Notes under the pieces: generated by a model | What the model was told of the DNA's origin: nothing | The model's database searches: none | Seen by the model: only the letters and a program-made list of their open reading frames with translations | Origin: Phycisphaeraceae bacterium | Lineage (GTDB): Bacteria; Planctomycetota; Phycisphaerae; Phycisphaerales; UBA1924 | Assembly (NCBI GenBank): GCA_019454185.1 | Contig: CP075368.1 | Coordinates: forward strand, 992,001 to 1,056,000 | DNA length: 64,000 nucleotides | Direction: 5' to 3' | Shown: one piece after another, positions 1-64,000 of the stretch | Layout: each line of letters begins with the position of its first letter | Position numbering within the stretch: position 1 is the first letter of the stretch | Position numbers and translations under genes: made by a program

Positions 1-13
1 GGGGAGGGCCGCC

Positions 14-2812
14 ATGACCCGAAGCACCACACGTGGAGCCGAGTCGGATCTCGTTGCCAAGTTTCTCGGTGCGAGAGCATCGAGCGGCGGTCCCTTTGCA
101 ATCCTCGATGTTTCAAGCGACGATCGCGATGACATGTCCATCCTCATCGCGCTCCGCGACCGACTCCAACAGACAGCCAACCACCCCGAAGGCACCACGC
201 CGGAAGCCGATGAAGTCCGGCTTGCACTCCACGCCGCGGCCGCACAACTGCTCGATCCGCCGACACGCCAGGCGATGCTTCTTCGCTGGGGGCCGCACAC
301 TGCCGCGCCGAGGTCGGCACCGCGGGCAAGCCCCGTCATCCCCGAGAACGAGCGGCTCGTCATGATGCTCCAGCAGGACGCGGTCATGGCGATCGCCGCG
401 TGTGGCGGATGGAACGACAGAGCCAAGGCACGTGTGATGATGCTCGCACTCTCCAAAGGGTGTGGCCCCGACGAAGTGCAGGCAGCCATCGCGCGCCTCG
501 AGGGTGGATACACCGCTACCTCAGTTCCATCTGCCACAGCAGCAACAGCCCCAAGGTCGCTTCCCGATCCTCAGTCCGCCTCGCGGGTCTCGCTACCGGC
601 GTATGAAGCGACATCGCACCGTTCGCGCCGGGTTCCCACAGCGGTCAAGCTCGCCGTACTGATCACGCTTGCCGGGATGGCCGTTGTGATCGCCGCTGTG
701 ATTGCACTCTCACTCCCCGCGAAACCTCCTGTTCAAGCCGGAACGGCCACAGCACAGACTGTGCCAGACGCCGATCAGGTGTCTTCAACGCCCGCCCGTG
801 ATACACAAGGGCAACTCTTCCCCACCCTCAGACCGATCACCTCACCCTCTGCACCGGTAGTCACCGCCCCCGCGACGAACGAGGCGCAGCGATGGCTGCA
901 ACGCCTCACCGCCGCGTCTTCCGGTCTCGATCCGGATCGCGAACAGTCAAGAGATGATCTGATCAAACTCTTGAGAGGTGGCGGCTCGATATGGGTTGAT
1001 CTGGAGCCGGCCGAACTCGCAGTAGCCCTGCGCTGCATCGTTGACACCGTCTATCAGGCGGACTCGGTCGAGGACGCCGAACGAATCCTCGACGGCATAA
1101 TAAACCCGGGTGCGATCTCTCAGAATCGCGAGAGAGTCCTCCAATCCGCATGGCATTCCGGCGTGCTCGCAAGACTCAGCGTCGAACGGGACCTCCCAAT
1201 GGGAGTTCTCGCGGCGATCGATGATCGCATCGCGCACGCCGGCGGCAGAGAGCGAGCCGTACCCGAAAGCGCGTTCGAGTCCGGTGTCATTTCCAATCTC
1301 ATCCAAAGCAGCAACACTATCGCAGCAACTGGCTCCGCCGAGGCGTGGGAGGGGTGGCTCGCCGCAGCCGAAGCTGTCGCCAAAACCATGCCCTCACGCA
1401 GGACGGACCTCCTCCTTCTCGCGATCGGCGACGCCCTTTCCGCACATGCAAAGCCGTGGAACGCCGCTCTGATCGACCAAGCGGTAACCAAGATCGCTTG
1501 GCACAGGGAACCGCAGGCCCAGCGTTGGCTTCTCGCCCGTTTCGATGGTCTCGACACATCAAGAGATGCACTCACGACTCTGACCCGTTCGATCGCATCG
1601 AAGTCCTCCTCGCCGGGAATCGACACCACCATGGTGCTGGCCGCCGCGGCAACCGAGGCCGATCGACGACGCCTCAGAGACGACTACGCGATGCGATTCG
1701 GGCTCGCGGGCGCATCCGACGGAGCCGCCCTCGACGCAAGAGTCGTCGAAACAATCACACGCATCAGCGCCGCCGAATCTGCCTCTCAATCCATCGACGA
1801 CGCACTCCGGCTCGCCGCAGCATGGTCCCGTGTCAGCGAGGCGGCATGGCTCCGATGGCAGGGGCTCTCAGACCTGGCGACCGCGGCGCTCGATCGAGCC
1901 GATGCCCATCTGTCGCTGCCCGCGTCCACGAGCCCGCCCACCCGCGCCTCAAACACGCTCCGTCGCGATGAACCACCGATGTGGACTCGCGCATACATCA
2001 ACGCAGGATCAGATATCAACGCCAGAACCTCGTTGCTCCGCTCATTTCCCTCGTCCGACATCCACCCGGCGGACGCCGAGGTCGTCATGGCCGATGCCTT
2101 GCGTGGAACGCCCGCTCAGGTCCGAGAGGCCGCAAGGGCCGTTGTTTCGCGTACATCAGCTTCTCCCGTCATGGTCAACGCCCTGCTCGAGGCGATCTCA
2201 ACCGCGCCGCGCACCGCATCGACCGCCGAACTCATCACCATGCTCACAGGCGACACAACTCTCCGTCTCGACGACCGGAGCTGGAGATACGACGCCCGGC
2301 GCATCCTCGTTCGCCGACTCCTCGAGATGCTCGCATCGCGAGGCGATTACGCCGATGCAGATCTGTACCAGGCCGCACTGGCAAACTCGCACTCTGTCCG
2401 CTCCGCACCCGTCGTGGCCGCCGGGGCATCCCCAACTCGCGCGTCAACGCCCGAGCTCGGCGTCTTCCTGGCCGCGGAAAGAGCGCTGTGGAGATCCGCA
2501 GCCGAGGATCTCACACGCCCGCGTGCATACCCCGAAACGCTCACGCAGATCACCTCGGGCTCTCTCGCAAGATCAAAGATCGCATCCGGCATCATCCAGC
2601 GTGATATCGTCCAGTTGCAAGAGATCGCTCGCCTCATGGGCCTTGTCGTCGCGAGCGAACACCCCGAGCGAGCGTCCGAGATCTGGGAGATCGTCTCAAC
2701 GCTCAGCAACCGCCTCGCCGTCGCCGTCCATGTTGGTGCTCAGGTCAGAGACTGCGAAGCCGCTATGGCACACATCTGGGCGGTTCGCCTCAGGCGGGAG
2801 GAATCCCCATGA
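14..2812 (+). CDS. Large hypothetical single-pass membrane protein
   Basis: 932 residues. ATG start follows a GGAGGG-type ribosome site at the window edge. One clear membrane helix lies at about residues 211-232; the ~200 residues before it would be cytoplasmic and the ~700 after it outside, mostly Ala/Arg/Leu-rich helix that looks like a repeat or solenoid scaffold. The first ~95 residues have a faint J-domain-like look (ILDV near the start, an AADEVR-like helix, then LLDPPTRQ), which is only suggestive and lacks an HPD motif. The stop codon overlaps the start of the next gene (ATGA), so the two are translationally coupled. I do not recognise the family; real gene is near certain, function unknown. 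Confidence 0.8.
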   Translation: MTRSTTRGAESDLVAKFLGARASSGGPFAILDVSSDDRDDMSILIALRDRLQQTANHPEGTTPEADEVRLALHAAAAQLLDPPTRQAMLLRWGPHTAAPRSAPRASPVIPENERLVMMLQQDAVMAIAACGGWNDRAKARVMMLALSKGCGPDEVQAAIARLEGGYTATSVPSATAATAPRSLPDPQSASRVSLPAYEATSHRSRRVPTAVKLAVLITLAGMAVVIAAVIALSLPAKPPVQAGTATAQTVPDADQVSSTPARDTQGQLFPTLRPITSPSAPVVTAPATNEAQRWLQRLTAASSGLDPDREQSRDDLIKLLRGGGSIWVDLEPAELAVALRCIVDTVYQADSVEDAERILDGIINPGAISQNRERVLQSAWHSGVLARLSVERDLPMGVLAAIDDRIAHAGGRERAVPESAFESGVISNLIQSSNTIAATGSAEAWEGWLAAAEAVAKTMPSRRTDLLLLAIGDALSAHAKPWNAALIDQAVTKIAWHREPQAQRWLLARFDGLDTSRDALTTLTRSIASKSSSPGIDTTMVLAAAATEADRRRLRDDYAMRFGLAGASDGAALDARVVETITRISAAESASQSIDDALRLAAAWSRVSEAAWLRWQGLSDLATAALDRADAHLSLPASTSPPTRASNTLRRDEPPMWTRAYINAGSDINARTSLLRSFPSSDIHPADAEVVMADALRGTPAQVREAARAVVSRTSASPVMVNALLEAISTAPRTASTAELITMLTGDTTLRLDDRSWRYDARRILVRRLLEMLASRGDYADADLYQAALANSHSVRSAPVVAAGASPTRASTPELGVFLAAERALWRSAAEDLTRPRAYPETLTQITSGSLARSKIASGIIQRDIVQLQEIARLMGLVVASEHPERASEIWEIVSTLSNRLAVAVHVGAQVRDCEAAMAHIWAVRLRREESP

Positions 2813-3777
2813 AGCGCAGCATCATCCAAGCCGCGATCATCTCCCTCGCATGCTGCCTCATGGCTACTGGTTCGCTCGCACAGCCGGCAGTTCCCAACCA
2901 GACTCCCGCAGGACCTCGCGGCGTGCACGCAATCGCATCGGCGATCCCCGATATCGAAACACGCCTCGCAACGCTCACGCCGACCGACCCCGAGACATAC
3001 TTTCTGCTCGGCGAAGAGATCGCCGACATCGCAGTCGAAGAGCACGAGAGAGAAGTCGCGCGACGCCTCTTTCTGATCGCCTATACACGATGGCGGTCCG
3101 CTGGCGACGATCGCAACGCCGCCGCCGCGTGCCTCGCGCTCACAACCGTCGTCAGCAGCGAACGCGATCGTGCATGGCTTCGTGCGATCGCGGCCTCGAT
3201 CGATCCGAGGCGTGCGCGTGTCGACTGGGACCCCTCCTCGTGGACAGAGTCAGATCCCGAGGCGTCGTTGATGGCCGCGCAGGCCCTCGGCTCAGTCAGG
3301 GCCGGGGATGGGATCTCCGCCCGACAACTGCTCTCAGACCCGCGAGTCCTGCGGGCGCTCAGCAGGTACGACTCGCTCCTCCAGTCCGCGGGTGGGCTCT
3401 CAAGACTCCACAGAGACGCCGCTGTATGGCCATGCCCGGACTGCCGCAACAGGCGCCTCGTCTCCTCACGCGGAACCCAGGAGTTCCGCGACATCGTGTG
3501 CGGCCATTGCCGTGGCGATCCCGGCCCCCGTCTTCGAACCGACGAGATCATCGCGCACCTGCGTGTCGAGTCCTTGCTCCTCGCTGGCGACGCGACCGTC
3601 TGGTCCGCGCAGTTAGAGATCGATGGCGGCGCACCCCTTCGAGATCCGAATCCCGACCTGGTCCCATCCGCCTTCGGCATCGACACCTCGCTGGTGCTCT
3701 ACCGCGATGGCGCATGGGTTCATGAGCGTGTCGCCCCCAGTTCGCCATCCGACCCGACGTCCGCCCCTGGTGACTGA
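2809..3777 (+). CDS. Secreted hypothetical protein with a CxxC...CxxC ribbon
   Basis: 322 residues, coupled to the preceding large membrane protein by a 4-nt ATGA overlap. Residues 1-24 form a good signal peptide ending at SLAQ. Two Cys pairs, CPDC (about 209-212) and CGHC (about 231-234), make a compact zinc-ribbon or rubredoxin-like knuckle, which is unusual in an exported protein. The rest is helical and repeat-like around residues 60-130 (TPR-like spacing). It probably works with its upstream partner at the membrane surface; that is inference from coupling only. Confidence 0.75.
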   Translation: MKRSIIQAAIISLACCLMATGSLAQPAVPNQTPAGPRGVHAIASAIPDIETRLATLTPTDPETYFLLGEEIADIAVEEHEREVARRLFLIAYTRWRSAGDDRNAAAACLALTTVVSSERDRAWLRAIAASIDPRRARVDWDPSSWTESDPEASLMAAQALGSVRAGDGISARQLLSDPRVLRALSRYDSLLQSAGGLSRLHRDAAVWPCPDCRNRRLVSSRGTQEFRDIVCGHCRGDPGPRLRTDEIIAHLRVESLLLAGDATVWSAQLEIDGGAPLRDPNPDLVPSAFGIDTSLVLYRDGAWVHERVAPSSPSDPTSAPGD

Positions 3778-3878
3778 CCTCACAAGACGGAACGGCTGTT
3801 CCCCCTTTTTACACCGTCTAGACTTCCCCTCACTCGAACCCGAACCCCGCCGCCGGGACCAGCCAGGAGCCAACGGCA

Positions 3879-4292
3879 ATGTCCGACACCCCTTCCGCCG
3901 CAACCACGCCCACGCCCGCTCCGTCGTCCGACGCGAAGCCGCTCGTGGCGTTCGAGGACTTCGCGCGTCTCGACCTCCGTGTCGCACGCATCACGCACGC
4001 CGAGGATCACCCCAAGGCCGACCGGCTCTTCAAACTCCAGCTCGACGATGGCTCAGGCCAGCCGCGTCAGATCTGCGCCGGCATCAAAGGGCATTACGCC
4101 GCCGCGGACCTCGTCGGAAAGTCAATCATCATCGTGGCGAACCTCGCACCCCGCGTCATCCGTGGTGAGGAATCACGCGGCATGCTCCTCGCCGCGAGCG
4201 ACAAGCCCAAGGACGCAGCCGACGATGGCTCGCGTCGTGTCGTCATCCTCACGACCGCTACCGACATGCCCCCCGGCTCAACCGTCTCCTGA
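3879..4292 (+). CDS. tRNA-binding OB-fold protein (MetG C-terminal / Trbp111-like)
   Basis: 137 residues, ATG preceded by AGGAG. After a Pro/Thr-rich leader (1-25) it has the EMAPII/MetG-beta tRNA-binding fold: a FARLDLRVARI strand, HPKADRLFKLQLD, an ICAGIKGHY turn, IIVANLAPRVIRG and a SRGMLLAA segment. These are the conserved blocks of the stand-alone tRNA-binding domain that is also appended to bacterial methionyl-tRNA synthetase. It would bind the tRNA elbow in the cytoplasm. A separate chain rather than a MetRS fusion is seen in several phyla. CsaA-type chaperones share the fold, but the RVxRI and SxGM blocks favour the MetG-type domain. Confidence 0.85.
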   Translation: MSDTPSAATTPTPAPSSDAKPLVAFEDFARLDLRVARITHAEDHPKADRLFKLQLDDGSGQPRQICAGIKGHYAAADLVGKSIIIVANLAPRVIRGEESRGMLLAASDKPKDAADDGSRRVVILTTATDMPPGSTVS

Positions 4293-4316
4293 CCCACTCG
4301 GAATCTACCCGGAACT

Positions 4317-5258
4317 TCACTCCGGACCAGGACGCCTGCGCTGACCTTCGCCGGGCGGCGTCCGGTCAGGTCGATTCGCGCCCTGTGGGCGATCCGGGCG
4401 AGAAGAACGCAACACATCCTCTACCCGAGCGTCGATCTCCGCCTCACGCTGACTTGTTCGGCGGTCGATCTCCGCGCGAAGCTCCAGCAACCTCGACTCT
4501 AATTCCGCAACCTCCGCACGCTGCAGCCGGATCTGCGTATCAAAGTGCGCTGTCGCGTGCTCGCGGAAGCTCGCCATCGCGGCCATCGCTTCCTGACTCT
4601 CCGCGCCCTCAGTCTCCACGATGCGGCGAGTTCGCCTCGCCAGTTCCAGCAACTGGAAACCCTGCTCAAGCTCGACGACTCGAATCCGGAACACCTCAGG
4701 CGAGCGGGCGCGGGACTCGAGCGCCTCACGCAGACGAGGCGCGATGCGCGTGATCATCCGCTGCGCCGCTTGTGGATCCATGCGCTCCGAAGCCCGCAGA
4801 CGCTCGGCCAGCAGCGGCAGGTTCTCATCGATAAAGCCGCGCAGCCGCCTGATCTCCTCGTTAGAGATGACATCACCGCCCTCGCCCGGCCGGCCGACAG
4901 GGTTCTCGCGCCCCTCAGGCCGCCCGACACGAGCACCACGGGGACCATCCGCCCAGTTATCGTCCGGCCCGCCGAACGGGGCTCGACCTTCAACGAGGCC
5001 GGGGTCGATCGCTTCTCCCCTGTCGAGTCGTGCGATCGCCTCGTCCAGACGCGCACGCATCGATTCCGCAACATCACGACGACGCTCCAGCGATTCTCGT
5101 AGCCGCGCGGGGTCATTCACGTCTGAAGCCGCCCGAGCGGGCGCGACGGGCGGTTGAGATGCGGGCTGCACGCCGCGGGGCGATCCCTGCTGCGCGTCAG
5201 CACCCGATGCCGCCAGGAGCGAGATGGAGAGAATCAAAGAGAGTCCGTGCGCACGCAT
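4317..5258 (-). CDS. Secreted coiled-coil hypothetical protein
   Basis: 313 residues from the ATG at 5258, chosen because it begins a signal peptide (MRAHGLSLILSISLLAASGADA) and has an AAAGG-like site just upstream; an upstream in-frame start would overlap the preceding gene. The mature protein is an exported, charged helical protein: a disordered Pro/Ala/Gly linker to about residue 125, then Arg/Glu-rich helices with coiled-coil heptads in the C-terminal 80 residues. It follows a sigma factor and a TM protein on the same strand with an 11-bp gap, so it is the third gene of that operon, perhaps an envelope-stress sensor or effector. No family recognised. Confidence 0.75.
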   Translation of the reverse strand: MRAHGLSLILSISLLAASGADAQQGSPRGVQPASQPPVAPARAASDVNDPARLRESLERRRDVAESMRARLDEAIARLDRGEAIDPGLVEGRAPFGGPDDNWADGPRGARVGRPEGRENPVGRPGEGGDVISNEEIRRLRGFIDENLPLLAERLRASERMDPQAAQRMITRIAPRLREALESRARSPEVFRIRVVELEQGFQLLELARRTRRIVETEGAESQEAMAAMASFREHATAHFDTQIRLQRAEVAELESRLLELRAEIDRRTSQREAEIDARVEDVLRSSRPDRPQGANRPDRTPPGEGQRRRPGPE

Positions 5259-5269
5259 GTGGCATCCTT

Positions 5270-5791
5270 TCACATCGGGTCTTCGCTGTTCCAAGTCTCC
5301 GACACCCAGTCGCCCTGCATGGAACTCTGGAGTGTCGAGGCCTCGCCGCGCAGCGATGAGACCACCGACCAGATCTCCTGGTCATCCAGAATGTCCCACG
5401 CCTCGGCGATCTCATCAAGATCGGTGTGTGCGACGAGTGCCAGTCTCATGTCTGAGTCCGCCGGCGCAAGCCGGTTGCTGCTCATGCGAACCGCCAACAC
5501 CGATGCCACGACCAGCATCGCCGCCGCGAGCGAGGCCGGCGCGAGCCAGCGCCGATGAAGCCGTTCCACCCGCCCGCCCCGCGGCTGGGCTTCATGCACG
5601 AGACGAGGTCCCTCCGCTCCCGGTCCCTGCGCTCCCGGCCTCGCCGCGAGCGAAGCCGCCACAAGGCGGCTCTCGAATCCCGCATCAGGACCGGACCGCA
5701 TCCCGTCGCCGAGCGCATCCAGCATCTCATGCATCTCGTGCAGGTCCTCGGGCATCTCGTTCATCGTCATGTCATCGTGAGGCGCTGTCAT
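5270..5791 (-). CDS. Membrane protein downstream of ECF sigma, likely anti-sigma
   Basis: 173 residues, overlapping the sigma gene by ATGA. The N-terminal ~80 residues are acidic and Met-rich (MTAPHDDMTMNEMPEDLHEMHEM), followed by one membrane helix at about 86-103 and a C-terminal periplasmic region. Position, coupling and topology match a membrane-anchored anti-sigma factor, but I see no ZAS zinc motif (HxxxCxxC) and no RskA domain, so the role is inferred from context. The Met/His/Asp-rich head might bind metal. Confidence 0.65.
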   Translation of the reverse strand: MTAPHDDMTMNEMPEDLHEMHEMLDALGDGMRSGPDAGFESRLVAASLAARPGAQGPGAEGPRLVHEAQPRGGRVERLHRRWLAPASLAAAMLVVASVLAVRMSSNRLAPADSDMRLALVAHTDLDEIAEAWDILDDQEIWSVVSSLRGEASTLQSSMQGDWVSETWNSEDPM

Positions 5792-6399
5792 GATTCGCCC
5801 TCGCTCTCTTCCTGATCCTCGATCACCGGCCCGAGCATCTCCCTCAGTTTCCGCAGAGCCCTGTGGTGCCGAGCCAGTAGCGTCCCGACCGGCTCGTCCA
5901 GCAGCTCCGCCATCTCCTTGAACCCCATCCCCGCGTGGTGTCGCAACTCAATAATCTCGCGGTCCGCATCCGACAGCCGCTCGATCGCGCCCCGAAGCGC
6001 AACGCGCTCCGCGTGCCCGCTCGGCCCGTCGTTGGCCTCGAAACTCGGCTCCGGCGAGCCATCCAGAGCCACCGTCCCGCTCCGACGCTTCGCATACCGA
6101 ACCGCATCCCGGATCCGGTTCATCGCAATACGGAAGAGCCAGGGCTCGAATCGGCCCTGCTCCGTATACCCACCCTCGCGGAGCTTGATGGCGACAGTTG
6201 CAAACACGGACTGAGCAATCTCCTCTGCGGCATCATCGCCGCCGACCCGGCTCCGGGCCAATGCAAAGACGCGCCGGCCGTACAGGGCGACGAGATCTCG
6301 CCACGCGCCCTCCTCTCCCGACGCCGCACGAGCGAGCGTCTGGGTCAGGTCTGGCGCGGATGTCCGGCCGTCATGGCTCTGCACCAACGCGGTCCTCAT
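5788..6399 (-). CDS. ECF-type RNA polymerase sigma factor
   Basis: 203 residues from ATG 6399 (GGAAG site upstream). Sigma region 2 is clear: LVALYGRRVFALARSRVGG, the DAAEEIAQSVF core-binding helix and RFEPWLFRIAMNRIRD for -10 recognition. Region 4 has LSDADREIIELRH then GFKEMAELLDEPVGTLLAR, a typical helix-turn-helix for the -35 element. The region 4 Cys/Glu pattern is of the ECF class. The gene leads an operon with a putative membrane anti-sigma (4-nt overlap) and a secreted coiled-coil protein, so it probably responds to an envelope signal. A divergent small gene starts 82 bp away. Confidence 0.9.
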   Translation of the reverse strand: MRTALVQSHDGRTSAPDLTQTLARAASGEEGAWRDLVALYGRRVFALARSRVGGDDAAEEIAQSVFATVAIKLREGGYTEQGRFEPWLFRIAMNRIRDAVRYAKRRSGTVALDGSPEPSFEANDGPSGHAERVALRGAIERLSDADREIIELRHHAGMGFKEMAELLDEPVGTLLARHHRALRKLREMLGPVIEDQEESEGES

Positions 6400-6480
6400 G
6401 GTTACTTCCGGTAGGCATAACGCCGCACCGAGCACGTCATTGCAACACACGATATCGGACCCTTCGCATACGCTCCCGCC

Positions 6481-6816
6481 ATGCAACAGGTCGAGTACGC
6501 CGTCACCGCATCCATCCCGAACAAAGCCCTTTTCAATCGATACCTCGGCTGGCTCACGGGTGGCCATGTCCAAGCGGTCGTCGCTTCAGGAGCCACCCGG
6601 GCTCGTCTCCTCGTGATCGAACCCGACACCCCTGGAGACGAGGAAACCCACACCGTGAGGTCCGTCTACGAGTTTCCGACACGCGCGGATTACCAGCACT
6701 ACCTGCAAGCCCACGCCCCCGCCCTCAGAGCCGACGGGCTGGCTCACTTCGGACCCGAAACCGGCATCACCTTCCGACGCGAGATCGCCTCGATCCACTT
6801 CGTATACGAGCGATGA
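6481..6816 (+). CDS. DUF4286-like small protein
   Basis: 111 residues, divergent from the sigma operon across an 82-bp promoter gap. The pattern MQQVEYAVTASIPN ... YLGWLTGGHVQAVV ... VRSVYEFPTRADYQHYLQ ... HAPALRADGLAHFG resembles the DUF4286 ferredoxin-like fold found in many bacteria. No catalytic motif is apparent. No signal peptide or membrane helix, so cytoplasmic. The start has no clear Shine-Dalgarno and could be leaderless. Confidence 0.7.
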   Translation: MQQVEYAVTASIPNKALFNRYLGWLTGGHVQAVVASGATRARLLVIEPDTPGDEETHTVRSVYEFPTRADYQHYLQAHAPALRADGLAHFGPETGITFRREIASIHFVYER

Positions 6817-6952
6817 AGTGGTGGTGGTGGGGGGGGGGCTTGAGTGCTCCGAAAGTCGGTGCACCGGCTCTCTTGTAGCCGACACGGGCCTGGTGCGTCC
6901 CACGGGTTGGGCACTATCATGTCCCGCACGTTGCTGCGAGGGAGTCTGCTCT

Positions 6953-7561
6953 ATGAAGACGCTGCTGGTCCTGCTGCCTCTGTTACTGCTGATCGGTGCT
7001 TTGGCGCTTCTCGTGAAACTGCTCGAAGCCAAAAAGGGCATTCGCGCGAAGGATGCGAGTGAGGAGCCCGGGTCATCCGACGGGCCGTTGCCGTATCGCC
7101 GCAGGGATGCGTCTGTCCTAACTCCGGCCGAGCAGCGGTTCTTTGCGGCACTGGAGCAGGCCGTCGCGCAGATCAGCGGCGGCAAAGGGCGAGTGCTCGC
7201 ACAGATCCCGTTATCGCGTTTGATCGAGGCGAATGCAGGGGATGCGAGCGAGCGTCAGCGAGCGCACAACAAGATCGATCGGAAGTCGGTCGATTTCGTG
7301 GTCGTCGACTCAGGGTTCAACGTGAGAGCCGCGATCGAGCTCGATGATGCTTCGCATGGTCGCCAGAGCCGCAAGGAGCGGGACGAGTTTGTCGAGAAGG
7401 CGTGTGCGGCGGCGGGCGTTGTGCTGGTGAGGTGTGCCGCGCGAGCGCAGTACGACGTGGCAGCGGTTGCTCAGGAGTTGGAGAAGAAGATGGGCGCAAC
7501 TCCTCAGCCCAAAGGGCTGGAAGTCAATAGCCGGGGGTCAGCGAGGCCAAGCCGAGCGTGA
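6953..7561 (+). CDS. DUF2726 membrane-anchored nuclease-like protein
   Basis: 202 residues from ATG 6953, chosen for the GAGGGAG site and the immediate N-terminal membrane helix (residues 3-23, Leu-rich). The cytoplasmic part matches DUF2726: LTPAEQRFFAALEQA, VLAQIPLSRLI, NKIDRKSVDFVVVD, AAIELDDASH and a late VLVRC strand. In DUF2726 this region looks like a restriction-endonuclease fold, with the D and E of DFVV/IELDD in the places of catalytic acids, but nuclease activity is not established. The gene's last codons form one arm of a 10-bp palindrome. Confidence 0.8.
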   Translation: MKTLLVLLPLLLLIGALALLVKLLEAKKGIRAKDASEEPGSSDGPLPYRRRDASVLTPAEQRFFAALEQAVAQISGGKGRVLAQIPLSRLIEANAGDASERQRAHNKIDRKSVDFVVVDSGFNVRAAIELDDASHGRQSRKERDEFVEKACAAAGVVLVRCAARAQYDVAAVAQELEKKMGATPQPKGLEVNSRGSARPSRA

Positions 7562-7755
7562 CCCCCGGGGTAGGACCCCCTAATCCCTGCACCCCGAAGG
7601 GGTGCAAGACGAACCCATCTCCAGTCGCCTCCGGCGACTTCAAGGCGTTCAAAGGAAGCCGCTTCGCGGCAAACCTTACCGGGGCTGTCGCGACAGTCGC
7701 CTTCGGCGACCTCGCTCCACGCCCCGGCTACGAGCGTGCAGCACTTCGTGCTGCT
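7531..7755. repeat. Cluster of small triloop palindromes (REP-like region A)
   Basis: A run of short perfect hairpins with no convincing gene. Arms: 7531-7540/7559-7568 (10 bp); GCACCCC-gaa-GGGGTGC at 7589-7605; GTCGCC-tcc-GGCGAC at 7624-7638; GCCGC-ttc-GCGGC at 7658-7670; CTGTCGCGACAG at 7685-7696; GTCGCC-ttc-GGCGAC at 7696-7710; GCAGCAC-ttc-GTGCTGC at 7738-7754. Most have a ttc or gaa triloop. The motif CGCTCGTAGCCG (reverse strand near 7725-7736) recurs next to a similar hairpin at 49656-49667. Together with 7756-7918, where I see nothing, this fills the gap between genes. Some hairpins may also act as terminators or mRNA stabilisers. Confidence 0.7.
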
Positions 7756-7918
7756 CAGATCACGAGCACCGAGAGCGTCCTAGAGCTGACGATCTCGGTT
7801 GCATGGTATGTGGTCATCGTGGTGCCACACGCCCCATTCAGAGTCAGAACCACGGATCGGTTTGGATTGGCTTGTTGTGCCACACAGATTCTGCCATTCG
7901 TGGGTTGCCGGGAACACG

Positions 7919-8713
7919 TCAGATGCAGCACGTCGGCGCGGGAAGTAGGCTGTGATCCCATGGGTGTGTGGCGTGCGGATTGGACATCCCGTAGACGCGC
8001 GATGCTCTTGCGCCGAAGGAACCGACAAACACCGCTGAGAGACCATGACCCGTCGATTTTCCATCGCTGTTAAAGAAGGTTGTCCAATTGGGCCGTGCGC
8101 GGAGGCGCTCGCCAGAAATACGCCCGGTACGTGCATCCAATCGCGGGATCCAGTCAACGGGTCCAGTCAGCGCTTCCTCGATCTCGTCTGAGGAAAGCCA
8201 TACGTGTCCCTCGACGCAAAGCATCGCGATCATGATCGCGGTTCGCGTTTCGCAAACGGCAAGCTGTGCGAACTTCGACCGGGCGATGCGTTGAATCTCG
8301 ACGCGTAACTGGTTTACTTCATGCACAGAATCGTGGCTTTCATCACTTTCAAACACGATGCTCGATTTCTGTATGCACATACTGCTTCTAATGGTGGCCG
8401 CATCGACATAGAAGTCGTTGCTGCCAATCGCGCACCTGAAGTCAGGTGTCTTTGTGGTTCCCAAGGGAGCAAGCGGCGTAGCCGCTACTCCATGGTCCCT
8501 GAGATAGCACCATGTCACGGCCTCTCCGATGGCCCCTTCGCAGCGCTCTTCTTCCGAAGATGTGAAGCGCTTGTCCCACTGCATCGCCGCCTTGGAGTCC
8601 GAGCTCTTCAATGCCTCGCGATAGCGGTCGCACTTGGCGCCAAACGTACCTCGCACGTGGTCCAGATCAGAATCTGCGCCGACTTGACCGTTACGCATTG
8701 GAAGTATCCTCAC
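7919..8713 (-). CDS. Putative PD-(D/E)XK-like protein, third gene of MntA/HepT operon
   Basis: 264 residues starting with GTG at 8713, overlapping the HepT stop as GTGA (an ATG five codons in is an alternative). The middle of the protein has EGAIGEAVTWCYLRDHG, then LGTTKTPDFRC and FYVDAATI: an acidic helix, a PD dipeptide and a following acidic strand in the order of a restriction-endonuclease fold, but the usual ExK is replaced by DAA. It could be a divergent nuclease or an inactive fold. Otherwise unrecognised. Tight coupling to the toxin-antitoxin pair suggests a shared function. Confidence 0.6.
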   Translation of the reverse strand: MRILPMRNGQVGADSDLDHVRGTFGAKCDRYREALKSSDSKAAMQWDKRFTSSEEERCEGAIGEAVTWCYLRDHGVAATPLAPLGTTKTPDFRCAIGSNDFYVDAATIRSSMCIQKSSIVFESDESHDSVHEVNQLRVEIQRIARSKFAQLAVCETRTAIMIAMLCVEGHVWLSSDEIEEALTGPVDWIPRLDARTGRISGERLRARPNWTTFFNSDGKSTGHGLSAVFVGSFGARASRVYGMSNPHATHPWDHSLLPAPTCCI

Positions 8714-9075
8714 TCCGGCAGTGGATCGGCGGGCGGAGGCGGCAGGAGCGGCTCGACGAGTGCGATCAACTGCGGCGCGTACAACGTCGCCACTCGCCAG
8801 ATCTTGTCATCGTCGATGTGACCGTATTCGTGCACGAGGATGTGCCGCTGGGCGATGATTGGTCGCCACGGGATTTCGGGATGGGCATCGCGGAACTGCT
8901 TGGATACCTTGGCCGCGGCTTCTCCGATCACTTGGACGACGCGGTTTACCGCGTCGCGCAACATGTCATCCCGGCGATACTGTTCGAGCGTGCGGCCATC
9001 CACATACCGGCACGCGCGTCGCGCGTGCTCGACCATGTCGAGGAGCAACGCCGCGTCCCGTTCCTCAGGCCGCAT
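8710..9075 (-). CDS. hepT: HepT-type HEPN RNase toxin
   Basis: 121 residues, all-helical HEPN fold (former DUF86). The catalytic motif Rx4HxY is intact as RHILVHEY near residue 75. Other family blocks are the N-terminal LLDMVEHARRA helix, DMLRDAVNRVVQVIGEAAAKVS and a PEIPW turn just before the motif. In this family the HEPN RNase is the toxin, neutralised by its partner MNT nucleotidyltransferase, which AMPylates the Tyr of this motif in studied examples. It overlaps the antitoxin gene by 11 nt and the following nuclease-like gene by 4 nt, so the three are one transcript. Confidence 0.9.
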   Translation of the reverse strand: MRPEERDAALLLDMVEHARRACRYVDGRTLEQYRRDDMLRDAVNRVVQVIGEAAAKVSKQFRDAHPEIPWRPIIAQRHILVHEYGHIDDDKIWRVATLYAPQLIALVEPLLPPPPADPLPE

Positions 9076-9367
9076 ACAGCACCTTGCGATGCGTCAGGAT
9101 GTGGTGACGCCGATACGGATTCGTCACGAGGCGGCGCTCAACCACATCGACCTCCCGACCGATCACTGCGCGAAGCTCGTCAATAAGGTCGAGCCACCTC
9201 TCAAGCGTCGGCGTCGCTCCCGCCTCGAACGCCACCAGCACGTCAACGTCGCTCTCGGGCCCGAAATCGTCCGTCAGCACGGAACCGAAGAGCGAGAACT
9301 CGACGATCCTCCACCGGCGGCAGAGGTCCGCGATACGGTCGTCGGAGATGGAAAGGTGTGCGACCAT
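9065..9367 (-). CDS. mntA: MntA-type minimal nucleotidyltransferase antitoxin
   Basis: 100 residues. The Pol-beta superfamily motif GSx10DxD is complete: GSVLTDDFGPESDVDVLV at about residues 28-45, with a later Asp in the EVDVVE strand. This is the MNT antitoxin that modifies and silences its HEPN partner. ATG start with an AGGA site. First gene of a three-gene operon transcribed leftward, upstream of HepT with an 11-nt overlap. Confidence 0.9.
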   Translation of the reverse strand: MVAHLSISDDRIADLCRRWRIVEFSLFGSVLTDDFGPESDVDVLVAFEAGATPTLERWLDLIDELRAVIGREVDVVERRLVTNPYRRHHILTHRKVLYAA

Positions 9368-9385
9368 TCGTGTCCTATCGCCAGT

Positions 9386-11224
9386 TTACCACTCCGGCCC
9401 ACCACCGTACCTGCCGTACATATCCGCCATCGCCTGCACCATCTCACCCAGCGTGCAGTTCGCCAGCGCACCATCGATCAACGCGGGCATGACGTTCGTC
9501 GCGTGCAGGTTCCCGCCGCAAACCTCGCCCGCCTTCCCGATCCCCGGCAGGTCGTTGATCAGGGTGTGGTGCTTGCCCACGCACGCGAGCCGGATGTTCT
9601 CGAGCGCCTGCTGCACATGCCCCGCATCCCGCTTGCTCTTGAACGCCTTCAGCCGCTCAACCTGCTCCGTCTCGACAGAGTCCGGGATCACCAGAATGTC
9701 GATCGGCCGCTTCTCGTCCTTATCCACGTACTCGTTGACGCCGACGATGATCCGGTCCCCCGCCTCGCACTCCTCGCTGAAGCGGTACGACGCCTCCGCG
9801 ATCTGACGCCGGAAGTACCCCTTGTTGATCCCCGCGATCGCCGCGCGCCCGAAAGTCTTGCGAGCCGCATACGCCGCGTGCTGCTCCAGCGTTGCGCCGG
9901 CGCCCGAGGCACCCTTCGAATGCCAGTCCGCGTACGTCCCCATCGAGTCGATCTCATGGATGTAATCCAGCGCATCGGCCTCCATCTTGTCCGTCAGCGC
10001 CTCGATGAACCACGACCCGCCCAGCGGATCCGTCACGCGCGTCACGCCCGTCTCATGCGCCAGAATCTGCTGCGTCCGCAGCGCGACCGTCACGGCCTGC
10101 TCCGTCGGCAATCCCAGCGTCTCATCCATCGAGTCCGTGTGCAGCGACTGGCAACCGCCCAGCACCGCCGCCATCGCCTGGTACGCGACCCGCACGATGT
10201 TGTTGAGCGGCTGCTGCTCCGTCAGCGAGCACCCCGCCGTCTGCACGTGCGTCTTCATGAACCATGACCGCTCGGACTTCGCGCCGTAGCGATTCTTCAT
10301 CACCCGCGCCCAGATCCGCCGCGCCGCCCGCAACTTGCACAGCTCCTCAAAGAACTCGTTGTGCGAGTTGAAGAAGAACGACAGCCGCGGGGCAAAGTCA
10401 TCGATGTCAAGCCCGCGCTCCATGCACGCCTCGACATACTCCATGCCGTCGCGCAGCGTGAACGCCAGCTCCTGCGTCGCCGTGCTCCCCGCCTCGCGGA
10501 TGTGGTATCCCGAGATCGAGACCGAGTTCCACCGTGGCACATGCCTCGACTGGAACTCAATCGTGTCCACCACCAGCTTCACCGACGGCTCCGGTGGGTA
10601 GATGAACTCGTTCTGAGAATGGAATTCTTTCAGAATGTCGTTCTGCAACGTCCCGCCCAGCGTCGACCAGGAGATTCCCCTCTGAAGCGCGTGCGCGAGG
10701 TACATCGCCCAGATCACCGCCGCCGGTCCGTTGATCGTCTGGCTCACCGTCACCTGATCGATCGGAATATCCGCGTACAGGCGGTGCATGTCCTCGATCG
10801 TGTCGATCGCAACGCCGCACTTCCCCACCTCGCCGATGCACAACTGGTCGTCCGAGTCACGCCCCATCAGCGTCGGCAGATCGAACGCCGTCGAGAGCCC
10901 CGTATTGGCCTTCGTCGAGGTCTTCGCCTGGGCCAGCAGATACTTGAACCGCCGGTTGGTATCGTCGGCCGAGCCGAAGCCCGCGAACTGACGCATGGTC
11001 CAAAGCCGCGTGCGGTACCCCTGCGGGAACAGCCCTCGCGTATACGGGAACTCACCCGGAGCCGCGATATCCCGCGGGATGTGCTTCAGCGACTCAGGCG
11101 GCGAGTCCGGGCCATACGCCGGCTGCACCACGATCCCGCTGATTGTTACGGCATGGGGGTCGATCGCGGGGGTATTCGAGGAGTCATGGGGCTTGGCATG
11201 AAGTCGCGTCTCGGAACTGGACAT
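9386..11224 (-). CDS. B12-dependent acyl-CoA mutase large subunit (methylmalonyl-CoA mutase type)
   Basis: 612 residues, TIM-barrel catalytic subunit without a fused cobalamin-binding domain, so it needs a separate small B12 subunit not seen here. Family blocks: LWTMRQFAGFG (about 74-84), STAFDLPTLMGRDSD, GEVGKCGVAIDT, GTLQNDILKEF, SVSISGYHIREAG (catalytic His about 241), FAPRLSFFF, QTAGCSLTEQQPLNN, LGGCQSLHTDS and VGVNEYV. The substrate-selecting Tyr of methylmalonyl-CoA mutase is kept (Y70) but the Arg that grips the substrate carboxylate appears as Lys (K216, in PEPSVK). It may act on methylmalonyl-CoA or on another branched acyl-CoA. GAGGAG site 8 nt before ATG. Confidence 0.88.
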   Translation of the reverse strand: MSSSETRLHAKPHDSSNTPAIDPHAVTISGIVVQPAYGPDSPPESLKHIPRDIAAPGEFPYTRGLFPQGYRTRLWTMRQFAGFGSADDTNRRFKYLLAQAKTSTKANTGLSTAFDLPTLMGRDSDDQLCIGEVGKCGVAIDTIEDMHRLYADIPIDQVTVSQTINGPAAVIWAMYLAHALQRGISWSTLGGTLQNDILKEFHSQNEFIYPPEPSVKLVVDTIEFQSRHVPRWNSVSISGYHIREAGSTATQELAFTLRDGMEYVEACMERGLDIDDFAPRLSFFFNSHNEFFEELCKLRAARRIWARVMKNRYGAKSERSWFMKTHVQTAGCSLTEQQPLNNIVRVAYQAMAAVLGGCQSLHTDSMDETLGLPTEQAVTVALRTQQILAHETGVTRVTDPLGGSWFIEALTDKMEADALDYIHEIDSMGTYADWHSKGASGAGATLEQHAAYAARKTFGRAAIAGINKGYFRRQIAEASYRFSEECEAGDRIIVGVNEYVDKDEKRPIDILVIPDSVETEQVERLKAFKSKRDAGHVQQALENIRLACVGKHHTLINDLPGIGKAGEVCGGNLHATNVMPALIDGALANCTLGEMVQAMADMYGRYGGGPEW

Positions 11225-11474
11225 CTCGTGCGGCTCCTCGGAGAAAGTCCCCAGTGAACGGCGGGGGTAATCGATTCAAAGCACTGCTGCCACTGAATCT
11301 AGCGTATTCCGTTTGCCCGAGCCAGTCTTTGTCAGGGGGGGCTGGGGTTCAGGCAATACTGGTCGCGTCGACTCGTTAGAGTGTGCATGGCGGCCTCGCC
11401 GCCGGGGGTGTGGGCGTTTCGCATCGTGTCCGGTTCTGCCCTTGTCGCACATTTCGCACAAAGAGGAGTCCAAC

Positions 11475-12011
11475 GTGTCAAAGCGAGTTCCAGCCATGGC
11501 GGTTGCGGGTGCAGTCGTTCTCGTCGCATGTTCCAGCGTGCTCGCCTTCCAGCCCGAGCGTCCCGCGAATCAGGGGCAGAATCAGGCCCAGCCCGGCGAG
11601 CGAGGGGCGCGTGGCCCGGGGGGCCCCGGTGGGCGTGGCGCAGGCATGCAGATCCCTACGTCGCAGGCCATGAACATCATGAACCGCTCGCTGCGTCAAC
11701 TCGCCGGGCAGGTGCAGGACGCGGCCAAGCGCGAAGAGAACCTCCGCCTGATCAACGCCATGCAGCAGGGGTGCGTCGCCGCAAAGGGTCAGCCCGCCCC
11801 CGATGATGCCCTGGCAAGAGGCGCGGACGATGCCGAACGCGCCAAGATCGCCGATCGCTACCACCGCTCTCTCCTCTCGGCCATGGAACTCATGCTCGAA
11901 GCAGAGGAGTCAATCCTCGACGGCAAACTCGACGATGCCGCGAAGAAGCTGCGCGAGATCACCGCCCTCCGCGACAAAATGCACGTAGAAATGGGCGTCA
12001 AGGACGAGTGA
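11475..12011 (+). CDS. Exported cytochrome b562-like helical protein
   Basis: 178 residues from the GTG at 11475, preceded by AAAGAGGAG, which decides the start. N-terminal signal (residues 5-27) with a LVAC run that could be a lipobox. A Gln/Gly/Pro-rich linker follows, then four helices with MNIMNRSLRQLAGQV near the front and ALRDKMHVEMGV at the end, as in the cytochrome b562 family often annotated in planctomycetes. The front Met and terminal His could be haem ligands, but the CxxxH pattern of classical b562 is absent, so haem binding is uncertain. Confidence 0.7.
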   Translation: MSKRVPAMAVAGAVVLVACSSVLAFQPERPANQGQNQAQPGERGARGPGGPGGRGAGMQIPTSQAMNIMNRSLRQLAGQVQDAAKREENLRLINAMQQGCVAAKGQPAPDDALARGADDAERAKIADRYHRSLLSAMELMLEAEESILDGKLDDAAKKLREITALRDKMHVEMGVKDE

Positions 12012-12041
12012 GATCCCGCGCCCTCCCGCATGAAACGACAG

Positions 12042-12073
12042 GGGCTCCCGATCGTCCTTGATCGGGAGCCCCG
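12042..12073. terminator. Strong hairpin between convergent genes
   Basis: A perfect 13-bp stem, GGGGCTCCCGATC (12042-12054) and its complement (12061-12073), with a 6-nt loop. It lies between the b562-like gene and the MCP gene, which converge, so it likely serves as a bidirectional terminator. No long T tract on either side. Confidence 0.7.
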
Positions 12074-12115
12074 TGTGCGTTATCGCCTCCGGCGATGGCT
12101 GATGCGTCCTGCGGC

Positions 12116-14071
12116 TCAGAGCTTGAAGCTGCCGATCAGTGACGTGAGGTGCTCCGCCTGCTGACGCAACTGGCTCGCGGCCTGTGCCGATTGCTGAGCG
12201 CCCTGGGCCGCCTCATTGGTGACCGCATTGATCTGCTCAACCGAGCGGGCGATCTGCTCCGCTGCCGCCGCCTGCTCAGTGGCCGCCGCCGCGATCGAGG
12301 TCACCATGGTGCCCACAGTGCCGCTGCCGTCCACGATCCGACCCAGCGCGCTGCCCGCCGCGTTCGCGAGCTCAACGCCCTTTGTCACCCGGCTGGAGCC
12401 GGATTCAATGAGCTGCACCGCAGAAGAGGTATTCTCCTGGATATCGCGGATCGACGACGCGACCTCCTCCGTCGCCCGGGTCGTGCGCTCCGAGAGCTTC
12501 CGAACCTCGTCGGCGACGACGGCAAAGCCGCGCCCGTGCTCGCCAGCCCTCGCCGCCTCGATCGCGGCATTGAGCGCGAGCAGGTTCGTCTGGTCCGCAA
12601 TGTCATTGATGACGTCGATGATCCTGCCGATCTCCTCGGACTTCTGCCCCAACGTGTTCACAGCCGACGCAGACGTCCCGACCTCCTCGGCAATCCGCTT
12701 CATCTCCGTCACGGTGTCCGACACCACCGTCCCGCCCTCGCGGGCATCCCGCTTCGCATCCGACGCCGCAGACGCAGCCCCCTCAGACTTCTTCGCAACG
12801 TCCGCGACCGTTGCCGACAGCTCCTCGACCGCAGCCGAGACCTGGTGCGCCTGCTTGCTCTGAAGCTGCAGGCCGGTCGCTGTCTCCTCAGCGGCCGCCG
12901 CGATCTCCGCCGATGCCGAGTTGACAATGTTCGTGGTCTCGGCGACACGCTTCATGACATTGTGGATCCGCTCGACGAACTGGTTGAACCAGTTCGACAA
13001 CTCCCCGAACTCGTCGCTGCGTGCGAGGTCAATGCGACGGGTGAGATCCCCCTCGCCCTGCGCGATGTCCTTCAGCCGGTCGATCACGGTCCGCACCGGC
13101 ACCGTGATGCTCCGGGTGATGACGATCGCCGACGCAATGCCGAAGCCGATGGCCACAAACGCGATGATCATCGTCTTCAGACTCGAACGAGTCAGCGATC
13201 CGATCGACGCCGCCGAGACCTCCTCCGCCTGCTTCGTCACCATCGTGGCCAACGCGTTGCAGGTGTCGCTCATCCGGGATGCGAGAGGATCAAGCGTCTC
13301 ACGCCGGATCGTCTCGATCTGCTCGCTCAGGGAATACACCTCCTGCGCCGCGGCCCAGTACTGCTCAAACTGCTCTGCGCCGACCTTGAAGCGTGAGCCA
13401 TACTCCGCGGGCGACTTCGCGGCCGTCTCCTTCAGCAACGCGATGCACTTCTCCGCAGCATTGATCGCGCCCGTAAAGTCCTCGGGGTTCTTTGAGATCA
13501 AGTACCGCTGAACACGCACCCGTGTGCGATTCATCTCAAGCACACCCTCAAACCCGCCAACCGCTACATCACCGTGTCCCGCCTTGGACGCCGCAACCGC
13601 CGGCTCATAGAACTCCGCCGCGGCACGCAGGCCGATCGGATCCATCGTCTGGCTGTAAAGCGAGAGCATCCTCTCGCGAAGCGCCGTGATGCGTGCAAAC
13701 GTCTTCGCATACTCGCTCACCCCATCCTTCACATCGCGAACCTTCTCGAGAGCAGCAGGATGCTCGAACGTCTCCGCCGAATGGTCCAATGCAGCAAACG
13801 CCTCCCGCTCACGCTCCATGTAGAGGTCCTTCCGGCGCTGGCTCGAGTCCAGCAGATAGGCAATCGCGTTCGCGCGGAGACGATTCACCGCGATGCCCAG
13901 CTCTCCGCTCTCGTTGACTTCCACCGCAAGTTCAGACAGTGCCTGCGCGGTCTCTTTCGCGTTCGACGCCTGATAGAGCGCGACGCCGCTCAGCGTCGCC
14001 ATGAAGGCGAGCGCGGCTCCGAATCCAATGGCGAGCTTCGTTCGCACGCGAAGTGAGTTGAGCAACTTCAT
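12116..14071 (-). CDS. Methyl-accepting chemotaxis protein
   Basis: 651 residues from the ATG at 14071, placed 6 nt after AGGAG. TM1 about 13-33, a ~265-residue helical periplasmic sensor, TM2 about 299-320, HAMP about 321-373 ([27 protein letters not shown]), and a cytoplasmic signalling domain. The hairpin tip that binds CheA/CheW is nearly canonical at about 482-532: [40 protein letters not shown] and KLSERT. No C-terminal NWETF-type tether for CheR/CheB; it ends LIGSFKL. No other che gene is in the window, so it feeds a distant array. Confidence 0.93.
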
Positions 14072-14462
14072 CGTCATCTCCTGTGTGCCCGACACACTCG
14101 CCGGGGACGCAAGAGATCGACACGTGCATGCCCCCGCTTCGTCAAGGCAAGGTGCGCAGTTCCACCCATATGTGTGGCAGCGAGCGGCCCCGTTCGCCCG
14201 GTCGGGTGGGGGTGCGAACGTCCGATGTGATGGAGCCGACCGGAAGAAACAGGATAGAAATGCCCCATATCATCGGCGCCAACGCACTCAGACTTTGACG
14301 CTCTTTCAAGCGTCCGTGAATCCGCTTCCAGTGCGGCTGCGATTGCGTGGGCATGCCGCGAGGCGTTCGCGGCGTTCCCCAAAGTCTTAGCCCGTAGGGC
14401 TCAACGCTGAGCCACGTTGTGCCTCGTGCACACGCGGGACGCACCACGCAAAGGAGTCACTC
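14072..14462. other. Intergenic region upstream of fasciclin gene
   Basis: 391 bp between divergent genes, with no supported gene. It must hold the promoters of both the chemotaxis and the fasciclin genes. One short palindrome is visible, GGCTCA-acgc-TGAGCC at 14398-14413, next to a TTAGCCCG sequence, which resembles an uninterrupted member of the REP-like family. The AAAGGAG ribosome site for the fasciclin gene ends this region. Confidence 0.5.
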
Positions 14463-15422
14463 ATGAGCATCACGACGATCGGAGTCCTCGCCATCTCTGC
14501 ATTCGCCGGCACCGCGGAGCCCCCCAAGTCCTGCGACCAGGCATACACCTGCCCGGTGCAGCGTGCCCAAGCACTCGCCGCTTCGCATGCTTCCGAACTC
14601 GCACCCGCCGACATCGTCACCACAGCGGTGGGTGCTGGCTCATTCAAGACCCTCGCCGCAGCCCTGACCGCCGCCGGACTGGTCGAGACTCTCCAGGGCC
14701 CCGGTCCCTTCACGGTCTTCGCACCGACCGACGAGGCCTTCGCCAAGCTCCCCGCCGGCACAGTCGAGAACCTCCTCAAGCCGGAGAACAAGGCCCTCCT
14801 CACCGCCATCCTGACCTACCACGTCGTCCCCGGCAACGTGATGGCCAAGGACGTCGTTAATCTGAGCAACGCAACAACTGTCAACGGCCAGCGCATCGAC
14901 ATCCGCACCAAGGATGGCAAGGTCATGATCGATAACGCATCGGTCACGAAGACCGATATCGCCTGCACCAACGGTGTGATCCACGTCATCGACGCCGTGA
15001 TCCTCCCTGCCGACAAGGACATCGTCGACACCGCTGTCAACGCCGGTTCATTCGCGACGCTCGTCACCGCAGTCAAGGCCGCTGGGCTGGTTGACACCCT
15101 CAAGGGCCCGGGACCGTTCACCGTCTTCGCCCCGACTGATGAGGCCTTCGGCAAGCTGCCGAAGGAGACCGTCGCCTCTCTGCTTCTGCCGCAGAACAAG
15201 GAGAAGCTGGTCTCCATCCTCACCTATCACGTGATCCCCGGCCGCGTCTACGCCGACCAGGTCGTCAAGACGCCGAACGCCGCGACGGTTCAGGGTGGCA
15301 AGGTCACGTTCAAGGTCGAGGGTGGCAAGGCGATGATCAACGATGCGAACATCGTCGCCACCGACATCGAGACATCGAACGGCGTCATCCACGTGATCGA
15401 CACCGTCATCATGCCCAAGTAA
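14463..15422 (+). CDS. Secreted double fasciclin (FAS1) domain protein
   Basis: 319 residues. A short hydrophobic N-terminus acts as a weak signal peptide, then two FAS1 repeats at about 50-178 and 182-318. Each has the H1 block ([19 protein letters not shown] and [19 protein letters not shown]), the YH motif ([16 protein letters not shown]) and the H2-type end ([26 protein letters not shown]). FAS1 proteins mediate adhesion or carbohydrate/protein binding outside the cell. The two repeats are very alike, suggesting recent internal duplication. AAAGGAG lies 6 nt before the ATG, and a terminator follows. Confidence 0.93.
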
Positions 15423-15444
15423 TCGCATACACCCCGAATCGATA

Positions 15445-15485
15445 CGAGGTCCCGGATCGATCATTCGTCCGGGACCTCGTTCCGT
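15445..15485 (+). terminator. Terminator after fasciclin gene
   Basis: 12-bp perfect stem CGAGGTCCCGGA (15445-15456) with TCCGGGACCTCG (15468-15479) and an 11-nt loop, followed by TTCCGTTT. It sits 23 bp after the stop codon. Confidence 0.8.
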
Positions 15486-15537
15486 TTATCCCCCATGAAC
15501 GTTTCCAGCGGAACGACTGTTGTGAGTACCGCCGTTC

Positions 15538-15567
15538 TTGTCATGCCGCAGAGGATGCGACTAAACT
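15538..15567 (+). promoter_or_regulatory. Candidate sigma70-type promoter for ECF sigma gene
   Basis: TTGTCA (15538-15543), 18-bp spacer, TAAACT (15562-15567). The predicted transcript start would fall at or just before the GTG at 15576, which lacks a ribosome site, so the mRNA could be leaderless. Weak single-site prediction. Confidence 0.35.
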
Positions 15568-15575
15568 CTCCCCGC

Positions 15576-16163
15576 GTGACAACCACAGCCGCACAGCATG
15601 GATCGCTGCTCGAACGCGTCGCACGAGGCGACTCGGGTGCCGTCCGCGAGGTCATGGAGGCATACGGCGGCCTGGTCTACTCACTCGCCAGACGATTCAC
15701 CCGCAACGAGCAGGAAGCCGACGACGCAGCACAAGACATCTTTCTCGATGTCTGGCGCAGCGCATCCCGCTATGAGGCCTCCCTCGGCGCCGAAGTCACC
15801 TTCATCGCCACCATCGCCCGCCGCAGACTCATCGACCGGGCACGAAAGTCCGGACGCGATGCCGCTCGCACCACCCTCGCCGTGGAACCAGAGCACCACG
15901 GAGCCCGCGAACAGAATGAACGATTTGAACGTTCCGATGAGATAATCAAGGTCCAGAAAGCCCTCAATGGGCTCAGCCCCGAGCAGCAAAGAGTTTTACG
16001 ACTCTCAATCTACCACGGGCTTTCGCACGAAAGAATTGCTGAGGCAACGGGTCTTCCGCTCGGAACGGTCAAGACCCATGCCCGTCGCGGCCTGATACGC
16101 CTGCGGGAGTTGCTCGGAGTGTCGAAAGAGAACGCAGAGCACGGCTCGGGAGGTGGCGAATGA
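15576..16163 (+). CDS. ECF sigma factor (SigK-like)
   Basis: 195 residues from GTG 15576; in-frame ATGs at 15543 and 15555 are possible but add a tail without a good ribosome site. Region 2: LLERVARGDSGAVREVMEAY, then LARRFTRNEQEADDAAQDIF and EVTFIATIARRRLIDRARK. Region 4: LSPEQQRVLRLSIYHGLSHE then IAEATGLPLGTVKTHARRG. It overlaps by ATGA with an RskA-domain anti-sigma factor, the classic SigK/RskA arrangement, so activity is probably released by regulated proteolysis or ligand at the membrane. Confidence 0.9.
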   Translation: MTTTAAQHGSLLERVARGDSGAVREVMEAYGGLVYSLARRFTRNEQEADDAAQDIFLDVWRSASRYEASLGAEVTFIATIARRRLIDRARKSGRDAARTTLAVEPEHHGAREQNERFERSDEIIKVQKALNGLSPEQQRVLRLSIYHGLSHERIAEATGLPLGTVKTHARRGLIRLRELLGVSKENAEHGSGGGE

Positions 16164-17011
16164 GCCCCACCAATCCCCAAGGAAGCGCGGGAAGCGATCG
16201 CCTTCTCGACCTCCTGTGCGATGAAGCCACGAGCGGCCTCTCGAACGCCGAGCGTGCCGAGTTCGACGCACTGCTCAGCGAGTTCCCCGATCTGAACGAC
16301 GGCTCATTCGAACGTGCCGCCGCTGCCGCTGATCTCGCATACTCACTCGGCGCCCCCGCTGAACCTATGCCCGCCCATCTCATGCGGTCGATCCAGTCCG
16401 AAGGCGAGCGCATCGTCGCGGGTATGGCACGCAGCAGCCAGTCATCCTCTCCTCTGAAGTTCACCCCAAGCAGCCCCGCTCGCAGCGACTCGCTGAGAAT
16501 GGCCGGCTGGCTTGCCGCCGCAGCTGCCCTCGTCCTCGCCGCCATCGGCTGGCTCCGTCCCGCCACCCCGGCTCTCACCCCCGACGTCACCCCGCCCGTC
16601 GCCACCCGCTCGGCCGCCGAGGTCCGTCAGCAACTCCTCGCATCCGCAACCGATGCGGTCCTCATCAAGATGGCCGATTGGGACAACCCTGAGCAGCCGG
16701 GCGTCACCGGCGATGTCGTCTGGTCCGAAACCGAGCAGACCGGCTTCCTCCGCCTGTCCGGCCTCAAGCCCAACGATCCGACCATCGAGCAGTACCAGTT
16801 GTGGATCGTCGATTCCCGCGGCATGGGCCAGCGCATCAGCGGCGCCCTCTTCGACGCAAAGCCTGACCCCGCAACCGGCGAGGTCATCGTCCGCATCGAG
16901 CCCCGGATCGCCACACTCGGTGCCGCCGCTTTCGCCCTCACCATCGAGCCCCCCGGCGGCGTCTGGGTCTCCGACATGACCCGTCGCGTCGTCATCGGCG
17001 CGAAGGGGTGA
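16160..17011 (+). CDS. RskA-type anti-sigma factor
   Basis: 283 residues, coupled to the sigma gene by ATGA. Residues 1-110 are the cytoplasmic sigma-binding part (LLDLLCDEATSGLSNAERAE, with the low-complexity AERAEFDALL helix typical of anti-sigma heads), a membrane helix at about 114-133, then an RskA periplasmic domain at about 160-280: GDVVWSETEQTGFLRLSGL, EQYQLWIVDSRG and the terminal FALTIEPPGGV. This is the standard anti-sigma-K architecture. No zinc motif is visible. Confidence 0.88.
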   Translation: MSPTNPQGSAGSDRLLDLLCDEATSGLSNAERAEFDALLSEFPDLNDGSFERAAAAADLAYSLGAPAEPMPAHLMRSIQSEGERIVAGMARSSQSSSPLKFTPSSPARSDSLRMAGWLAAAAALVLAAIGWLRPATPALTPDVTPPVATRSAAEVRQQLLASATDAVLIKMADWDNPEQPGVTGDVVWSETEQTGFLRLSGLKPNDPTIEQYQLWIVDSRGMGQRISGALFDAKPDPATGEVIVRIEPRIATLGAAAFALTIEPPGGVWVSDMTRRVVIGAKG

Positions 17012-17036
17012 TAGTCGTGATCAGGAACATGTGCCG

Positions 17037-19091
17037 TTATCGCTTCTGCCGACGTTGATTGACAACAACGTCCATGCCAATCGCATCGTCTCGAGTTGGC
17101 AGCCACAGCAGAGTCTGGATAGAACGTGGATCTGTGTACGTGCTGCCGAAGTCGTCCTGCCCGTCGGCTCCGACGCTGTAGAGCAGATATGCACGTCCTG
17201 CCCCATCCAGTGTGGGATCGATCCGGAGGTACTTCAAAGGTCTGCCGTCGAATGGATCGAGCGGAAGCCGTTCAATGTACATCGGTGTGAGCTCGTCGAG
17301 CGCGTCCGGGTACGTGCCATTGCCATCCCGGAACAGTTCAAGAGCGAGCATCACCCTGAGGCCGTCAAACAACAGGTCTCGATGCAATCGATCAAGGAGC
17401 AGTCGGTCCATGCGATAGAGATTGACAACAGGTACCAGGTGCGCCGGGTGGGCAACCGCAGACGCGATCCCCGGGGCATGAACTGGGTCCGCAGCGAACG
17501 CCGCCGCAGTCGCGCCGCGGATCTCCTCGATCTCACGGAGGTTCGAGGCAAGGGTCCCGACACGCCCGCTCGCTACGCCGCCTCTCTGCGCGAACCGCTC
17601 TTTGATATCACGAATGCTCGATGAGAATGGACCGAGTCTGACCGCAGAAGGATCCGCGAAAAGGCGGGCAGTCTGGTCCTCTGTCACCTTCAGCAAGATC
17701 TCATAGTTCCATTCGTATCTGACCTCGGATTGCTGCCGCTCGATCGCATCCCGCAGCGCGACGGCAAGCAAGCCGTCAACAAAGCGATCATTGAAAGCGT
17801 CTATCAGCAGATCGAACACCATCAGATCGATGGCTGGCCGCCTGAACCAGGTCGAGAACCCCGGGTGCAACGAGTAGATGCGGGCGATCGCAAGCATGGC
17901 CTCGATGGCCGCTGCAAACCGATCAGTATCACCAGACTGGCGAGCTAGGTGAGCGTCAGCCGAAAAGACATACACCACGTGCCAAAGAAAGTGGGGCTCT
18001 GCGGGCCACGGATGATCAGCGACCGAGCCGTCTGTGTCCTCGATCGTGTAAGCCACCCGTCGACGATCGCACAACTGGCGTGCTACATCGCGGAAATCAG
18101 TGCGATGCAGCTCTTCAATACACCTCAACGCCAGATCGCGCTCAAGCAGAGCCACATCGTCGATAGACGAGGAGTCTGCAATCTGCTCGTCGCTCATGCC
18201 GACATACCAGTACCCCGGCATGAGTGCGCGATCACGCTTGAAGTCTGGTTCCTCGCCGACGCGCTCCCCGATCTCTCGCACAAGAGCCGCGAGTGCTCTC
18301 CCCGATTCAAGAGCATCCGGCTCGTCCGCCGACATGCCCGCTGGCTGGGCTTCAAGAACAAGTCTCTGAATCGCTTCCTGTGTCAGAAAGTGGCGAGTCG
18401 CCTCGCGTGCTTGCACCCGAAGGAATATCTCATAGACGATGCAGGCGACGAGCATGATCACGAGACCACCCGCCGCGATCCGAAGCAGTGACCTGGCGAG
18501 ACTCTTGCACCAACCCGGCATCCTGATCAGCAGAGGAGGCCGCACCCCTGAGGCGATCTCAGGTCGAAACCGCGTATGGCCCGCATCATCGATCTGAAGC
18601 TCGCTGAGAGACGGATCGACCGTGTTGACACTCCCGCACTCCGGACAGGTCACGAGATTCTCTGCGGACACGCCGAGCCCGACGAGGGAATACCCGCACT
18701 TGGCGCACAACCCCCGAGAACGCAGGATCCAGCGGATCCGGTCCATGATCAGGAAGTCGCGGGCCAGGTATCCCAGAATCGGGCCTACGCCTACAAGAAC
18801 AACAAGCAAGGCCACCATCGCAATGGCCTCGGCGATGCTCTGCCGCGGACCAGGGCCGAAGCCCGGCAATCGACCCCCGTTCTTGCCGATCGACAAACCG
18901 AGAAGCATGACCACGAAGGCGAAGCAGGCAACGTTGATCAACCCGATGATCAAGAAAAGGACGAGGGATCGAACCAATCGATCTCGCCGGGTGCTCCCCC
19001 TCGCCGCCCTCACAAACCTCGCGCACTGCTCATCCGTGTAGCCGTCGAGCTCGGGAAACGCCCGATGGAGATGCTTGATCGGGACGCGCAT
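17037..19091 (-). CDS. Zinc-ribbon multi-pass membrane protein, tandem paralogue 1
   Basis: 684 residues from ATG 19091 (AGGAA 8 nt upstream). N-terminal block FPELDGYTDEQCARFVRAA, two membrane helices (about 40-65 and 85-110), a zinc ribbon CAKCGYSLVGL ... CPECGS at about 131-157, a third membrane helix near 210, then a ~450-residue helical domain ending in YPDALDELTPMYIERLPLDP and a GADGQDDFG-like tail. That tail resembles the C-terminal part of planctomycete pseudopilin-like proteins. Its start lies just inside the end of paralogue 2, so they are cotranscribed. Function unknown. Confidence 0.82.
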   Translation of the reverse strand: MRVPIKHLHRAFPELDGYTDEQCARFVRAARGSTRRDRLVRSLVLFLIIGLINVACFAFVVMLLGLSIGKNGGRLPGFGPGPRQSIAEAIAMVALLVVLVGVGPILGYLARDFLIMDRIRWILRSRGLCAKCGYSLVGLGVSAENLVTCPECGSVNTVDPSLSELQIDDAGHTRFRPEIASGVRPPLLIRMPGWCKSLARSLLRIAAGGLVIMLVACIVYEIFLRVQAREATRHFLTQEAIQRLVLEAQPAGMSADEPDALESGRALAALVREIGERVGEEPDFKRDRALMPGYWYVGMSDEQIADSSSIDDVALLERDLALRCIEELHRTDFRDVARQLCDRRRVAYTIEDTDGSVADHPWPAEPHFLWHVVYVFSADAHLARQSGDTDRFAAAIEAMLAIARIYSLHPGFSTWFRRPAIDLMVFDLLIDAFNDRFVDGLLAVALRDAIERQQSEVRYEWNYEILLKVTEDQTARLFADPSAVRLGPFSSSIRDIKERFAQRGGVASGRVGTLASNLREIEEIRGATAAAFAADPVHAPGIASAVAHPAHLVPVVNLYRMDRLLLDRLHRDLLFDGLRVMLALELFRDGNGTYPDALDELTPMYIERLPLDPFDGRPLKYLRIDPTLDGAGRAYLLYSVGADGQDDFGSTYTDPRSIQTLLWLPTRDDAIGMDVVVNQRRQKR
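18994..19066. repeat. 73-nt perfect repeat, copy 1
   Basis: Lies inside paralogue 1 and encodes its FPELDGYTDEQCARFVRAARGS segment. Base-for-base identical to 21029-21101 in paralogue 2, including synonymous positions. Confidence 0.9.
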
Positions 19092-19092
19092 G

Positions 19093-21150
19093 TCAGTGGT
19101 TCCTGGCAGCAGAGTTGATGATCCAGTCGAGCCCGACACAGTCCCGCTTCTTTGCCGCTCCCATCACGATGTTCTGTGATTTGGCTCGACGTGCAGGAGG
19201 CGGCCTTCCCCCGTTATCGACTTGGTCAGAGCCGATCGAGTAAAGCACATACCCGGCGGGTGCGCAGTGATCTGAATCACCGGGTCGTCGATAGACATAC
19301 GGAACCCCCGACCAGGGATCGAGCGGAAGGGCTTCCATGTACGCCGGAACGATGCGCTCAAGCGAATCCGGATACTCACCTTCAGCCAGACGGAAGCGTT
19401 CGAGTGCGATCATGATGTCGAGCCCGTCACGATCGGCTTGCAGCACAGCAGATTGATCGAGCGTCTCAGTCGGATCCGTGTTGATGCAATACCAGGCCGG
19501 GATAAGTGATGTGGACGCCGAATCATGCGGACCCCTCTCGCGGAGCGGCGTACTCGCGACCTCGCGAAAGCGTTCCTCCTGCTCCCTCAGTATCTTCCGG
19601 TTCTCGTAGTAAGTGCCGAGCCGTGATGGTTGTCTCATGGTGTCGCCGATAAACAGCGACATGCGGAGCTGACGCACCGATCGCGACCAACGCCCGAAGC
19701 GAGCATGGTGCGGCTCATTGAAGAAGTGGCAGATCAGATTGTGCGAGGTCAACGCCTCGCTCCTGATCCAGAACTCATGCGGCACCGACGACCGCTGCCG
19801 CTCAAGAATGTCTGAGATGGCGTCGAGCCACTCGGCATCGGGACTCGAAGCGAGCGCAAGCCGTATCTGCCCATGTGTCTCCATCTCGATGTGGTACGAG
19901 ACGAGGTGCGAGATCAGGTTCGGCTCAAGCCGAAGGACACGGGCAAGTGCGAGCGAGCCCTCCATCGCGGAGGAGAACGCGGCCAGGTCTCGATCCTCCG
20001 CCGCCAGACGCATTCGAGAGAGACAAGCCATGGCGAGCTGCCGACTGTCACCAAGATGTTTGAGCGGGATCAAGAACAGCGGCTGCCCGGGTGGTATGTC
20101 GTAACCAGGAACGTACCGCCGCGTCGACGCCAGAATCGCAAGTGTCTCAGGGACCCCAAGCTCCCTCTGCTTCTCGAGAAGCATCCGGGCGACCGCTTCC
20201 CCTTCCTGTATCTCTCTGAGACGTACCGCGTGCAGTTCGCCAAGATCTCCGACACGCTCCGGCGCATAGATCATCTGATAATCCGGGTACATGCCGAAAG
20301 AAGGCGAACCCCGAGCAAGCCACACCGCGTGGTCGGCCTCGGTTCTCAGCAGAGACAACTTCATCAACACGTCAAAGGCGTTCGGATCGCTCGGACGAGT
20401 GCCCTCGGGCTGGTACGCTGTCGCGAGAGCTTGCAGGTCGAGAACGCTCGGCTGCTCTCGCCGCGCGATGCCGGCTTGCCAACGGATGAAGAGCTCATAT
20501 GAAACCGAAAGCACCAGTGCAAGGATCGCGAGAGCAAGAGAACCGAAACCGAGCACGCGCCGGCGACGGCGTGTCCAGAAGATACGGGCCTTGTGCCGAG
20601 ACTCAGCCGGCTTGAAGCTCGGGCGCCCGGCCTCATCGGTCACGAGCTCGCCGAGGGCCGGGTCGACCTGGGTGGTCGTGCCGCACTCGGGGCAGATGAC
20701 CTGAAGTTCTTCACCGACGAAAAGGCCGACGAGCGTGTAGCCGCACGAGATGCACGTGCCGCGTGTGCGAAGAATGAAACGGACACGACGGATGACAAAC
20801 AGGTCCCGTGTAAGATAGCCGAGTATGGGGCCGAGGGTGACGCCCGCGATGGCCAGGACGATGTTCAGCAGCAGGCCATACCAGGTGACCAGTTGGTGGC
20901 CGATGTTCAGCGAGCGGTGGGGATCGAGCCAAGTACTCTGGACATACCAGAATCCGACGAGTCCAGCACTGATACCGATCAGCGTGACTAGCGCGATGAT
21001 CGCACCCGCAATGACCCTGCGCCGGACACTCCCCCTCGCCGCCCTCACAAACCTCGCGCACTGCTCATCCGTGTAGCCGTCGAGCTCGGGAAACGCCCGA
21101 TACACGCGGCGTACAGGCAGACGTGGAAGCGAGACTCGCAGCAGCGACAT
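19093..21150 (-). CDS. Zinc-ribbon multi-pass membrane protein, tandem paralogue 2
   Basis: 685 residues from ATG 21150 (an upstream in-frame start adds six residues). Same plan as the downstream paralogue: FPELDGYTDEQCARFVRAA, two helices, zinc ribbon CISCGYTLVGL ... CPECGT, another helix near 205, and a long helical domain ending with EGEYPDSLERIVPAYMEALP, LDPWSG and YVLYSIGSDQVDNGG. Overall identity to the paralogue looks low except for the first ~24 conserved residues, whose DNA is identical. Upstream gene of the pair. Confidence 0.82.
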   Translation of the reverse strand: MSLLRVSLPRLPVRRVYRAFPELDGYTDEQCARFVRAARGSVRRRVIAGAIIALVTLIGISAGLVGFWYVQSTWLDPHRSLNIGHQLVTWYGLLLNIVLAIAGVTLGPILGYLTRDLFVIRRVRFILRTRGTCISCGYTLVGLFVGEELQVICPECGTTTQVDPALGELVTDEAGRPSFKPAESRHKARIFWTRRRRRVLGFGSLALAILALVLSVSYELFIRWQAGIARREQPSVLDLQALATAYQPEGTRPSDPNAFDVLMKLSLLRTEADHAVWLARGSPSFGMYPDYQMIYAPERVGDLGELHAVRLREIQEGEAVARMLLEKQRELGVPETLAILASTRRYVPGYDIPPGQPLFLIPLKHLGDSRQLAMACLSRMRLAAEDRDLAAFSSAMEGSLALARVLRLEPNLISHLVSYHIEMETHGQIRLALASSPDAEWLDAISDILERQRSSVPHEFWIRSEALTSHNLICHFFNEPHHARFGRWSRSVRQLRMSLFIGDTMRQPSRLGTYYENRKILREQEERFREVASTPLRERGPHDSASTSLIPAWYCINTDPTETLDQSAVLQADRDGLDIMIALERFRLAEGEYPDSLERIVPAYMEALPLDPWSGVPYVYRRPGDSDHCAPAGYVLYSIGSDQVDNGGRPPPARRAKSQNIVMGAAKKRDCVGLDWIINSAARNH
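21029..21101. repeat. 73-nt perfect repeat, copy 2
   Basis: Lies inside paralogue 2, in the same reading frame and orientation as copy 1 at 18994-19066. Flanking sequences diverge at once on both sides. Confidence 0.9.
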
Positions 21151-21234
21151 CGAAGCAGCATAACACAAAGCGTGGGCATGCCGCCAGCGTCGGCTCTAGG
21201 GTGATCACCCGCCTCGCGCCGAGTCAAAACAGAT

Positions 21235-22101
21235 TCACTTCTTCATGTAGTCGTACACGCCTCGTCCCGACTTATCGCCCAAGCGGCCCGCGGTTACGAG
21301 CTGCTTCAGGAGCGGGCAGGCGCGGTAGCGATCGTTGTTCAGCCCGTCGGCGAGGACGTTCATGATGTGCAAGCAGGTATCGAGCCCGATGAAGTCGGCA
21401 AGCCGCAGCGGGCCCATCGGGAAGTTGCACCCGAGCTTCATGATGCCGTCGATCGCCTCCGGCTCCGCGACGCCCTCCATCCACGCGTAGAACGCCTCAT
21501 TGATCATCGGCATCAGCACGCGATTGCTGACAAACCCCGCGCGATCATTGGCCCTCAGCGGTGTCTTCCCCATCGCCGTAGCCAGCGCGATCGTCCGCTC
21601 AACAACCGCAGGCGCAGTCGCAAGCCCGGGAATCACCTCAACCAGCGCCATCAGCGGCACGGGGTTGAAGAAGTGCATGCCCACAACACGCGACGCCGCC
21701 GCGCCCGTCGCGGTCGCGATCTCCGTGATGCTGATGCTCGACGTGTTCGTCGCAAGCACCACGTTGTCGTCCGGCAGAATCGCGGCCAGCTTCTTGAAAA
21801 GATCCTTCTTGACGCCCGCGTCCTCGACGATCGCCTCGACCACCCAGTCCGCACCCCTCAGCCCATCCAGATCCGTGACGAAAGAGATCCGCTTCAGCGC
21901 ACCATCCATCACGTCCTGCGTGATCTTCTGCTTCTCGACCAGCTTCGAAAGAGATTTCTGATGAACGGCCCGGCACTTGTCCGTCGCCCCGGGGAAGGCA
22001 TCGAAGACGGTGACGTCGATGCCGCTGACGGCGGCGACCTGGGCGATGCCTCCGCCCATCTGACCTGCTCCAATAACAGCGAGACGCTTGACGTTGTGCA
22101 T
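21235..22101 (-). CDS. 3-hydroxyacyl-CoA (3-hydroxybutyryl-CoA) dehydrogenase
   Basis: 288 residues from ATG 22101, the usual length for the short bacterial enzyme. Rossmann NAD site AVIGAGQMGGGIAQ (residues 9-22), DWVVEAIVED, ATNTSSISITEIA, the catalytic His in VVGMHFFNPVPLM and the downstream catalytic Glu in ALVEVIPG, Asn in GFVSNRVLMPMINEA, and the C-terminal dimer domain with GPLRLADFIGLDT. It oxidises (S)-3-hydroxybutyryl-CoA or similar in fatty-acid or butyrate metabolism. It stands alone here but fits with the acyl-CoA mutase at 9.4-11.2 kb. Confidence 0.94.
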   Translation of the reverse strand: MHNVKRLAVIGAGQMGGGIAQVAAVSGIDVTVFDAFPGATDKCRAVHQKSLSKLVEKQKITQDVMDGALKRISFVTDLDGLRGADWVVEAIVEDAGVKKDLFKKLAAILPDDNVVLATNTSSISITEIATATGAAASRVVGMHFFNPVPLMALVEVIPGLATAPAVVERTIALATAMGKTPLRANDRAGFVSNRVLMPMINEAFYAWMEGVAEPEAIDGIMKLGCNFPMGPLRLADFIGLDTCLHIMNVLADGLNNDRYRACPLLKQLVTAGRLGDKSGRGVYDYMKK

Positions 22102-22156
22102 GAAGTATCGAATTCCAGAAAGGTATCGGTTACGGGAGAATGTCGTGTCGGTGAAA

Positions 22157-22447
22157 TCACATCGCCTGATCAACGGCTGGGCGTAGATCGTTGAGTTCCT
22201 CGATTCGGAGCATGCGGATGTCGCGGACGGATGCGCCGAACCAAGCCAGCGACTGAGCGAGATCAACAGCCGCGAGAACGCAGGTAACCGCGTTCACAGT
22301 CTCATCCCCGAAATAGACGCTTCCTTGCTGTCGTGTGAATCCGTGCCTTTCCAAGACCTTCCGTATATCGCCGTATGCGTTGTTGTAGGGATCGCCATAG
22401 TTCTGACGGAGCGACTCGATGTCCATGTCAAAGGCAATCGCGTACAT
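22157..22447 (-). CDS. vapD: VapD-family RNase (Cas2-like fold)
   Basis: 96 residues from ATG 22447 with a GGAAAG site; this start gives the exact VapD length. It follows the family along its whole length: MYAIAFDMDIESLRQNYG, PYNNAYGDIRKVLERHGF, QGSVYF, LAQSLAWFGASVRDIRMLR and a final acidic-Pro helix. The catalytic Asp of the first strand (FDMD) is present. VapD is a ribonuclease with a ferredoxin fold related to Cas2, usually carried on mobile DNA. No VapX-like antitoxin is adjacent; the upstream neighbour is a divergent TPR gene. Confidence 0.9.
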   Translation of the reverse strand: MYAIAFDMDIESLRQNYGDPYNNAYGDIRKVLERHGFTRQQGSVYFGDETVNAVTCVLAAVDLAQSLAWFGASVRDIRMLRIEELNDLRPAVDQAM

Positions 22448-22568
22448 ACTCTTTCCACTTCTGGAGTGTGTTCTTGGAAGAGCTCTGATCGGTGCGTCAA
22501 GCGTGATGGCCATAGGTCGATCTCCGGTAGAGTATAGGAACTGTGCCGACGTTCGTGTATCCTATGGC

Positions 22569-22877
22569 ATGCCGAGCATCGACCAACTCCTCAAAGTGCT
22601 GGCGGCTGAGCCGAACGACCCCTTCACCCTCTACGGGCTCGCCCAGGAATACGCCAAGGCGGGCCGGACATCCGATGCGGTCGAGCACTACGACCGCTGC
22701 CTCGCCGCCGATCCCGCCTATTGCTACGCCTACTACCACAAGGCCAAAGCCCTGGAAGATGCCGGACTCCTCGCCGAAGCGATCGAGACGCTTCACGCCG
22801 GAAAGGCCGCGGCAAAGAAAGCGGGGGACTCTCACGCCCTCTCGGAGATCTCCGGGTATCTCGATATGCTGGAGTGA
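22569..22877 (+). CDS. Small TPR protein
   Basis: 102 residues. Two TPR units are obvious: PFTLYGLAQEYAKAGRTSDA and AYYHKAKALEDAGLLAEAIE, followed by a capping helix. Start ATG 22569 chosen because the upstream in-frame part has no homology look. Likely a protein-protein adaptor in the cytoplasm. The stop overlaps the likely GTG start of recX. Confidence 0.8.
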   Translation: MPSIDQLLKVLAAEPNDPFTLYGLAQEYAKAGRTSDAVEHYDRCLAADPAYCYAYYHKAKALEDAGLLAEAIETLHAGKAAAKKAGDSHALSEISGYLDMLE

Positions 22878-23659
22878 GCAGGTCAGACTATGCACCGGAC
22901 AAAGAACGCGTGGATGAGGACGAGCGACAACGCGAGCAGAACGGTGAAGACGCTCTCTTCCCCACCAGCAGCGGCTCAAGCTCCGCATCAAACAGCGTGA
23001 TCGTCTCGGTGCGAGAACTCACGGGCACTCCCAAACGCGTCTCGGTGCTTGTGGGGGGCCGCCGGCGTGTCGCAACCCTGCTGGCGACCCAGGCGATGGA
23101 ACTCGCCCTCGCCCCCGGCGTCCCCTGGACCGACGAACTCGCAACGCTCGCCGCCCGGATGGAACGTGTCAACGCCGCGAAGTCCATGGCGATGAGACGC
23201 CTTGCTTCACGGGCACGATCCCGTGCCGAGATGCTCCAATGGCTGACCTCCAAAGGGACGGATCCACAGGTCGCAACCGAAGCCATCGAGCGATTGGCCG
23301 AAATCGGGCTGATCAGCGATACCCAAGTAGTTGAAGACGAACGCCGCCGAGCCGTGGCCAAAGGACTCAGTGCGCGTGCCCTCGCCGATCGCATGGCATC
23401 ACGTGGAATTGGCACGCACACCGATTCCGAAGACCCGCCCCCCTGCGGCAGCGACCACGGCGATGCCGCGCGAGCACTTGAAGTTGCAAGGTCTGAACTC
23501 TCGCGTCGAGCGATCGATCCGGCCGATGTGAACGTTCTGGCTCGTCGAGTCATGGGCGTCCTCGCCCGCAAGGGGTATGAAGAAGACCTCGCGAAAGAGG
23601 CGGTCATCGTCGCGCTGCGAGAGCGTGGGCTCCGCCTCGATCAGGCGTTCGACGACTGA
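22874..23659 (+). CDS. recX: RecX-family regulatory protein
   Basis: 261 residues if translation starts at GTG 22874, which overlaps the TPR gene stop (GTGA); GTG 22910 is also possible. After a disordered ~40-residue head, RecX three-helix repeats appear: AAKSMAMRRLASRARSRAEM, LAEIGLISDTQVVEDERRRA and the late NVLARRVMGVLARKGYEEDL. RecX modulates RecA filaments. An insertion around residues 160-200 (Asp/Pro-rich) separates repeat 1 from the later ones. No recA in the window. Confidence 0.8.
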   Translation: MSRSDYAPDKERVDEDERQREQNGEDALFPTSSGSSSASNSVIVSVRELTGTPKRVSVLVGGRRRVATLLATQAMELALAPGVPWTDELATLAARMERVNAAKSMAMRRLASRARSRAEMLQWLTSKGTDPQVATEAIERLAEIGLISDTQVVEDERRRAVAKGLSARALADRMASRGIGTHTDSEDPPPCGSDHGDAARALEVARSELSRRAIDPADVNVLARRVMGVLARKGYEEDLAKEAVIVALRERGLRLDQAFDD

Positions 23660-23683
23660 GGCCATTCTCACAAGGGGCAACCG

Positions 23684-24286
23684 ATGGACTTCCTCACGAA
23701 TCTCTGGCTGCCGATCATCGTCTCCGCAGTCGCGACGTGGATCGCCGGTGCTGCTTTCTGGATGGCCCTGCCCCATCACAAGAAGGACATGGCAGAACTC
23801 CCGGACCAGAAGGAAACGATCGAGAAGATCCGCGCACTCGGACTGCCCCCCGGAAACTACGTCTTCCCCGGTGGCGGATGCAGCAAAGAGGCCATGAAGG
23901 ATCCCGAAGTGCAGCGATGCTGGAAAGAAGGCCCACTCGGCTTCATCAGTCTCTGGAAGACGCCTCCCAAGATGGGCCCGAGCATGATCGGCACCTTCTG
24001 CGTGAACCTCGCCGTCAGCGTCACCATCGGCTACCTCGCATGGGTGACCATCGGCAACGCGTCCGGCGCATCACTGGGCGGCGTCGCGGGAATCGAGTCC
24101 CGGCCAGGCCCCACATTCGCCGGCATCTTCCAGATCACCGGAACCGCGGGCATCCTCGCCTACGCCTTCTCCCACATCCCGAACGGTCTCTGGTTCGGCG
24201 CATCCAAGCGCGCGATCCTCATGAACATCATCGACGGTGTGGCATACGGCCTTATCACGGGCGCGATCTTCGCGTGGCTGTGGTAG
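23684..24286 (+). CDS. Conserved four-helix membrane protein
   Basis: 200 residues. TM1 at 8-28, a soluble stretch with LGLPPGNYVFPGGGCSKEAM, TM2 about 105-128, TM3 about 148-165 and TM4 about 178-198. The PPGxYxFP motif after TM1 is reminiscent of a widespread small membrane family, but I cannot name it. 24 bp after recX, and followed by a hairpin at 24292-24317. Confidence 0.75.
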   Translation: MDFLTNLWLPIIVSAVATWIAGAAFWMALPHHKKDMAELPDQKETIEKIRALGLPPGNYVFPGGGCSKEAMKDPEVQRCWKEGPLGFISLWKTPPKMGPSMIGTFCVNLAVSVTIGYLAWVTIGNASGASLGGVAGIESRPGPTFAGIFQITGTAGILAYAFSHIPNGLWFGASKRAILMNIIDGVAYGLITGAIFAWLW

Positions 24287-24291
24287 AGTAT

Positions 24292-24317
24292 CCGAGTCCG
24301 GCCGAGGCCGGACTCGG
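24292..24317 (+). terminator. Hairpin after membrane protein gene
   Basis: CCGAGTCCGGCC folds back on GGCCGGACTCGG with a 2-4 nt turn, starting 6 bp after the stop. No T tract, so it may act as a processing barrier as much as a terminator. Confidence 0.55.
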
Positions 24318-24380
24318 GTGGTAGGAGTGTGGAGGCACCCGACGCCCCCTGCATGGATCTCCGAGTGCTGGGAGACGAGG

Positions 24381-24833
24381 ATGTACGAGCTGGCCGCGCG
24401 CTTCGCGCATGAGCTTGATGGCATGTCATCGAGACCTGCTCTCAATTTCTTACTCGCGCTCCTTCACACTCCCTTTCTGATCTCCGTCGCATTGGGATAC
24501 GAGGCGAAGACCGTGGCTGGGTTGAGTTCGCTCGATGCCAAGGCCGCGAGAAGCCATCGCTTCGCAGTCGCGTTGCTCAGTTCGCGGCAAGGGACGACAG
24601 CGATCTTCTGCGTGTTCGGGCTGCTGCTGGGGTGGATGGCCGTGCTGGTGTATCTGCGGATTGTGTGCTTCATCGAACTCGGTTCGATGGACATCGGTCC
24701 GCCGGCTCGGCGTTCTAAGTATGAAGCGGGGTTTGGATTCACCGTCCTGATCGTCGCCAGCATCGGCTGGACTGCGTGGGCGGCTCTCAAGGTGATTCGT
24801 GCGCACCAGCACTGCAAGTCGCTGGGTGCATGA
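24381..24833 (+). CDS. Hypothetical two-helix membrane protein
   Basis: 150 residues from ATG 24381 (GGAG upstream). Hydrophobic segments at about 74-98 and 120-140, with a Leu/Phe-rich amphipathic stretch at 20-40. No recognisable motif. It stands between a hairpin terminator and a convergent transporter gene. Confidence 0.6.
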   Translation: MYELAARFAHELDGMSSRPALNFLLALLHTPFLISVALGYEAKTVAGLSSLDAKAARSHRFAVALLSSRQGTTAIFCVFGLLLGWMAVLVYLRIVCFIELGSMDIGPPARRSKYEAGFGFTVLIVASIGWTAWAALKVIRAHQHCKSLGA

Positions 24834-24919
24834 TGTTCCTTCGCCCACCCATTTGGTCGGGGCATCGGCGAGAGGTACTCGTCGCACGCCTCGACTCGCT
24901 CCGTCGAACCTCAGTGTTC

Positions 24920-25690
24920 TCACATGCCGGTCGCCGGCAGCGGTCTCAGCCCGAACCACTCGCGGATCATCCAGCGTCCGAGGTAGATGAAGGGTGTGAC
25001 GAGGACCGCGAGGACGAACTTGAGGATGTAACCCGTGAGGGCGGTACCGAAGATCCAGCCCACGGCCTTGGTTTCCATGCCGAGGAGGAGCGGGATGAAA
25101 AGAAAGAACGTGAAGGTGACGACGAAGGAGTCGAAGAGCTGGGAGATGACTGTGCTGCCGGTGGCGCGGAGCCAGATCATCTTGCCGCCGGTGAGGCGTT
25201 TGAAGAACCCGAAGAGGACGATGTCCAGCAGCGAGCCGCAGAGGAAGGCGATGAGCGAGGCGATGTACATGAGCGCGGCGGCCCCGAAGATGTTCTCGAA
25301 GGCGGCCTGGGTGGCCGTCCCCGGTATGCCCTCACGTATGGGCACGGCCCGTGAGATCGCGATGAGGATGAAGGCGAGCGCGGCCATTGCGAACGCGATG
25401 TAGACCACGCGGCGTGCGCCCTTCTTGCCGTAATACTCGTTGATCAGGTCGGTGAGAAGGAAGGTGATCGGGAAGGGGAGCATGCCCATGGTGTGCTCGA
25501 TGGGGATGTCCCACGGCCCGATGGGAAGCTCGAAGCGAAAGACCTTCACCCCGATGATGTTCGCCAGGACGAGACACGTCACAAAGATCGCCGCGAGCCA
25601 GATGTAAATGCCCTGCCGAGGCGTCAGCATATCGGGCGGCAGCGGATCGAGAGCCGACGTGTGACGGGTAAGCACGAGTGGACTCCGCAT
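24920..25690 (-). CDS. Queuosine precursor transporter (VUT / YhhQ family)
   Basis: 256 residues from ATG 25690; six membrane helices. Signature blocks of the family: ANIIGVKVF after helix 1, FPITFLLTDLINEYYGKKGA between helices 2 and 3, FLCGSLLDIVLF, and STVISQLFDSFVVTFTFF. Members import 7-cyano- or 7-aminomethyl-7-deazaguanine for queuosine tRNA modification. I looked for a preQ1 riboswitch in the leader and saw none. The gene may be separately transcribed or read from the pyrophosphatase side; a hairpin lies 100 bp upstream. Confidence 0.88.
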   Translation of the reverse strand: MRSPLVLTRHTSALDPLPPDMLTPRQGIYIWLAAIFVTCLVLANIIGVKVFRFELPIGPWDIPIEHTMGMLPFPITFLLTDLINEYYGKKGARRVVYIAFAMAALAFILIAISRAVPIREGIPGTATQAAFENIFGAAALMYIASLIAFLCGSLLDIVLFGFFKRLTGGKMIWLRATGSTVISQLFDSFVVTFTFFLFIPLLLGMETKAVGWIFGTALTGYILKFVLAVLVTPFIYLGRWMIREWFGLRPLPATGM

Positions 25691-26081
25691 GACCTGGCAA
25701 AAACAAACGAACCGGACCCACCGCTTCGAGACGATACCGATCACGGATTCTCCGGGCACGCCCAGATGGCGTACCCCACATCAAAGCAAAGGGGCGGCAG
25801 GGCCCGAAGGTTGCCTGCCGCCCAAGGAGGGGACACGCCACTGTACCAGAGTTCGAACCGGTCCGTGTCAAGGGGATCCCGTCTCCCGGTCGAAACCCCC
25901 GTTGCGGTAGCCAATCCCAGCCCGGGAAGGAAGATCCGACCAGCCCCCAGTGGTGAAGGCACCAGGGGTAAGGAGTGGGACACGAGTGGGGTGGTGAGTG
26001 GTGAGTGGGGGGGGCAGTGAGTGGGGGGGTGAGTAGGAGAGGGACGAAGGGAAGAGGGGGCAGAATCAGGACCTACACCTC
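25691..26081. other. Intergenic region with hairpin and G-rich tract
   Basis: 391 bp between two leftward genes, with no gene. It holds a 10-bp hairpin (25792-25823; annotated separately), an imperfect hairpin around 25927-25951, and from about 25967 to 26060 a degenerate G-rich run with repeated GTGAGTGGGG units on the + strand. The G runs could form quadruplexes; on the transcribed strand of the neighbouring genes the tract is C-rich. Confidence 0.6.
25792..25823 (-). terminator. Hairpin downstream of pyrophosphatase, upstream of transporter
   Basis: GGGCGGCAGG (25792-25801) pairs with CCTGCCGCCC (25814-25823) around a 12-nt loop. On the minus strand it is followed by CCCTTTGCTTT. It could end the pyrophosphatase mRNA or attenuate the transporter gene. 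Confidence 0.5.
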
Positions 26082-28712
26082 CTACCCGTGTGTCTTGATC
26101 TCGGCGCTCGAGCTGATCTGCATCGCATAGAACGACCGCCAGATGAACGTCAGAGAGACAATGAAGAACACGCCCGTGAGCACCCCCGTCAGCATCGAGT
26201 GGTGCCCATCGGTCTGGTCCTTCATGCTGACGGCCAGTTCAACGGCCAGCAGGCCGAAGAGCGTCGTGAACTTAATCACCGGGTTCATCGCGACCGACGA
26301 CGTGTCCTTGAAGGGATCGCCCACGGTGTCGCCGACCACGCTGGCATCGTGGAGAGGCGTCCCCTTGGCTCTGAGCTCGGTCTCGACCACCTTCTTCGCG
26401 TTATCCCACGCCCCGCCCGCGTTCGCCATGAAAATCGCCTGGTACAACCCGAAGAGCGCGATCGATACGAGATACCCGATGAAGAAGAACGACTCGTAGA
26501 ACGCAAACGCCAGAGTCGCGAAGAACACACCCAGGAAGATGTTGATCATCCCCTTCTGCGCATACTGCGTGCAGATCTCAACGACCTTGCGGCTGTCCTC
26601 CACGCTCGCCTTTGTCGCCCCGTCCAGCCGGATGTTCTGCTTGATGAACTCCACCGCGCGATACGCCCCGGTCGAGACCGCCTGCGTCGATGCGCCGGTG
26701 AACCAGTAGATCACCGCACCACCCGTAATCAGCCCGAGCAGAAACGGCGGATGCAGGAGCGACAGCTTCGCCAACGAGCCGGGTTCCAGCCCATGCGTCA
26801 ACGCGACGATGATCGAGAAAGTCATCGTCGTCGCGCCGACAACCGCCGTGCCGATCAGCACCGGCTTTGCCGTCGCCTTGAACGTGTTGCCCGCCCCGTC
26901 GTTCTCCTCGAGAAACCGCTTCGACTTCTCGAAGTCCGGCTCGAAGCCGTGCTCCCGCTGGATCTCGTCCGCAATCCCCGGGATCGACTCGATCGTCGAA
27001 AGCTCAAACACCGACTGCGCGTTGTCCGTCACCGGACCATACGAGTCCACCGCGATCGTCACCGGCCCCATCCCCAGGAAGCCGAACGCCACCAGCCCGA
27101 ACGCGAAGACCGCCGGCGCCATCATGAACTCGCCAAGCCCCATGCCGCTGATCGACGCCGCGATCCCCATCAATCCCACGATCACGATCCCGAGCCAGAA
27201 CGCCGAGAAGTTCCCGGCCACAAACCCCGACAGAATGTTCAGCGACGCGCCGCCCTGCTCCGAGGATGTCACCACCTCACGCACGTGGCGGCTCTCCGTC
27301 GAGGTGAACACCTTGACAAGCTCAGGAATGATCGCGCCCGCCGCGGTGCCGCACGTGATGATCAGAGACAGAATCCACCACATCTCCCCGTTCCCGTGAA
27401 CCTCCGGGATCAGCAGCTTCGACGCCGCAAACGTCAGCACAATCGAGATCACCGACGTCAGGATCACGAGATTCGTCAGCGGCTTCTCGAAGTTCATCCT
27501 CGTCGCATTCGCGTGCTTCGCCGTGGCCAGCGCCTCGTTGATGAAGTACGAGAGCGCGGAAGCCACCACCATGATGATCCGCATCGCAAAGAGCCACACA
27601 AGCAGCTGGATCTGGATCTTCTCATAGTCCGGCCCCGCGGTCGACGCGTTGATCGCGAGCATCAGGAACGTGATCAAGGCAACGCCCGTGACCCCGTACG
27701 TCTCGAACCCGTCCGCCGAAGGCCCGACCGAATCGCCCGCGTTATCCCCCACGCAGTCCGCGATGACACCCGGGTTCCGCGCGTCGTCCTCCTTGATCTT
27801 GAAGACGATCTTCATCAGATCCGACCCGATGTCCGCGATCTTCGTAAAGATCCCGCCCGCGATCCGCAGCGCAGACGCCCCAAGAGACTCACCGATCGCA
27901 AAGCCGATCAGGCACGCCCCCGCAAGATCCGACGGCGCAAACAGCAGAATCCCGAGCATGATCAACAGCTCGACCGAGATCAACGCCATGCCGATCGACA
28001 TCCCCGCCTTCAGCGGGATCGCATAGCACGGGAACGGCTTGCCCCTCAGCGACGCGAACGCGGCGCGGCTGTTCGCAAACGTGTTCACTCGTATCCCGAA
28101 CCACGCCACCCCATACGAACCCGCGATCCCGACAAGCGCAAAGGCCAGAACAATCCCGACCTTGTAGAACTCAAACCCCCGCGAAGGATTCCCCTCCCCA
28201 TCCGTCGTCGGGATCAGGAATCCGAAGTACAGGAGCATGATCGCGCCGATGAACGCGAACAGCACCAGCAGGAACTTCCCCTGCTGGATCATGTACGCCT
28301 TGCACGTCTCGTAGATCAGCTCCGAGATCTCGAGCATCGACCGGTGCACCGGCAGGTTCTTGAGTTGCACAAAGATCCACAGCCCGAACCCCATCCCGAG
28401 TACGCTCACCAGGATCCCGATCAGCAGCAGGCTGCGACCGTCGATCGTGCCGTTGAGAAAGTCCACCGTCGAGAGATCCGGCAGCTTCAGATTCGCCTCA
28501 CCACCCGGTGTGTGCGATCCATGCTCGCCACCCGTTCCCCCCGCCGATGCCGCGGGACCAGACGCCTCAGCACCACCGATCGACAGATCCTGCGCGGCCG
28601 CGCCGAACCCCAGTCCCACACACGCCGTGATCACAAACAGGATCAAGAAACAGCCGAATCCCGTGAGCAGGCCACAAGCCGACGCCGAGCGGACCTTCAG
28701 ATCGAGGGACAC
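26082..28712 (-). CDS. hppA: Membrane-bound proton-translocating pyrophosphatase (K+-independent type)
   Basis: 876 residues from GTG 28712, fixed by AGGAG seven nt upstream; about 16 membrane helices. Hydrolyses PPi and pumps H+. Active-site loops are conserved: GGIFTKIADIGSDLM, EDDARNPGVIADCVGDNAGD, GGAWDNAKKVVE and GDTVGDPFKDTSS. The cation-selectivity block reads GNTFKATAK, with Lys where K+-dependent enzymes have Ala, so it should be K+-independent. An extra Gly/Ser/Ala-rich segment (about residues 45-75) follows the first helix, making it longer than most. Gives the cell a way to recover energy from PPi. Confidence 0.95.
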   Translation of the reverse strand: MSLDLKVRSASACGLLTGFGCFLILFVITACVGLGFGAAAQDLSIGGAEASGPAASAGGTGGEHGSHTPGGEANLKLPDLSTVDFLNGTIDGRSLLLIGILVSVLGMGFGLWIFVQLKNLPVHRSMLEISELIYETCKAYMIQQGKFLLVLFAFIGAIMLLYFGFLIPTTDGEGNPSRGFEFYKVGIVLAFALVGIAGSYGVAWFGIRVNTFANSRAAFASLRGKPFPCYAIPLKAGMSIGMALISVELLIMLGILLFAPSDLAGACLIGFAIGESLGASALRIAGGIFTKIADIGSDLMKIVFKIKEDDARNPGVIADCVGDNAGDSVGPSADGFETYGVTGVALITFLMLAINASTAGPDYEKIQIQLLVWLFAMRIIMVVASALSYFINEALATAKHANATRMNFEKPLTNLVILTSVISIVLTFAASKLLIPEVHGNGEMWWILSLIITCGTAAGAIIPELVKVFTSTESRHVREVVTSSEQGGASLNILSGFVAGNFSAFWLGIVIVGLMGIAASISGMGLGEFMMAPAVFAFGLVAFGFLGMGPVTIAVDSYGPVTDNAQSVFELSTIESIPGIADEIQREHGFEPDFEKSKRFLEENDGAGNTFKATAKPVLIGTAVVGATTMTFSIIVALTHGLEPGSLAKLSLLHPPFLLGLITGGAVIYWFTGASTQAVSTGAYRAVEFIKQNIRLDGATKASVEDSRKVVEICTQYAQKGMINIFLGVFFATLAFAFYESFFFIGYLVSIALFGLYQAIFMANAGGAWDNAKKVVETELRAKGTPLHDASVVGDTVGDPFKDTSSVAMNPVIKFTTLFGLLAVELAVSMKDQTDGHHSMLTGVLTGVFFIVSLTFIWRSFYAMQISSSAEIKTHG

Positions 28713-29154
28713 GCGCGAACTCCTGAGTTGGATTGTGCTGGGTGTGCTGCCAGGCGATGAGTTCCCGACGAGCGTCCGGCGTGCCACGCTTTCTCGCGTG
28801 CGAGCACCGGTTCTGAGCCATCTCGCCCCAGAGTAACAACAGACCCTCCCCGCTTGTCAAATCGGACACCCAAGTCCCGCATGGCCACACCCCCTCCCCC
28901 GCGGCACCTCCCCCGCGGCACCTCCCCCGCGGCACCTCCACACTGGTGCCCCTCGGCATAGCTGGAAGAGGCGTTTCAGCGTGTGGAAAGAGGGGAGAGG
29001 GCGTTCCCCACCGACCCATCCCGGATACGAACATGGATGACGACCGATCCCTGCCGGTCTATACTCGTGCCCTTGACGACGATGGGTCTTCCACCCACAA
29101 TCAACAAGGGGTCCGACCGGCCAAGTGCCGATACAGTCGGGCTCGCAGAGAAAT
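28713..29154. other. Intergenic region upstream of hppA and tRNA-Val
   Basis: 442 bp without a supported gene. It contains the hppA leader and promoter side, a three-copy 14-bp tandem repeat at 28893-28934, and the 5' flank of the tRNA gene. Frames across it are short and lack ribosome sites. Confidence 0.5.
28893..28934. repeat. 14-bp tandem repeat, three copies
   Basis: The unit CCTCCCCCGCGGCA occurs three times without change, followed by a partial fourth (CCTCC). Each unit holds the palindrome CCGCGG. Lies 180 bp upstream of hppA. Confidence 0.85.
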
Positions 29155-29228
29155 GGGCGATTGGCGCAGTTGGCTAGCGCGCATGCATGACACGCATGAG
29201 GTCACAGGTTCGAGTCCTGTATCGCCCA
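29155..29228 (+). tRNA. tRNA-Val(GAC)
   Basis: 74 nt cloverleaf. Acceptor GGGCGAT pairs with ATCGCCC; D stem GCGC/GCGC with AGTTGGCTA loop; anticodon stem CATGC/GCATG with loop ATGACAC, giving anticodon GAC; T arm ACAGG-TTCGAGT-CCTGT; discriminator A. CCA is not encoded. Confidence 0.95.
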
Positions 29229-29327
29229 CTTTCCCCGTAATCAAAGAGCCGGCGAACGACTCTTCCGTTCACCCCAGCCGCCCCACGCCGGGCGGCTTGT
29301 GTCTTTGTTGTGGGAATCTCCCGCAGC

Positions 29328-30185
29328 TCAACCCGGATCTCTCACTCTTCCGCTGACAAAGAACACATCCAGATCACCGACCCTCCCGACCGAGCCCGTC
29401 AGCATGACGGGTTCCCCAGCCAGTGAAATCATGCCGTCATCGATGCGCCCCCCGTCAACGTCCAGCACGAGCGCATGACCCGGAGAGCCGGCGACCGGTG
29501 AACCGAACAGCAGCGGCGGGATCCCTCCCCGTATACACAGCATCGCGCACGCCTTGTGCTGCTTCCCATCACCGGGCTTCATCGCGCCCAGATAACACTT
29601 CGAATCCAGGATCTCCCCCCGACGGGTCGTCACACGCCCTGCCTCGTCAGACGGCGGCGACAGCGCACGCCCCGCGGCTCGTGCAAGGGCCTCAGCACCT
29701 CTCTGGTCTGCCGCAGGAGTAATCGCGTCCTCATCAGGAACAAGCTCAAGGATCTCGCGCCCATCCCGATGCAACCGATAGCCCGTCACAGTCACGATCC
29801 TGCCATCGTGAGGCGTTGCGCGTGCCAGCGCGCCGCGCTTGCCCATCTCCGTCAAGAGCGTAACCCTCGCGCTGCCGATCGCGGCATCGGCCGAACCCGA
29901 CTCCGCACCACTCTGGAACTCGCTCGCGTCGTCGAAACCGAGAAGCATCGGGTATGGAGTTGCAACGAGCAGGCCCGTGCGCTCGATCGGCTTGCCCGTC
30001 TCCCACACGCCGTCGCCGGCCGAACGCCGGGGCCACACGATCACAAAGCCGATCGCCACAAGCGTCCAGAGCAGCGCGGGAATAATCACAAACACGAACC
30101 TTCGGTGCTCCCGCGGCAGCGGCAGATAGCCGACATAGAACGCATCATCCTCAAGAACCTCAGGTGGTGGCGAGGTCTCACTCAC
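29328..30185 (-). CDS. Membrane-anchored protein with CYLG...KACA motif, Rieske operon
   Basis: 285 residues from GTG 30185, overlapping the Rieske fusion gene by 8 nt. One membrane helix at about 29-50, rest outside. A distinctive conserved-looking block sits near residue 195: DSKCYLGAMKPG, then KACAMLCIRGGIPPLL, with three Cys and one His that may bind a metal. I have a sense of having seen this motif in proteins next to redox enzymes, but cannot name the family. Last gene of a four-gene operon with two small membrane proteins and a ferric-reductase/Rieske fusion. Confidence 0.7.
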   Translation of the reverse strand: MSETSPPPEVLEDDAFYVGYLPLPREHRRFVFVIIPALLWTLVAIGFVIVWPRRSAGDGVWETGKPIERTGLLVATPYPMLLGFDDASEFQSGAESGSADAAIGSARVTLLTEMGKRGALARATPHDGRIVTVTGYRLHRDGREILELVPDEDAITPAADQRGAEALARAAGRALSPPSDEAGRVTTRRGEILDSKCYLGAMKPGDGKQHKACAMLCIRGGIPPLLFGSPVAGSPGHALVLDVDGGRIDDGMISLAGEPVMLTGSVGRVGDLDVFFVSGRVRDPG

Positions 30186-31275
30186 GCGAATTCCCCCCGT
30201 CCAGTGTCTGGAAACGCGCGGGCTCGACCGGTGTCCCCGGCGCGAGCGCATCCGGATTGACGAGAATCCGTCGCCCCTCCACGCGAACCTGGTATGTCGC
30301 AACCTTCTCCGAATACGGCGGCGGCGACTGCCCGCTCTCCGGGAGATACTGGTATCCGTGCCACGGGCACGTCACGCACCCGTCAACGATCTTCCCCTCG
30401 CCGAGCGGACCACCCTGATGAGCGCACACGTTGCCCACGGCAGAGATCGCATCGTTGTGTCGAAAGACCGCGATGCGCTCACGCCCCTTCAGACAGACGA
30501 TCTTCGCCCGGTCCGGACGGATCTCATCGACAGAGCCGATATCGATCCATTGACGCTCTCGAGAATCGGTCCCAGTCGGCACGTCGATGGCGTTCCTCTC
30601 CTTCCGGACCTCGCGCCACCCCGCAACAACGTGCAGCGAGCCGAGCGTGACGATGCCGAGCCCAAGCACGATCGGGTAGACAAGCGACCGCTCGGACTGC
30701 ATCGCGCCCAACACGACATGCATGACCAGCAGCCCGTACGCGACATACACGAGCATGTGGATCCACTTCCACACACGGGCACCGAGGTTCGCGAGCCAGA
30801 AATCGTGGCTTGTCGCCGCCATCACAAAGAGAATCAACAGAGCCAGAAAGCCCAGAATCTCGAACGGAAAGCCCGTGAGCGAGCCAAAGCTGTCGACGGA
30901 ATAGCGCGCCAATACCGCGGTCGCCGGGTCATCCACCCCGAAACCCCCGTAGAACCCCACGGCAATCGCCGCGTGCAGCAGCGCGAGAATGAAAGTCGCG
31001 ACCCCGAGGTGCCGCCGGTTGTAGAGCAGCGGCGCAAACCGCTTGTCGATCCGTGCCAGCGGCCCGATCGCCAACGCAACATGCAGCAGAAGAAACGCGC
31101 AAGAACCGATCGCCCGCATCGCGACAATCGGCTCGGATATCCCCTCGTTCTCCGAAGCAAGCATCACGCTCAATCCCGCGAACACCGCGAGGTATACACC
31201 GATCGCGCCCGCCAGAATCAGGTCATACACGACCTTGTGACGATTCCACTGCACAAGCCGGTAAGAGTGACTCAC
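30178..31275 (-). CDS. Ferric reductase-like haem membrane domain fused to Rieske [2Fe-2S] domain
   Basis: 365 residues from GTG 31275 (GAGGAG six nt upstream). Residues ~15-240 have six membrane helices in the ferric-reductase/MsrQ-like arrangement, with His residues on helices (LLHVALAIGPLAR, LALLHAAIAV, WIHMLVYVAYGLLVMHVVLG) fit to hold two b haems. Residues ~260-350 form a Rieske domain with both cluster boxes: CAHQGGPLG and CPWHGYQY. Electrons could pass between the Rieske cluster and the membrane haems. The fusion points to a quinol- or Fe-linked electron transfer step. Cotranscribed with two small membrane proteins and a CYLG-motif protein. Confidence 0.85.
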   Translation of the reverse strand: MSHSYRLVQWNRHKVVYDLILAGAIGVYLAVFAGLSVMLASENEGISEPIVAMRAIGSCAFLLLHVALAIGPLARIDKRFAPLLYNRRHLGVATFILALLHAAIAVGFYGGFGVDDPATAVLARYSVDSFGSLTGFPFEILGFLALLILFVMAATSHDFWLANLGARVWKWIHMLVYVAYGLLVMHVVLGAMQSERSLVYPIVLGLGIVTLGSLHVVAGWREVRKERNAIDVPTGTDSRERQWIDIGSVDEIRPDRAKIVCLKGRERIAVFRHNDAISAVGNVCAHQGGPLGEGKIVDGCVTCPWHGYQYLPESGQSPPPYSEKVATYQVRVEGRRILVNPDALAPGTPVEPARFQTLDGGNSRE

Positions 31276-31285
31276 CACGAGCTCC

Positions 31286-31426
31286 TCACGGCTGACGAGT
31301 GCCAAGGCCACTGCCGAGATCCGTTGCTGGAGGACGCAGCCCGACCGCCGCAACCAACAGTGAAAGAAGCGCGATAGCAAGAAGCGGCCACACCCATCGA
31401 TGAACCCGTTGCTGACTCTCGTTCAT
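31286..31426 (-). CDS. 46-aa single-pass membrane protein
   Basis: Starts at ATG 31426, whose A is the last base of the previous gene's stop (TGATG). GAGGGG site upstream. One Leu-rich membrane helix at residues 12-30, then a short Gly/Thr-rich tail. It ends 10 bp before the Rieske-fusion start. Probably a small subunit or assembly factor of that redox complex; no family recognised. Confidence 0.6.
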   Translation of the reverse strand: MNESQQRVHRWVWPLLAIALLSLLVAAVGLRPPATDLGSGLGTRQP

Positions 31427-31632
31427 CACGCACCCCTCGTTCTCCCGGCAATCGCACGCACCAGCAGAAGCGGCCACAACGCCGCCGCACCCGGCACGAT
31501 CACCACACGGAACGCAAGAGAACCCCGAGCCGAGGCATCATCCATCCGGGGTGCCAGGAACACCGTGAACACCACCGCAAACCCAACACCGATCGCCAGA
31601 TACACCCCTACAAGAACCAGCACCAGTGACAT
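31426..31632 (-). CDS. 68-aa two-helix membrane protein
   Basis: Starts at ATG 31632 after GAGGTGG. Helix 1 at residues 2-24 and helix 2 at about 43-60, separated by a charged loop APRMDDASARG. First gene of the redox operon, overlapping the 46-aa gene by one base. The helical pair recalls small subunits of oxidases, but no motif supports a name. Confidence 0.6.
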   Translation of the reverse strand: MSLVLVLVGVYLAIGVGFAVVFTVFLAPRMDDASARGSLAFRVVIVPGAAALWPLLLVRAIAGRTRGA

Positions 31633-31748
31633 CACAGCCACCTCGTAAGCCCAGCCAAAGGGACCCGTCGCACGACCGATCCCCAATTCAGATGTCGCAG
31701 CTTGAAAAAAGAAACACCCGGGCTCGGGTCGCGTAGAATGGGTGCGAC

Positions 31749-31821
31749 GCCGCCCTAGCTCAGTTGGTAGAGCAACGGTTTTGTAAACCGTAGGTCGCCG
31801 GTTCGAGTCCGGCAGGCGGCT
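31749..31821 (+). tRNA. tRNA-Thr(TGT)
   Basis: 73 nt cloverleaf. Acceptor GCCGCCC/AGGCGGC (one mismatch at the inner pair), D arm GCTC-AGTTGGTA-GAGC, anticodon stem ACGGT/ACCGT with loop TTTGTAA giving TGT, T arm GCCGG-TTCGAGT-CCGGC, discriminator T. Divergent from the redox operon. Confidence 0.93.
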
Positions 31822-31906
31822 TTCCTCTCCCCTCACGCCCTTGCTCCGCGCGCCCCCCCCCGGCGCAAAGCCCCTCACCCGTCAAACCGATTCAACCCTG
31901 CTCTTG

Positions 31907-34900
31907 CTATTGGCCACCGCCGCCGGTTGCCCCAGCTGGCTCCGCAGGTGCCGCGTTCTGTTCAACCTTCTGCTTCGCCGCAGTCCCCTTCCCGAGATGG
32001 CGGATCAGGAAGTCCTCGTACTTGCGGTAACGTCCGATCGTCTTGACATCACCGTCAAGCCCGTGCCCGCCCGTGGGGTCGATGAACAACTCGACATTCA
32101 CCTCTTTGTCCGCCTTCAGCAACTCCCGGTAGACGCGGACGGTGTCCTGATACAGCACGTTCGAATCCTCGACACCATGGACCAGCAGCAACTTCCCCTT
32201 GAGGTTCTTTGCGAGCGGGAGCAGCGAGTACTTCTCAAGGTCCGTCCTGCCCGGCTGATTCGCTCCGATCGTCCCCGTCGAGTACCACGAGTTGTAGTTG
32301 TGCCACTCCGTCGGTCCCGCGCCCGCGATCCCCACCGCGAACACATCCGGCTCGGTGTACATCACCATCTGCGTCTGGAACCCGCCGAACGACCACCCGT
32401 GCATCGCCAGCTTCTTCTCGTCCACCCCGTGGTGCTTCACCAGCCAACGCGCCCCGTCCACTAGGTCCTCCGTCTGGGGCTTCCCGACCTGCTCGAAGTT
32501 CGCCTTCTCAAACACCGCGCCATACCCGGACGCCCCACGCGGATCGATCGTCACCGCCACCCACCCGTGGTTCTCCGCCATGTACCGCGCAAAGAAGTAA
32601 CTCGGAGCCGCGAAGGTCCCGCGCGTCGCCATCTTCCGCTCACCCAGCGGCCCGCCATACACATAAATCAGCAGCGGCCGCTTATCCTCCGGCGTCCAGT
32701 CAGCCGGCTTGAACATATGCCCATGGATCGTCTGCCCATGGCGATTCTCATACGTGAAATACTCCGGAGCCGCACGAGTCAGTTTGTGCGCCTCTTCCGG
32801 ATGCGAGTCGGTCAGCCGCTTCACTGAAGCGTGCTCACCCCCCGGCATCACAGCATAGAGCTCCGTCGGAGAGCCGAAGTCGGCGTGCAACGCCAGCACC
32901 ATCGAGCCGTCCTCACGAACCGCAGCACCGCTGAACACGCCGGGTGTCTCCGTGAGTCTCGTCACAGCCAGCGTGTCGAGATCGATCTTGTGCACCTGCT
33001 CCTGGTTCGGATCCCCTTCCGTCGAGGTCGCAAACAGGAAGCGATTGTCTCGCGTCAGGTGGAACGGGTACAACTCAAACTGCCCCGATGTCACCTGCGT
33101 CAACTGCTCGTACCTGGGTTCAAGCAGGTGGAGCTGCCGGAATCCGGAAAGCTCCGTGATGAACACCATCCTGCGGCTGTCCGGCAGATACATCGGGCGA
33201 ACCATCCCCGGCGTGTTCGGCCCGCCCGCGTGCAGAAACTCGTACACAACCCGCGCGTTCTCGATCTTGAACTCGGGCTCCTCTTCCTCGGGCTTCGAAG
33301 CGTCTCCGCTCTGCGACGCGCCATCCTGCCCAGCACCCTTCGCCGAATCCTCTCCGGAAGCCGCCGCGCTCGCACCCTGCTTCGCTTCTTCCTTCTTCCC
33401 CCCCTTGTCATCAACCTTGAAGCCGGCCTCAAGAATCTTCATGTGTCCCATGCTCTGGTCATAAGCCGCAAACGCGATCCGCGATGAATCGGGCGACCAC
33501 TCCGGCACACGCATCACGTCACGAGGGCCGCTCACCTTCCGCGTGAAGACCCGCTCAAGCTTCCCCTCCTCCTTGCCGTGCCCACGCAGATCGTACAGAT
33601 AGACGCTGGAGTAAGAGTCCGGCCACGGGCTGTCCGGCATGTGCCGTCTGACCTCGGTCGCGCGTGCGAACCGATCCCGATAGTTCACAATCGTCACTGT
33701 CGCCGCGCGATCGTTCGTGGTCTGCCCCCGCGTCGCGAGGAACACCAGCCGCTTCATGTCCGGGCTGATGCGATAACCCACCATCCGCTCGCCATCCTTC
33801 AACTCCGGATCGAGCTGCACAATCTCATGATCGCCGAACCCGACCCGAAGCAGCGCGCCCCCGCGCAGATACGTATACCCGGACCCGTCCGGCAGATACT
33901 GCACGTCCGACTCGCGCTCACGCGTCCGCGTCAGGCGCACAAGCTCGCCCCTATATGGAATCGCCGGCTTGAGCTGAACCTTCTGCTGCTTCCCCTTCTT
34001 CGCCGAATCCTCCGGCTTCGTCTCCTTGTTCGACTCGCCCGATGCCGCACCCTCCCCTGATGCAGCCCCCTCGCCCTCCGCCGTCGCCTCATCCGACGAC
34101 TCCGCGCCGCCCTCCGCCTCTCCCGACTCCTCTGTCACGGGTGATGCATCCTCTTTCCCCGGCCGACGGAGCGGGGTTTCCCACGCCGTGCCATCAATCG
34201 TCAGCCGGTAGACATCTCCGCCCGACTGCACCAGCATCTCTGTCGCAACCGGCGACCACTCGATCGCCGAAACACCGTCGTAGCGCGGCGCGGGATCCTT
34301 CACCGGCTTCCCGTCTTTCTCCTCATTGATGTCCGCATCATCATCAAGCACCACGTCGCCCAGAGTCAGACGCTCGCCGATGCTCCCGATCACGCCCACG
34401 GGTGCCACCGCCTTGCCCTTCGTCACAGCCGCATCCGGCTTGACGCGCGCGAGTGTCAGCGTCAGTGTCTGAGCCGGCTCCGACAGCGTCACAACCGCTG
34501 TCAGCGAGCCGCCCTCGAGTCGCATCGTGACATCACCCTTCGCCTTCAACGCCGCCTCATCGATCGAGGCCTTGCCCGTTCCCGCTGTCTCATCAACCTC
34601 CACCGAAGAAAGCGTCAGCGTCGCAAGCCCCACCCGCAGCGTCCCACCGTTCTTCCCCGATCCAGATTCCGTGATCTTGAGCGAAACATCCCCGGCCAGC
34701 GGCGTCCCACCCGCCGGCGCAACCCCCGTCCACTCACCCACAATCAGACCATCGGTCCACCCCAACGCCTCATACTGCTCCCGTGCCAGGCGGCTGACCG
34801 AGTACCCCGCCTGCTTCGCCTTCTTCTCGCGATCGTCGCGCACCTTCCTCGCCTCGGCCTGAAACTCCGACATGCGCCCCACACTCGTGATGCGCCGCGT

Positions 34901-35242
34901 CTCCCCGCTCTTCGTGTCATAGATATAGAGATCGTTCCCATGCCGGCGCTCCGCATACGGGCGATACAGAAACGCCGCGAAGCGGCCGTCATGGCTGAAC
35001 GTCATCGAGCGTGCACTCGGCCCGAAGAAGCTCCTCTTCGGAAAGACCCGATCCAGCGTCAGCTTCTCCGGTGGTGCCGCGTCCTTCGAAGCCGCAGCCG
35101 ACTCCTCCGGTGCCGGAGCCATCCCCGTGACCGCGCTCGCGTCCGACGCAAGCCAGACCGCCGCGCCAAGCGCCAGCGAAGCCGCCGTCGTCCACGCCGC
35201 CATCTTCCGCCCAGACCACCACGCTCCACGCCGATCGTTCAT
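31907..35242 (-). CDS. S9-family (prolyl oligopeptidase / DPP-IV-like) serine peptidase
   Basis: 1111 residues, unusually long. An N-terminal helix (15-37) suggests export. A beta-propeller follows with FSHDGRFAAFLYRP, EWSPDSSRIAFAAYD and LPDSRRMVFITEL blades, then the alpha/beta-hydrolase domain: YVYGGP oxyanion region, catalytic Ser in GWSFGG, Asp in VHGVEDSNV and His in PTGGHGLDG. Two Glu/Ser/Ala/Lys-rich low-complexity stretches (around 370-410 and 625-665) and a ~150-residue beta-rich insertion after the first blade (around 165-310) are not typical. Likely a periplasmic dipeptidyl or oligopeptidase. Confidence 0.9.
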   Translation of the reverse strand: MNDRRGAWWSGRKMAAWTTAASLALGAAVWLASDASAVTGMAPAPEESAAASKDAAPPEKLTLDRVFPKRSFFGPSARSMTFSHDGRFAAFLYRPYAERRHGNDLYIYDTKSGETRRITSVGRMSEFQAEARKVRDDREKKAKQAGYSVSRLAREQYEALGWTDGLIVGEWTGVAPAGGTPLAGDVSLKITESGSGKNGGTLRVGLATLTLSSVEVDETAGTGKASIDEAALKAKGDVTMRLEGGSLTAVVTLSEPAQTLTLTLARVKPDAAVTKGKAVAPVGVIGSIGERLTLGDVVLDDDADINEEKDGKPVKDPAPRYDGVSAIEWSPVATEMLVQSGGDVYRLTIDGTAWETPLRRPGKEDASPVTEESGEAEGGAESSDEATAEGEGAASGEGAASGESNKETKPEDSAKKGKQQKVQLKPAIPYRGELVRLTRTRERESDVQYLPDGSGYTYLRGGALLRVGFGDHEIVQLDPELKDGERMVGYRISPDMKRLVFLATRGQTTNDRAATVTIVNYRDRFARATEVRRHMPDSPWPDSYSSVYLYDLRGHGKEEGKLERVFTRKVSGPRDVMRVPEWSPDSSRIAFAAYDQSMGHMKILEAGFKVDDKGGKKEEAKQGASAAASGEDSAKGAGQDGASQSGDASKPEEEEPEFKIENARVVYEFLHAGGPNTPGMVRPMYLPDSRRMVFITELSGFRQLHLLEPRYEQLTQVTSGQFELYPFHLTRDNRFLFATSTEGDPNQEQVHKIDLDTLAVTRLTETPGVFSGAAVREDGSMVLALHADFGSPTELYAVMPGGEHASVKRLTDSHPEEAHKLTRAAPEYFTYENRHGQTIHGHMFKPADWTPEDKRPLLIYVYGGPLGERKMATRGTFAAPSYFFARYMAENHGWVAVTIDPRGASGYGAVFEKANFEQVGKPQTEDLVDGARWLVKHHGVDEKKLAMHGWSFGGFQTQMVMYTEPDVFAVGIAGAGPTEWHNYNSWYSTGTIGANQPGRTDLEKYSLLPLAKNLKGKLLLVHGVEDSNVLYQDTVRVYRELLKADKEVNVELFIDPTGGHGLDGDVKTIGRYRKYEDFLIRHLGKGTAAKQKVEQNAAPAEPAGATGGGGQ

Positions 35243-35444
35243 CGCACGCTCCTGTCACACCGTCCCGATGACCACCCACTCGCGATGGTCACAGGGCCGA
35301 GCCCCAGAGCATACCGACAGACCGACGCTCCGGGTGAGCCCCGGAGACATCCGCGCGCAGAATCGCCAACACTTCAGGCCGCGCCTCGCCCCTCGAACCA
35401 CCCCGACACCGCATCCGGGTGCCCGAAGGAACCCGAAACCACCC

Positions 35445-37178
35445 TCACGCACGCGCCGCCAGCACGCTCCGCTCGCTGTACTGTGCCCGAGCAACGCGAG
35501 GGCACGCCGCGGCATCCCGCTCAAGCGAAGCCCGCTGCGCCGGATCAACACGGTCCATCAGCCCGAGCTCCGAATACACACTCAGCAGCGAGTCGGCCCA
35601 CAACCCCCGGTACACCGCGTCCGCATCCACAATCGGCTTCCCCATGATCTCTTCGAGCATCTCCCGCGTGTACACCGGCTTGACCGCCGCCGTCGAGCGC
35701 GTTCCGTACTGATTCAGATTCGACGCAAAGATCCCCGCCGCGCTCACCGGCAGAAAGTCCTCATACCGCAACCCATCGCACGCGACCAGGCCGTCACGCA
35801 CCAACTCATGGATGTCCGTCGTGTGCACCCTGCCCCGAGCGCTCCGCCCCTCAGCCGTCACCTCGTACCTCGCATACACAAGCCCGCGCCGCACCAATTC
35901 GCCGAGCGTCTTGGGGAATCGCGCAAAGTGACTCGCATACGCCGCGTCCGCAGCAGCAGGGTCCAGCTTCGCACCCCCCGAGCCGCTCTCCTTCTGAGAC
36001 TCCGCCGCCGCCAGGCACTCGTCGTACAGCTTGCGCCCCTCCGGCGTCGTCGCGTAGAACCGCTGCTCAATCTCGCCGAACCGTGCCGTGTGAACCGTGT
36101 CCAACTCGCTCCCGTCAGGGTTCACAAAGTGAACCGGCTCGGTCAACGCCTTGTACGCGTCCTGCCTCAGAAGCACGGGCGTATCCGCCGACGGCCCCTC
36201 CGTGCTGTCCTTGAACCCCGAGTGCTTCATCAAAGCGAGACGAAGATCATCCCGCCCGAGCCGCTCGACCAGGGCCGACACGTGATCCTCAATCGCCGAA
36301 GCGTGAGGCGTCCTCCGCGCAAACCCCGCGATCTCCTCCCGCGACAGGTGCTTGAAGCACAACCTCAGAAAGTCCGTGTCACCCGTCCGCAGCACGTGCT
36401 CCAACGCCGCCGCCGCCCGCGATCGGAACATCCGCTCATCCATCTCGCCCAGGCAGTGCTTCATCGCCGCCGTGTACAGGTCCATGCAGAACGTGTTCGG
36501 CGTCAGGTGATTCAGGTGGTGCGCCTCGAAGCACGCGATGTCCGCCGCGATCTTGAACCCGGCATCGCAAAGGTGCAGATACAGGCCGTGGTCATACGCC
36601 CGGCCCGTCCACTTGAAGATTCGCTCCACACCCTCGGCGATCAGCGCGTCCGCATCCTCCCACGAAAGCCCCCCCGCCCGCTCCGATCGCTCCATCAAGT
36701 CCTTCGCACGATCCGAGAAGATCCGTCGCCGGGCCAGCGTCGACTCGATCCGCTCCCGTGTCTCAGGGTCAAAATAGTCCGTCCGCAGCAGCGACGTGAA
36801 CACGCGATGCTCGGGGTGCACCAGCGAGCGGAACGCCGTCGCGATCACCGGCTGGCTCTTCTGCCCCACGCTCGTCATGTCATAGAAGTTGTGGGGCTCC
36901 ATCGCAAAGCACGCGAAGAACCGCGCGATCAACCTGTACTCATCCGGCCTGCCGATCCTGATCGCCCCGTGACGCTCCCCGCTCGTCTTCTCAAGCTGCG
37001 CATCGCTGACGGAGAATCCCGCGTGCATCCTCGCCAGGAGATCGCACACAGCCCGGTTGCAGACATGATTCACAAGCAGCGACTTGTCATACAGCGGAAC
37101 CTCGCGCCCGAACATACGAGAAAGCTCCGAGAAGAGCCGGTTCTGCATCTCGATCTTGTCCGCATGGCCACCGTTCAT
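35445..37178 (-). CDS. hglS: 2-oxoadipate dioxygenase/decarboxylase (HglS/YdcJ, DUF1338)
   Basis: 577 residues from ATG 37178 (GAGGGAG site). It follows E. coli YdcJ closely: ERHGAIRIG, RVFTSLLRTDYF, CFEAHHLNHLTPNT, PVLLRQDAYKALTE, HTARFGEIEQRFYA and YEDFLPVSAAGIFASNL. The Fe(II) ligands are all present: His70, His224 and Glu369. The enzyme turns 2-oxoadipate into D-2-hydroxyglutarate in lysine or pipecolate breakdown. Between NHLTP and PVLLRQ it has about 110 residues where YdcJ has about 40, so roughly 70 extra helical residues sit near the active site. No other lysine-degradation gene is nearby. Confidence 0.9.
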   Translation of the reverse strand: MNGGHADKIEMQNRLFSELSRMFGREVPLYDKSLLVNHVCNRAVCDLLARMHAGFSVSDAQLEKTSGERHGAIRIGRPDEYRLIARFFACFAMEPHNFYDMTSVGQKSQPVIATAFRSLVHPEHRVFTSLLRTDYFDPETRERIESTLARRRIFSDRAKDLMERSERAGGLSWEDADALIAEGVERIFKWTGRAYDHGLYLHLCDAGFKIAADIACFEAHHLNHLTPNTFCMDLYTAAMKHCLGEMDERMFRSRAAAALEHVLRTGDTDFLRLCFKHLSREEIAGFARRTPHASAIEDHVSALVERLGRDDLRLALMKHSGFKDSTEGPSADTPVLLRQDAYKALTEPVHFVNPDGSELDTVHTARFGEIEQRFYATTPEGRKLYDECLAAAESQKESGSGGAKLDPAAADAAYASHFARFPKTLGELVRRGLVYARYEVTAEGRSARGRVHTTDIHELVRDGLVACDGLRYEDFLPVSAAGIFASNLNQYGTRSTAAVKPVYTREMLEEIMGKPIVDADAVYRGLWADSLLSVYSELGLMDRVDPAQRASLERDAAACPRVARAQYSERSVLAARA

Positions 37179-37341
37179 CGCTGCTTCTCCCTCATCCTTC
37201 AGGCGTCCGTACACGCTCCCAGATCCCCCGCAATCCCACAATGAAGTATACGCGTGTCCGATTTCTCATCGGCCATTCCACCTCTCGCCGTCACCCCTTT
37301 CACGAACGCGGCACGCCCGACCGCGCCGCGATGACCGCCCC

Positions 37342-38433
37342 TCAAAGCTCCGCCAATCGTCGGGCCGTCTCCTGCGACATCAATGCCTCGAAGAGTGGCC
37401 CCAGATCCCCTGCCAGCACGTCGCGCAGCTGGTACTTCTCATCCAGCCGCTGATCCGCCACAATCCCCTCCTGGTACCGATACGTCCGGATCTTCTCGGA
37501 CCGCTCGCCGCTCCCGATCTGAACGTTCCGCGCTGCGCTCCGCTCCGCGAGTTTCCGCTGCCGCTCCCGCTCATACAACCTGGCGATCAGCAGCCGCCGG
37601 GCACGCTCCCGGTTCTGCTGCAGCGACTTTGACTCCTGCATCCGAACCTCGATCCCCGTCGCGTTGTGCACCATGTGGCACGCCGTCGTCACCTTGTTCA
37701 CGTTCTGCCCCCCGGGCCCCTGCGCAGTCGTGAGGTGCTCGGTAACATCCTTCTCCCAATCGACCTTGATCTCGACCTCCTCCGGCTCAGGAAGCACCGC
37801 GACAGTCGCCGTCGATGTGTGGATCCTTCCCTGCGTCTCCGTCGCGGGCACCCGTTTCACCGAATGCACACCCGCCTCGAACGAAAGCTCCGACCACACG
37901 CCCTCACCCCGAAAGTTCATCACCGCATGACGCACACCCCCGACCGTCGGCTCCGCAGTCAGCTCCATCGTCTCGTGCTGCCAACCCTTCCGGCCCGCGT
38001 ACCGCGTGTACATCTCCATCAGGTCGCGGCACCAGAGCGTCGCCTCATCCCCGCCCGTCCCCGCTCTCAACTCAAGAATCACCGACCCGACCTTGCGATC
38101 GTCGGTCGTCACCAACAGCCCCTTCACCCGCGCCAGCAGATCCCCCCCCTCGCGCTCAAGCCGCGCCAGCTCCTCCCTCGCCAGCTCGCCAAGTTCCGGA
38201 TCATCAAGCACCGCCCGAAGCTCCCCCTGCTCACGCGCGATCCCCTTCAGTCGCCGCCACCCCATCGCAACCGGCTCGTTCGCCGCCCGCTTCATGGAGA
38301 GCTCTCTCACGCGTCGATGATCGACCACAACGGACGGATCAAGCAGGTCCTGCTCGATCCGAGCGTGCTGCGCCTCCAGCTCATCGAGCTTCTCTCGCAG
38401 GGAATCAGGGAGTGTCCGCAAAGGGTCAGTCAT
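37342..38433 (-). CDS. prfA: Peptide chain release factor 1
   Basis: 363 residues, normal length. Codon-recognition tripeptide is of the RF1 class (PAT in KRVPATETQGRIHTS); the GGQ hydrolysis loop is GPGGQNVNKVTTA. N-terminal domain 1 helices and C-terminal LYERERQRKLAERSAARN and SEKIRTYRYQEG are all in place. Terminates translation at UAA and UAG on the ribosome. No prmC methyltransferase follows directly. Confidence 0.96.
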   Translation of the reverse strand: MTDPLRTLPDSLREKLDELEAQHARIEQDLLDPSVVVDHRRVRELSMKRAANEPVAMGWRRLKGIAREQGELRAVLDDPELGELAREELARLEREGGDLLARVKGLLVTTDDRKVGSVILELRAGTGGDEATLWCRDLMEMYTRYAGRKGWQHETMELTAEPTVGGVRHAVMNFRGEGVWSELSFEAGVHSVKRVPATETQGRIHTSTATVAVLPEPEEVEIKVDWEKDVTEHLTTAQGPGGQNVNKVTTACHMVHNATGIEVRMQESKSLQQNRERARRLLIARLYERERQRKLAERSAARNVQIGSGERSEKIRTYRYQEGIVADQRLDEKYQLRDVLAGDLGPLFEALMSQETARRLAEL

Positions 38434-38603
38434 CGATGCCGTGAAACCTCGCTATGCTCGAATCCCAATCATTGCTCGGTCCGACGCAGCCGGGGCTGGG
38501 TCGGTCAATAGAATGTGCCGCCGAAGGAAGGGCCGATGTCCCGCGGCAATCCGAAGTCCGAGCCGAGTACGAGCCCGGCCCGAGCAAGGGCCAAGCGGAG
38601 GAA

Positions 38604-39581
38604 ATGCGAGTGGGCGATGCCATCACACTGAGCGGTCTGCGAAAGTCCTTCGGACCCAAAGTCGCTGTCGAAGCGATGGACCTTCGGGTCGGCAAGGGCG
38701 AGCTCGTCGGGTTCATCGGCCCCAACGGCGCGGGCAAGACCACAACCATCCGCATGATCATGTCCATCATCTTCCCCGACACCGGCACGATCTCCGTGCT
38801 CGATCGCCCCAGCGCGGTCGAATCAAAGGACAGGATCGGCTACCTCCCCGAAGAGCGAGGCCTCTACCGCAAGATGAAGGTCGGCGCATTCCTCTGCCAC
38901 ATGGCACAGTTGAAGGGCGCATCCCCCGACGGACTCAGGCAGAAGGTCTACGAGTGGCTCGAGCGAGTCGATCTCGCCAAGTGCTACAAGCTCAAGTGCG
39001 AAGAACTCTCAAAGGGCATGCAGCAGAAGGTCCAGTTCCTCTCCGCCATCATGCACGATCCCGACCTCCTCATCCTCGACGAGCCCTTCAGCGGCCTCGA
39101 TCCCGTCAACATGCGCATGATGCGAGACCTCTTCCTCGAACAGCACGCACTCGGCCGCACGATCATCTTCTCCACCCACCAGATGCACCAGGCCGAGCAG
39201 TTGTGCGACCGGATCGTCATGATCAACCGCGGACAGAAGGTGCTCGACTCAACCCTCGCCGAGATCAGGTCCGACTACGACCCTCGCACAATCCTCGTAG
39301 AACCCCTCGACAAGGCCGATGCCTCTCACCTCTCCGCGCTCCCCTGGGTCCGTGAGGTCGCCGATCGTGACGGCATCCTCGAGATCGGCATCCACGACGA
39401 CACGTCCCCTCGCGATGCCATCCAGCGCATCGTCGGAATGATGCCCGTCGCAAAGATCGAACTCCGCAGGCCGACCCTCGAAGACATCTTCGTCGAGATC
39501 GTGCAGGGTGAGGGCCAGTCAGCCCAGGAAGTCCGCGAATCGCTCCGTTCAGGCATCGCCGCCGAGGAGGTCGAGTCATGA
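38604..39581 (+). CDS. ABC exporter ATP-binding protein (NatA-like)
   Basis: 325 residues from ATG 38604 with GGAGG just upstream. Walker A GPNGAGKTT, Q-loop region GYLPEERGLY, signature ELSKGMQQKVQ, Walker B LLILDEPFSGLDP and H-loop STHQMHQ are all intact. The C-terminal ~90 residues (DPRTILVEPLDKAD ... LRRPTLEDIFVEIV) are the DUF4162-type extension of NatA and drug/Na+ exporters. Coupled to its permease by an ATGA overlap. Confidence 0.93.
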   Translation: MRVGDAITLSGLRKSFGPKVAVEAMDLRVGKGELVGFIGPNGAGKTTTIRMIMSIIFPDTGTISVLDRPSAVESKDRIGYLPEERGLYRKMKVGAFLCHMAQLKGASPDGLRQKVYEWLERVDLAKCYKLKCEELSKGMQQKVQFLSAIMHDPDLLILDEPFSGLDPVNMRMMRDLFLEQHALGRTIIFSTHQMHQAEQLCDRIVMINRGQKVLDSTLAEIRSDYDPRTILVEPLDKADASHLSALPWVREVADRDGILEIGIHDDTSPRDAIQRIVGMMPVAKIELRRPTLEDIFVEIVQGEGQSAQEVRESLRSGIAAEEVES

Positions 39582-40960
39582 GAAAGGTCCTCCGCGTCGC
39601 CGCCCGTGAGTTCGCATCCACCGCCCTCACAAAGGGCTTCATCTTCGGCGCGTTCATCGTCCCCCTTCTCATGATGGGGCTGGTCTTCGTACTCCTCCCC
39701 ATCCTCATGACCGAGAAAGCGCCGAAAGTCTCCGGCACCATCGCCATCGTCGATCCCACCGGTGCCGTCCTACCGGCAGTGCAAGAGGCCATGAAGCCCG
39801 AAGCGATGCTCAGACGCCAGGAATCGCGCGAGGCACGCCTCAAAGAAGCAATGGGGCAGGCCGCGCCGAAGGGGCTCGCATCCGACGGCCAGATCGACAT
39901 GGCCGCAAAGGCCGCCGCCACCGTCCCTAAAACCGAACTCACCCTCGAAGTCCTCGACCCCGCTTCCGACATCGAAACCGAGAAAGAACCTCTCAAACGA
40001 GGAACAGCCCAGGACGGAGGCCGCCTCGCCCTCATCTCCATCTCACCGAGCGCCGTCGAACGTGCCGATCCCTCCCAACCCTACGGCAGCTTCGATCTCT
40101 TCGTGAAGCCCAAGCTCGACGATCGAATCAGCGGCGATCTCCGCTCCGTCGTCGGCGAAGCCATCTTCGACGCCCGCATCACCGCCGCCGGCCAGGACCC
40201 CGCCTACATCCGGTCTCTCACACAGGTCGCCCGCCCCGACGCCGTCACCGTCAGCAAGGACGGTGAGAAAAAGTCCAGCCAGTGGCAGATGTTCCTCCCC
40301 TTCGGCTTCATGGCCCTCATCATGATCTCCGTAATGGTGGGGGGGCAGTACCTCCTCACCACAACCATCGAAGAGAAATCCAACCGCATCGTCGAGGTCA
40401 TACTCAGCGCGGTCTCACCCATGGAACTCATGACCGGCAAAATCCTCGGCCAGATGGGTGTCGGCCTCGCGCTGCTCCTGATGTACGGCGCGGTCGGATG
40501 GGGCTCCCTCATCATCTTCACGCTCACCGCCGGCATCACCTTCCTCAACGCCGCGCTCCTCGTCGTCTACTTCATCCTCGCCTACTTCCTCATCGCCTCC
40601 ATGATGGCCGCGATCGGTGCCGCCGTGAACGACCTCCGCGAGGCCCAGTCCCTCATGACCCCGGTCATGCTCGTCACCATGCTCCCCTATCTCCTCTGGC
40701 TCCCGATCTCCCGCGATCCCAACGGCACCTTCGCGACCGTGCTCGGCCTCCTCCCACCCATCAGCCCCTTCGTCATGGTGCTCCGGATCAACTCCACCGA
40801 GCCCCCGCCCATGTGGCAGATCCCCGCCTCGATCCTCATCAACGTCATCGGCGTCTACATCATGCTGCGGCTCACCGCCAAGATCTTCCGCGTCGGCCTC
40901 CTCATGTACGGCAAGCCGCCGAACCTCTCGACCCTCATCAAGTGGGTCAAGATGGCGTGA
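39578..40960 (+). CDS. ABC-2 type exporter permease (NatB-like)
   Basis: 460 residues. TM1 at about 20-42, a ~200-residue extracytoplasmic domain, then five to six helices in the C-terminal half (FGFMALIMISVMVGGQYLLT, MGVGLALLLMYGAVGW, LLVVYFILAYFLIASMMAAI, LPYLLWLPIS and a last helix). This layout is that of NatB/YhaP-type permeases. Pairs with the upstream ATPase; together they would export Na+, a drug or a lipid-like substrate. Its stop overlaps the next gene's GTG. Confidence 0.92.
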   Translation: MRKVLRVAAREFASTALTKGFIFGAFIVPLLMMGLVFVLLPILMTEKAPKVSGTIAIVDPTGAVLPAVQEAMKPEAMLRRQESREARLKEAMGQAAPKGLASDGQIDMAAKAAATVPKTELTLEVLDPASDIETEKEPLKRGTAQDGGRLALISISPSAVERADPSQPYGSFDLFVKPKLDDRISGDLRSVVGEAIFDARITAAGQDPAYIRSLTQVARPDAVTVSKDGEKKSSQWQMFLPFGFMALIMISVMVGGQYLLTTTIEEKSNRIVEVILSAVSPMELMTGKILGQMGVGLALLLMYGAVGWGSLIIFTLTAGITFLNAALLVVYFILAYFLIASMMAAIGAAVNDLREAQSLMTPVMLVTMLPYLLWLPISRDPNGTFATVLGLLPPISPFVMVLRINSTEPPPMWQIPASILINVIGVYIMLRLTAKIFRVGLLMYGKPPNLSTLIKWVKMA

Positions 40961-41817
40961 GCAAGAAGCCGCAACGAGCCAAAGCCGCCCCGCCGCCTCA
41001 GGCAGAGCATCCGGCACCCCCGCCCGGAAGCCCCAGCCACGCGCCGCTGGATCGCCACGATCTCTACGAACGCTGCGTGCAGTCCCCGGACGATCTGGTC
41101 GGCATGATCGCCGGCATGCACGGGCGCCGATGCACAACGCTCGGCGAAGACTTAGCCGGAACCGCCGCGCTCTCGCACCGCTGGGTTGAGTCCGATCCCA
41201 AGCGCCGAGCCATTGCCATCGATCTCGATGAAGAAGCGCTCTCCCGCCGCCCCGCGCACAAGCGCATCCAAAAACTCACCCGCGACATCCACCGCGTCAA
41301 CCCCGCATCCCTCCCCCCCTGCGACGCCATCTTCGTCGGCAACTTCTCCATCGGCTACATCCACGACCGCCGCACCCTCGTCAGATACCTCAAGCGATCG
41401 CGGAGCCGCCTCAAACGAGGCGGCATCTTCGTCTGCGACACCTACGGCGGCGCATCCGCCTTCACCACCGGACACGTCAAGCGCGAGCATCGCCTCCCCG
41501 ACGGCCGCCGCGTGATCTACACCTGGGAGCAACGCGAGGCCGATCCCATCACCGGCATCGTCACAAACGCGATGCACTTCCAGATCGATCGCGACGGCGA
41601 CATCGACACCATTTTCGCCGACGCCTTCCTCTACCACTGGCGCCTCTGGAGCATCCCCGAACTCGCCGACGCCATGGAAGAAGCCGGCTTCGCTGCGTTC
41701 GATGTCTACGACAAGGTGCCGAGCGCCATCGACGGCGAAGGCCGCGTCTACATGCAGCCCGTCGACGGTCCCGACCTCGATGAATCCTTCATCGCCTGCG
41801 TCTGTGCTCGCCTCTGA
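40957..41817 (+). CDS. SAM-dependent methyltransferase-like protein
   Basis: 286 residues from GTG 40957, overlapping the permease stop (GTGA). A disordered Pro/Ala head (1-35), then a class I methyltransferase pattern: CTTLGEDLAGTAALSHRWVE as the motif I loop (an unusual EDLAGTAA rather than GxGxG), RAIAIDLDEEAL as the acidic motif II, CDAIFVGNFSIGYIHD, and RLKRGGIFVCDTYGG. This variant motif I is seen in planctomycete methyltransferases. Substrate unknown. Cotranscribed with the exporter. Confidence 0.75.
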   Translation: MSKKPQRAKAAPPPQAEHPAPPPGSPSHAPLDRHDLYERCVQSPDDLVGMIAGMHGRRCTTLGEDLAGTAALSHRWVESDPKRRAIAIDLDEEALSRRPAHKRIQKLTRDIHRVNPASLPPCDAIFVGNFSIGYIHDRRTLVRYLKRSRSRLKRGGIFVCDTYGGASAFTTGHVKREHRLPDGRRVIYTWEQREADPITGIVTNAMHFQIDRDGDIDTIFADAFLYHWRLWSIPELADAMEEAGFAAFDVYDKVPSAIDGEGRVYMQPVDGPDLDESFIACVCARL

Positions 41818-41832
41818 ACCCCTCGCCGCAAC

Positions 41833-42873
41833 CTACTCAACCCCCGACATGTGCCGGATCGTCTCGATGCTCTCCGTCTGACCCGTCCGAGCGCTCAGCA
41901 ACGCCGCCTGCGCCACCATCAGCATCGTCGCGTGATCAACCATCCACCCAGCCGGTCCCGGTGCGCTGTCGATCGACGGATCGACCGACCGAGCCAACGC
42001 CTCCGCCACAACCTCCGACGCCGGCGTGCTCCACGGGCGATCAACCCGAGGCCGCGAACGGTCCTGCAACGTCCCGTCCGGCCTGTGCCACTCCACCCCA
42101 TCATCACTGATCCGCAGCGTCCCCCCCTCACCCACGAACGTCCCGGCCCGCCGCCACAGCCCCCCGACGCTCGACGCAATCAGCGAAGCCGAACGCCCGT
42201 CCGCGAACCGCAGATTCGCCGTGATGCTCCCCTCAAGATCCCGCAGCGACTCCCCCGGTATCGCATGCACAGAACCCGGCCACGTCGCGCCGACGAACGC
42301 CGCATCGATCGACTCCGGCACACCCAGCGTCGCGCACACCACCTCGATCGCGCCGATCAGACGCGCCCCAAGCGTCCCCTCCGCACCGGAACCGATCGAC
42401 TCCACCGAGGCCGCACGAACCCGCCCGAAACTCTCCAACGCATCCGGCGCCTGCCTCCAACCGTGGCTGTGCCGCAGCGTCGGGCACCACCGATACCCAT
42501 CCACCGGGCGAAGCCCACGCGCTCCCTCAAGCCACGAGCCGCGCGACAACAGAATCGAACTCGGAGGCAGCGGCTCGAACGACACCACGCGGCACCCCCG
42601 CCCCGCAGCCCCCCCCAGCAACTCCGCATCATTCCTGTCAGGGTCCGCCCCGAAGTCCCCCGCCGAGGCAATCAGCACCACATCCGCGATCTTCTCCGCG
42701 AGAGCGGACCGCAGATCCGCCAGCGTCTCCGCCCCCAGCTCGCTGGCAACCGCGCCCGACTGTCCCTTGGCCGGCGAACCCGCGCACGCGATCTCAAGGC
42801 CCGCCCCGCTCGCCACCAGGCGGACAAGCTCAACTTGCTTCGGCATCGCCCAGATCGCCACGCGCGAGGACAT
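41833..42873 (-). CDS. Degenerate Gfo/Idh/MocA-like protein
   Basis: 346 residues. Overall shape is a Rossmann front (VAIWAMPKQVELVRLVASGA ... ADVVLIASAGDFG) followed by a beta-sheet domain with GSITANLRFADGRSASLIAS and GEGGTLRISDDGVEW, as in glucose-fructose-type oxidoreductases. The GxGxxG nucleotide loop is missing, and the usual EKP motif reads VVSFEPLP without the catalytic Lys, so it probably does not act as a dehydrogenase. Could be a structural or regulatory derivative. Confidence 0.6.
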   Translation of the reverse strand: MSSRVAIWAMPKQVELVRLVASGAGLEIACAGSPAKGQSGAVASELGAETLADLRSALAEKIADVVLIASAGDFGADPDRNDAELLGGAAGRGCRVVSFEPLPPSSILLSRGSWLEGARGLRPVDGYRWCPTLRHSHGWRQAPDALESFGRVRAASVESIGSGAEGTLGARLIGAIEVVCATLGVPESIDAAFVGATWPGSVHAIPGESLRDLEGSITANLRFADGRSASLIASSVGGLWRRAGTFVGEGGTLRISDDGVEWHRPDGTLQDRSRPRVDRPWSTPASEVVAEALARSVDPSIDSAPGPAGWMVDHATMLMVAQAALLSARTGQTESIETIRHMSGVE

Positions 42874-42955
42874 CCGCGGATCCTACCACTTCGCGCCCTC
42901 CCCCGCATCCCGCCGCCAACATCCCAGCCTCGCCTCCCCTAGAATCCTCCGCAAT

Positions 42956-43405
<450 letters not shown>

Positions 43406-43416
43406 GTGGCGCGAGA

Positions 43417-43455
43417 CACAGGCCTCCGGAAACCCCGGGGGCCTGTGGCCTTTTT
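43417..43455 (+). terminator. Rho-independent terminator of rnpB
   Basis: CACAGGCCTCCGG (43417-43429) pairs with the complementary arm ending at 43447, then GCC and five T residues (43451-43455). Confidence 0.85.
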
Positions 43456-43470
43456 GGAGTTCGCCAACGT

Positions 43471-43537
43471 GGCGCTGCCTTCGGTGGCACTGCCTTTGGT
43501 GGCACTGCCTTTGGTGGCACCGCTCTCCAGAGCGGTG
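43471..43537. repeat. 15-bp tandem repeat plus palindrome
   Basis: Unit GGCACTGCCTTTGGT at 43486-43500 and 43501-43515, preceded by a variant GGCGCTGCCTTCGGT (43471-43485) and followed by a partial GGCAC. Directly next is ACCGCTCT-cc-AGAGCGGT (43519-43536). Lies just past the rnpB terminator. I see no gene in 43456-43598. Confidence 0.85.
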
Positions 43538-43598
43538 TGCATCACTCCAATCTGCAACCGACGCCCCCGACAGAGTGAATCCGCCGGCGGGGGAGACA

Positions 43599-44045
43599 TC
43601 ACAGGATGAGCCCAAGCACCACAGCAGCAAGGGCGAGCGCGATGATCAGGACACTCATCACGCCCAAGACTTCAGCAGCGTGAACCTTGCGCCTCAGATC
43701 CCACCGCACACTTCTGTCTTCCTGCAGACCACGGCAGCGACGCGCCATAACGACTGCCGTGATTCCCGACACGAGGGCAACGGCCACGCATGCCGGAACC
43801 GTGATGAACCACCCGATGGCGAGCAGAAATGCGGCAAAGGGCGCGAGTGTTGCACCGAGTGCGATACGACCCAATGCCAGAGCTCGGGCAGCTTGCTCCG
43901 CGACGGGATCTTTGATCGCGTGCGCCGAACTCCAAACCCATCCACCACACTCCGGACACTTGTCATCAACGCGCAACCCTGCAAGGTCATAGCCGCACTT
44001 GATGCAGGCGGGCTTGGTTGGGATCACGGCCGTTCCCCTCTCCAT
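43599..44045 (-). CDS. Small zinc-ribbon membrane protein
   Basis: 148 residues from ATG 44045. N-terminal zinc ribbon CIKCGYDLAGL ... CPECGG (about 14-34), then membrane helices near 58-105 and at the C-terminus (130-147). Same family style as the next gene and as the larger zinc-ribbon membrane proteins of this window. Function unknown; the ribbon would face the cytoplasm. Confidence 0.7.
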   Translation of the reverse strand: MERGTAVIPTKPACIKCGYDLAGLRVDDKCPECGGWVWSSAHAIKDPVAEQAARALALGRIALGATLAPFAAFLLAIGWFITVPACVAVALVSGITAVVMARRCRGLQEDRSVRWDLRRKVHAAEVLGVMSVLIIALALAAVVLGLIL

Positions 44046-44072
44046 CAAGTCACCGACCCGACGACGCAGCGA

Positions 44073-44444
44073 TCATCGAAGAATCATCACCGCCATGATC
44101 GACATCGCGATCGCCGCCATCACGCTGAAGACGATCGCCATGCTGACAAAGGGCCGCTCAGACGGCGGCAATGTGCCATTGCGGATGTGACGGCGAGCCT
44201 GAATGATTCGAACGATTGCGAGGACCAAGAACACGGGCGCGGGCAACACGAGCAGAAAGGACGTGACGAGTGCCGCCACGGCAAGCCATATGGCCTGGCG
44301 GGAGGCGAGTTTCCAATCAGGTCCCGACCAGTTCTGCGATTGTCGCACGGGCGTGGCACACTCGGGGCACACGCCATCCCTGTCCAACCCCGCAAGGTCG
44401 TAACCGCACGTGGCACAGGTCGGCATGAGTGGCTTCGCGTCCAT
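44073..44444 (-). CDS. Small zinc-ribbon membrane protein, paralogue
   Basis: 123 residues. Zinc ribbon CATCGYDLAGL ... CPECAT at 10-31, then three hydrophobic segments (about 50-80, 98-122). 27 bp upstream of and on the same strand as the other small zinc-ribbon gene, so they form a pair, probably from duplication. Confidence 0.7.
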   Translation of the reverse strand: MDAKPLMPTCATCGYDLAGLDRDGVCPECATPVRQSQNWSGPDWKLASRQAIWLAVAALVTSFLLVLPAPVFLVLAIVRIIQARRHIRNGTLPPSERPFVSMAIVFSVMAAIAMSIMAVMILR

Positions 44445-44644
44445 CGCTCTTCACTCTACCGGACTCGATGACCGAAGGCCCAACGGGCCGCCATAGCCGG
44501 AGCCCAGGGCACGGGAGTGCCGAAGGCACGACCAACGCCCTGGGTCAACGCCAACCCACCACCCGCTTCCGCCCCTCTACCTGAGCCCTGAAAGGGCGGC
44601 ACAACCATTCCCTCCTTTGCCCGCTTCCCCCTCCCAACCCGCGA
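44445..44644. repeat. REP-like palindromic region B
   Basis: Contains a nested hairpin: outer arms CCCAGGGC (44503-44510) and GCCCTGGG (44537-44544), inner GTGCC-gaa-GGCAC (44517-44529). It is preceded by CATAGCCGG, echoing the AATAGCCGG before the first palindrome of region A. No gene seen; the flavoprotein leader lies at its right end. Confidence 0.6.
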
Positions 44645-45985
44645 ATGATCCCACGAGTGAGCCCCTCCCAACATCCCACCCCGCCGCGCACGCCCGCCGA
44701 GCCCATCGACATCGCCATCATCGGTGCCGGAGCCGCGGGCCTCATGGCCGCGATCTCCGCAGGACGCGCCGCCCGCGAGCAAGGCCACCCCCTCACCATC
44801 ATCGCCCTCGACGGCGCACGCACGCTCGGAGCCAAGATCCTCGTCGCCGGAGGCGGCCGCTGCAACGTCACCCACCACGCCGTCGACGAATCCGCATACG
44901 CCGGCTCCAGTCGCAACGCCATCAAGAAAGTCCTCCGTAGTTTCCCCGTCGAACGCACCATCGACTTCTTCCGCGAGCGAGGCGTCGAACTCAAACGCGA
45001 AGACACCGGCAAACTCTTCCCCACGACCGACTCCGCCCGCACCATCCTCAACGCACTCCTCGACGCCGCCCGCGATGCTGGCGTCCAGATCCGTCACCCC
45101 TGGCGCGTGGGCTCCATCACGCGCGACGACGCGGGGCTCTTCCATATCGCGTGCGAACCCTCCGCAACCAAATCCGAGTCCGACTCACCAGCCGAAACCA
45201 TCCTCGCCCGCCGCATCATCCTCGCCACCGGCGGCCGCTCTCTCCCCAAGTCCGGCTCCGACGGCAGGGGCTACGACTTCGTCCGCGCTCTCGGCCACTC
45301 CATCACCTCGCGCATCTTCCCCGCCCTCGTCCCCCTCATCGTCCCCGAGGATTGCTTCATCCGCTCCCTCTCCGGCCTCGCGGCTGTCGTCACCCTCGAA
45401 GTCCGCGCCTCGACCAACAAACGCCTCGCCCAGTTCACCAACTCCACCCTCTGCACCCACTTCGGACTCTCCGGCCCCGGCCCCCTCGACATCTCCCGCT
45501 ACCTCACCGCGGCACGCCACGACGACCCCGGCGCATGGCTCGCCATCAACTGGCTCCCCGACATCCCCGCCGCCGAGATCGACGCCGCCCTCCAGAACCT
45601 CGGCCGCTCCACACCCATCCGACTCCTCAGCGACCGTCTCCCCGTCCGCCTGCCCGAACGCCTCGCTGAAGCCATCTGCAAAGAAGCGGGCGTCGCCCCC
45701 GGCGTCTCCGGCAACGCCCTCACGCGCGACGCACGCCGCTCGCTCGTCACCGCCCTCACGGAAATGCGGATCCCTATCACCGGCGATCGCGGATACACCT
45801 ACGCCGAGGTCACCGCCGGAGGCGTCCCCTTGTCCGAACTCAAGCTTGACACCATGGAGTCCCGCACCTGCCCGGGTCTTCACCTCTCTGGCGAGATCTG
45901 CGATGTCGACGGCCGCATCGGCGGCTTCAACTTCCAGTGGGCATGGGCCAGCGGCTACCTCGCGGGCCGCGGCGCAGCCCTGTAG
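44645..45985 (+). CDS. BaiN/YhiN-like FAD-dependent flavoprotein (HI0933 family)
   Basis: 446 residues. Dinucleotide-binding IIGAGAAGLMAA near residue 25, the family's second block LVAGGGRCNVTH, then RNAIKKVLRSFP, GVELKREDTGKLFPTT, an ILATGGRSLPKSGSDGRGYD block, and the C-terminal FAD site CPGLHLSGEICDVDGRIGGF with NFQWAWASGYLAG. The family is widespread with an ill-defined role; BaiN is implicated in bile-acid reduction in gut clostridia, which need not apply here. Start ATG 44645; GTG a few codons on is possible. Confidence 0.88.
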   Translation: MIPRVSPSQHPTPPRTPAEPIDIAIIGAGAAGLMAAISAGRAAREQGHPLTIIALDGARTLGAKILVAGGGRCNVTHHAVDESAYAGSSRNAIKKVLRSFPVERTIDFFRERGVELKREDTGKLFPTTDSARTILNALLDAARDAGVQIRHPWRVGSITRDDAGLFHIACEPSATKSESDSPAETILARRIILATGGRSLPKSGSDGRGYDFVRALGHSITSRIFPALVPLIVPEDCFIRSLSGLAAVVTLEVRASTNKRLAQFTNSTLCTHFGLSGPGPLDISRYLTAARHDDPGAWLAINWLPDIPAAEIDAALQNLGRSTPIRLLSDRLPVRLPERLAEAICKEAGVAPGVSGNALTRDARRSLVTALTEMRIPITGDRGYTYAEVTAGGVPLSELKLDTMESRTCPGLHLSGEICDVDGRIGGFNFQWAWASGYLAGRGAAL

Positions 45986-46015
45986 CGAACCTTGAAAAGG
46001 GAGCCCTGAGCGCAA

Positions 46016-46987
46016 GAGCTTTTTGCGTCATCGCTTCATTGCCTGTGTGTGTCGATCAAGGATGATGATGGCTTGGATCCATCGACGGACTCGCTCGATG
46101 CCGCGCACGTGCGGCGGGATAAGCCCCACATGGTGGGTCATTTCCAGGCGTGCAAACACACGCTCGATCACGCGCCGGAGTGACAGCAGGCCCCTGCCGA
46201 AGCCCGTCATGCTCTGCTCCAGCATGTCGATGGCTCGACGGCGGTCCGGATGCGTTCCGGACCGCCGCACGCCGCGACCCACGCGGCAGTCCTTCCGCGG
46301 AACCACCAGTTGTCCGCCCTTGCACGCGCAGAGTTCATAGAGCTTCACGCTGTCGTAGTTCGAGTCGGCCAGCACATACCCGTTCAACTCCATGTCTCGC
46401 ATCATCCGCTTGGCCATCACTGCTTCATGGCAGTGCATGGGCGTGAGACGCCAGGAGACGATCGAGCCCGCGAGATCGCAGATCGCATGGAGCTTGTAGC
46501 CGCGCAGTCCCCATGCGCCGAAGGTCGCGGTCCGGTCTCCGGAGTGCGAGGCGACGCGCAGGGCCTTGCCGTCAAGAGCCAGCACCAACGCTCCCGATGC
46601 AGAGACCAGATTCTCCGCCTCCGCCGCGGCAAGTAACGCCTGGACGCTGGTGGTTCTCAGCCGCCGGCTCATCCTGCTTGGCGAGGGCAATCGACCACGC
46701 CGCCACAACGGCCATGCATCGCGTCGGCACGCCCAGGAGGTGGGTCGTCGGTGCAAGACGGCCCAGAGAAAGGTCAGCACGATGTCCGCATCGGTGAAGG
46801 TGAAGCGACCGCCACGCGGGCTCCGATCCAGCTTCCGCACGCTCGCCGCCAACACCCTCCAACTCGCGTTGTCCATGCTCGGTCTCCTGTCTGGCAGCTC
46901 CACCAGTGGGACCGAGCATGGCATGAGCCATCAGATCGCGCAAGTCTCCACAATGGAAACACTTGGAACACATGGCGCAAAATGCTC
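46016..46987 (-). mobile_element. 972-bp insertion sequence, copy A
   Basis: Bounded by imperfect terminal repeats GAGCTTTTTGCGTCAT (left) and GAGCATTTTGCGCCAT (right, inverted). Flanked by a 4-bp duplication GCAA (46012-46015 and 46988-46991). One DDE transposase gene on the minus strand. Same length and encoded proteins in several frames as copy B at 49806-50777, so the two are essentially identical and recently moved. The insertion lies in the loop of the palindrome CCCTGAGC/GCTCAGGG. Confidence 0.93.
46028..46876 (-). CDS. IS transposase (DDE, IS4/IS5-like), copy A
   Basis: 282 residues from ATG 46876; an upstream in-frame start exists but lies nearer the IS end. RNase H-like DDE fold: first Asp in LALDGKALR, second in VLADSNYDSVKLYE, and Glu in RVIERVFARLEMTHHVG. 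GLRGYKLHAICDLAG and VVPRKDCRVGRG are further blocks shared with IS4/IS5-type enzymes. I cannot assign the exact IS family. Intact and likely active. Confidence 0.9.
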   Translation of the reverse strand: MDNASWRVLAASVRKLDRSPRGGRFTFTDADIVLTFLWAVLHRRPTSWACRRDAWPLWRRGRLPSPSRMSRRLRTTSVQALLAAAEAENLVSASGALVLALDGKALRVASHSGDRTATFGAWGLRGYKLHAICDLAGSIVSWRLTPMHCHEAVMAKRMMRDMELNGYVLADSNYDSVKLYELCACKGGQLVVPRKDCRVGRGVRRSGTHPDRRRAIDMLEQSMTGFGRGLLSLRRVIERVFARLEMTHHVGLIPPHVRGIERVRRWIQAIIILDRHTQAMKR

Positions 46988-47013
46988 GCAAGCTCAGGGT
47001 TGCAGATGCAGGC

Positions 47014-47838
47014 ATGAGCGAGCAACCGCCAACCAACGACGAGCAACCCGAGCCGCCGACGCCTCTGTCCACCAACGCGGAGTCCGTCATCCAACAGGAC
47101 CTCGCGCGAATCCGCAAACGCAAGCGTGCCTCAAGCATCGCTGGCCGCGTGCTGCTCGTGTTGTTTCTTGATCTCTGTATGGTGAGGATGATGGACTACG
47201 GCGTGTCGAATCGGACGCTGCTCTCTCAGTTTCCGCCGCGGGGCACGTATCCGAGTTACACGCCGCACTGCACCGTCTTCATCTACGAAACGCCGGAGGG
47301 AAAGCGCGTCATGTGGGAGGATGCGGCAGGATACACCGACGACCGCCGCACACTGGTCGAGGATCCGCCGCCGCACTGGACGCCCGTTGCCTGGGTCGCC
47401 TGGAGTCCGGTCAGATTTCAGGGGTATGGCTACGGGCTCTTGACGCCCTGGAGTCGCGAGACGGATTACAGATTGGGCGCAACGACCGCGGCAAAGGACA
47501 AGGACCTTCCCGTCGAACAGTGGCGCGGGATCGTCTGCGACTGGCTTGTGAGCGGCGCATCGGGACATGGCGAGCGTGCCGCACGCGTCGGGCGAGCGCT
47601 CCGCAAGGGCGATCACGTCGAGCGATCGTTCTCGCTTCTCTGTTTCCTCCATGACATCGCCTTTGTGTGCGCCGCAGTGTGGAGTGTGTGGACTCTGATC
47701 ACCGGTGCGGTCCTCGGAACGTCACGAGCCGCGATGCGGATCCATCAGGGCCACTGCCCCGTCTGCTCCTACAACCTCCTCTCCGACTTCTCCCGCGGCT
47801 GCCCCGAATGCGGCTGGGGAAGGACCCCGCATGTCTGA
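47014..47838 (+). CDS. Zinc-ribbon membrane protein, operon member 1
   Basis: 274 residues from ATG 47014, only 26 bp after IS copy A. Topology: N-terminal Glu/Pro-rich tail, TM1 about 42-60, a ~130-residue external domain with WVAWSPVRFQGYGYGLLTP and WRGIVCDWLVS, TM2 about 209-232, and a C-terminal zinc ribbon CPVCSYNLLSDFSRGCPECG. First of three coupled paralogues. Function unknown; the ribbon is cytoplasmic if the N-terminus is. Confidence 0.78.
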   Translation: MSEQPPTNDEQPEPPTPLSTNAESVIQQDLARIRKRKRASSIAGRVLLVLFLDLCMVRMMDYGVSNRTLLSQFPPRGTYPSYTPHCTVFIYETPEGKRVMWEDAAGYTDDRRTLVEDPPPHWTPVAWVAWSPVRFQGYGYGLLTPWSRETDYRLGATTAAKDKDLPVEQWRGIVCDWLVSGASGHGERAARVGRALRKGDHVERSFSLLCFLHDIAFVCAAVWSVWTLITGAVLGTSRAAMRIHQGHCPVCSYNLLSDFSRGCPECGWGRTPHV

Positions 47839-48679
47839 TACAACCTCGCAAGGCGGCGAAACTCCGGCCCTCAACGCCGAAGTCGAGCGGATCCTCCGTG
47901 CCGGGCAGCGGCTGGGCATCGCGATGGTGTTCATCGCGATCGTTGTCGTTGATCTGGGCATCGTGGCGAACGCCGACTTTGGCACCCGTAACCAAACAGT
48001 CTTCCGTTGCCTTCTCGATATGCTCTCAGGCCGGGGAGGTCCCTCTTTCCGCTTGGTTGATGCTCGCCTCTATGCCACGCCAGACGGTGTCCGCATCGTC
48101 TCCGGTGGTGGAACGGATATGGAGCGTGTCGCGGCTGAGACTGCGGGCGTTGACCCAGACAACTGGAACCAGGCCCAAGCCGCGATAGCGAACTTCCCGC
48201 CTGCGGAATGGCAACCAATCGCTGTTGCCGGCATGCTCTCGTCGCGGCTGTACACGAACGGATATGGATTCCTGACCCCCGCTCATCAGATCGTTGATTA
48301 CAGTTGCTTCGTTCAGAGCACCACGATGCAGCCGTTGACGGGCGAGCAGACCGCCGCGTACCGAGAAATGTTCTGCGACTGGCTCGCGACAGAATCTGAT
48401 TGGGCATCACCACAGACCGCGAAGTACGCCGCAGAGTTGAAGAAGGGCGATCGCACGGTCACGCGAATCGTCTGGCCGTTCCTCGTGCATGATGCCGCTG
48501 CGCTGGTGGTACTCGCGTGGTCGGGATGGACGATCCTCCGCACACCGCTCCCAACACTTGCCCGTGCCCGCCGCATCAACCGCGGCCATTGCCCGCGTTG
48601 CTCCTACGACCTCCTCGCCGACTTCTCCCGCGGCTGCCCCGAATGCGCATGGGGAAAAGAGCGGGGAGGCACATCATGA
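47831..48679 (+). CDS. Zinc-ribbon membrane protein, operon member 2
   Basis: 282 residues, starting 8 nt inside member 1 with a GGAAGGA site. Same plan: TM1 about 28-48, external domain containing DARLYATPDGVRIVSGGGTD, PPAEWQPIAVAG and YREMFCDWLATES, TM2 about 218-238, and zinc ribbon CPRCSYDLLADFSRGCPECA. More like member 3 than member 1 in the ribbon. Confidence 0.8.
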   Translation: MSDTTSQGGETPALNAEVERILRAGQRLGIAMVFIAIVVVDLGIVANADFGTRNQTVFRCLLDMLSGRGGPSFRLVDARLYATPDGVRIVSGGGTDMERVAAETAGVDPDNWNQAQAAIANFPPAEWQPIAVAGMLSSRLYTNGYGFLTPAHQIVDYSCFVQSTTMQPLTGEQTAAYREMFCDWLATESDWASPQTAKYAAELKKGDRTVTRIVWPFLVHDAAALVVLAWSGWTILRTPLPTLARARRINRGHCPRCSYDLLADFSRGCPECAWGKERGGTS

Positions 48680-49479
48680 GCGAAAGGACGCACGCCGAAG
48701 ATCTCGCTCGCTTGCCGTTCGACCAAGCGGCGAATGTCCACAGCGATCTGCAGCAGATCACCCGACACTGGAAGCGGCTTCGACAGGCCATGCTGCTGCT
48801 CGTTCTGCTGCTGATCGAGGTGGCGATCGTGGCATCGATTGATTTTGGCCGCTGGCAGGAGTCGTTCGTGCGTGTCTTGGTGACCGGGGGCGAGCGGCGT
48901 CGGGCGGGTATGTTCCAGATGCACTTCTTCGCGACACCCGAGGGAATGCGGGCGGTACCGCGCGATGACCCGTCCATTGACCGACTCGTGACGGAGTACG
49001 GCGAATTCCCGCCGCCGGGATGGGATGAACGCGTACGAGCCAAGTTTATGGAAGTGATTCTCAATCCAGACGGCGATGGTCTCTTCACACCCTTCATGCA
49101 ATTGGATACACACTGGCTCACACTCGAACCAATGCACGGGCAAGAGATCCCCGAATCTGAGGCCGCGTACATGCGCGACACCTTCTGCGAGTGGTTGGCG
49201 AACGAATCGCCCCGTGCGTCGCCGGCAGTCGCGCAGTATGCCGACAAACTGCGAATGGGGAATCGGCATGAGACGCGCATCGTGTGGGGCCTGCTGCTGC
49301 ACGACGCCATCGTGCTTGGCGGTTTCATCTGGGGCGCCTGGACGCTCGTGCGGACTCCCTGGCCACCCTTCCGACGCTGGCGCCGCGCCCGCCGCGGCCA
49401 TTGCCCACGATGCTCCTACGACCTCCTCGCCGACTTCTCCCGTGGCTGCCCCGAATGCGGCTGGGGAAAGAAGCTCTGA
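48676..49479 (+). CDS. Zinc-ribbon membrane protein, operon member 3
   Basis: 267 residues, overlapping member 2 by ATGA. TM1 about 36-56, external domain with MHFFATPEGMRAVPRDD, PPPGWDERV, YMRDTFCEWLANES, TM2 about 209-230, then an Arg-rich stretch and zinc ribbon CPRCSYDLLADFSRGCPECG at the C-terminus. The shared F-C-[DE]-W-L-A motif marks the external domain of the family. Followed by palindrome-rich DNA with no gene. Confidence 0.8.
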   Translation: MSERTHAEDLARLPFDQAANVHSDLQQITRHWKRLRQAMLLLVLLLIEVAIVASIDFGRWQESFVRVLVTGGERRRAGMFQMHFFATPEGMRAVPRDDPSIDRLVTEYGEFPPPGWDERVRAKFMEVILNPDGDGLFTPFMQLDTHWLTLEPMHGQEIPESEAAYMRDTFCEWLANESPRASPAVAQYADKLRMGNRHETRIVWGLLLHDAIVLGGFIWGAWTLVRTPWPPFRRWRRARRGHCPRCSYDLLADFSRGCPECGWGKKL

Positions 49480-49494
49480 TCGCCAGCTCAGCGA

Positions 49495-49740
49495 CGTGCC
49501 CCTCTCTTCGCCCGCGACGCGGGCGCACGCCCGTAGCCAGATGCAAGGCGCGTCCCGAAGGGACCGCCGCAGCATCTGGGCGCATCGCCCGAAGGGCGTT
49601 CCTTAGTGGAGCGGGCCGAACGGCCCCGGCTCGCCTCACAGCACGAAGTGCGAATCGCTCGTAGCCGAGGTGTTGAGCGCCGTCGCGCAATGTGGGGGGG
49701 CGACAAGCGACACCCCCGGTCAAGTGCCGCGTACTCCCCT
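49495..49740. repeat. Cluster of small triloop palindromes (REP-like region C)
   Basis: No gene in 49480-49805. Hairpins include CCCGC-gac-GCGGG near 49512, a nested pair with arms CCAGATGC (49537-49544) and GCATCTGG (49572-49579), TCCC-gaa-GGGA, CGCCC-gaa-GGGCG, GGCCG-aa-CGGCC and GCAC-gaa-GTGC (49641-49651). CGCTCGTAGCCG at 49656-49667 is shared with region A in the opposite orientation. IS copy B lies just to the right. Confidence 0.7.
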
Positions 49741-49805
49741 CAAACGCCACTCGTTCCCGTTGGATCCCTCAACTCGAATGCCGCAAAAGGGAGCCCCGGG
49801 CGCGA

Positions 49806-50777
49806 GAGCATTTTGCGCCATGTGTTCCAAGTGTTTCCATTGTGGAGACTTGCGCGATCTGATGGCTCATGCCATGCTCGGTCCCACTGGTGGAGCTGCC
49901 AGACAGGAGACCGAGCATGGACAACGCGAGTTGGAGGGTGTTGGCGGCGAGCGTGCGGAAGCTGGATCGGAGCCCGCGTGGCGGTCGCTTCACCTTCACC
50001 GATGCGGACATCGTGCTGACCTTTCTCTGGGCCGTCTTGCACCGACGACCCACCTCCTGGGCGTGCCGACGCGATGCATGGCCGTTGTGGCGGCGTGGTC
50101 GATTGCCCTCGCCAAGCAGGATGAGCCGGCGGCTGAGAACCACCAGCGTCCAGGCGTTACTTGCCGCGGCGGAGGCGGAGAATCTGGTCTCTGCATCGGG
50201 AGCGTTGGTGCTGGCTCTTGACGGCAAGGCCCTGCGCGTCGCCTCGCACTCCGGAGACCGGACCGCGACCTTCGGCGCATGGGGACTGCGCGGCTACAAG
50301 CTCCATGCGATCTGCGATCTCGCGGGCTCGATCGTCTCCTGGCGTCTCACGCCCATGCACTGCCATGAAGCAGTGATGGCCAAGCGGATGATGCGAGACA
50401 TGGAGTTGAACGGGTATGTGCTGGCCGACTCGAACTACGACAGCGTGAAGCTCTATGAACTCTGCGCGTGCAAGGGCGGACAACTGGTGGTTCCGCGGAA
50501 GGACTGCCGCGTGGGTCGCGGCGTGCGGCGGTCCGGAACGCATCCGGACCGCCGTCGAGCCATCGACATGCTGGAGCAGAGCATGACGGGCTTCGGCAGG
50601 GGCCTGCTGTCACTCCGGCGCGTGATCGAGCGTGTGTTTGCACGCCTGGAAATGACCCACCATGTGGGGCTTATCCCGCCGCACGTGCGCGGCATCGAGC
50701 GAGTCCGTCGATGGATCCAAGCCATCATCATCCTTGATCGACACACACAGGCAATGAAGCGATGACGCAAAAAGCTC
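49806..50777 (+). mobile_element. 972-bp insertion sequence, copy B
   Basis: Left end GAGCATTTTGCGCCAT, right end (inverted) GAGCTTTTTGCGTCAT, 4-bp target duplication GCGA (49802-49805 and 50778-50781). Same 972-bp length as copy A but opposite orientation. Each copy has its own duplication, so they inserted separately rather than as a composite transposon. Confidence 0.93.
49917..50765 (+). CDS. IS transposase (DDE, IS4/IS5-like), copy B
   Basis: 282 residues from ATG 49917; identical in amino-acid sequence to the copy A transposase, with the same DDE residues. Ends 12 bp before the right terminus. Upstream 110 bp within the IS holds its promoter region. Confidence 0.9.
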   Translation: MDNASWRVLAASVRKLDRSPRGGRFTFTDADIVLTFLWAVLHRRPTSWACRRDAWPLWRRGRLPSPSRMSRRLRTTSVQALLAAAEAENLVSASGALVLALDGKALRVASHSGDRTATFGAWGLRGYKLHAICDLAGSIVSWRLTPMHCHEAVMAKRMMRDMELNGYVLADSNYDSVKLYELCACKGGQLVVPRKDCRVGRGVRRSGTHPDRRRAIDMLEQSMTGFGRGLLSLRRVIERVFARLEMTHHVGLIPPHVRGIERVRRWIQAIIILDRHTQAMKR

Positions 50778-51150
50778 GCGAGCCCGGGGTGCTTCGTCGC
50801 CGCACGGTTGCACGCGCGTGCTTCGATGCGTTCAGCATCGCACCCACCGCGACCCTCCAGAGGCACGCAGTGCCGACAGAATCCAGCCCAGCCCGTGACG
50901 GCTGGGTTCAAGTCCCCGCGCCGCGGCTTCCTCAGCGGAGGGTCCCCAACGGAGACCCGAATCTCTCCCCGCATCGCGCAACACTCACGCACAACACCAA
51001 CACACTCAGCAGCCCCTACAGGGCTCATCACCACATCACTGCACACCCGCCCACCCCTCCCTCTGTCTGCCATCTGGCCATTTGCGATCTGCTATTTTCC
51101 CCCTTGACTCCACCTCACTGACAGACTGTTGTCAGTAACACCGCGCGCAG
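50778..51150. other. Gene-free stretch with palindromes, right of IS copy B
   Basis: 373 bp. Contains the right arm of the interrupted palindrome, GGCAC-gca-GTGCC (50862-50874), CCCAGCC-cgtgac-GGCTGGG (50887-50906), a C/A-rich low-complexity tract around 50980-51110, and a perfect operator-like dyad at 51117-51136. No supported gene. Confidence 0.55.
51117..51136. promoter_or_regulatory. Operator-like inverted repeat
   Basis: ACTGACA (51117-51123) and TGTCAGT (51130-51136) separated by 6 bp. Perfect 7-bp arms at helical-turn spacing, as for a dimeric repressor or recombinase core site. It is just past the 3' end of the DUF2924 gene, so it may belong to an element boundary rather than a promoter. 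Confidence 0.4.
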
Positions 51151-51543
51151 TCACGCCATCTGCGCGCCCAAACACCCACACTCCGAGATTTCTTCGCAAC
51201 ACGCTCTTGCATCGCGCTCGCCGCGTTGTATCGTCATCGCCGGTCGCCCGGCGTCGAACGCGGAGGTGATCACCGTGCCGGGTCCCGGCGCAGGCGCTCT
51301 CGGGGCCGTGAGCCGGATCTCGGCCTCGTCGGCCAGTTCAACCGCCCGGCGGCGTGCCCGCTCCGACAAGCCGCCCTCGCGGAGCGCCTGCATCCGCCAA
51401 ACGATCCGCTTGATCAGGTACTGCTTGTGGTTCGTCCGCGTTGGCTCGCCGAAGACCTCGGCGTAGCGCTGCTTCAGTTCGGGAACGGTGAGTCGGCCAA
51501 GGGCCTTCACCGTCGCGGGAATGTCATCGGGCGTATGGATCAT
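51151..51543 (-). CDS. DUF2924 protein
   Basis: 130 residues, GGAGAG upstream of ATG 51543. The family core is clear: LTVPELKQRYAEVFGEPTR, NHKQYLIKRIVWRMQALREG and LSERARRRAVELADEAEIRL, followed by a tail with ITSAFDAGRPAMTIQRGERD. DUF2924 genes usually sit beside serine recombinases in phage-like or integrative elements; none is left here, so this may be a remnant. No enzymatic role known. Confidence 0.85.
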   Translation of the reverse strand: MIHTPDDIPATVKALGRLTVPELKQRYAEVFGEPTRTNHKQYLIKRIVWRMQALREGGLSERARRRAVELADEAEIRLTAPRAPAPGPGTVITSAFDAGRPAMTIQRGERDARACCEEISECGCLGAQMA

Positions 51544-51567
51544 CGAGACTCTCCGGTTCGCAAGGCG

Positions 51568-51879
51568 TCAACCAAGCGGACGATCAAGGCGGACCGGTCC
51601 CAAGGGTTCAAGTCCATCTCCCTCTCTTTCTGACGGGGCCGAGATGTTGCCCGACTCGCCCATGCGGCGGGCATCCTCGCGCTGGCGGTGGATGCCGTTC
51701 GCCAGGATCTGCGCGATGGTGTGCAGCCGCTTGGTCGGGGTCAGCAGGTGGGGGTGCGCGAGGTCATCGCGCTCGGTCCCCTCGTCGAGGTCGATGGTCA
51801 TGCGTGCGTCCGTGCGCGAGCCCGGCGTCAGGCATGCGTGGGATGGGTTGCCGCCCGCCAGCGGGGCGTTAACCACCAT
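51568..51879 (-). CDS. Small hypothetical protein upstream of DUF2924
   Basis: Up to 103 residues (ATG 51879) or 77 from ATG 51801; neither start has a good ribosome site. Contains TKRLHTIAQILANGIHRQRE, a helix like those in the small partner proteins seen next to DUF2924. Could be a real short gene or a remnant. 24 bp upstream of DUF2924 on the same strand. Confidence 0.45.
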   Translation of the reverse strand: MVVNAPLAGGNPSHACLTPGSRTDARMTIDLDEGTERDDLAHPHLLTPTKRLHTIAQILANGIHRQREDARRMGESGNISAPSEREGDGLEPLGPVRLDRPLG

Positions 51880-51954
51880 CTACGCAATCGATGCGAATCG
51901 TGGCGAAAACGATGACCGAGATCCAGAAGCGAGGCACAATCGAACGGCTGAGCG

Positions 51955-52537
51955 TCAACTCTCCGTCGGGGTCTGATTGACCAACCGAACCATTGCAGAG
52001 AAGTGACCGTCGTCGAGGCTGCGCATTAGGGCCAGCAGATCTTCGAGAACAGCTCGACATTCACCGAGAACGGTGGGGTCGTGCCCAGGATCGAGATCAG
52101 CACCGTGGGACTGTGTGTGCAGGAAACGGAGGACGCGAGACTTTTTGCTCTCGTCGAAACTCACGAGCTGTAGGGCGTTGTGCAGCTCGCCTGATGCTTG
52201 TGGCACCTTGAACGCCAGGAAGGCTTCGAGCACACGTCGAGCCATGTTGGGCACGTGGTAGTAGTCCGCAATGCTCGTCGCTGGCGGGGCCGACCAAACT
52301 CTGTAAACGCTCGCAAACAGAAAGTGATACTCGGACTCGTATTGCTCCAAGAGCGAGTCAACCCACCGAAGAGTACTTGTTCGCTGTCCGTTGCGACTGA
52401 TGCATTCAAGCATAAAGAACCGCGCTGGACGCTGCGACACATCGTTCTTTCTCTGGCCCTGCAGATGGTGAAACCAGTTTCGGACTTGCCGGAAGAGCGA
52501 GAAGTCGTGGGTCAAAAGAATCAACTGGCCCACACCC
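51955..52537 (-). pseudogene. AAA_13 (RloC/PrrC-like) ATPase, C-terminal fragment
   Basis: Last ~193 codons of the ATPase gene cut by the IS5-family element. It opens with GQLILLTHDFSLF, the ABC-type H-loop region, then a helical C-terminus with ESEYHFLFASVYRVW and YYHVPNMARRVLEAFLAFK that is typical of AAA_13 proteins. Joining it to 53865-55549 with one TTAG removed restores a continuous frame. A GTG at 52533 could allow its own translation, but without the Walker A part it should be inactive. Confidence 0.88.
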
Positions 52538-52541
52538 TTAG

Positions 52542-53864
52542 CAGGCCGTTGAAAAAGTGCTCTTGAGCGGGCGCATCCGCAACGGCTGGTGCTGCGAACA
52601 GTTGGGTATGAAGGGCAAACCCGAGCGTCAGGCGGCAGTCTATCACACGTTCAACGTCGAGGACCTGATCGAGCCCGGCCATCCGCTGCGTGCGATCAAG
52701 CGGATGGTCGATCGCGCTCTGGCGGACATGTCCCGGACGTTCAAGGCCGCGTACAGCGATCGTGGCCGCCCGAGCATCCCGCCCGAGACGCTGCTCAAGG
52801 CCCTGCTCTTGCAGTGCCTGTACACGATCCGGTCCGAACGCGAGCTGTGCCGGCGGCTGAAGACCGACCTGCTGTTCCGCTGGTTCCTGGACCTCCAGCC
52901 GTCGGACGACGTGTTCGATCACTCGGTCTTCACGCACAACCGAGTGCGGCTGAGCGAGCATGGGATCACACAGAAGTTCTTCGACCACGTGGTGAAGCAG
53001 GCGATTGATGCCGGGCTGACCAGCGACGAGCACTTCACCGTGGACGGCTCCCTGATCCAGAGCCATGCGTCGCTCAAGAGTCTCAAGAAGATCGAGCGGG
53101 AGGCCGCCGGAGAGGATGATGGGGGCGCTCCTCCGCCATCGGCCGGGGGCACGCAGGGACGCAACCCGTCTGTGGACTTCAAGGGGGAGCGTCGCACCAA
53201 CGCCACCCACCAGAGCACGACCGACCCCGAGGCGAAGCTGTACAGGAAGGGCGACGGCGTGGGCGCGTTCCTCTGCCACTCGGGGCATGCGCTCACCGAG
53301 AACCGGCACGGGCTGGTGATGAGCGTGCGGATCGACGAGGCCAGCGGCACGGCCGAGCGGGAGAACACGCTGAAGATGCTCGATCATCTGGAGCGGCGGC
53401 ACGGCGTGCGTCCGGCGACACTGGGCGCCGACAAGGGGTACGACGCGGGGCCGTTCCTCTTGGAACTGGAGCGGCGTTGGATCGAGCCGCACGTGGCCAT
53501 CAAGGCCGGGAAGATCGATCCGACCAGCGAGCGGGCCGACGACGGGACCTGGGCCCGATGGTTCGCACGCAGCGAGCAACGCAGTGCGGCGTTCAAAAAG
53601 AGCCAACGCCGACGAAAGCTGGTGGAGGAGTTCTTCGGATGGGCCAAGACGGTGGCGGGGATGAGAAGAGCCAGGCACGTGGGACGCGAGAAGATCAGCC
53701 AGTGCTTCGATCTGGCGGCCGCGGCGTACAACCTCGTGCGGATGAAGAACCTGCTGGCCGGGTGAATCGGACCACACGAGCCGAGCAGGCGGGGCCGATC
53801 AAGCAGGGCTCGTGCCGCTGGACCGAATCAGGCCCCGGCGTGTCGGCCATTGTTCAACGGCCTG
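52542..53864 (+). mobile_element. IS5-family insertion sequence (1323 bp)
   Basis: Terminal inverted repeats CAGGCCGTTGAA at both ends. Target duplication TTAG (52538-52541 and 53865-53868), i.e. CTAA on the gene's strand, fitting the YTAR target of the IS5 group. One transposase gene. It split an AAA_13 ATPase gene; precise removal gives back an in-frame junction, which confirms the boundaries. Confidence 0.93.
52608..53765 (+). CDS. IS5-family transposase
   Basis: 385 residues from ATG 52608. DUF772 N-terminal domain (GRPSIPPETLLKALLLQCLY, SERELCRRLKTDLLFRWFLD) and a DDE catalytic core: Asp in FTVDGSLIQSHAS, Asp in LGADKGYDAGPF and Glu in RRKLVEEFFGWAK. A Gly/Pro/Glu-rich loop separates the first Asp from the rest, with FKGERRTNATHQSTTDPEAK next. 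Complete and apparently intact. Confidence 0.92.
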   Translation: MKGKPERQAAVYHTFNVEDLIEPGHPLRAIKRMVDRALADMSRTFKAAYSDRGRPSIPPETLLKALLLQCLYTIRSERELCRRLKTDLLFRWFLDLQPSDDVFDHSVFTHNRVRLSEHGITQKFFDHVVKQAIDAGLTSDEHFTVDGSLIQSHASLKSLKKIEREAAGEDDGGAPPPSAGGTQGRNPSVDFKGERRTNATHQSTTDPEAKLYRKGDGVGAFLCHSGHALTENRHGLVMSVRIDEASGTAERENTLKMLDHLERRHGVRPATLGADKGYDAGPFLLELERRWIEPHVAIKAGKIDPTSERADDGTWARWFARSEQRSAAFKKSQRRRKLVEEFFGWAKTVAGMRRARHVGREKISQCFDLAAAAYNLVRMKNLLAG

Positions 53865-55549
53865 TTAGTGCGCTCGCGGATCAGGCCAAACGCGAGAAAG
53901 AGCGCGTTGCCGTCGAGGCTGGATACAGGGTCGTCGAGCACCACCGTGCCATTCAGCTTATCAAACGTTCGGTCTTCCAGCGACTTCAAGAAGTACAGCA
54001 GCGCGATCGCCGACATCTCACCCTCGCTGAGCATGTCGGCAGGGACGCCGTTCCGAGTGATGGCGTAGCCGTTGTCCTTGATGGTCAGTTGCAAGTCGCC
54101 GTGTCCGAGGTACCGCTTCAGGTCCTCGTTCAGTTCCTCGGCGGGGCGGCGATGCTCCCTGATCTCGCTCTCGAGCCGTTCGATTTCCGCCGTCAGTCGT
54201 TTGATCTCGGCTTCGATAAGACCAATCGCTGTCGTTGCCGCCTGCACGGCATCTCGGAGCCGCACGAACTCGTCCATGGCCTGCGCGATCATGTCGAGAG
54301 CCAGGCGATCGCGTGCCTCGCTCACGCGGCGGTCGAACTCGTCGCACGCCTGATTGTGCCGCCGGATGATCTCGTTCAGCCTGTCGAGGGCCGCCGTATC
54401 AACAGTCGGCACAGCCTCGCTGAGAGACAGAGCCGCGAACGGCACGCCCCTCTTGCGCTTCAGGTTCTCCACGAGTACGGCGAGGTACGTTCGCACGGTA
54501 TCGATCATTTGCCGGAACGCCCGTTCGGCGGAGCTGAAGTCCGCTTGCAAATCATCGTACAGTTCAGCCCGATTGGGAGGCCTCACCCCGGCTGCCTGCC
54601 CGTTGGCTGCTTCCAACGCCCGGATCTGCTCATCAATCTCCCGCAGAAGCCGTTCGTACTCGGCGTTGAAATGCGCCTCCAGTTCACCGAGGCGGCCCGC
54701 GGGCAGTGATTGCTCGCAGAAGAGGCACTTGTCCGATCGGCGGTCATTGTGCAAACCGAGCCCACGGCGGACCCACTCCGCAAGCGCAGAGTCATCCTTC
54801 AGGGCGTGGATGGCCGACGAGACGACGGTTGTGCGCAGCAGCGCGGCGACTTGATCAGCCAGCCCCTGAAGGGCGGGAACCTGATAGATGACTTCCGACA
54901 CCTTTGGCTTGGGGGTCGCCTGGTGGTGTTGCGCCAGCAATGCCTCGCGCTGGTCATCGCGCAATCGATGTAAGGCGGCGTCTCCATTCGCCGCCATCTG
55001 CTGCGCCCGGCTTTGATAGTCCGACTTGTTGTAGTTGTTGTACGCGCTACCCGACTTCTGAAGTGTATTCTTGATGACCTTGGCCCGGTCGATGCAGTGC
55101 TTCTCAAAGTCCCGATCTGCCTGTTCCTTTGCCCGCTGGGCGGCACCCAGCTCCTCCTGCTTGACGTTCCGCTCAGTCTTGAGGCGGTCCACTTCCTTCG
55201 CCTTCTCGACGTTCTCCTGGCCGACGACGTAGATCGGCGGGACATCGCCGCCGCCAATGGGAAACACGCTCTCATGAATGAAATCGCGGTTGAAGACGCG
55301 AATCGGAAACGTCGAGGACGGGAACTCATTGCCGGCGATATCCGTGCCCCCGACTCTGAGAACAGCCTCGCCAACCGTCGGCGGTCGGCGCAGCTCGAGG
55401 GAGCGGAACAAGCGGCTGAGCGTCGTCTTTCCGGTGCCGTTCCAGCCGTACACGAGGTTGTACCGCCCGAAATCCGATAGGTCCGCTGGCCACGAGAAGT
55501 CGCGGAACACGCCACAACCGCGGAGTTGGTGCATTCTGTCTATGGGCAC
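53865..55549 (-). pseudogene. AAA_13 (RloC/PrrC-like) ATPase, N-terminal fragment
   Basis: About 561 codons before the IS junction, from GTG 55549 (GGAG 8 nt upstream) or ATG 55534. Walker A GWNGTGKTT in NLVYGWNGTGKTTLSRLF; long coiled coil with a zinc-hook-like CLFCEQS; signature LSEGEMSAIALLY; Walker B GTVVLDDPVSSLD. With the C-terminal fragment the intact protein would be 755 residues. AAA_13 includes the anticodon nucleases PrrC and RloC, which are often linked to type I restriction systems such as the one at 60.5-64 kb, but I see no sure nuclease triad. Interrupted, so presumably dead. Confidence 0.9.
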
Positions 55550-55694
55550 TCGATCTACTCCGAGGAGACACGAACAGCGCCTGCCACATGTATGCCGATG
55601 TCGGTGAGCATAAGCGTGGTCTCTGTTTCGTGATCGTTCCGATCCCCGCCGCACCCCTTATCGCAACCCCGCGCCAAATCCTCGGATGTGTTAA

Positions 55695-55737
55695 CCGAGA
55701 GTCGGAGAGAGTTTGAGAGGTTTGGCCGAGAGTCGGA
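55695..55737. promoter_or_regulatory. Paired operator-like dyads
   Basis: CCGAGAGTCGGA occurs at 55695-55706 and 55726-55737, 31 bp apart (three helical turns). Each contains the dyad CCGA-gag-TCGG. They lie about 150 bp upstream of the ATPase gene and 380 bp upstream of the divergent HTH/TPR gene, a plausible binding site for an autoregulator. Confidence 0.45.
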
Positions 55738-55888
55738 CCGGAACGCTTGGGGTTCCCATCGCACGCTCCTTGGACCACCCATACCAGAGAGCGCGGCGTC
55801 TCGATCCACCCCGCGTCTGATCCCGAAAACTACGACGTTTCCGCGACCTCGCCCGGAGGTCCAAAACCGCCCATTCCGCCAAGCAAAA

Positions 55889-55910
55889 CCGCCACGCTTT
55901 CACGTGGCGG
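55889..55910 (-). terminator. Minus-strand hairpin followed by T run
   Basis: CCGCCACG and CGTGGCGG pair around a 6-nt loop; on the minus strand TTTTGCTT follows. Looks like a terminator pointing toward the ATPase gene, though no minus-strand gene precedes it. Confidence 0.45.
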
Positions 55911-56117
55911 GAGTGAACTCCCCGATCGGAACGGGTTCAAACCACCGAATCGGGCCCCGTGGTTGGGCTCAGTTCGGTAGCGCCGTGGTTTACAGCCGTC
56001 GTGATAACCATCCGACTCACCCTTGAGGCACTTTCCCGGCGTCGCATTGTCCAAGCCGCACGGCTGATCCGATGGGCCAGTTTCCAACAATGGGGCAGTC
56101 GAAACAGGAGACTGCTG

Positions 56118-57890
56118 ATGGAGAGTGACCACGATCGGAATCCCTGGAAGTGTCCAACCTCGGGAGTGTTGCTTGGCGTGCTCGTGAAGGCATTGGACCT
56201 CGGAAATCCCGATGTGGGGGGGGCGAGAGCATCCAAGCATCTCGGCAGCGAGCCGTCGCTCGGCCGTAGCGCCCGCGAGTATTTCCGCGGCGAGTGGGTG
56301 GCCGTGCCACGCCAGCGAGAGATATGCGGCTGGGTTGTCGAGGCCGCGACGAGTGCGGGGCTGTTTTCCACATTCACGCTGCCGAGAGATGGCAATACCG
56401 ATGCGCCGCCAGCCCAAGAGTTCTTGACCGACGTACTGGTTCAATGGTTGTCCGATTGGGATGCCATCTACTTCCAAGGCTCTACGGGCTGGCCCGACCC
56501 TCACCCCTCACTTGCAGTGTTTGTGCTCGGTCGCCAAGCGGTGATCGATCTGGCCCTGCGTGTGACGGCTTTGGTACAGCTTTCCGGCGGATGCGACTGG
56601 ACTCAGTTTGTTACCCATGCCACGGAAGACAAGCCGGGAAAGGCGATCCTCTCAAGCTTGATGGCCACAGGGTCTCGACATCAGACGCGAGAAGGACTTG
56701 CCCTGTCAATCGGCGTGGAGAAGTCCACCGTTGACGACTGGATGGACAAGATGACGGTGCCTCGCGACATCAACTTGAGAGCGCTTGCAAAGCACTTCGC
56801 CGAATCGACTAGCCACGAAGAGCAGCTCCTGGTGTGGCTCCGGCTTCAATGGGCGCTCGTCGCGATCAAAGCCGCCCTCTGTCCTCACATGGAGCCCGCA
56901 CACTTGGCCGACGTGTTCAGTGCATTCATGTGCCTCGTCCAACTCTCCTTGGCCATGCAAGCACAAGTCCCACTCTCGCGCGAAGCGATGCTCTTCACCC
57001 AGGTGCTGACCCTCCGCAAAGGCAGTCGCCTCGAGACGAGCAGGGCTCTATTCGGCTACTGGCTCGACCATCAGAGCAGCCCGCTCTGGATCGACGACAT
57101 TCTGGTTGCGGGCGAAAAGGGGGCAGCCGCGCGTATCCAAGAGTGCTTCGAAGTGATTGGCGACGAATCGACTACTCGCAAGCGATGGGATGCCGACCAC
57201 GACATGGCTGCGCTTTCAGTGGCTCAAAGGCGGATACAACAGAGCAGCGCGTACCTGATTGCGATGTCCCCGCGCGCTTTCCGAGGCGACTTGGATCGCA
57301 TCGGAAAGTCCGTCATTCCGAAGTACCCGCTGCCCGACGTGCTGGCTTGGCTTGCCAGGGACCGCATGTCGCGCGGGGAGCATCGTGAAGCGATCGAGAT
57401 GTGGAAAGAAGTGATCGCGAAAGACCCAGAGTCCGCCGACTCACACTGCCACTACGGAGTCGCACTGTGGCATGCGACACCCAATCCACAGTTTGATGAA
57501 GCGATTGAGCAGTTGAAACGAGCGTCCGAGTTGCGACCGGATTGGGACTACCCCGTTGCCGAGATCGCGAGGGTGTACCTGCACCGCGGCTGGACCGGGC
57601 ACGCCATCCAGCACCTTGAGTCCGCGCCCCCGTGTCTAGTGCACGGATCGCAAGACTGCTCGTTCATGCTCGCCCTCGCCCAGTTCACGTCCAAGCAGTA
57701 CTGCGAGGCTGGGAAAGCAGCTGTCAGGGCGCTCGAGTTAGATCCCACCTATGCGGCCGCGGCTCATCTCGCCGCCGAATGCGCGTTTGCCATGGGTGAC
57801 AAGGCTGAAGGCGGACGACTTGCTCGCGTGGCGTTGCATTTGGGCAATCGGTTGAGCTACGACAAATGGCTTCGTCCGATGACGGGTTGA
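56118..57890 (+). CDS. HTH and TPR protein of the defence island
   Basis: 590 residues from ATG 56118, 8 nt after AGGAG. The N-terminal half is unrecognised. At about residues 190-225 there is a helix-turn-helix of XRE type: REGLALSIGVEKSTVDDWMD then RDINLRALAKHF. The C-terminal ~140 residues are TPR repeats (SRGEHREAIEMWKEVIAKDP, FDEAIEQLKRASELRPDWDY, YCEAGKAAVRALELDPTYAA, GDKAEGGRLARVAL). It resembles a regulator or sensor rather than an enzyme. Divergent from the broken ATPase across a 568-bp gap. Confidence 0.8.
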   Translation: MESDHDRNPWKCPTSGVLLGVLVKALDLGNPDVGGARASKHLGSEPSLGRSAREYFRGEWVAVPRQREICGWVVEAATSAGLFSTFTLPRDGNTDAPPAQEFLTDVLVQWLSDWDAIYFQGSTGWPDPHPSLAVFVLGRQAVIDLALRVTALVQLSGGCDWTQFVTHATEDKPGKAILSSLMATGSRHQTREGLALSIGVEKSTVDDWMDKMTVPRDINLRALAKHFAESTSHEEQLLVWLRLQWALVAIKAALCPHMEPAHLADVFSAFMCLVQLSLAMQAQVPLSREAMLFTQVLTLRKGSRLETSRALFGYWLDHQSSPLWIDDILVAGEKGAAARIQECFEVIGDESTTRKRWDADHDMAALSVAQRRIQQSSAYLIAMSPRAFRGDLDRIGKSVIPKYPLPDVLAWLARDRMSRGEHREAIEMWKEVIAKDPESADSHCHYGVALWHATPNPQFDEAIEQLKRASELRPDWDYPVAEIARVYLHRGWTGHAIQHLESAPPCLVHGSQDCSFMLALAQFTSKQYCEAGKAAVRALELDPTYAAAAHLAAECAFAMGDKAEGGRLARVALHLGNRLSYDKWLRPMTG

Positions 57891-58010
57891 TTCTCCAACT
57901 CAGGCGGCTGACCTTGCCAATGTTCCAGACGATGATGCTTCCGTCACAACTTGGTCAGCGATGGTCGTGTAGACCACACCCTGATCAGGCCAACACGAAA
58001 GGAAGTTCGC

Positions 58011-58163
58011 ATGGCACACTCGTCCAACAGCAGTGGCGGCAAGAGTCCGGTCGGCGGCAACAGCGGTGGCGGAGGCAAGGGGGGCGGCAACCCGCCGAAT
58101 GGTCCCAGCACAACGGGCAAACCGTCAGGAGGTGGACGCGGCAATAACCCGCCCGGGAAGTGA
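58011..58163 (+). CDS. 50-aa Gly-rich small protein
   Basis: ATG 58011 has a strong AAGGAAG ribosome site at ideal spacing and the gene is followed by a textbook terminator, so translation is likely. Composition is almost only Gly, Ser, Asn, Pro and Lys with GNSGGGGKGGG-type runs; no helix, signal or Cys. It would be disordered and basic. Function unknown; could bind RNA or form condensates. Sits 120 bp after the HTH/TPR gene on the same strand. Confidence 0.65.
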   Translation: MAHSSNSSGGKSPVGGNSGGGGKGGGNPPNGPSTTGKPSGGGRGNNPPGK

Positions 58164-58198
58164 TCTCGAAGTCGGGATGGTGAGACCATAGATCGCGC

Positions 58199-58236
58199 CA
58201 ATGCCCCCGGACCGATAGGTTCGGGGGCATTTGTTT
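58199..58236 (+). terminator. Rho-independent terminator after Gly-rich gene
   Basis: ATGCCCCCGGA (58201-58211) pairs with TTCGGGGGCAT (58220-58230), then TTGTTT. Separates the rightward genes from the convergent nuclease-like gene. Confidence 0.85.
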
Positions 58237-58251
58237 GAGGCGACATCACCG

Positions 58252-59577
58252 CTACTCCCCGGATTGGTCTGCGCCGTTAGGCGTGGGACCGGACTGCCCA
58301 CCGAATTCGGTGACATCGGGCTTCCGCGGTGTCCCGAACTGCTTGAGAAGGTGCTCCAGCATTTCGGGCGACATTCTCTTCCGGTAGTCGTCGGGGTCGC
58401 CATTGATCATGAACGCATCCACGCTGAAGCCGAGCCCGCCCCTGACTGGCTCGGTAGCGATGCCCACCACACGATTGACGTTGAGTTTCAGCATGGCGCC
58501 CATCGCGAGCATTTGCAGCGATTTCATCCGCTCCTCGCGGCTGCTCGTGGAAACCATAAACACGATAGTCGCGTTATCTCGCGTCATCGGCGAGTTGGCA
58601 AACCATCGGTCCCGCTTCTGCTCAATGCACTTCTGGCTCTTCTCGATAAGTCCCTCGCCGATGATGCGGCGGTCGATCCGTCGGATCTTAGCGAGTTCCG
58701 CCGCGACCTTGGCGTAAGCCTCTCGGGGATCGACGGGCTGCTCCAAACGGGCTCTTCGCGCTTCGATGTGGGGCAGCTTTGCGTACCGCGCCTCGTGCAG
58801 GATGTCGATGATGGCATCCACGAGTAGGGAGGGTTGATCCATCTCATCCCGTCGCTTCCGGGCTTCCAGTTTGGAGAACTCCTCCCAGCAGCCCTCGCCG
58901 ATGATGAAGTCATCATGGTCTGCGACGTTCCTCCGGAACTGGTCGGGATCGCCTTTGTAGACGGCCAGCAGATCGAGCTCCGTGACTCCCATGAGCATGT
59001 TCTTTTCGAAGAATGCTTCCCGGGCCTGCAAGTACTCGATCAGATCGCCGGGAGTCGAGAGTTCGGTGAGCAGGTCCAAGAGTTCAGTATGTGTCGTCGT
59101 CAGCACGCTGACCGGAACGCCCCCGATATCGATGGTTGGACCCTTGCCAATCTTATCGAGTTGCGGGTGGTCCACGATAGCGATGCCGTAGAAGTGCTTG
59201 ATTCTGACTGCATCGACCGGCACCTGGCCCTGCCGCTCGTTCTCGACGGCCTTGACTAGCCCTGACCGAATCGCGTTCACACCCCTCTCGATCTGCGACA
59301 GGGCCTTCTTCAGGCGGGTATTGGCCCAGCCCGACCAGTCTTCGTCTGTCCGGTTCGGACGCTTCTCCCGATCCGCCGTCTTGACCTCTATCAGGACAGC
59401 CGTGTCGTCCAGCAAGAGCAGCAGGTCGCATAGCTCGAACTCGTTGTTGCACGCAGCACGGTATTTCTGACCCCGAAAGAGAAAGTCCTTGCCGAAAGGA
59501 GCGTGGCACGCCCATTCGACGAAGTCCTCACCGAGAGTCCCAACTGGTGGCTTTGACGGTCCGTTCGTATTGCTCAT
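58252..59577 (-). CDS. PD-(D/E)XK nuclease-like protein
   Basis: 441 residues from ATG 59577 (GAGG site). Nuclease fold at about 15-120: LGEDFVEWACHA helix, then NEFELCDLLLLLDDTAVLIE with VKTAD, giving the D...ExK triad (D of CDLLL, EVK). The rest is a large helical region with KLEARKRRDEMDQPSLLVDA and YAKVAAELAKIRRIDRRIIG, ending in SPEMLEHLLKQFGT. Likely a DNA-cleaving or -nicking enzyme of the defence island. Downstream of an unknown gene and hsdM on the same strand. Confidence 0.8.
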   Translation of the reverse strand: MSNTNGPSKPPVGTLGEDFVEWACHAPFGKDFLFRGQKYRAACNNEFELCDLLLLLDDTAVLIEVKTADREKRPNRTDEDWSGWANTRLKKALSQIERGVNAIRSGLVKAVENERQGQVPVDAVRIKHFYGIAIVDHPQLDKIGKGPTIDIGGVPVSVLTTTHTELLDLLTELSTPGDLIEYLQAREAFFEKNMLMGVTELDLLAVYKGDPDQFRRNVADHDDFIIGEGCWEEFSKLEARKRRDEMDQPSLLVDAIIDILHEARYAKLPHIEARRARLEQPVDPREAYAKVAAELAKIRRIDRRIIGEGLIEKSQKCIEQKRDRWFANSPMTRDNATIVFMVSTSSREERMKSLQMLAMGAMLKLNVNRVVGIATEPVRGGLGFSVDAFMINGDPDDYRKRMSPEMLEHLLKQFGTPRKPDVTEFGGQSGPTPNGADQSGE

Positions 59578-59785
59578 CGTTCGCCGCCCTCGACAGCCTG
59601 CGTCCGACACTTGCTCTCCACGTAATGCTGAAGCCATCGATACTTCTGTGTGACCCTGTCATCAGGGTGCTTGGCAAGCTCCTACTCAGCCAATCGACGG
59701 CATTCGGCCAGGGGACGGGAGGGGCAGGAGGCACGGTAGTGCAATTGTTGGGGATCGTTTCCGGGTACAAGGCGCAGCTCCACGC

Positions 59786-60499
59786 TTACCTGCCCAGGAG
59801 GCGAGAGAGCCAGCTCTTGCGCTGAACTTCCCCACGGTCGGGGTCGTTCTCGCCGCGCAAGATTTTGGACATGCTCTCTCGAAACTCATCGCTCTGTCGC
59901 CGCTGTGCGGCGACCCATTCACCGATCGCGGCCTGCCACGGCTCGGCGAACAGGTCGAATGGGTCGGCGTGAGTGGCTGGCTCGCCCCAGTGCTGGGATA
60001 TGCGAATGCAATCAGTCTTATTGAGCCACTCGACGTGTCGGTAGCCAATCTGCCGGTAATCGATTGCGACAGGGCGTGCGGCCATGCGCTCAAAGAGAAT
60101 AGATGCCGCATTGAACCCGGGGCAGCCGGTCTTGTGGCCGTTCACCTCGTACTCGATGTACGGCACTCGGTGCAGAACTGTCGCCTCGACTGCAGCGGTG
60201 TAGAGTTCACGAAACAGGGCATCTTGGTCATCGCTCACTCTGATCATCGCCCGAATGCAGATCAACAGGTCCCGATACGCCGCCGGAAGGGGTCGTTGGT
60301 TGCGGCAGATCGCCGCCGCCTCGATGTGCCTTCGCTCGCGCTTCAGGCGCGCGACCGCGTCGGCCCAGAACTCGCCCTCAACATACAGCTTCTCAACGAA
60401 CTTCTGATGCGAGTCCCAGAAGTCGGCGGTTGCGATCATGCCGTCCCGCCGGACATTCGCCGCCAACTCCGAGGGCGTGATGAGTCGCACGATCGACAC
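59786..60499 (-). CDS. Unknown protein between hsdM and the PD-(D/E)XK gene
   Basis: 237 residues from GTG 60499 (GAGG seven nt upstream), 17 bp after hsdM. Soluble, no signal or helix. Visible segments: EKLYVEGEFWADAVARLKRE, AAYRDLLICIRAMIRVSDDQ, YIEYEVNGHKTGCPG, RHVEWLNKTDCIRISQHWGE. No motif I can name. Close spacing suggests cotranscription with hsdM. The 208-bp gap to the next gene holds nothing obvious. Confidence 0.65.
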   Translation of the reverse strand: MSIVRLITPSELAANVRRDGMIATADFWDSHQKFVEKLYVEGEFWADAVARLKRERRHIEAAAICRNQRPLPAAYRDLLICIRAMIRVSDDQDALFRELYTAAVEATVLHRVPYIEYEVNGHKTGCPGFNAASILFERMAARPVAIDYRQIGYRHVEWLNKTDCIRISQHWGEPATHADPFDLFAEPWQAAIGEWVAAQRRQSDEFRESMSKILRGENDPDRGEVQRKSWLSRLLGR

Positions 60500-60516
60500 G
60501 ATAAATCCTCGCGATC

Positions 60517-62103
60517 TCAGCGGGCATTGCGTTTCGTCGGCGCGAGCGCCGTCGCAATCCCGGCGAACTGCTCCAGCGCGTCCTGCAGGTCCTCGACAAT
60601 CTCCGCCGCCAGCACGTCTGGGTCGGGCAGGCTTGCGCTGTCCTCAAGGCTCTCGTCCTTGATCCAGAACAGGTCGAGACTGAGCTTGTCCCGCTTGAGC
60701 AGGTCTTCGTACTCAAAGCTGCGCCAACGGCCGTCCGGCTTGGCGTCGCTCCATGTCGCCTTTCGCTTGTGGATCGCCCCGGGCTTGAACAGGTCAACGA
60801 ACTCATCGAAGTCCGACCGCTTGATCGCGTTCTGCTTGAGCGTGAAGTGCTTGTTGGTCCGCAGGTCGTACACCCAGAGGCGTGTGGTCCACGGCTTTTC
60901 CTGAGGCGGCTTTCGATCGAAGAAGATCACGTTGGCCTTGACGCCGGGCTTGTAGAAGATGCCCGTCGGCAGGCGCAGGAGCGTGTGCACGTCGCACTGC
61001 TTCATCAACTGGTCGCGGATCTTCTGCCCTGGGCCGCCCTCAAAGAGCACGTTGTCGGGCACGACCACCGCCGCACGGCCGCCGACCTTCAGCAGGTTGA
61101 AGATGTGCTGCACGAAGTTCAACTGCTTGTTGGCGGTCGAGACCCAGAAGTCCTGGCGGACGACGACCTCGTCCTCGCTGTCGAGATCGCCCTCCTCGTT
61201 CACGGTCTTCAAACTCTGCTTCTTGCCGAAGGGCGGGTTGGTCAGCACCATCGAGTATTGCTTGCTTGGAGGCGTGTCCAAGCTGCTCTTGCCGCTGATG
61301 ACCGGCGTCGCTAGTTCGTCCCTGCCGCCGGTGATGCCGTGCAAGTACAGGTTCATCGCGCACAGGCGCGCTGTCTCCGGCACCAACTCCTGCGCGATCA
61401 CCAGCGACTCACGGATGCGACGTTTCTCGTCGCGGTCCATTTCCTTGACGTGCCGCCGAAGCACGCTTTCGTACGCCATCGTCAGGAACCCGCCCGTGCC
61501 CGCCGCGGGATCGATGATCGTGTCATCTGGCTCGGGGCGCATGACATCGACCACCGCCTGGATGATGGGCCGAGGTGTGAAGTACTGGCCCGCGCCGCCG
61601 GTGCTCTCCGCGGCGCTGCGGCTGAGCAACTCCTCGTAGATCACGCCCTTCACGTCCAGATCGAGACTAAGCCACCGTTCGCGGTCGATCAGGTCCACGA
61701 TCAAGCGGCGGAGCTTGGCCGGGTCCTTGATCTTGCACTCGGCTTCCTTGAAGATCGTGCCCAGCAGCCCCTTCTGCCCACTGAGGGCCGTGAGCAGGCG
61801 GCGGTAGTGGGCGTACAACTCCGCCCCATCGAGCTTCAGCAGGCTCGGCCAGTCGCAGTCGAACGCCTTTCCGTCATCGTCCTTGCCCTTGGGGATGCGG
61901 CTGGGCTGGTTGTACGGCGGCTTGGTTAGCTCATCCGCCATCTTCAGGAAGAGCAGGAAGGTGAGCTGCTCGACATAGGCCATGTACGACAGGCCATCAT
62001 CCTTGAGCACCCCCGCGTAGGACCATACGCGCGTGCCGATCTGGCTCGCAGTAGGCGATGAAGCGGTTCCGCTGGATGCCGGGGTGCTATCGGCGCGGGT
62101 CAT
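60517..62103 (-). CDS. hsdM: Type I restriction-modification methyltransferase subunit
   Basis: 528 residues from ATG 62103 (GGAGG upstream), overlapping the HNH-type gene by ATGA. N-terminal HsdM helical domain (YMAYVEQLTFLLFLKMADEL), then the N6-adenine methyltransferase core: motif I DPAAGTGGFL, GQYFTPRPIIQAVVDVMRPE, motif IV NPPF in VLTNPPFGKKQ, and VVVPDNVLFEGGPG. It methylates adenine in the site chosen by HsdS. Complete and apparently functional. hsdR is not in the window. Confidence 0.95.
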   Translation of the reverse strand: MTRADSTPASSGTASSPTASQIGTRVWSYAGVLKDDGLSYMAYVEQLTFLLFLKMADELTKPPYNQPSRIPKGKDDDGKAFDCDWPSLLKLDGAELYAHYRRLLTALSGQKGLLGTIFKEAECKIKDPAKLRRLIVDLIDRERWLSLDLDVKGVIYEELLSRSAAESTGGAGQYFTPRPIIQAVVDVMRPEPDDTIIDPAAGTGGFLTMAYESVLRRHVKEMDRDEKRRIRESLVIAQELVPETARLCAMNLYLHGITGGRDELATPVISGKSSLDTPPSKQYSMVLTNPPFGKKQSLKTVNEEGDLDSEDEVVVRQDFWVSTANKQLNFVQHIFNLLKVGGRAAVVVPDNVLFEGGPGQKIRDQLMKQCDVHTLLRLPTGIFYKPGVKANVIFFDRKPPQEKPWTTRLWVYDLRTNKHFTLKQNAIKRSDFDEFVDLFKPGAIHKRKATWSDAKPDGRWRSFEYEDLLKRDKLSLDLFWIKDESLEDSASLPDPDVLAAEIVEDLQDALEQFAGIATALAPTKRNAR

Positions 62104-62948
62104 GTTCCCAGTTCCTCCTTGGCCACGCGAATGAACTCCGCATGGGCTGCCACTGTCGCGTCTGCGTGCGCATTGATCGCCGCGACTGCCTCCTCGAACT
62201 TCTCTGGAAGTCTGTCTGCCCACTCGGGCGGAACGCCCTGCAGATCGCCCTTGAGAGGAAACGTCTTGACGGACACCTGGCCTAGGAACAAGCCCAGCGC
62301 CTTCGTCATCGTGACCATCGCAGCCTGCACGCGGGGCGTGTTGAACGCCCGTTCCGGCGCAGTCCACCGCCTCCAAAACTCCTCGAGCGGGTGAAGCCGC
62401 GCGCGGATGAATGAGCCCCCCGCATCCCAGTCTCTTAGCCAAGTCATCGCCGCGCCGTCCGAAGGCAACTCGGCGATCAAGTCGCGGTAACGCTCCACGT
62501 CGGCCGCGTTCGGGGGTGCCACGCCGTTGGGAGAGGGTTGAGGGTGCAGCCTGCGAGCGGGAGCGATGACGTCCGCACGCCGGCTCTCCAACGCCGTCTT
62601 CTTCCACTCACGCAGCAAGTCTGCCGGGAAGCCGCCTTCATCCGCGTCAATGAGCGTACCGCAGTTCCTGCACATCCAGATTCCGTTGTCTGCCGACTTG
62701 CGCTGCTCCGGGGTCATGCTCGCGTCGTACCGCGCACCGCCCGGCGCGGCCGCATGAATGTGGGCGGCGGTGCCGATGCTGATCGCCTTCGCGCCGTCCC
62801 AGGATTGTGCCCGTGTCGGCTGCCCGCATCCGGGGTTGCAGCAACGCGAAGCGGCCTGCTGCTCAAGCGTCTTGATTGCGGTCGCGGAAAAGTCGCCGTT
62901 CTTTCGCCCTTTTGTGATGGGGCCGGGCTGGGGAGATGAGCCAGTCAT
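62100..62948 (-). CDS. HNH-type nuclease-like protein between hsdS and hsdM
   Basis: 282 residues, overlapping hsdS by ATGA at its start and hsdM by ATGA at its end; GGAG site upstream. Residues ~28-120 look like an HNH / Zn-finger nuclease: CCNPGCGQPT, IGTAAHIHAAAPGGARYDAS with the metal-binding His, NGIWMCRNCGTLIDADEG. The C-terminal half is helical with no known motif. An HNH gene inserted in an hsd operon and fully coupled suggests an add-on effector acting with the methylation system. Confidence 0.8.
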   Translation of the reverse strand: MTGSSPQPGPITKGRKNGDFSATAIKTLEQQAASRCCNPGCGQPTRAQSWDGAKAISIGTAAHIHAAAPGGARYDASMTPEQRKSADNGIWMCRNCGTLIDADEGGFPADLLREWKKTALESRRADVIAPARRLHPQPSPNGVAPPNAADVERYRDLIAELPSDGAAMTWLRDWDAGGSFIRARLHPLEEFWRRWTAPERAFNTPRVQAAMVTMTKALGLFLGQVSVKTFPLKGDLQGVPPEWADRLPEKFEEAVAAINAHADATVAAHAEFIRVAKEELGT

Positions 62949-64000
62949 GAAGAGACTCCATTCGTCATCGCCTGCGATCCGCGCGTCCTGCTACCGCCTC
63001 GGGGCGCCTCTGCCAAAACGGCCGCAGCGCGTATTCGCTCCAGCAGCACGCGCGCGGGCTCGTCGGAGGGGTCCTGGGGCACAAGCTTGCCCTCGAACGC
63101 GGCCTTGAGGATCGACTGCCGCAGACGCGAGGCCCGGGCCAGACCACGCTCGATCTCGGCTTCGAGGCCGTCGATCTGCGAGAGCTTCTCGTTGACGGTT
63201 TCGACGATGGCGGCTTGCTCGCGCGCGGGCGGTACTGCCACGGGCATCTGCTGCAACGTGGTCATCGAGACGTTGTGCTGACCGGCGGAGGACGCCGCAT
63301 TGGCTTCAATGAAGGCGCGACCGTGGGCGGATGTGAAGGTGAGATGCAGATGTGTGCCCAGTGCCATGTCGATAGCACGCAAGCGAATCAGATACGACGC
63401 GAAGTACGTCGGTTGAGCAAACGCGGATCGCACGAGTGCGGCTTTGCCGATAAGCCGGATGCTACCGTTCGTGCGGCATATGAGCAGATCGCCCGGAGCC
63501 AGGAACTCTGCATCGTCGGCGATGCCAAGGGACGACGTTGCGTTCTTGATGTCTTCCAGATCAAGCTCACCCTTGGCGATGTTGGGGATGCGCAGAACGG
63601 GCTCGGCAGACGCGCCATAGTCGCAACGCACCGATGTGCCGTAGGAGCCGTCCCAAATCAACTGGTCAACGCTCGCCCAGCACCATCCCTCCGGCAACTT
63701 CGGGAGCCGCGACCCGTCTGAAGGCAACTTCGGCGGCGACGGCTCGGGATACCGCTCCCGCCAGTTCTTCGGGGGCTGCTTGCCCGCCTTCTCGTACTTC
63801 GCCCGCGTGAGTTCTTCCCACCGGCGGCGGCGCTCGGCGAGGATACGTTCGAGCAGCTTCGGCCCCGGCTCATCGGGCGGCCCATACTGTGTCCGCCACG
63901 CCTCGGTGAGCCGCCCGGTGACCGCCGCGTGCAGCACCGCCGCCCGATACCGCGTCAGGTTCCGCTTCACCCGCTCCAGCGCCGCCACGCCCGCGGCCAG
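62945..64000 (-). CDS. hsdS: Type I restriction specificity subunit, partial
   Basis: At least 352 codons; the 5' part lies beyond the window. The visible C-terminal half has the central conserved region (LTRYRAAVLHAAVTGRLTEA, LLERILAERRRRWEELTRAK), then target-recognition domain 2 (LPEGWCWASVDQLIWDGSYG, LRIPNIAKGELDLEDIKNAT, LAPGDLLICRTNGS) and the C-terminal conserved helix (PPAREQAAIVETVNEKLSQI then LRQSILKAAFEGKLVPQDP). It fixes the DNA sequence read by the complex. The first recognition domain is missing from view. Confidence 0.92.
   Translation of the reverse strand: MAAGVAALERVKRNLTRYRAAVLHAAVTGRLTEAWRTQYGPPDEPGPKLLERILAERRRRWEELTRAKYEKAGKQPPKNWRERYPEPSPPKLPSDGSRLPKLPEGWCWASVDQLIWDGSYGTSVRCDYGASAEPVLRIPNIAKGELDLEDIKNATSSLGIADDAEFLAPGDLLICRTNGSIRLIGKAALVRSAFAQPTYFASYLIRLRAIDMALGTHLHLTFTSAHGRAFIEANAASSAGQHNVSMTTLQQMPVAVPPAREQAAIVETVNEKLSQIDGLEAEIERGLARASRLRQSILKAAFEGKLVPQDPSDEPARVLLERIRAAAVLAEAPRGGSRTRGSQAMTNGVSS

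Follow-up and report, generated by a model that had tools for sequence, protein, structure and literature searches.

The window, a stretch of 64,000 nucleotides from the genome of a Phycisphaeraceae bacterium, carries two tandem genes on the same strand, here called A and B, in which the stop codon of gene B is separated by one base from the start of gene A. Close to the 5′ end of each lies a block of 73 bases that is the same in both. The copies in a second genome of the same genus, G001, are numbered 1 to 3.

17037..19091, minus strand: gene A, ATG at 19091, 684 amino acids; orthologue of copy 3 of G001
18636..18707, minus strand: zinc-ribbon-like segment (CxxC...CxxC) of gene A, another island of conservation, in which A and B are not identical
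18994..19066, minus strand: the block in gene A, from the second base of codon 9 to the second base of codon 33; probable donor copy
19093..21150, minus strand: gene B, ATG at 21150, 685 amino acids, with the architecture of A; orthologue of copy 1 of G001
20683..20754, minus strand: CxxC...CxxC zinc-ribbon-like segment of gene B (residues C133, C136, C153 and C156)
21029..21101, minus strand: the block in gene B, from the second base of codon 17 to the second base of codon 41; probably the recipient in the conversion

The two proteins are about one third identical. Each begins with a short N-terminal helical motif (RAFPELDxxSDEQCxRFVxAA), followed by predicted long helices, which are probably membrane helices, and by the zinc-ribbon-like segment, after which come another long helix, a helical body and a C-terminal part. 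The block contains 23 complete codons and parts of two others; it encodes RAFPELDGYTDEQCARFVRAARG and parts of the flanking codons. This is the N-terminal motif conserved in an uncharacterised family of membrane/zinc-ribbon proteins. Comparison with Pfam and NCBIfam gave no family above the cut-off for gene A and, for gene B, nothing above the cut-off except a weak match of its C-terminal part to Pfam T2SSG (GspG-like). An AlphaFold model of B (mean pLDDT 81.4) had no match in the PDB at an E value of 0.001 or better. A literature search by subject, the family having no name, showed no report on it among the titles and opening abstract lines covered. Judged by the N-terminal motif, 89 of the 163 genomes in the same family-level group have the family, as do 121 of 400 genomes of the order, a sample that includes the same-family genomes; a scan of genome contigs with the full protein as query recovered no relative. 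The named motif matches (21 loci) are labelled as Planctomycetota, mostly MAGs of Phycisphaeraceae, Phycisphaerales or Phycisphaerae, except for one record given only as an uncultured bacterium.

The sequence-only reading had described a perfect identity of 73 nt that includes third codon positions and is flanked by sequence that diverges at once, and both parts of this description hold. The segments 18994-19066 and 21029-21101 agree at 73/73 bases in the same reading frame, whereas the first 10 bases beside them, compared as raw flanks, agree at 6/10 on the low side and 2/10 on the high side, and the 50 flanking bases at 18/50 on each side, which is the background level; the ends of the block are therefore sharp. 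Across the whole of A and B, 845 of 1995 aligned bases are identical (42% in the multiple alignment, block included; about 42-46% across alignments), and the second-longest identical run is 14 nt. Counting only codons that encode the same amino acid, with Met and Trp excluded, A and B use the same codon at 23/23 positions in the block and at 55/160 outside it. The observed run of 23 same codons was reached in 0 of 5000 permutations, in which the longest run was 13. The perfect 73-mer occurs only at these two places in the 3,800,083-base genome, for which reason a dispersed repeat or mobile element was rejected, and no unrelated genome with the same sequence was found among the 163 genomes of the family-level group. 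As a base rate, exact direct repeats of at least 32 nt were found in 6 of 20 sampled stretches of 20 kb of the host genome (400 kb in total); most of these we take, judging by look, to be non-coding or repeat-protein sequence. The sole case examined further, the L153 repeat, is presumably a duplicated HINT-type tip segment and does not look like a diverged tandem pair. A block duplicated by an error of assembly or sequencing is exceedingly improbable: the genome is one contig, the blocks lie 2035 bases apart with clean and different flanks and intact frames, and like patches are found in three other assemblies.

Nowhere is the family better conserved than in the encoded motif, where R, A, F, E, D, D, E, C and F do not vary, and it might be thought that selection on the protein, together with codon bias, makes the DNA look alike with no further process. 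However, in 2107 between-genus pairs of the family, the longest identical run in the block is 31 nt and about 48% of codons are the same, against 73 nt and 23/23 for A and B. This bears out the earlier contention that protein selection alone would not keep the synonymous sites, and the free synonymous sites of the orthologues, considered below, refute the explanation, which we would give almost no chance.

The comparison of both blocks in related species had been set beforehand as the test between two readings, gene conversion and a functional DNA or RNA element in the 5′ coding region. Motif matches in the genus number two in G000, three in G001 and one each in G002 and G003, and the three copies of G001 stand side by side in tandem. 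The block of the window matches copy 3 of G001, which is of the A type, at 61/73 bases (12 differences), and copy 1, of the B type, at 52/73 (21 differences); it matches copy 2 at 49/73 and the single gene of G002 at 58/73. The blocks of A and B are thus more alike (73/73) than either is to its own orthologue (61/73 and 52/73), as expected of concerted change within a genome, and the test comes out in favor of conversion. Between A and copy 3, the same codon is used at 13/22 positions in the block and 97/239 outside; between B and copy 1, the figures are 9/20 and 129/308. Synonymous codons between orthologues therefore have about the same freedom in the block as elsewhere in the gene.

These observations largely refute the other of the two readings, that a regulatory site, structured RNA or translation signal fixes the bases in both genes. 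It draws some support from a between-genus synonymous agreement that is slightly higher in the 5′ block than in the rest (0.479 vs 0.406, long genes), and from a scan of A against copy 3 of G001, which gave an excess of same codons (20/25 at alignment positions 66-149, p about 0.005). Nevertheless, same-genus orthologous blocks share only 61, 52 and 58 of the 73 bases, their synonymous codons vary freely, and the bases that are held in common differ from genome to genome. Single-strand folds of the block are no better than those of shuffled sequences (z -0.56 and -0.68), and there is no Rfam match at gathering scores. We consider such an element very unlikely.

The phylogenetic analysis places the duplication in time. 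In a protein tree built without the block, A groups with copy 3 of G001 (support 98/96) and B with copy 1 (100/99.9), and an arrangement with A and B as sisters is rejected (p-AU 1.4e-45). Since A and B each group with their own orthologue, the duplication is older than the species split; yet the identity of the block is confined to this genome, which points to concerted evolution, by gene conversion, after the split. A tree of the block alone joins A and B on a branch almost without length, with support of 13/0, the sites being too few for support.

We therefore interpret the block as a short gene-conversion tract between the tandem paralogues A and B, and put the probability of this at about 0.92. 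What has been observed is that the block is identical in A and B in this genome alone, that the trees disagree, that synonymous sites are free in the orthologues and that other tandem arrays have comparable patches. From these we infer a non-reciprocal repair mechanism, a direction of transfer and a dependence on RecA; RecA and MutS are both encoded in the host genome. In this scenario, a tandem duplication would have taken place before the split from G001, and the two copies would have drifted apart until only about one third of their amino acids agreed. On the simplest account, a repair event between the neighbouring copies later than the split, by homologous recombination or directed by a template, would have started in the best conserved part of the gene, the segment that encodes the N-terminal motif, where constraint on the protein has kept the DNA alike. 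It would have carried 73 bases or more across, most likely from A to B, and ended where A and B were too different to pair.

Among the points that count against conversion is the identity available for pairing. Copies 1 and 3 of G001, taken as a proxy for the identity of A and B before the event, agree at 53/73 bases in the block (~73%), and of their four longest identical runs only one lies inside the block, at 10 nt. Recombination in E. coli needs 23-90 bp of identity, according to a review (PMC3758752), and the proxy identity is below the level for efficient recombination. The difficulty might be overcome if the copies were formerly more alike, if an earlier patch served as a foothold, or if repair took a route that relies on short homology.

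Could the block instead have been moved by unequal crossing-over during expansion or contraction of the array? Copy number does vary within the genus, with three copies in G001, and the copies in the window are in tandem, one base apart. However, the flanks of gene B go with copy 1 of G001 both upstream (10:0) and downstream (59:9), and those of gene A with copy 3 (9:1 upstream and 36:17 downstream). Both sides of the block thus keep the same orthologue in each gene and no hybrid gene is seen, and one reciprocal exchange would not give two identical blocks. Unequal crossing-over is accordingly improbable in our view, at much the same low level as a functional element.

The direction of the proposed conversion is probably from A into B, for which a small number of sites gives modest evidence. 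At the sites in the block where copies 3 and 1 of G001 differ, the block of the window has the base of copy 3 in 13 cases and that of copy 1 in 4 (binomial p 0.049, few sites), which favors A as the donor. The agreement is uneven along the block, at 11:1 for copy 3 in the second half and 2:3 in the first, and the first half in copy 3 of G001 resembles copy 2 of that genome and was probably itself converted. Topology tests on the block weakly reject B with copy 1 (p-AU 0.037) and do not reject A with copy 3 (0.305).

Comparable patches occur in other tandem arrays of the family. Within G001, copies 1 and 2 share runs of 50 and 35 nt in the zinc-ribbon segment, the longest shared runs of that genome, and copies 2 and 3 have a run of 28 nt in common at the 5′ end. 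The three tandem copies of G069, which belongs to another genus, share 5′-end runs of 55, 39 and 29 nt; copy 3 of this array has its longest block run with copy 2, though its body is closer to copy 1 (protein identity 33% with copy 2 and 54% with copy 1). One tandem pair of G142 has 44 nt in common, with one mismatch, beginning at about the start codon. In a survey of 68 genes (2278 pairs), the 5′ block was called near-identical if it contained a stretch of 40 nt or more in which no more than one base differed. Of 29 same-cluster pairs, 6 qualified, from four genomes including that of the window; 5 of them were among the 23 adjacent tandem pairs and 1 among the 6 remaining pairs. The corresponding counts were 0 of 20 dispersed pairs within a genome, 0 of 2107 pairs from different genera, and 1 of 122 same-genus pairs, this one being the close orthologues of G009 and G066. 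The survey loci were picked by eye from the list of motif matches (20 close, 20 dispersed or single), leaving out some close pairs such as those of G140 and G146; three ORFs without a recognisable motif were dropped, and the motif filter lost more matches, two of which were restored by hand. The pairs share sequences and hence are not independent.

Among long genes, the fraction of same codons in the block and in the rest is 171/259 and 957/2117 for adjacent tandem pairs, 92/184 and 648/1575 for dispersed pairs, and 5245/10951 and 42838/105440 between genera; for the difference between block and rest, adjacent tandem pairs are set apart from dispersed pairs at only p 0.064. Block runs are no longer than 20 nt in 7 of 11 adjacent long pairs, although one of the seven, that of G142, qualifies in the survey once a mismatch is allowed. 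Homogenisation is therefore not general, and only four genomes contribute to the pattern. These controls suggest that the same 5′ segment has been hit repeatedly in tandem arrays of this family. A stronger version, to which we lean rather less than to its denial, is that the segment encoding RAFPELD..DEQC may be a recurrent recombination foothold, independently re-homogenised in several Phycisphaeraceae lineages among tandem copies that elsewhere are down to about a third identity, with the short motif kept identical in DNA as the sole stretch that can still pair. Homogenisation may be favored since tandem partners must present the same N-terminal interface.

If the interpretation as conversion is right, the locus offers a clean, tree-supported and very short conversion tract between bacterial paralogues that seem far too divergent to recombine. 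It also indicates that a regulatory role should not be presumed for short perfect repeats in coding DNA, and that the conserved motifs of a tandem family can give a misleading tree.

Published cases of partial conversion between ancient paralogues exist for both bacteria and archaea, and A and B are a new example of a known process; long-lasting concerted evolution has been surveyed in prokaryotes (PMC6053082). The release factor genes RF1 and RF2 have undergone partial gene conversion (PMC4530459) and, like A and B, are old, divergent bacterial paralogues in which one functionally common segment was overwritten and local and global trees conflict. Their converted segment is about one protein domain, whereas the tract described here is at least 73 nt and lies in adjacent, uncharacterised genes. 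In methanogens, the MtrA domain of mtrA-1 and mtrA-2 shows long-lasting conversion (PMC4632066), again with repeated homogenisation of one common domain while another part differs, and the mtrA paralogues lie in one operon; there a whole domain is involved over very long times, unlike the short patches in only some arrays of the present family. In the tuf genes of Salmonella (PMC5485169), one chromosomal copy passes contiguous tracts to the other non-reciprocally, as is proposed here for A and B, but the tuf copies are nearly identical, while A and B agree at only about 42-46% of aligned bases. Set beside these systems, the novel angle of the present case is a modest one, namely recurrence at one conserved motif.

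A second tandem array lies in the window, made up of three genes unrelated to genes A and B, the tandem paralogues that share the identical 73-nt block. These three genes have in common a zinc-ribbon-like 3' end (GHCPRCSYDLLADFSRGCPECGWGK), placed as follows:

47734-47827, 48569-48662 and 49381-49474 of the window: shared zinc-ribbon-like 3' end of the three-gene array

Over the last 32 codons the array genes (47734-49474) use the same codons at 18/20, 17/20 and 20/24 sites, and elsewhere at 25/71, 23/56 and 33/83; this 3' end is a motif-sized island of the same kind as the A/B block.

Patchwork identity is also found in the same-genus genome G001:

3905-10058 of the G001 locus: three tandem copies, with identity in patchwork

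Copies 1 and 2 share identical runs of 50 nt and 35 nt, both within the zinc-ribbon segment. At 18966-19049 of the window, a segment of gene A that takes in the later part of the block and the bases immediately downstream, gene A and its orthologue, copy 3, show unusually high likeness at synonymous sites, with 20 of 25 codons the same (scan p about 0.005). The single copy in G002, also of this genus (7341-9376 of its locus), appears to be split between one ORF of 587 aa and another that is shorter.

Elsewhere in the window's own genome (G000:C1:3160001-3180000), an exact 159-nt repeat with divergent flanks, at positions 2995 and 4170 of that stretch, is common to two ORFs, one RHS/HINT-like and 505 aa long, the other shorter, an arrangement that we take to resemble displaced toxin-tip cassettes.
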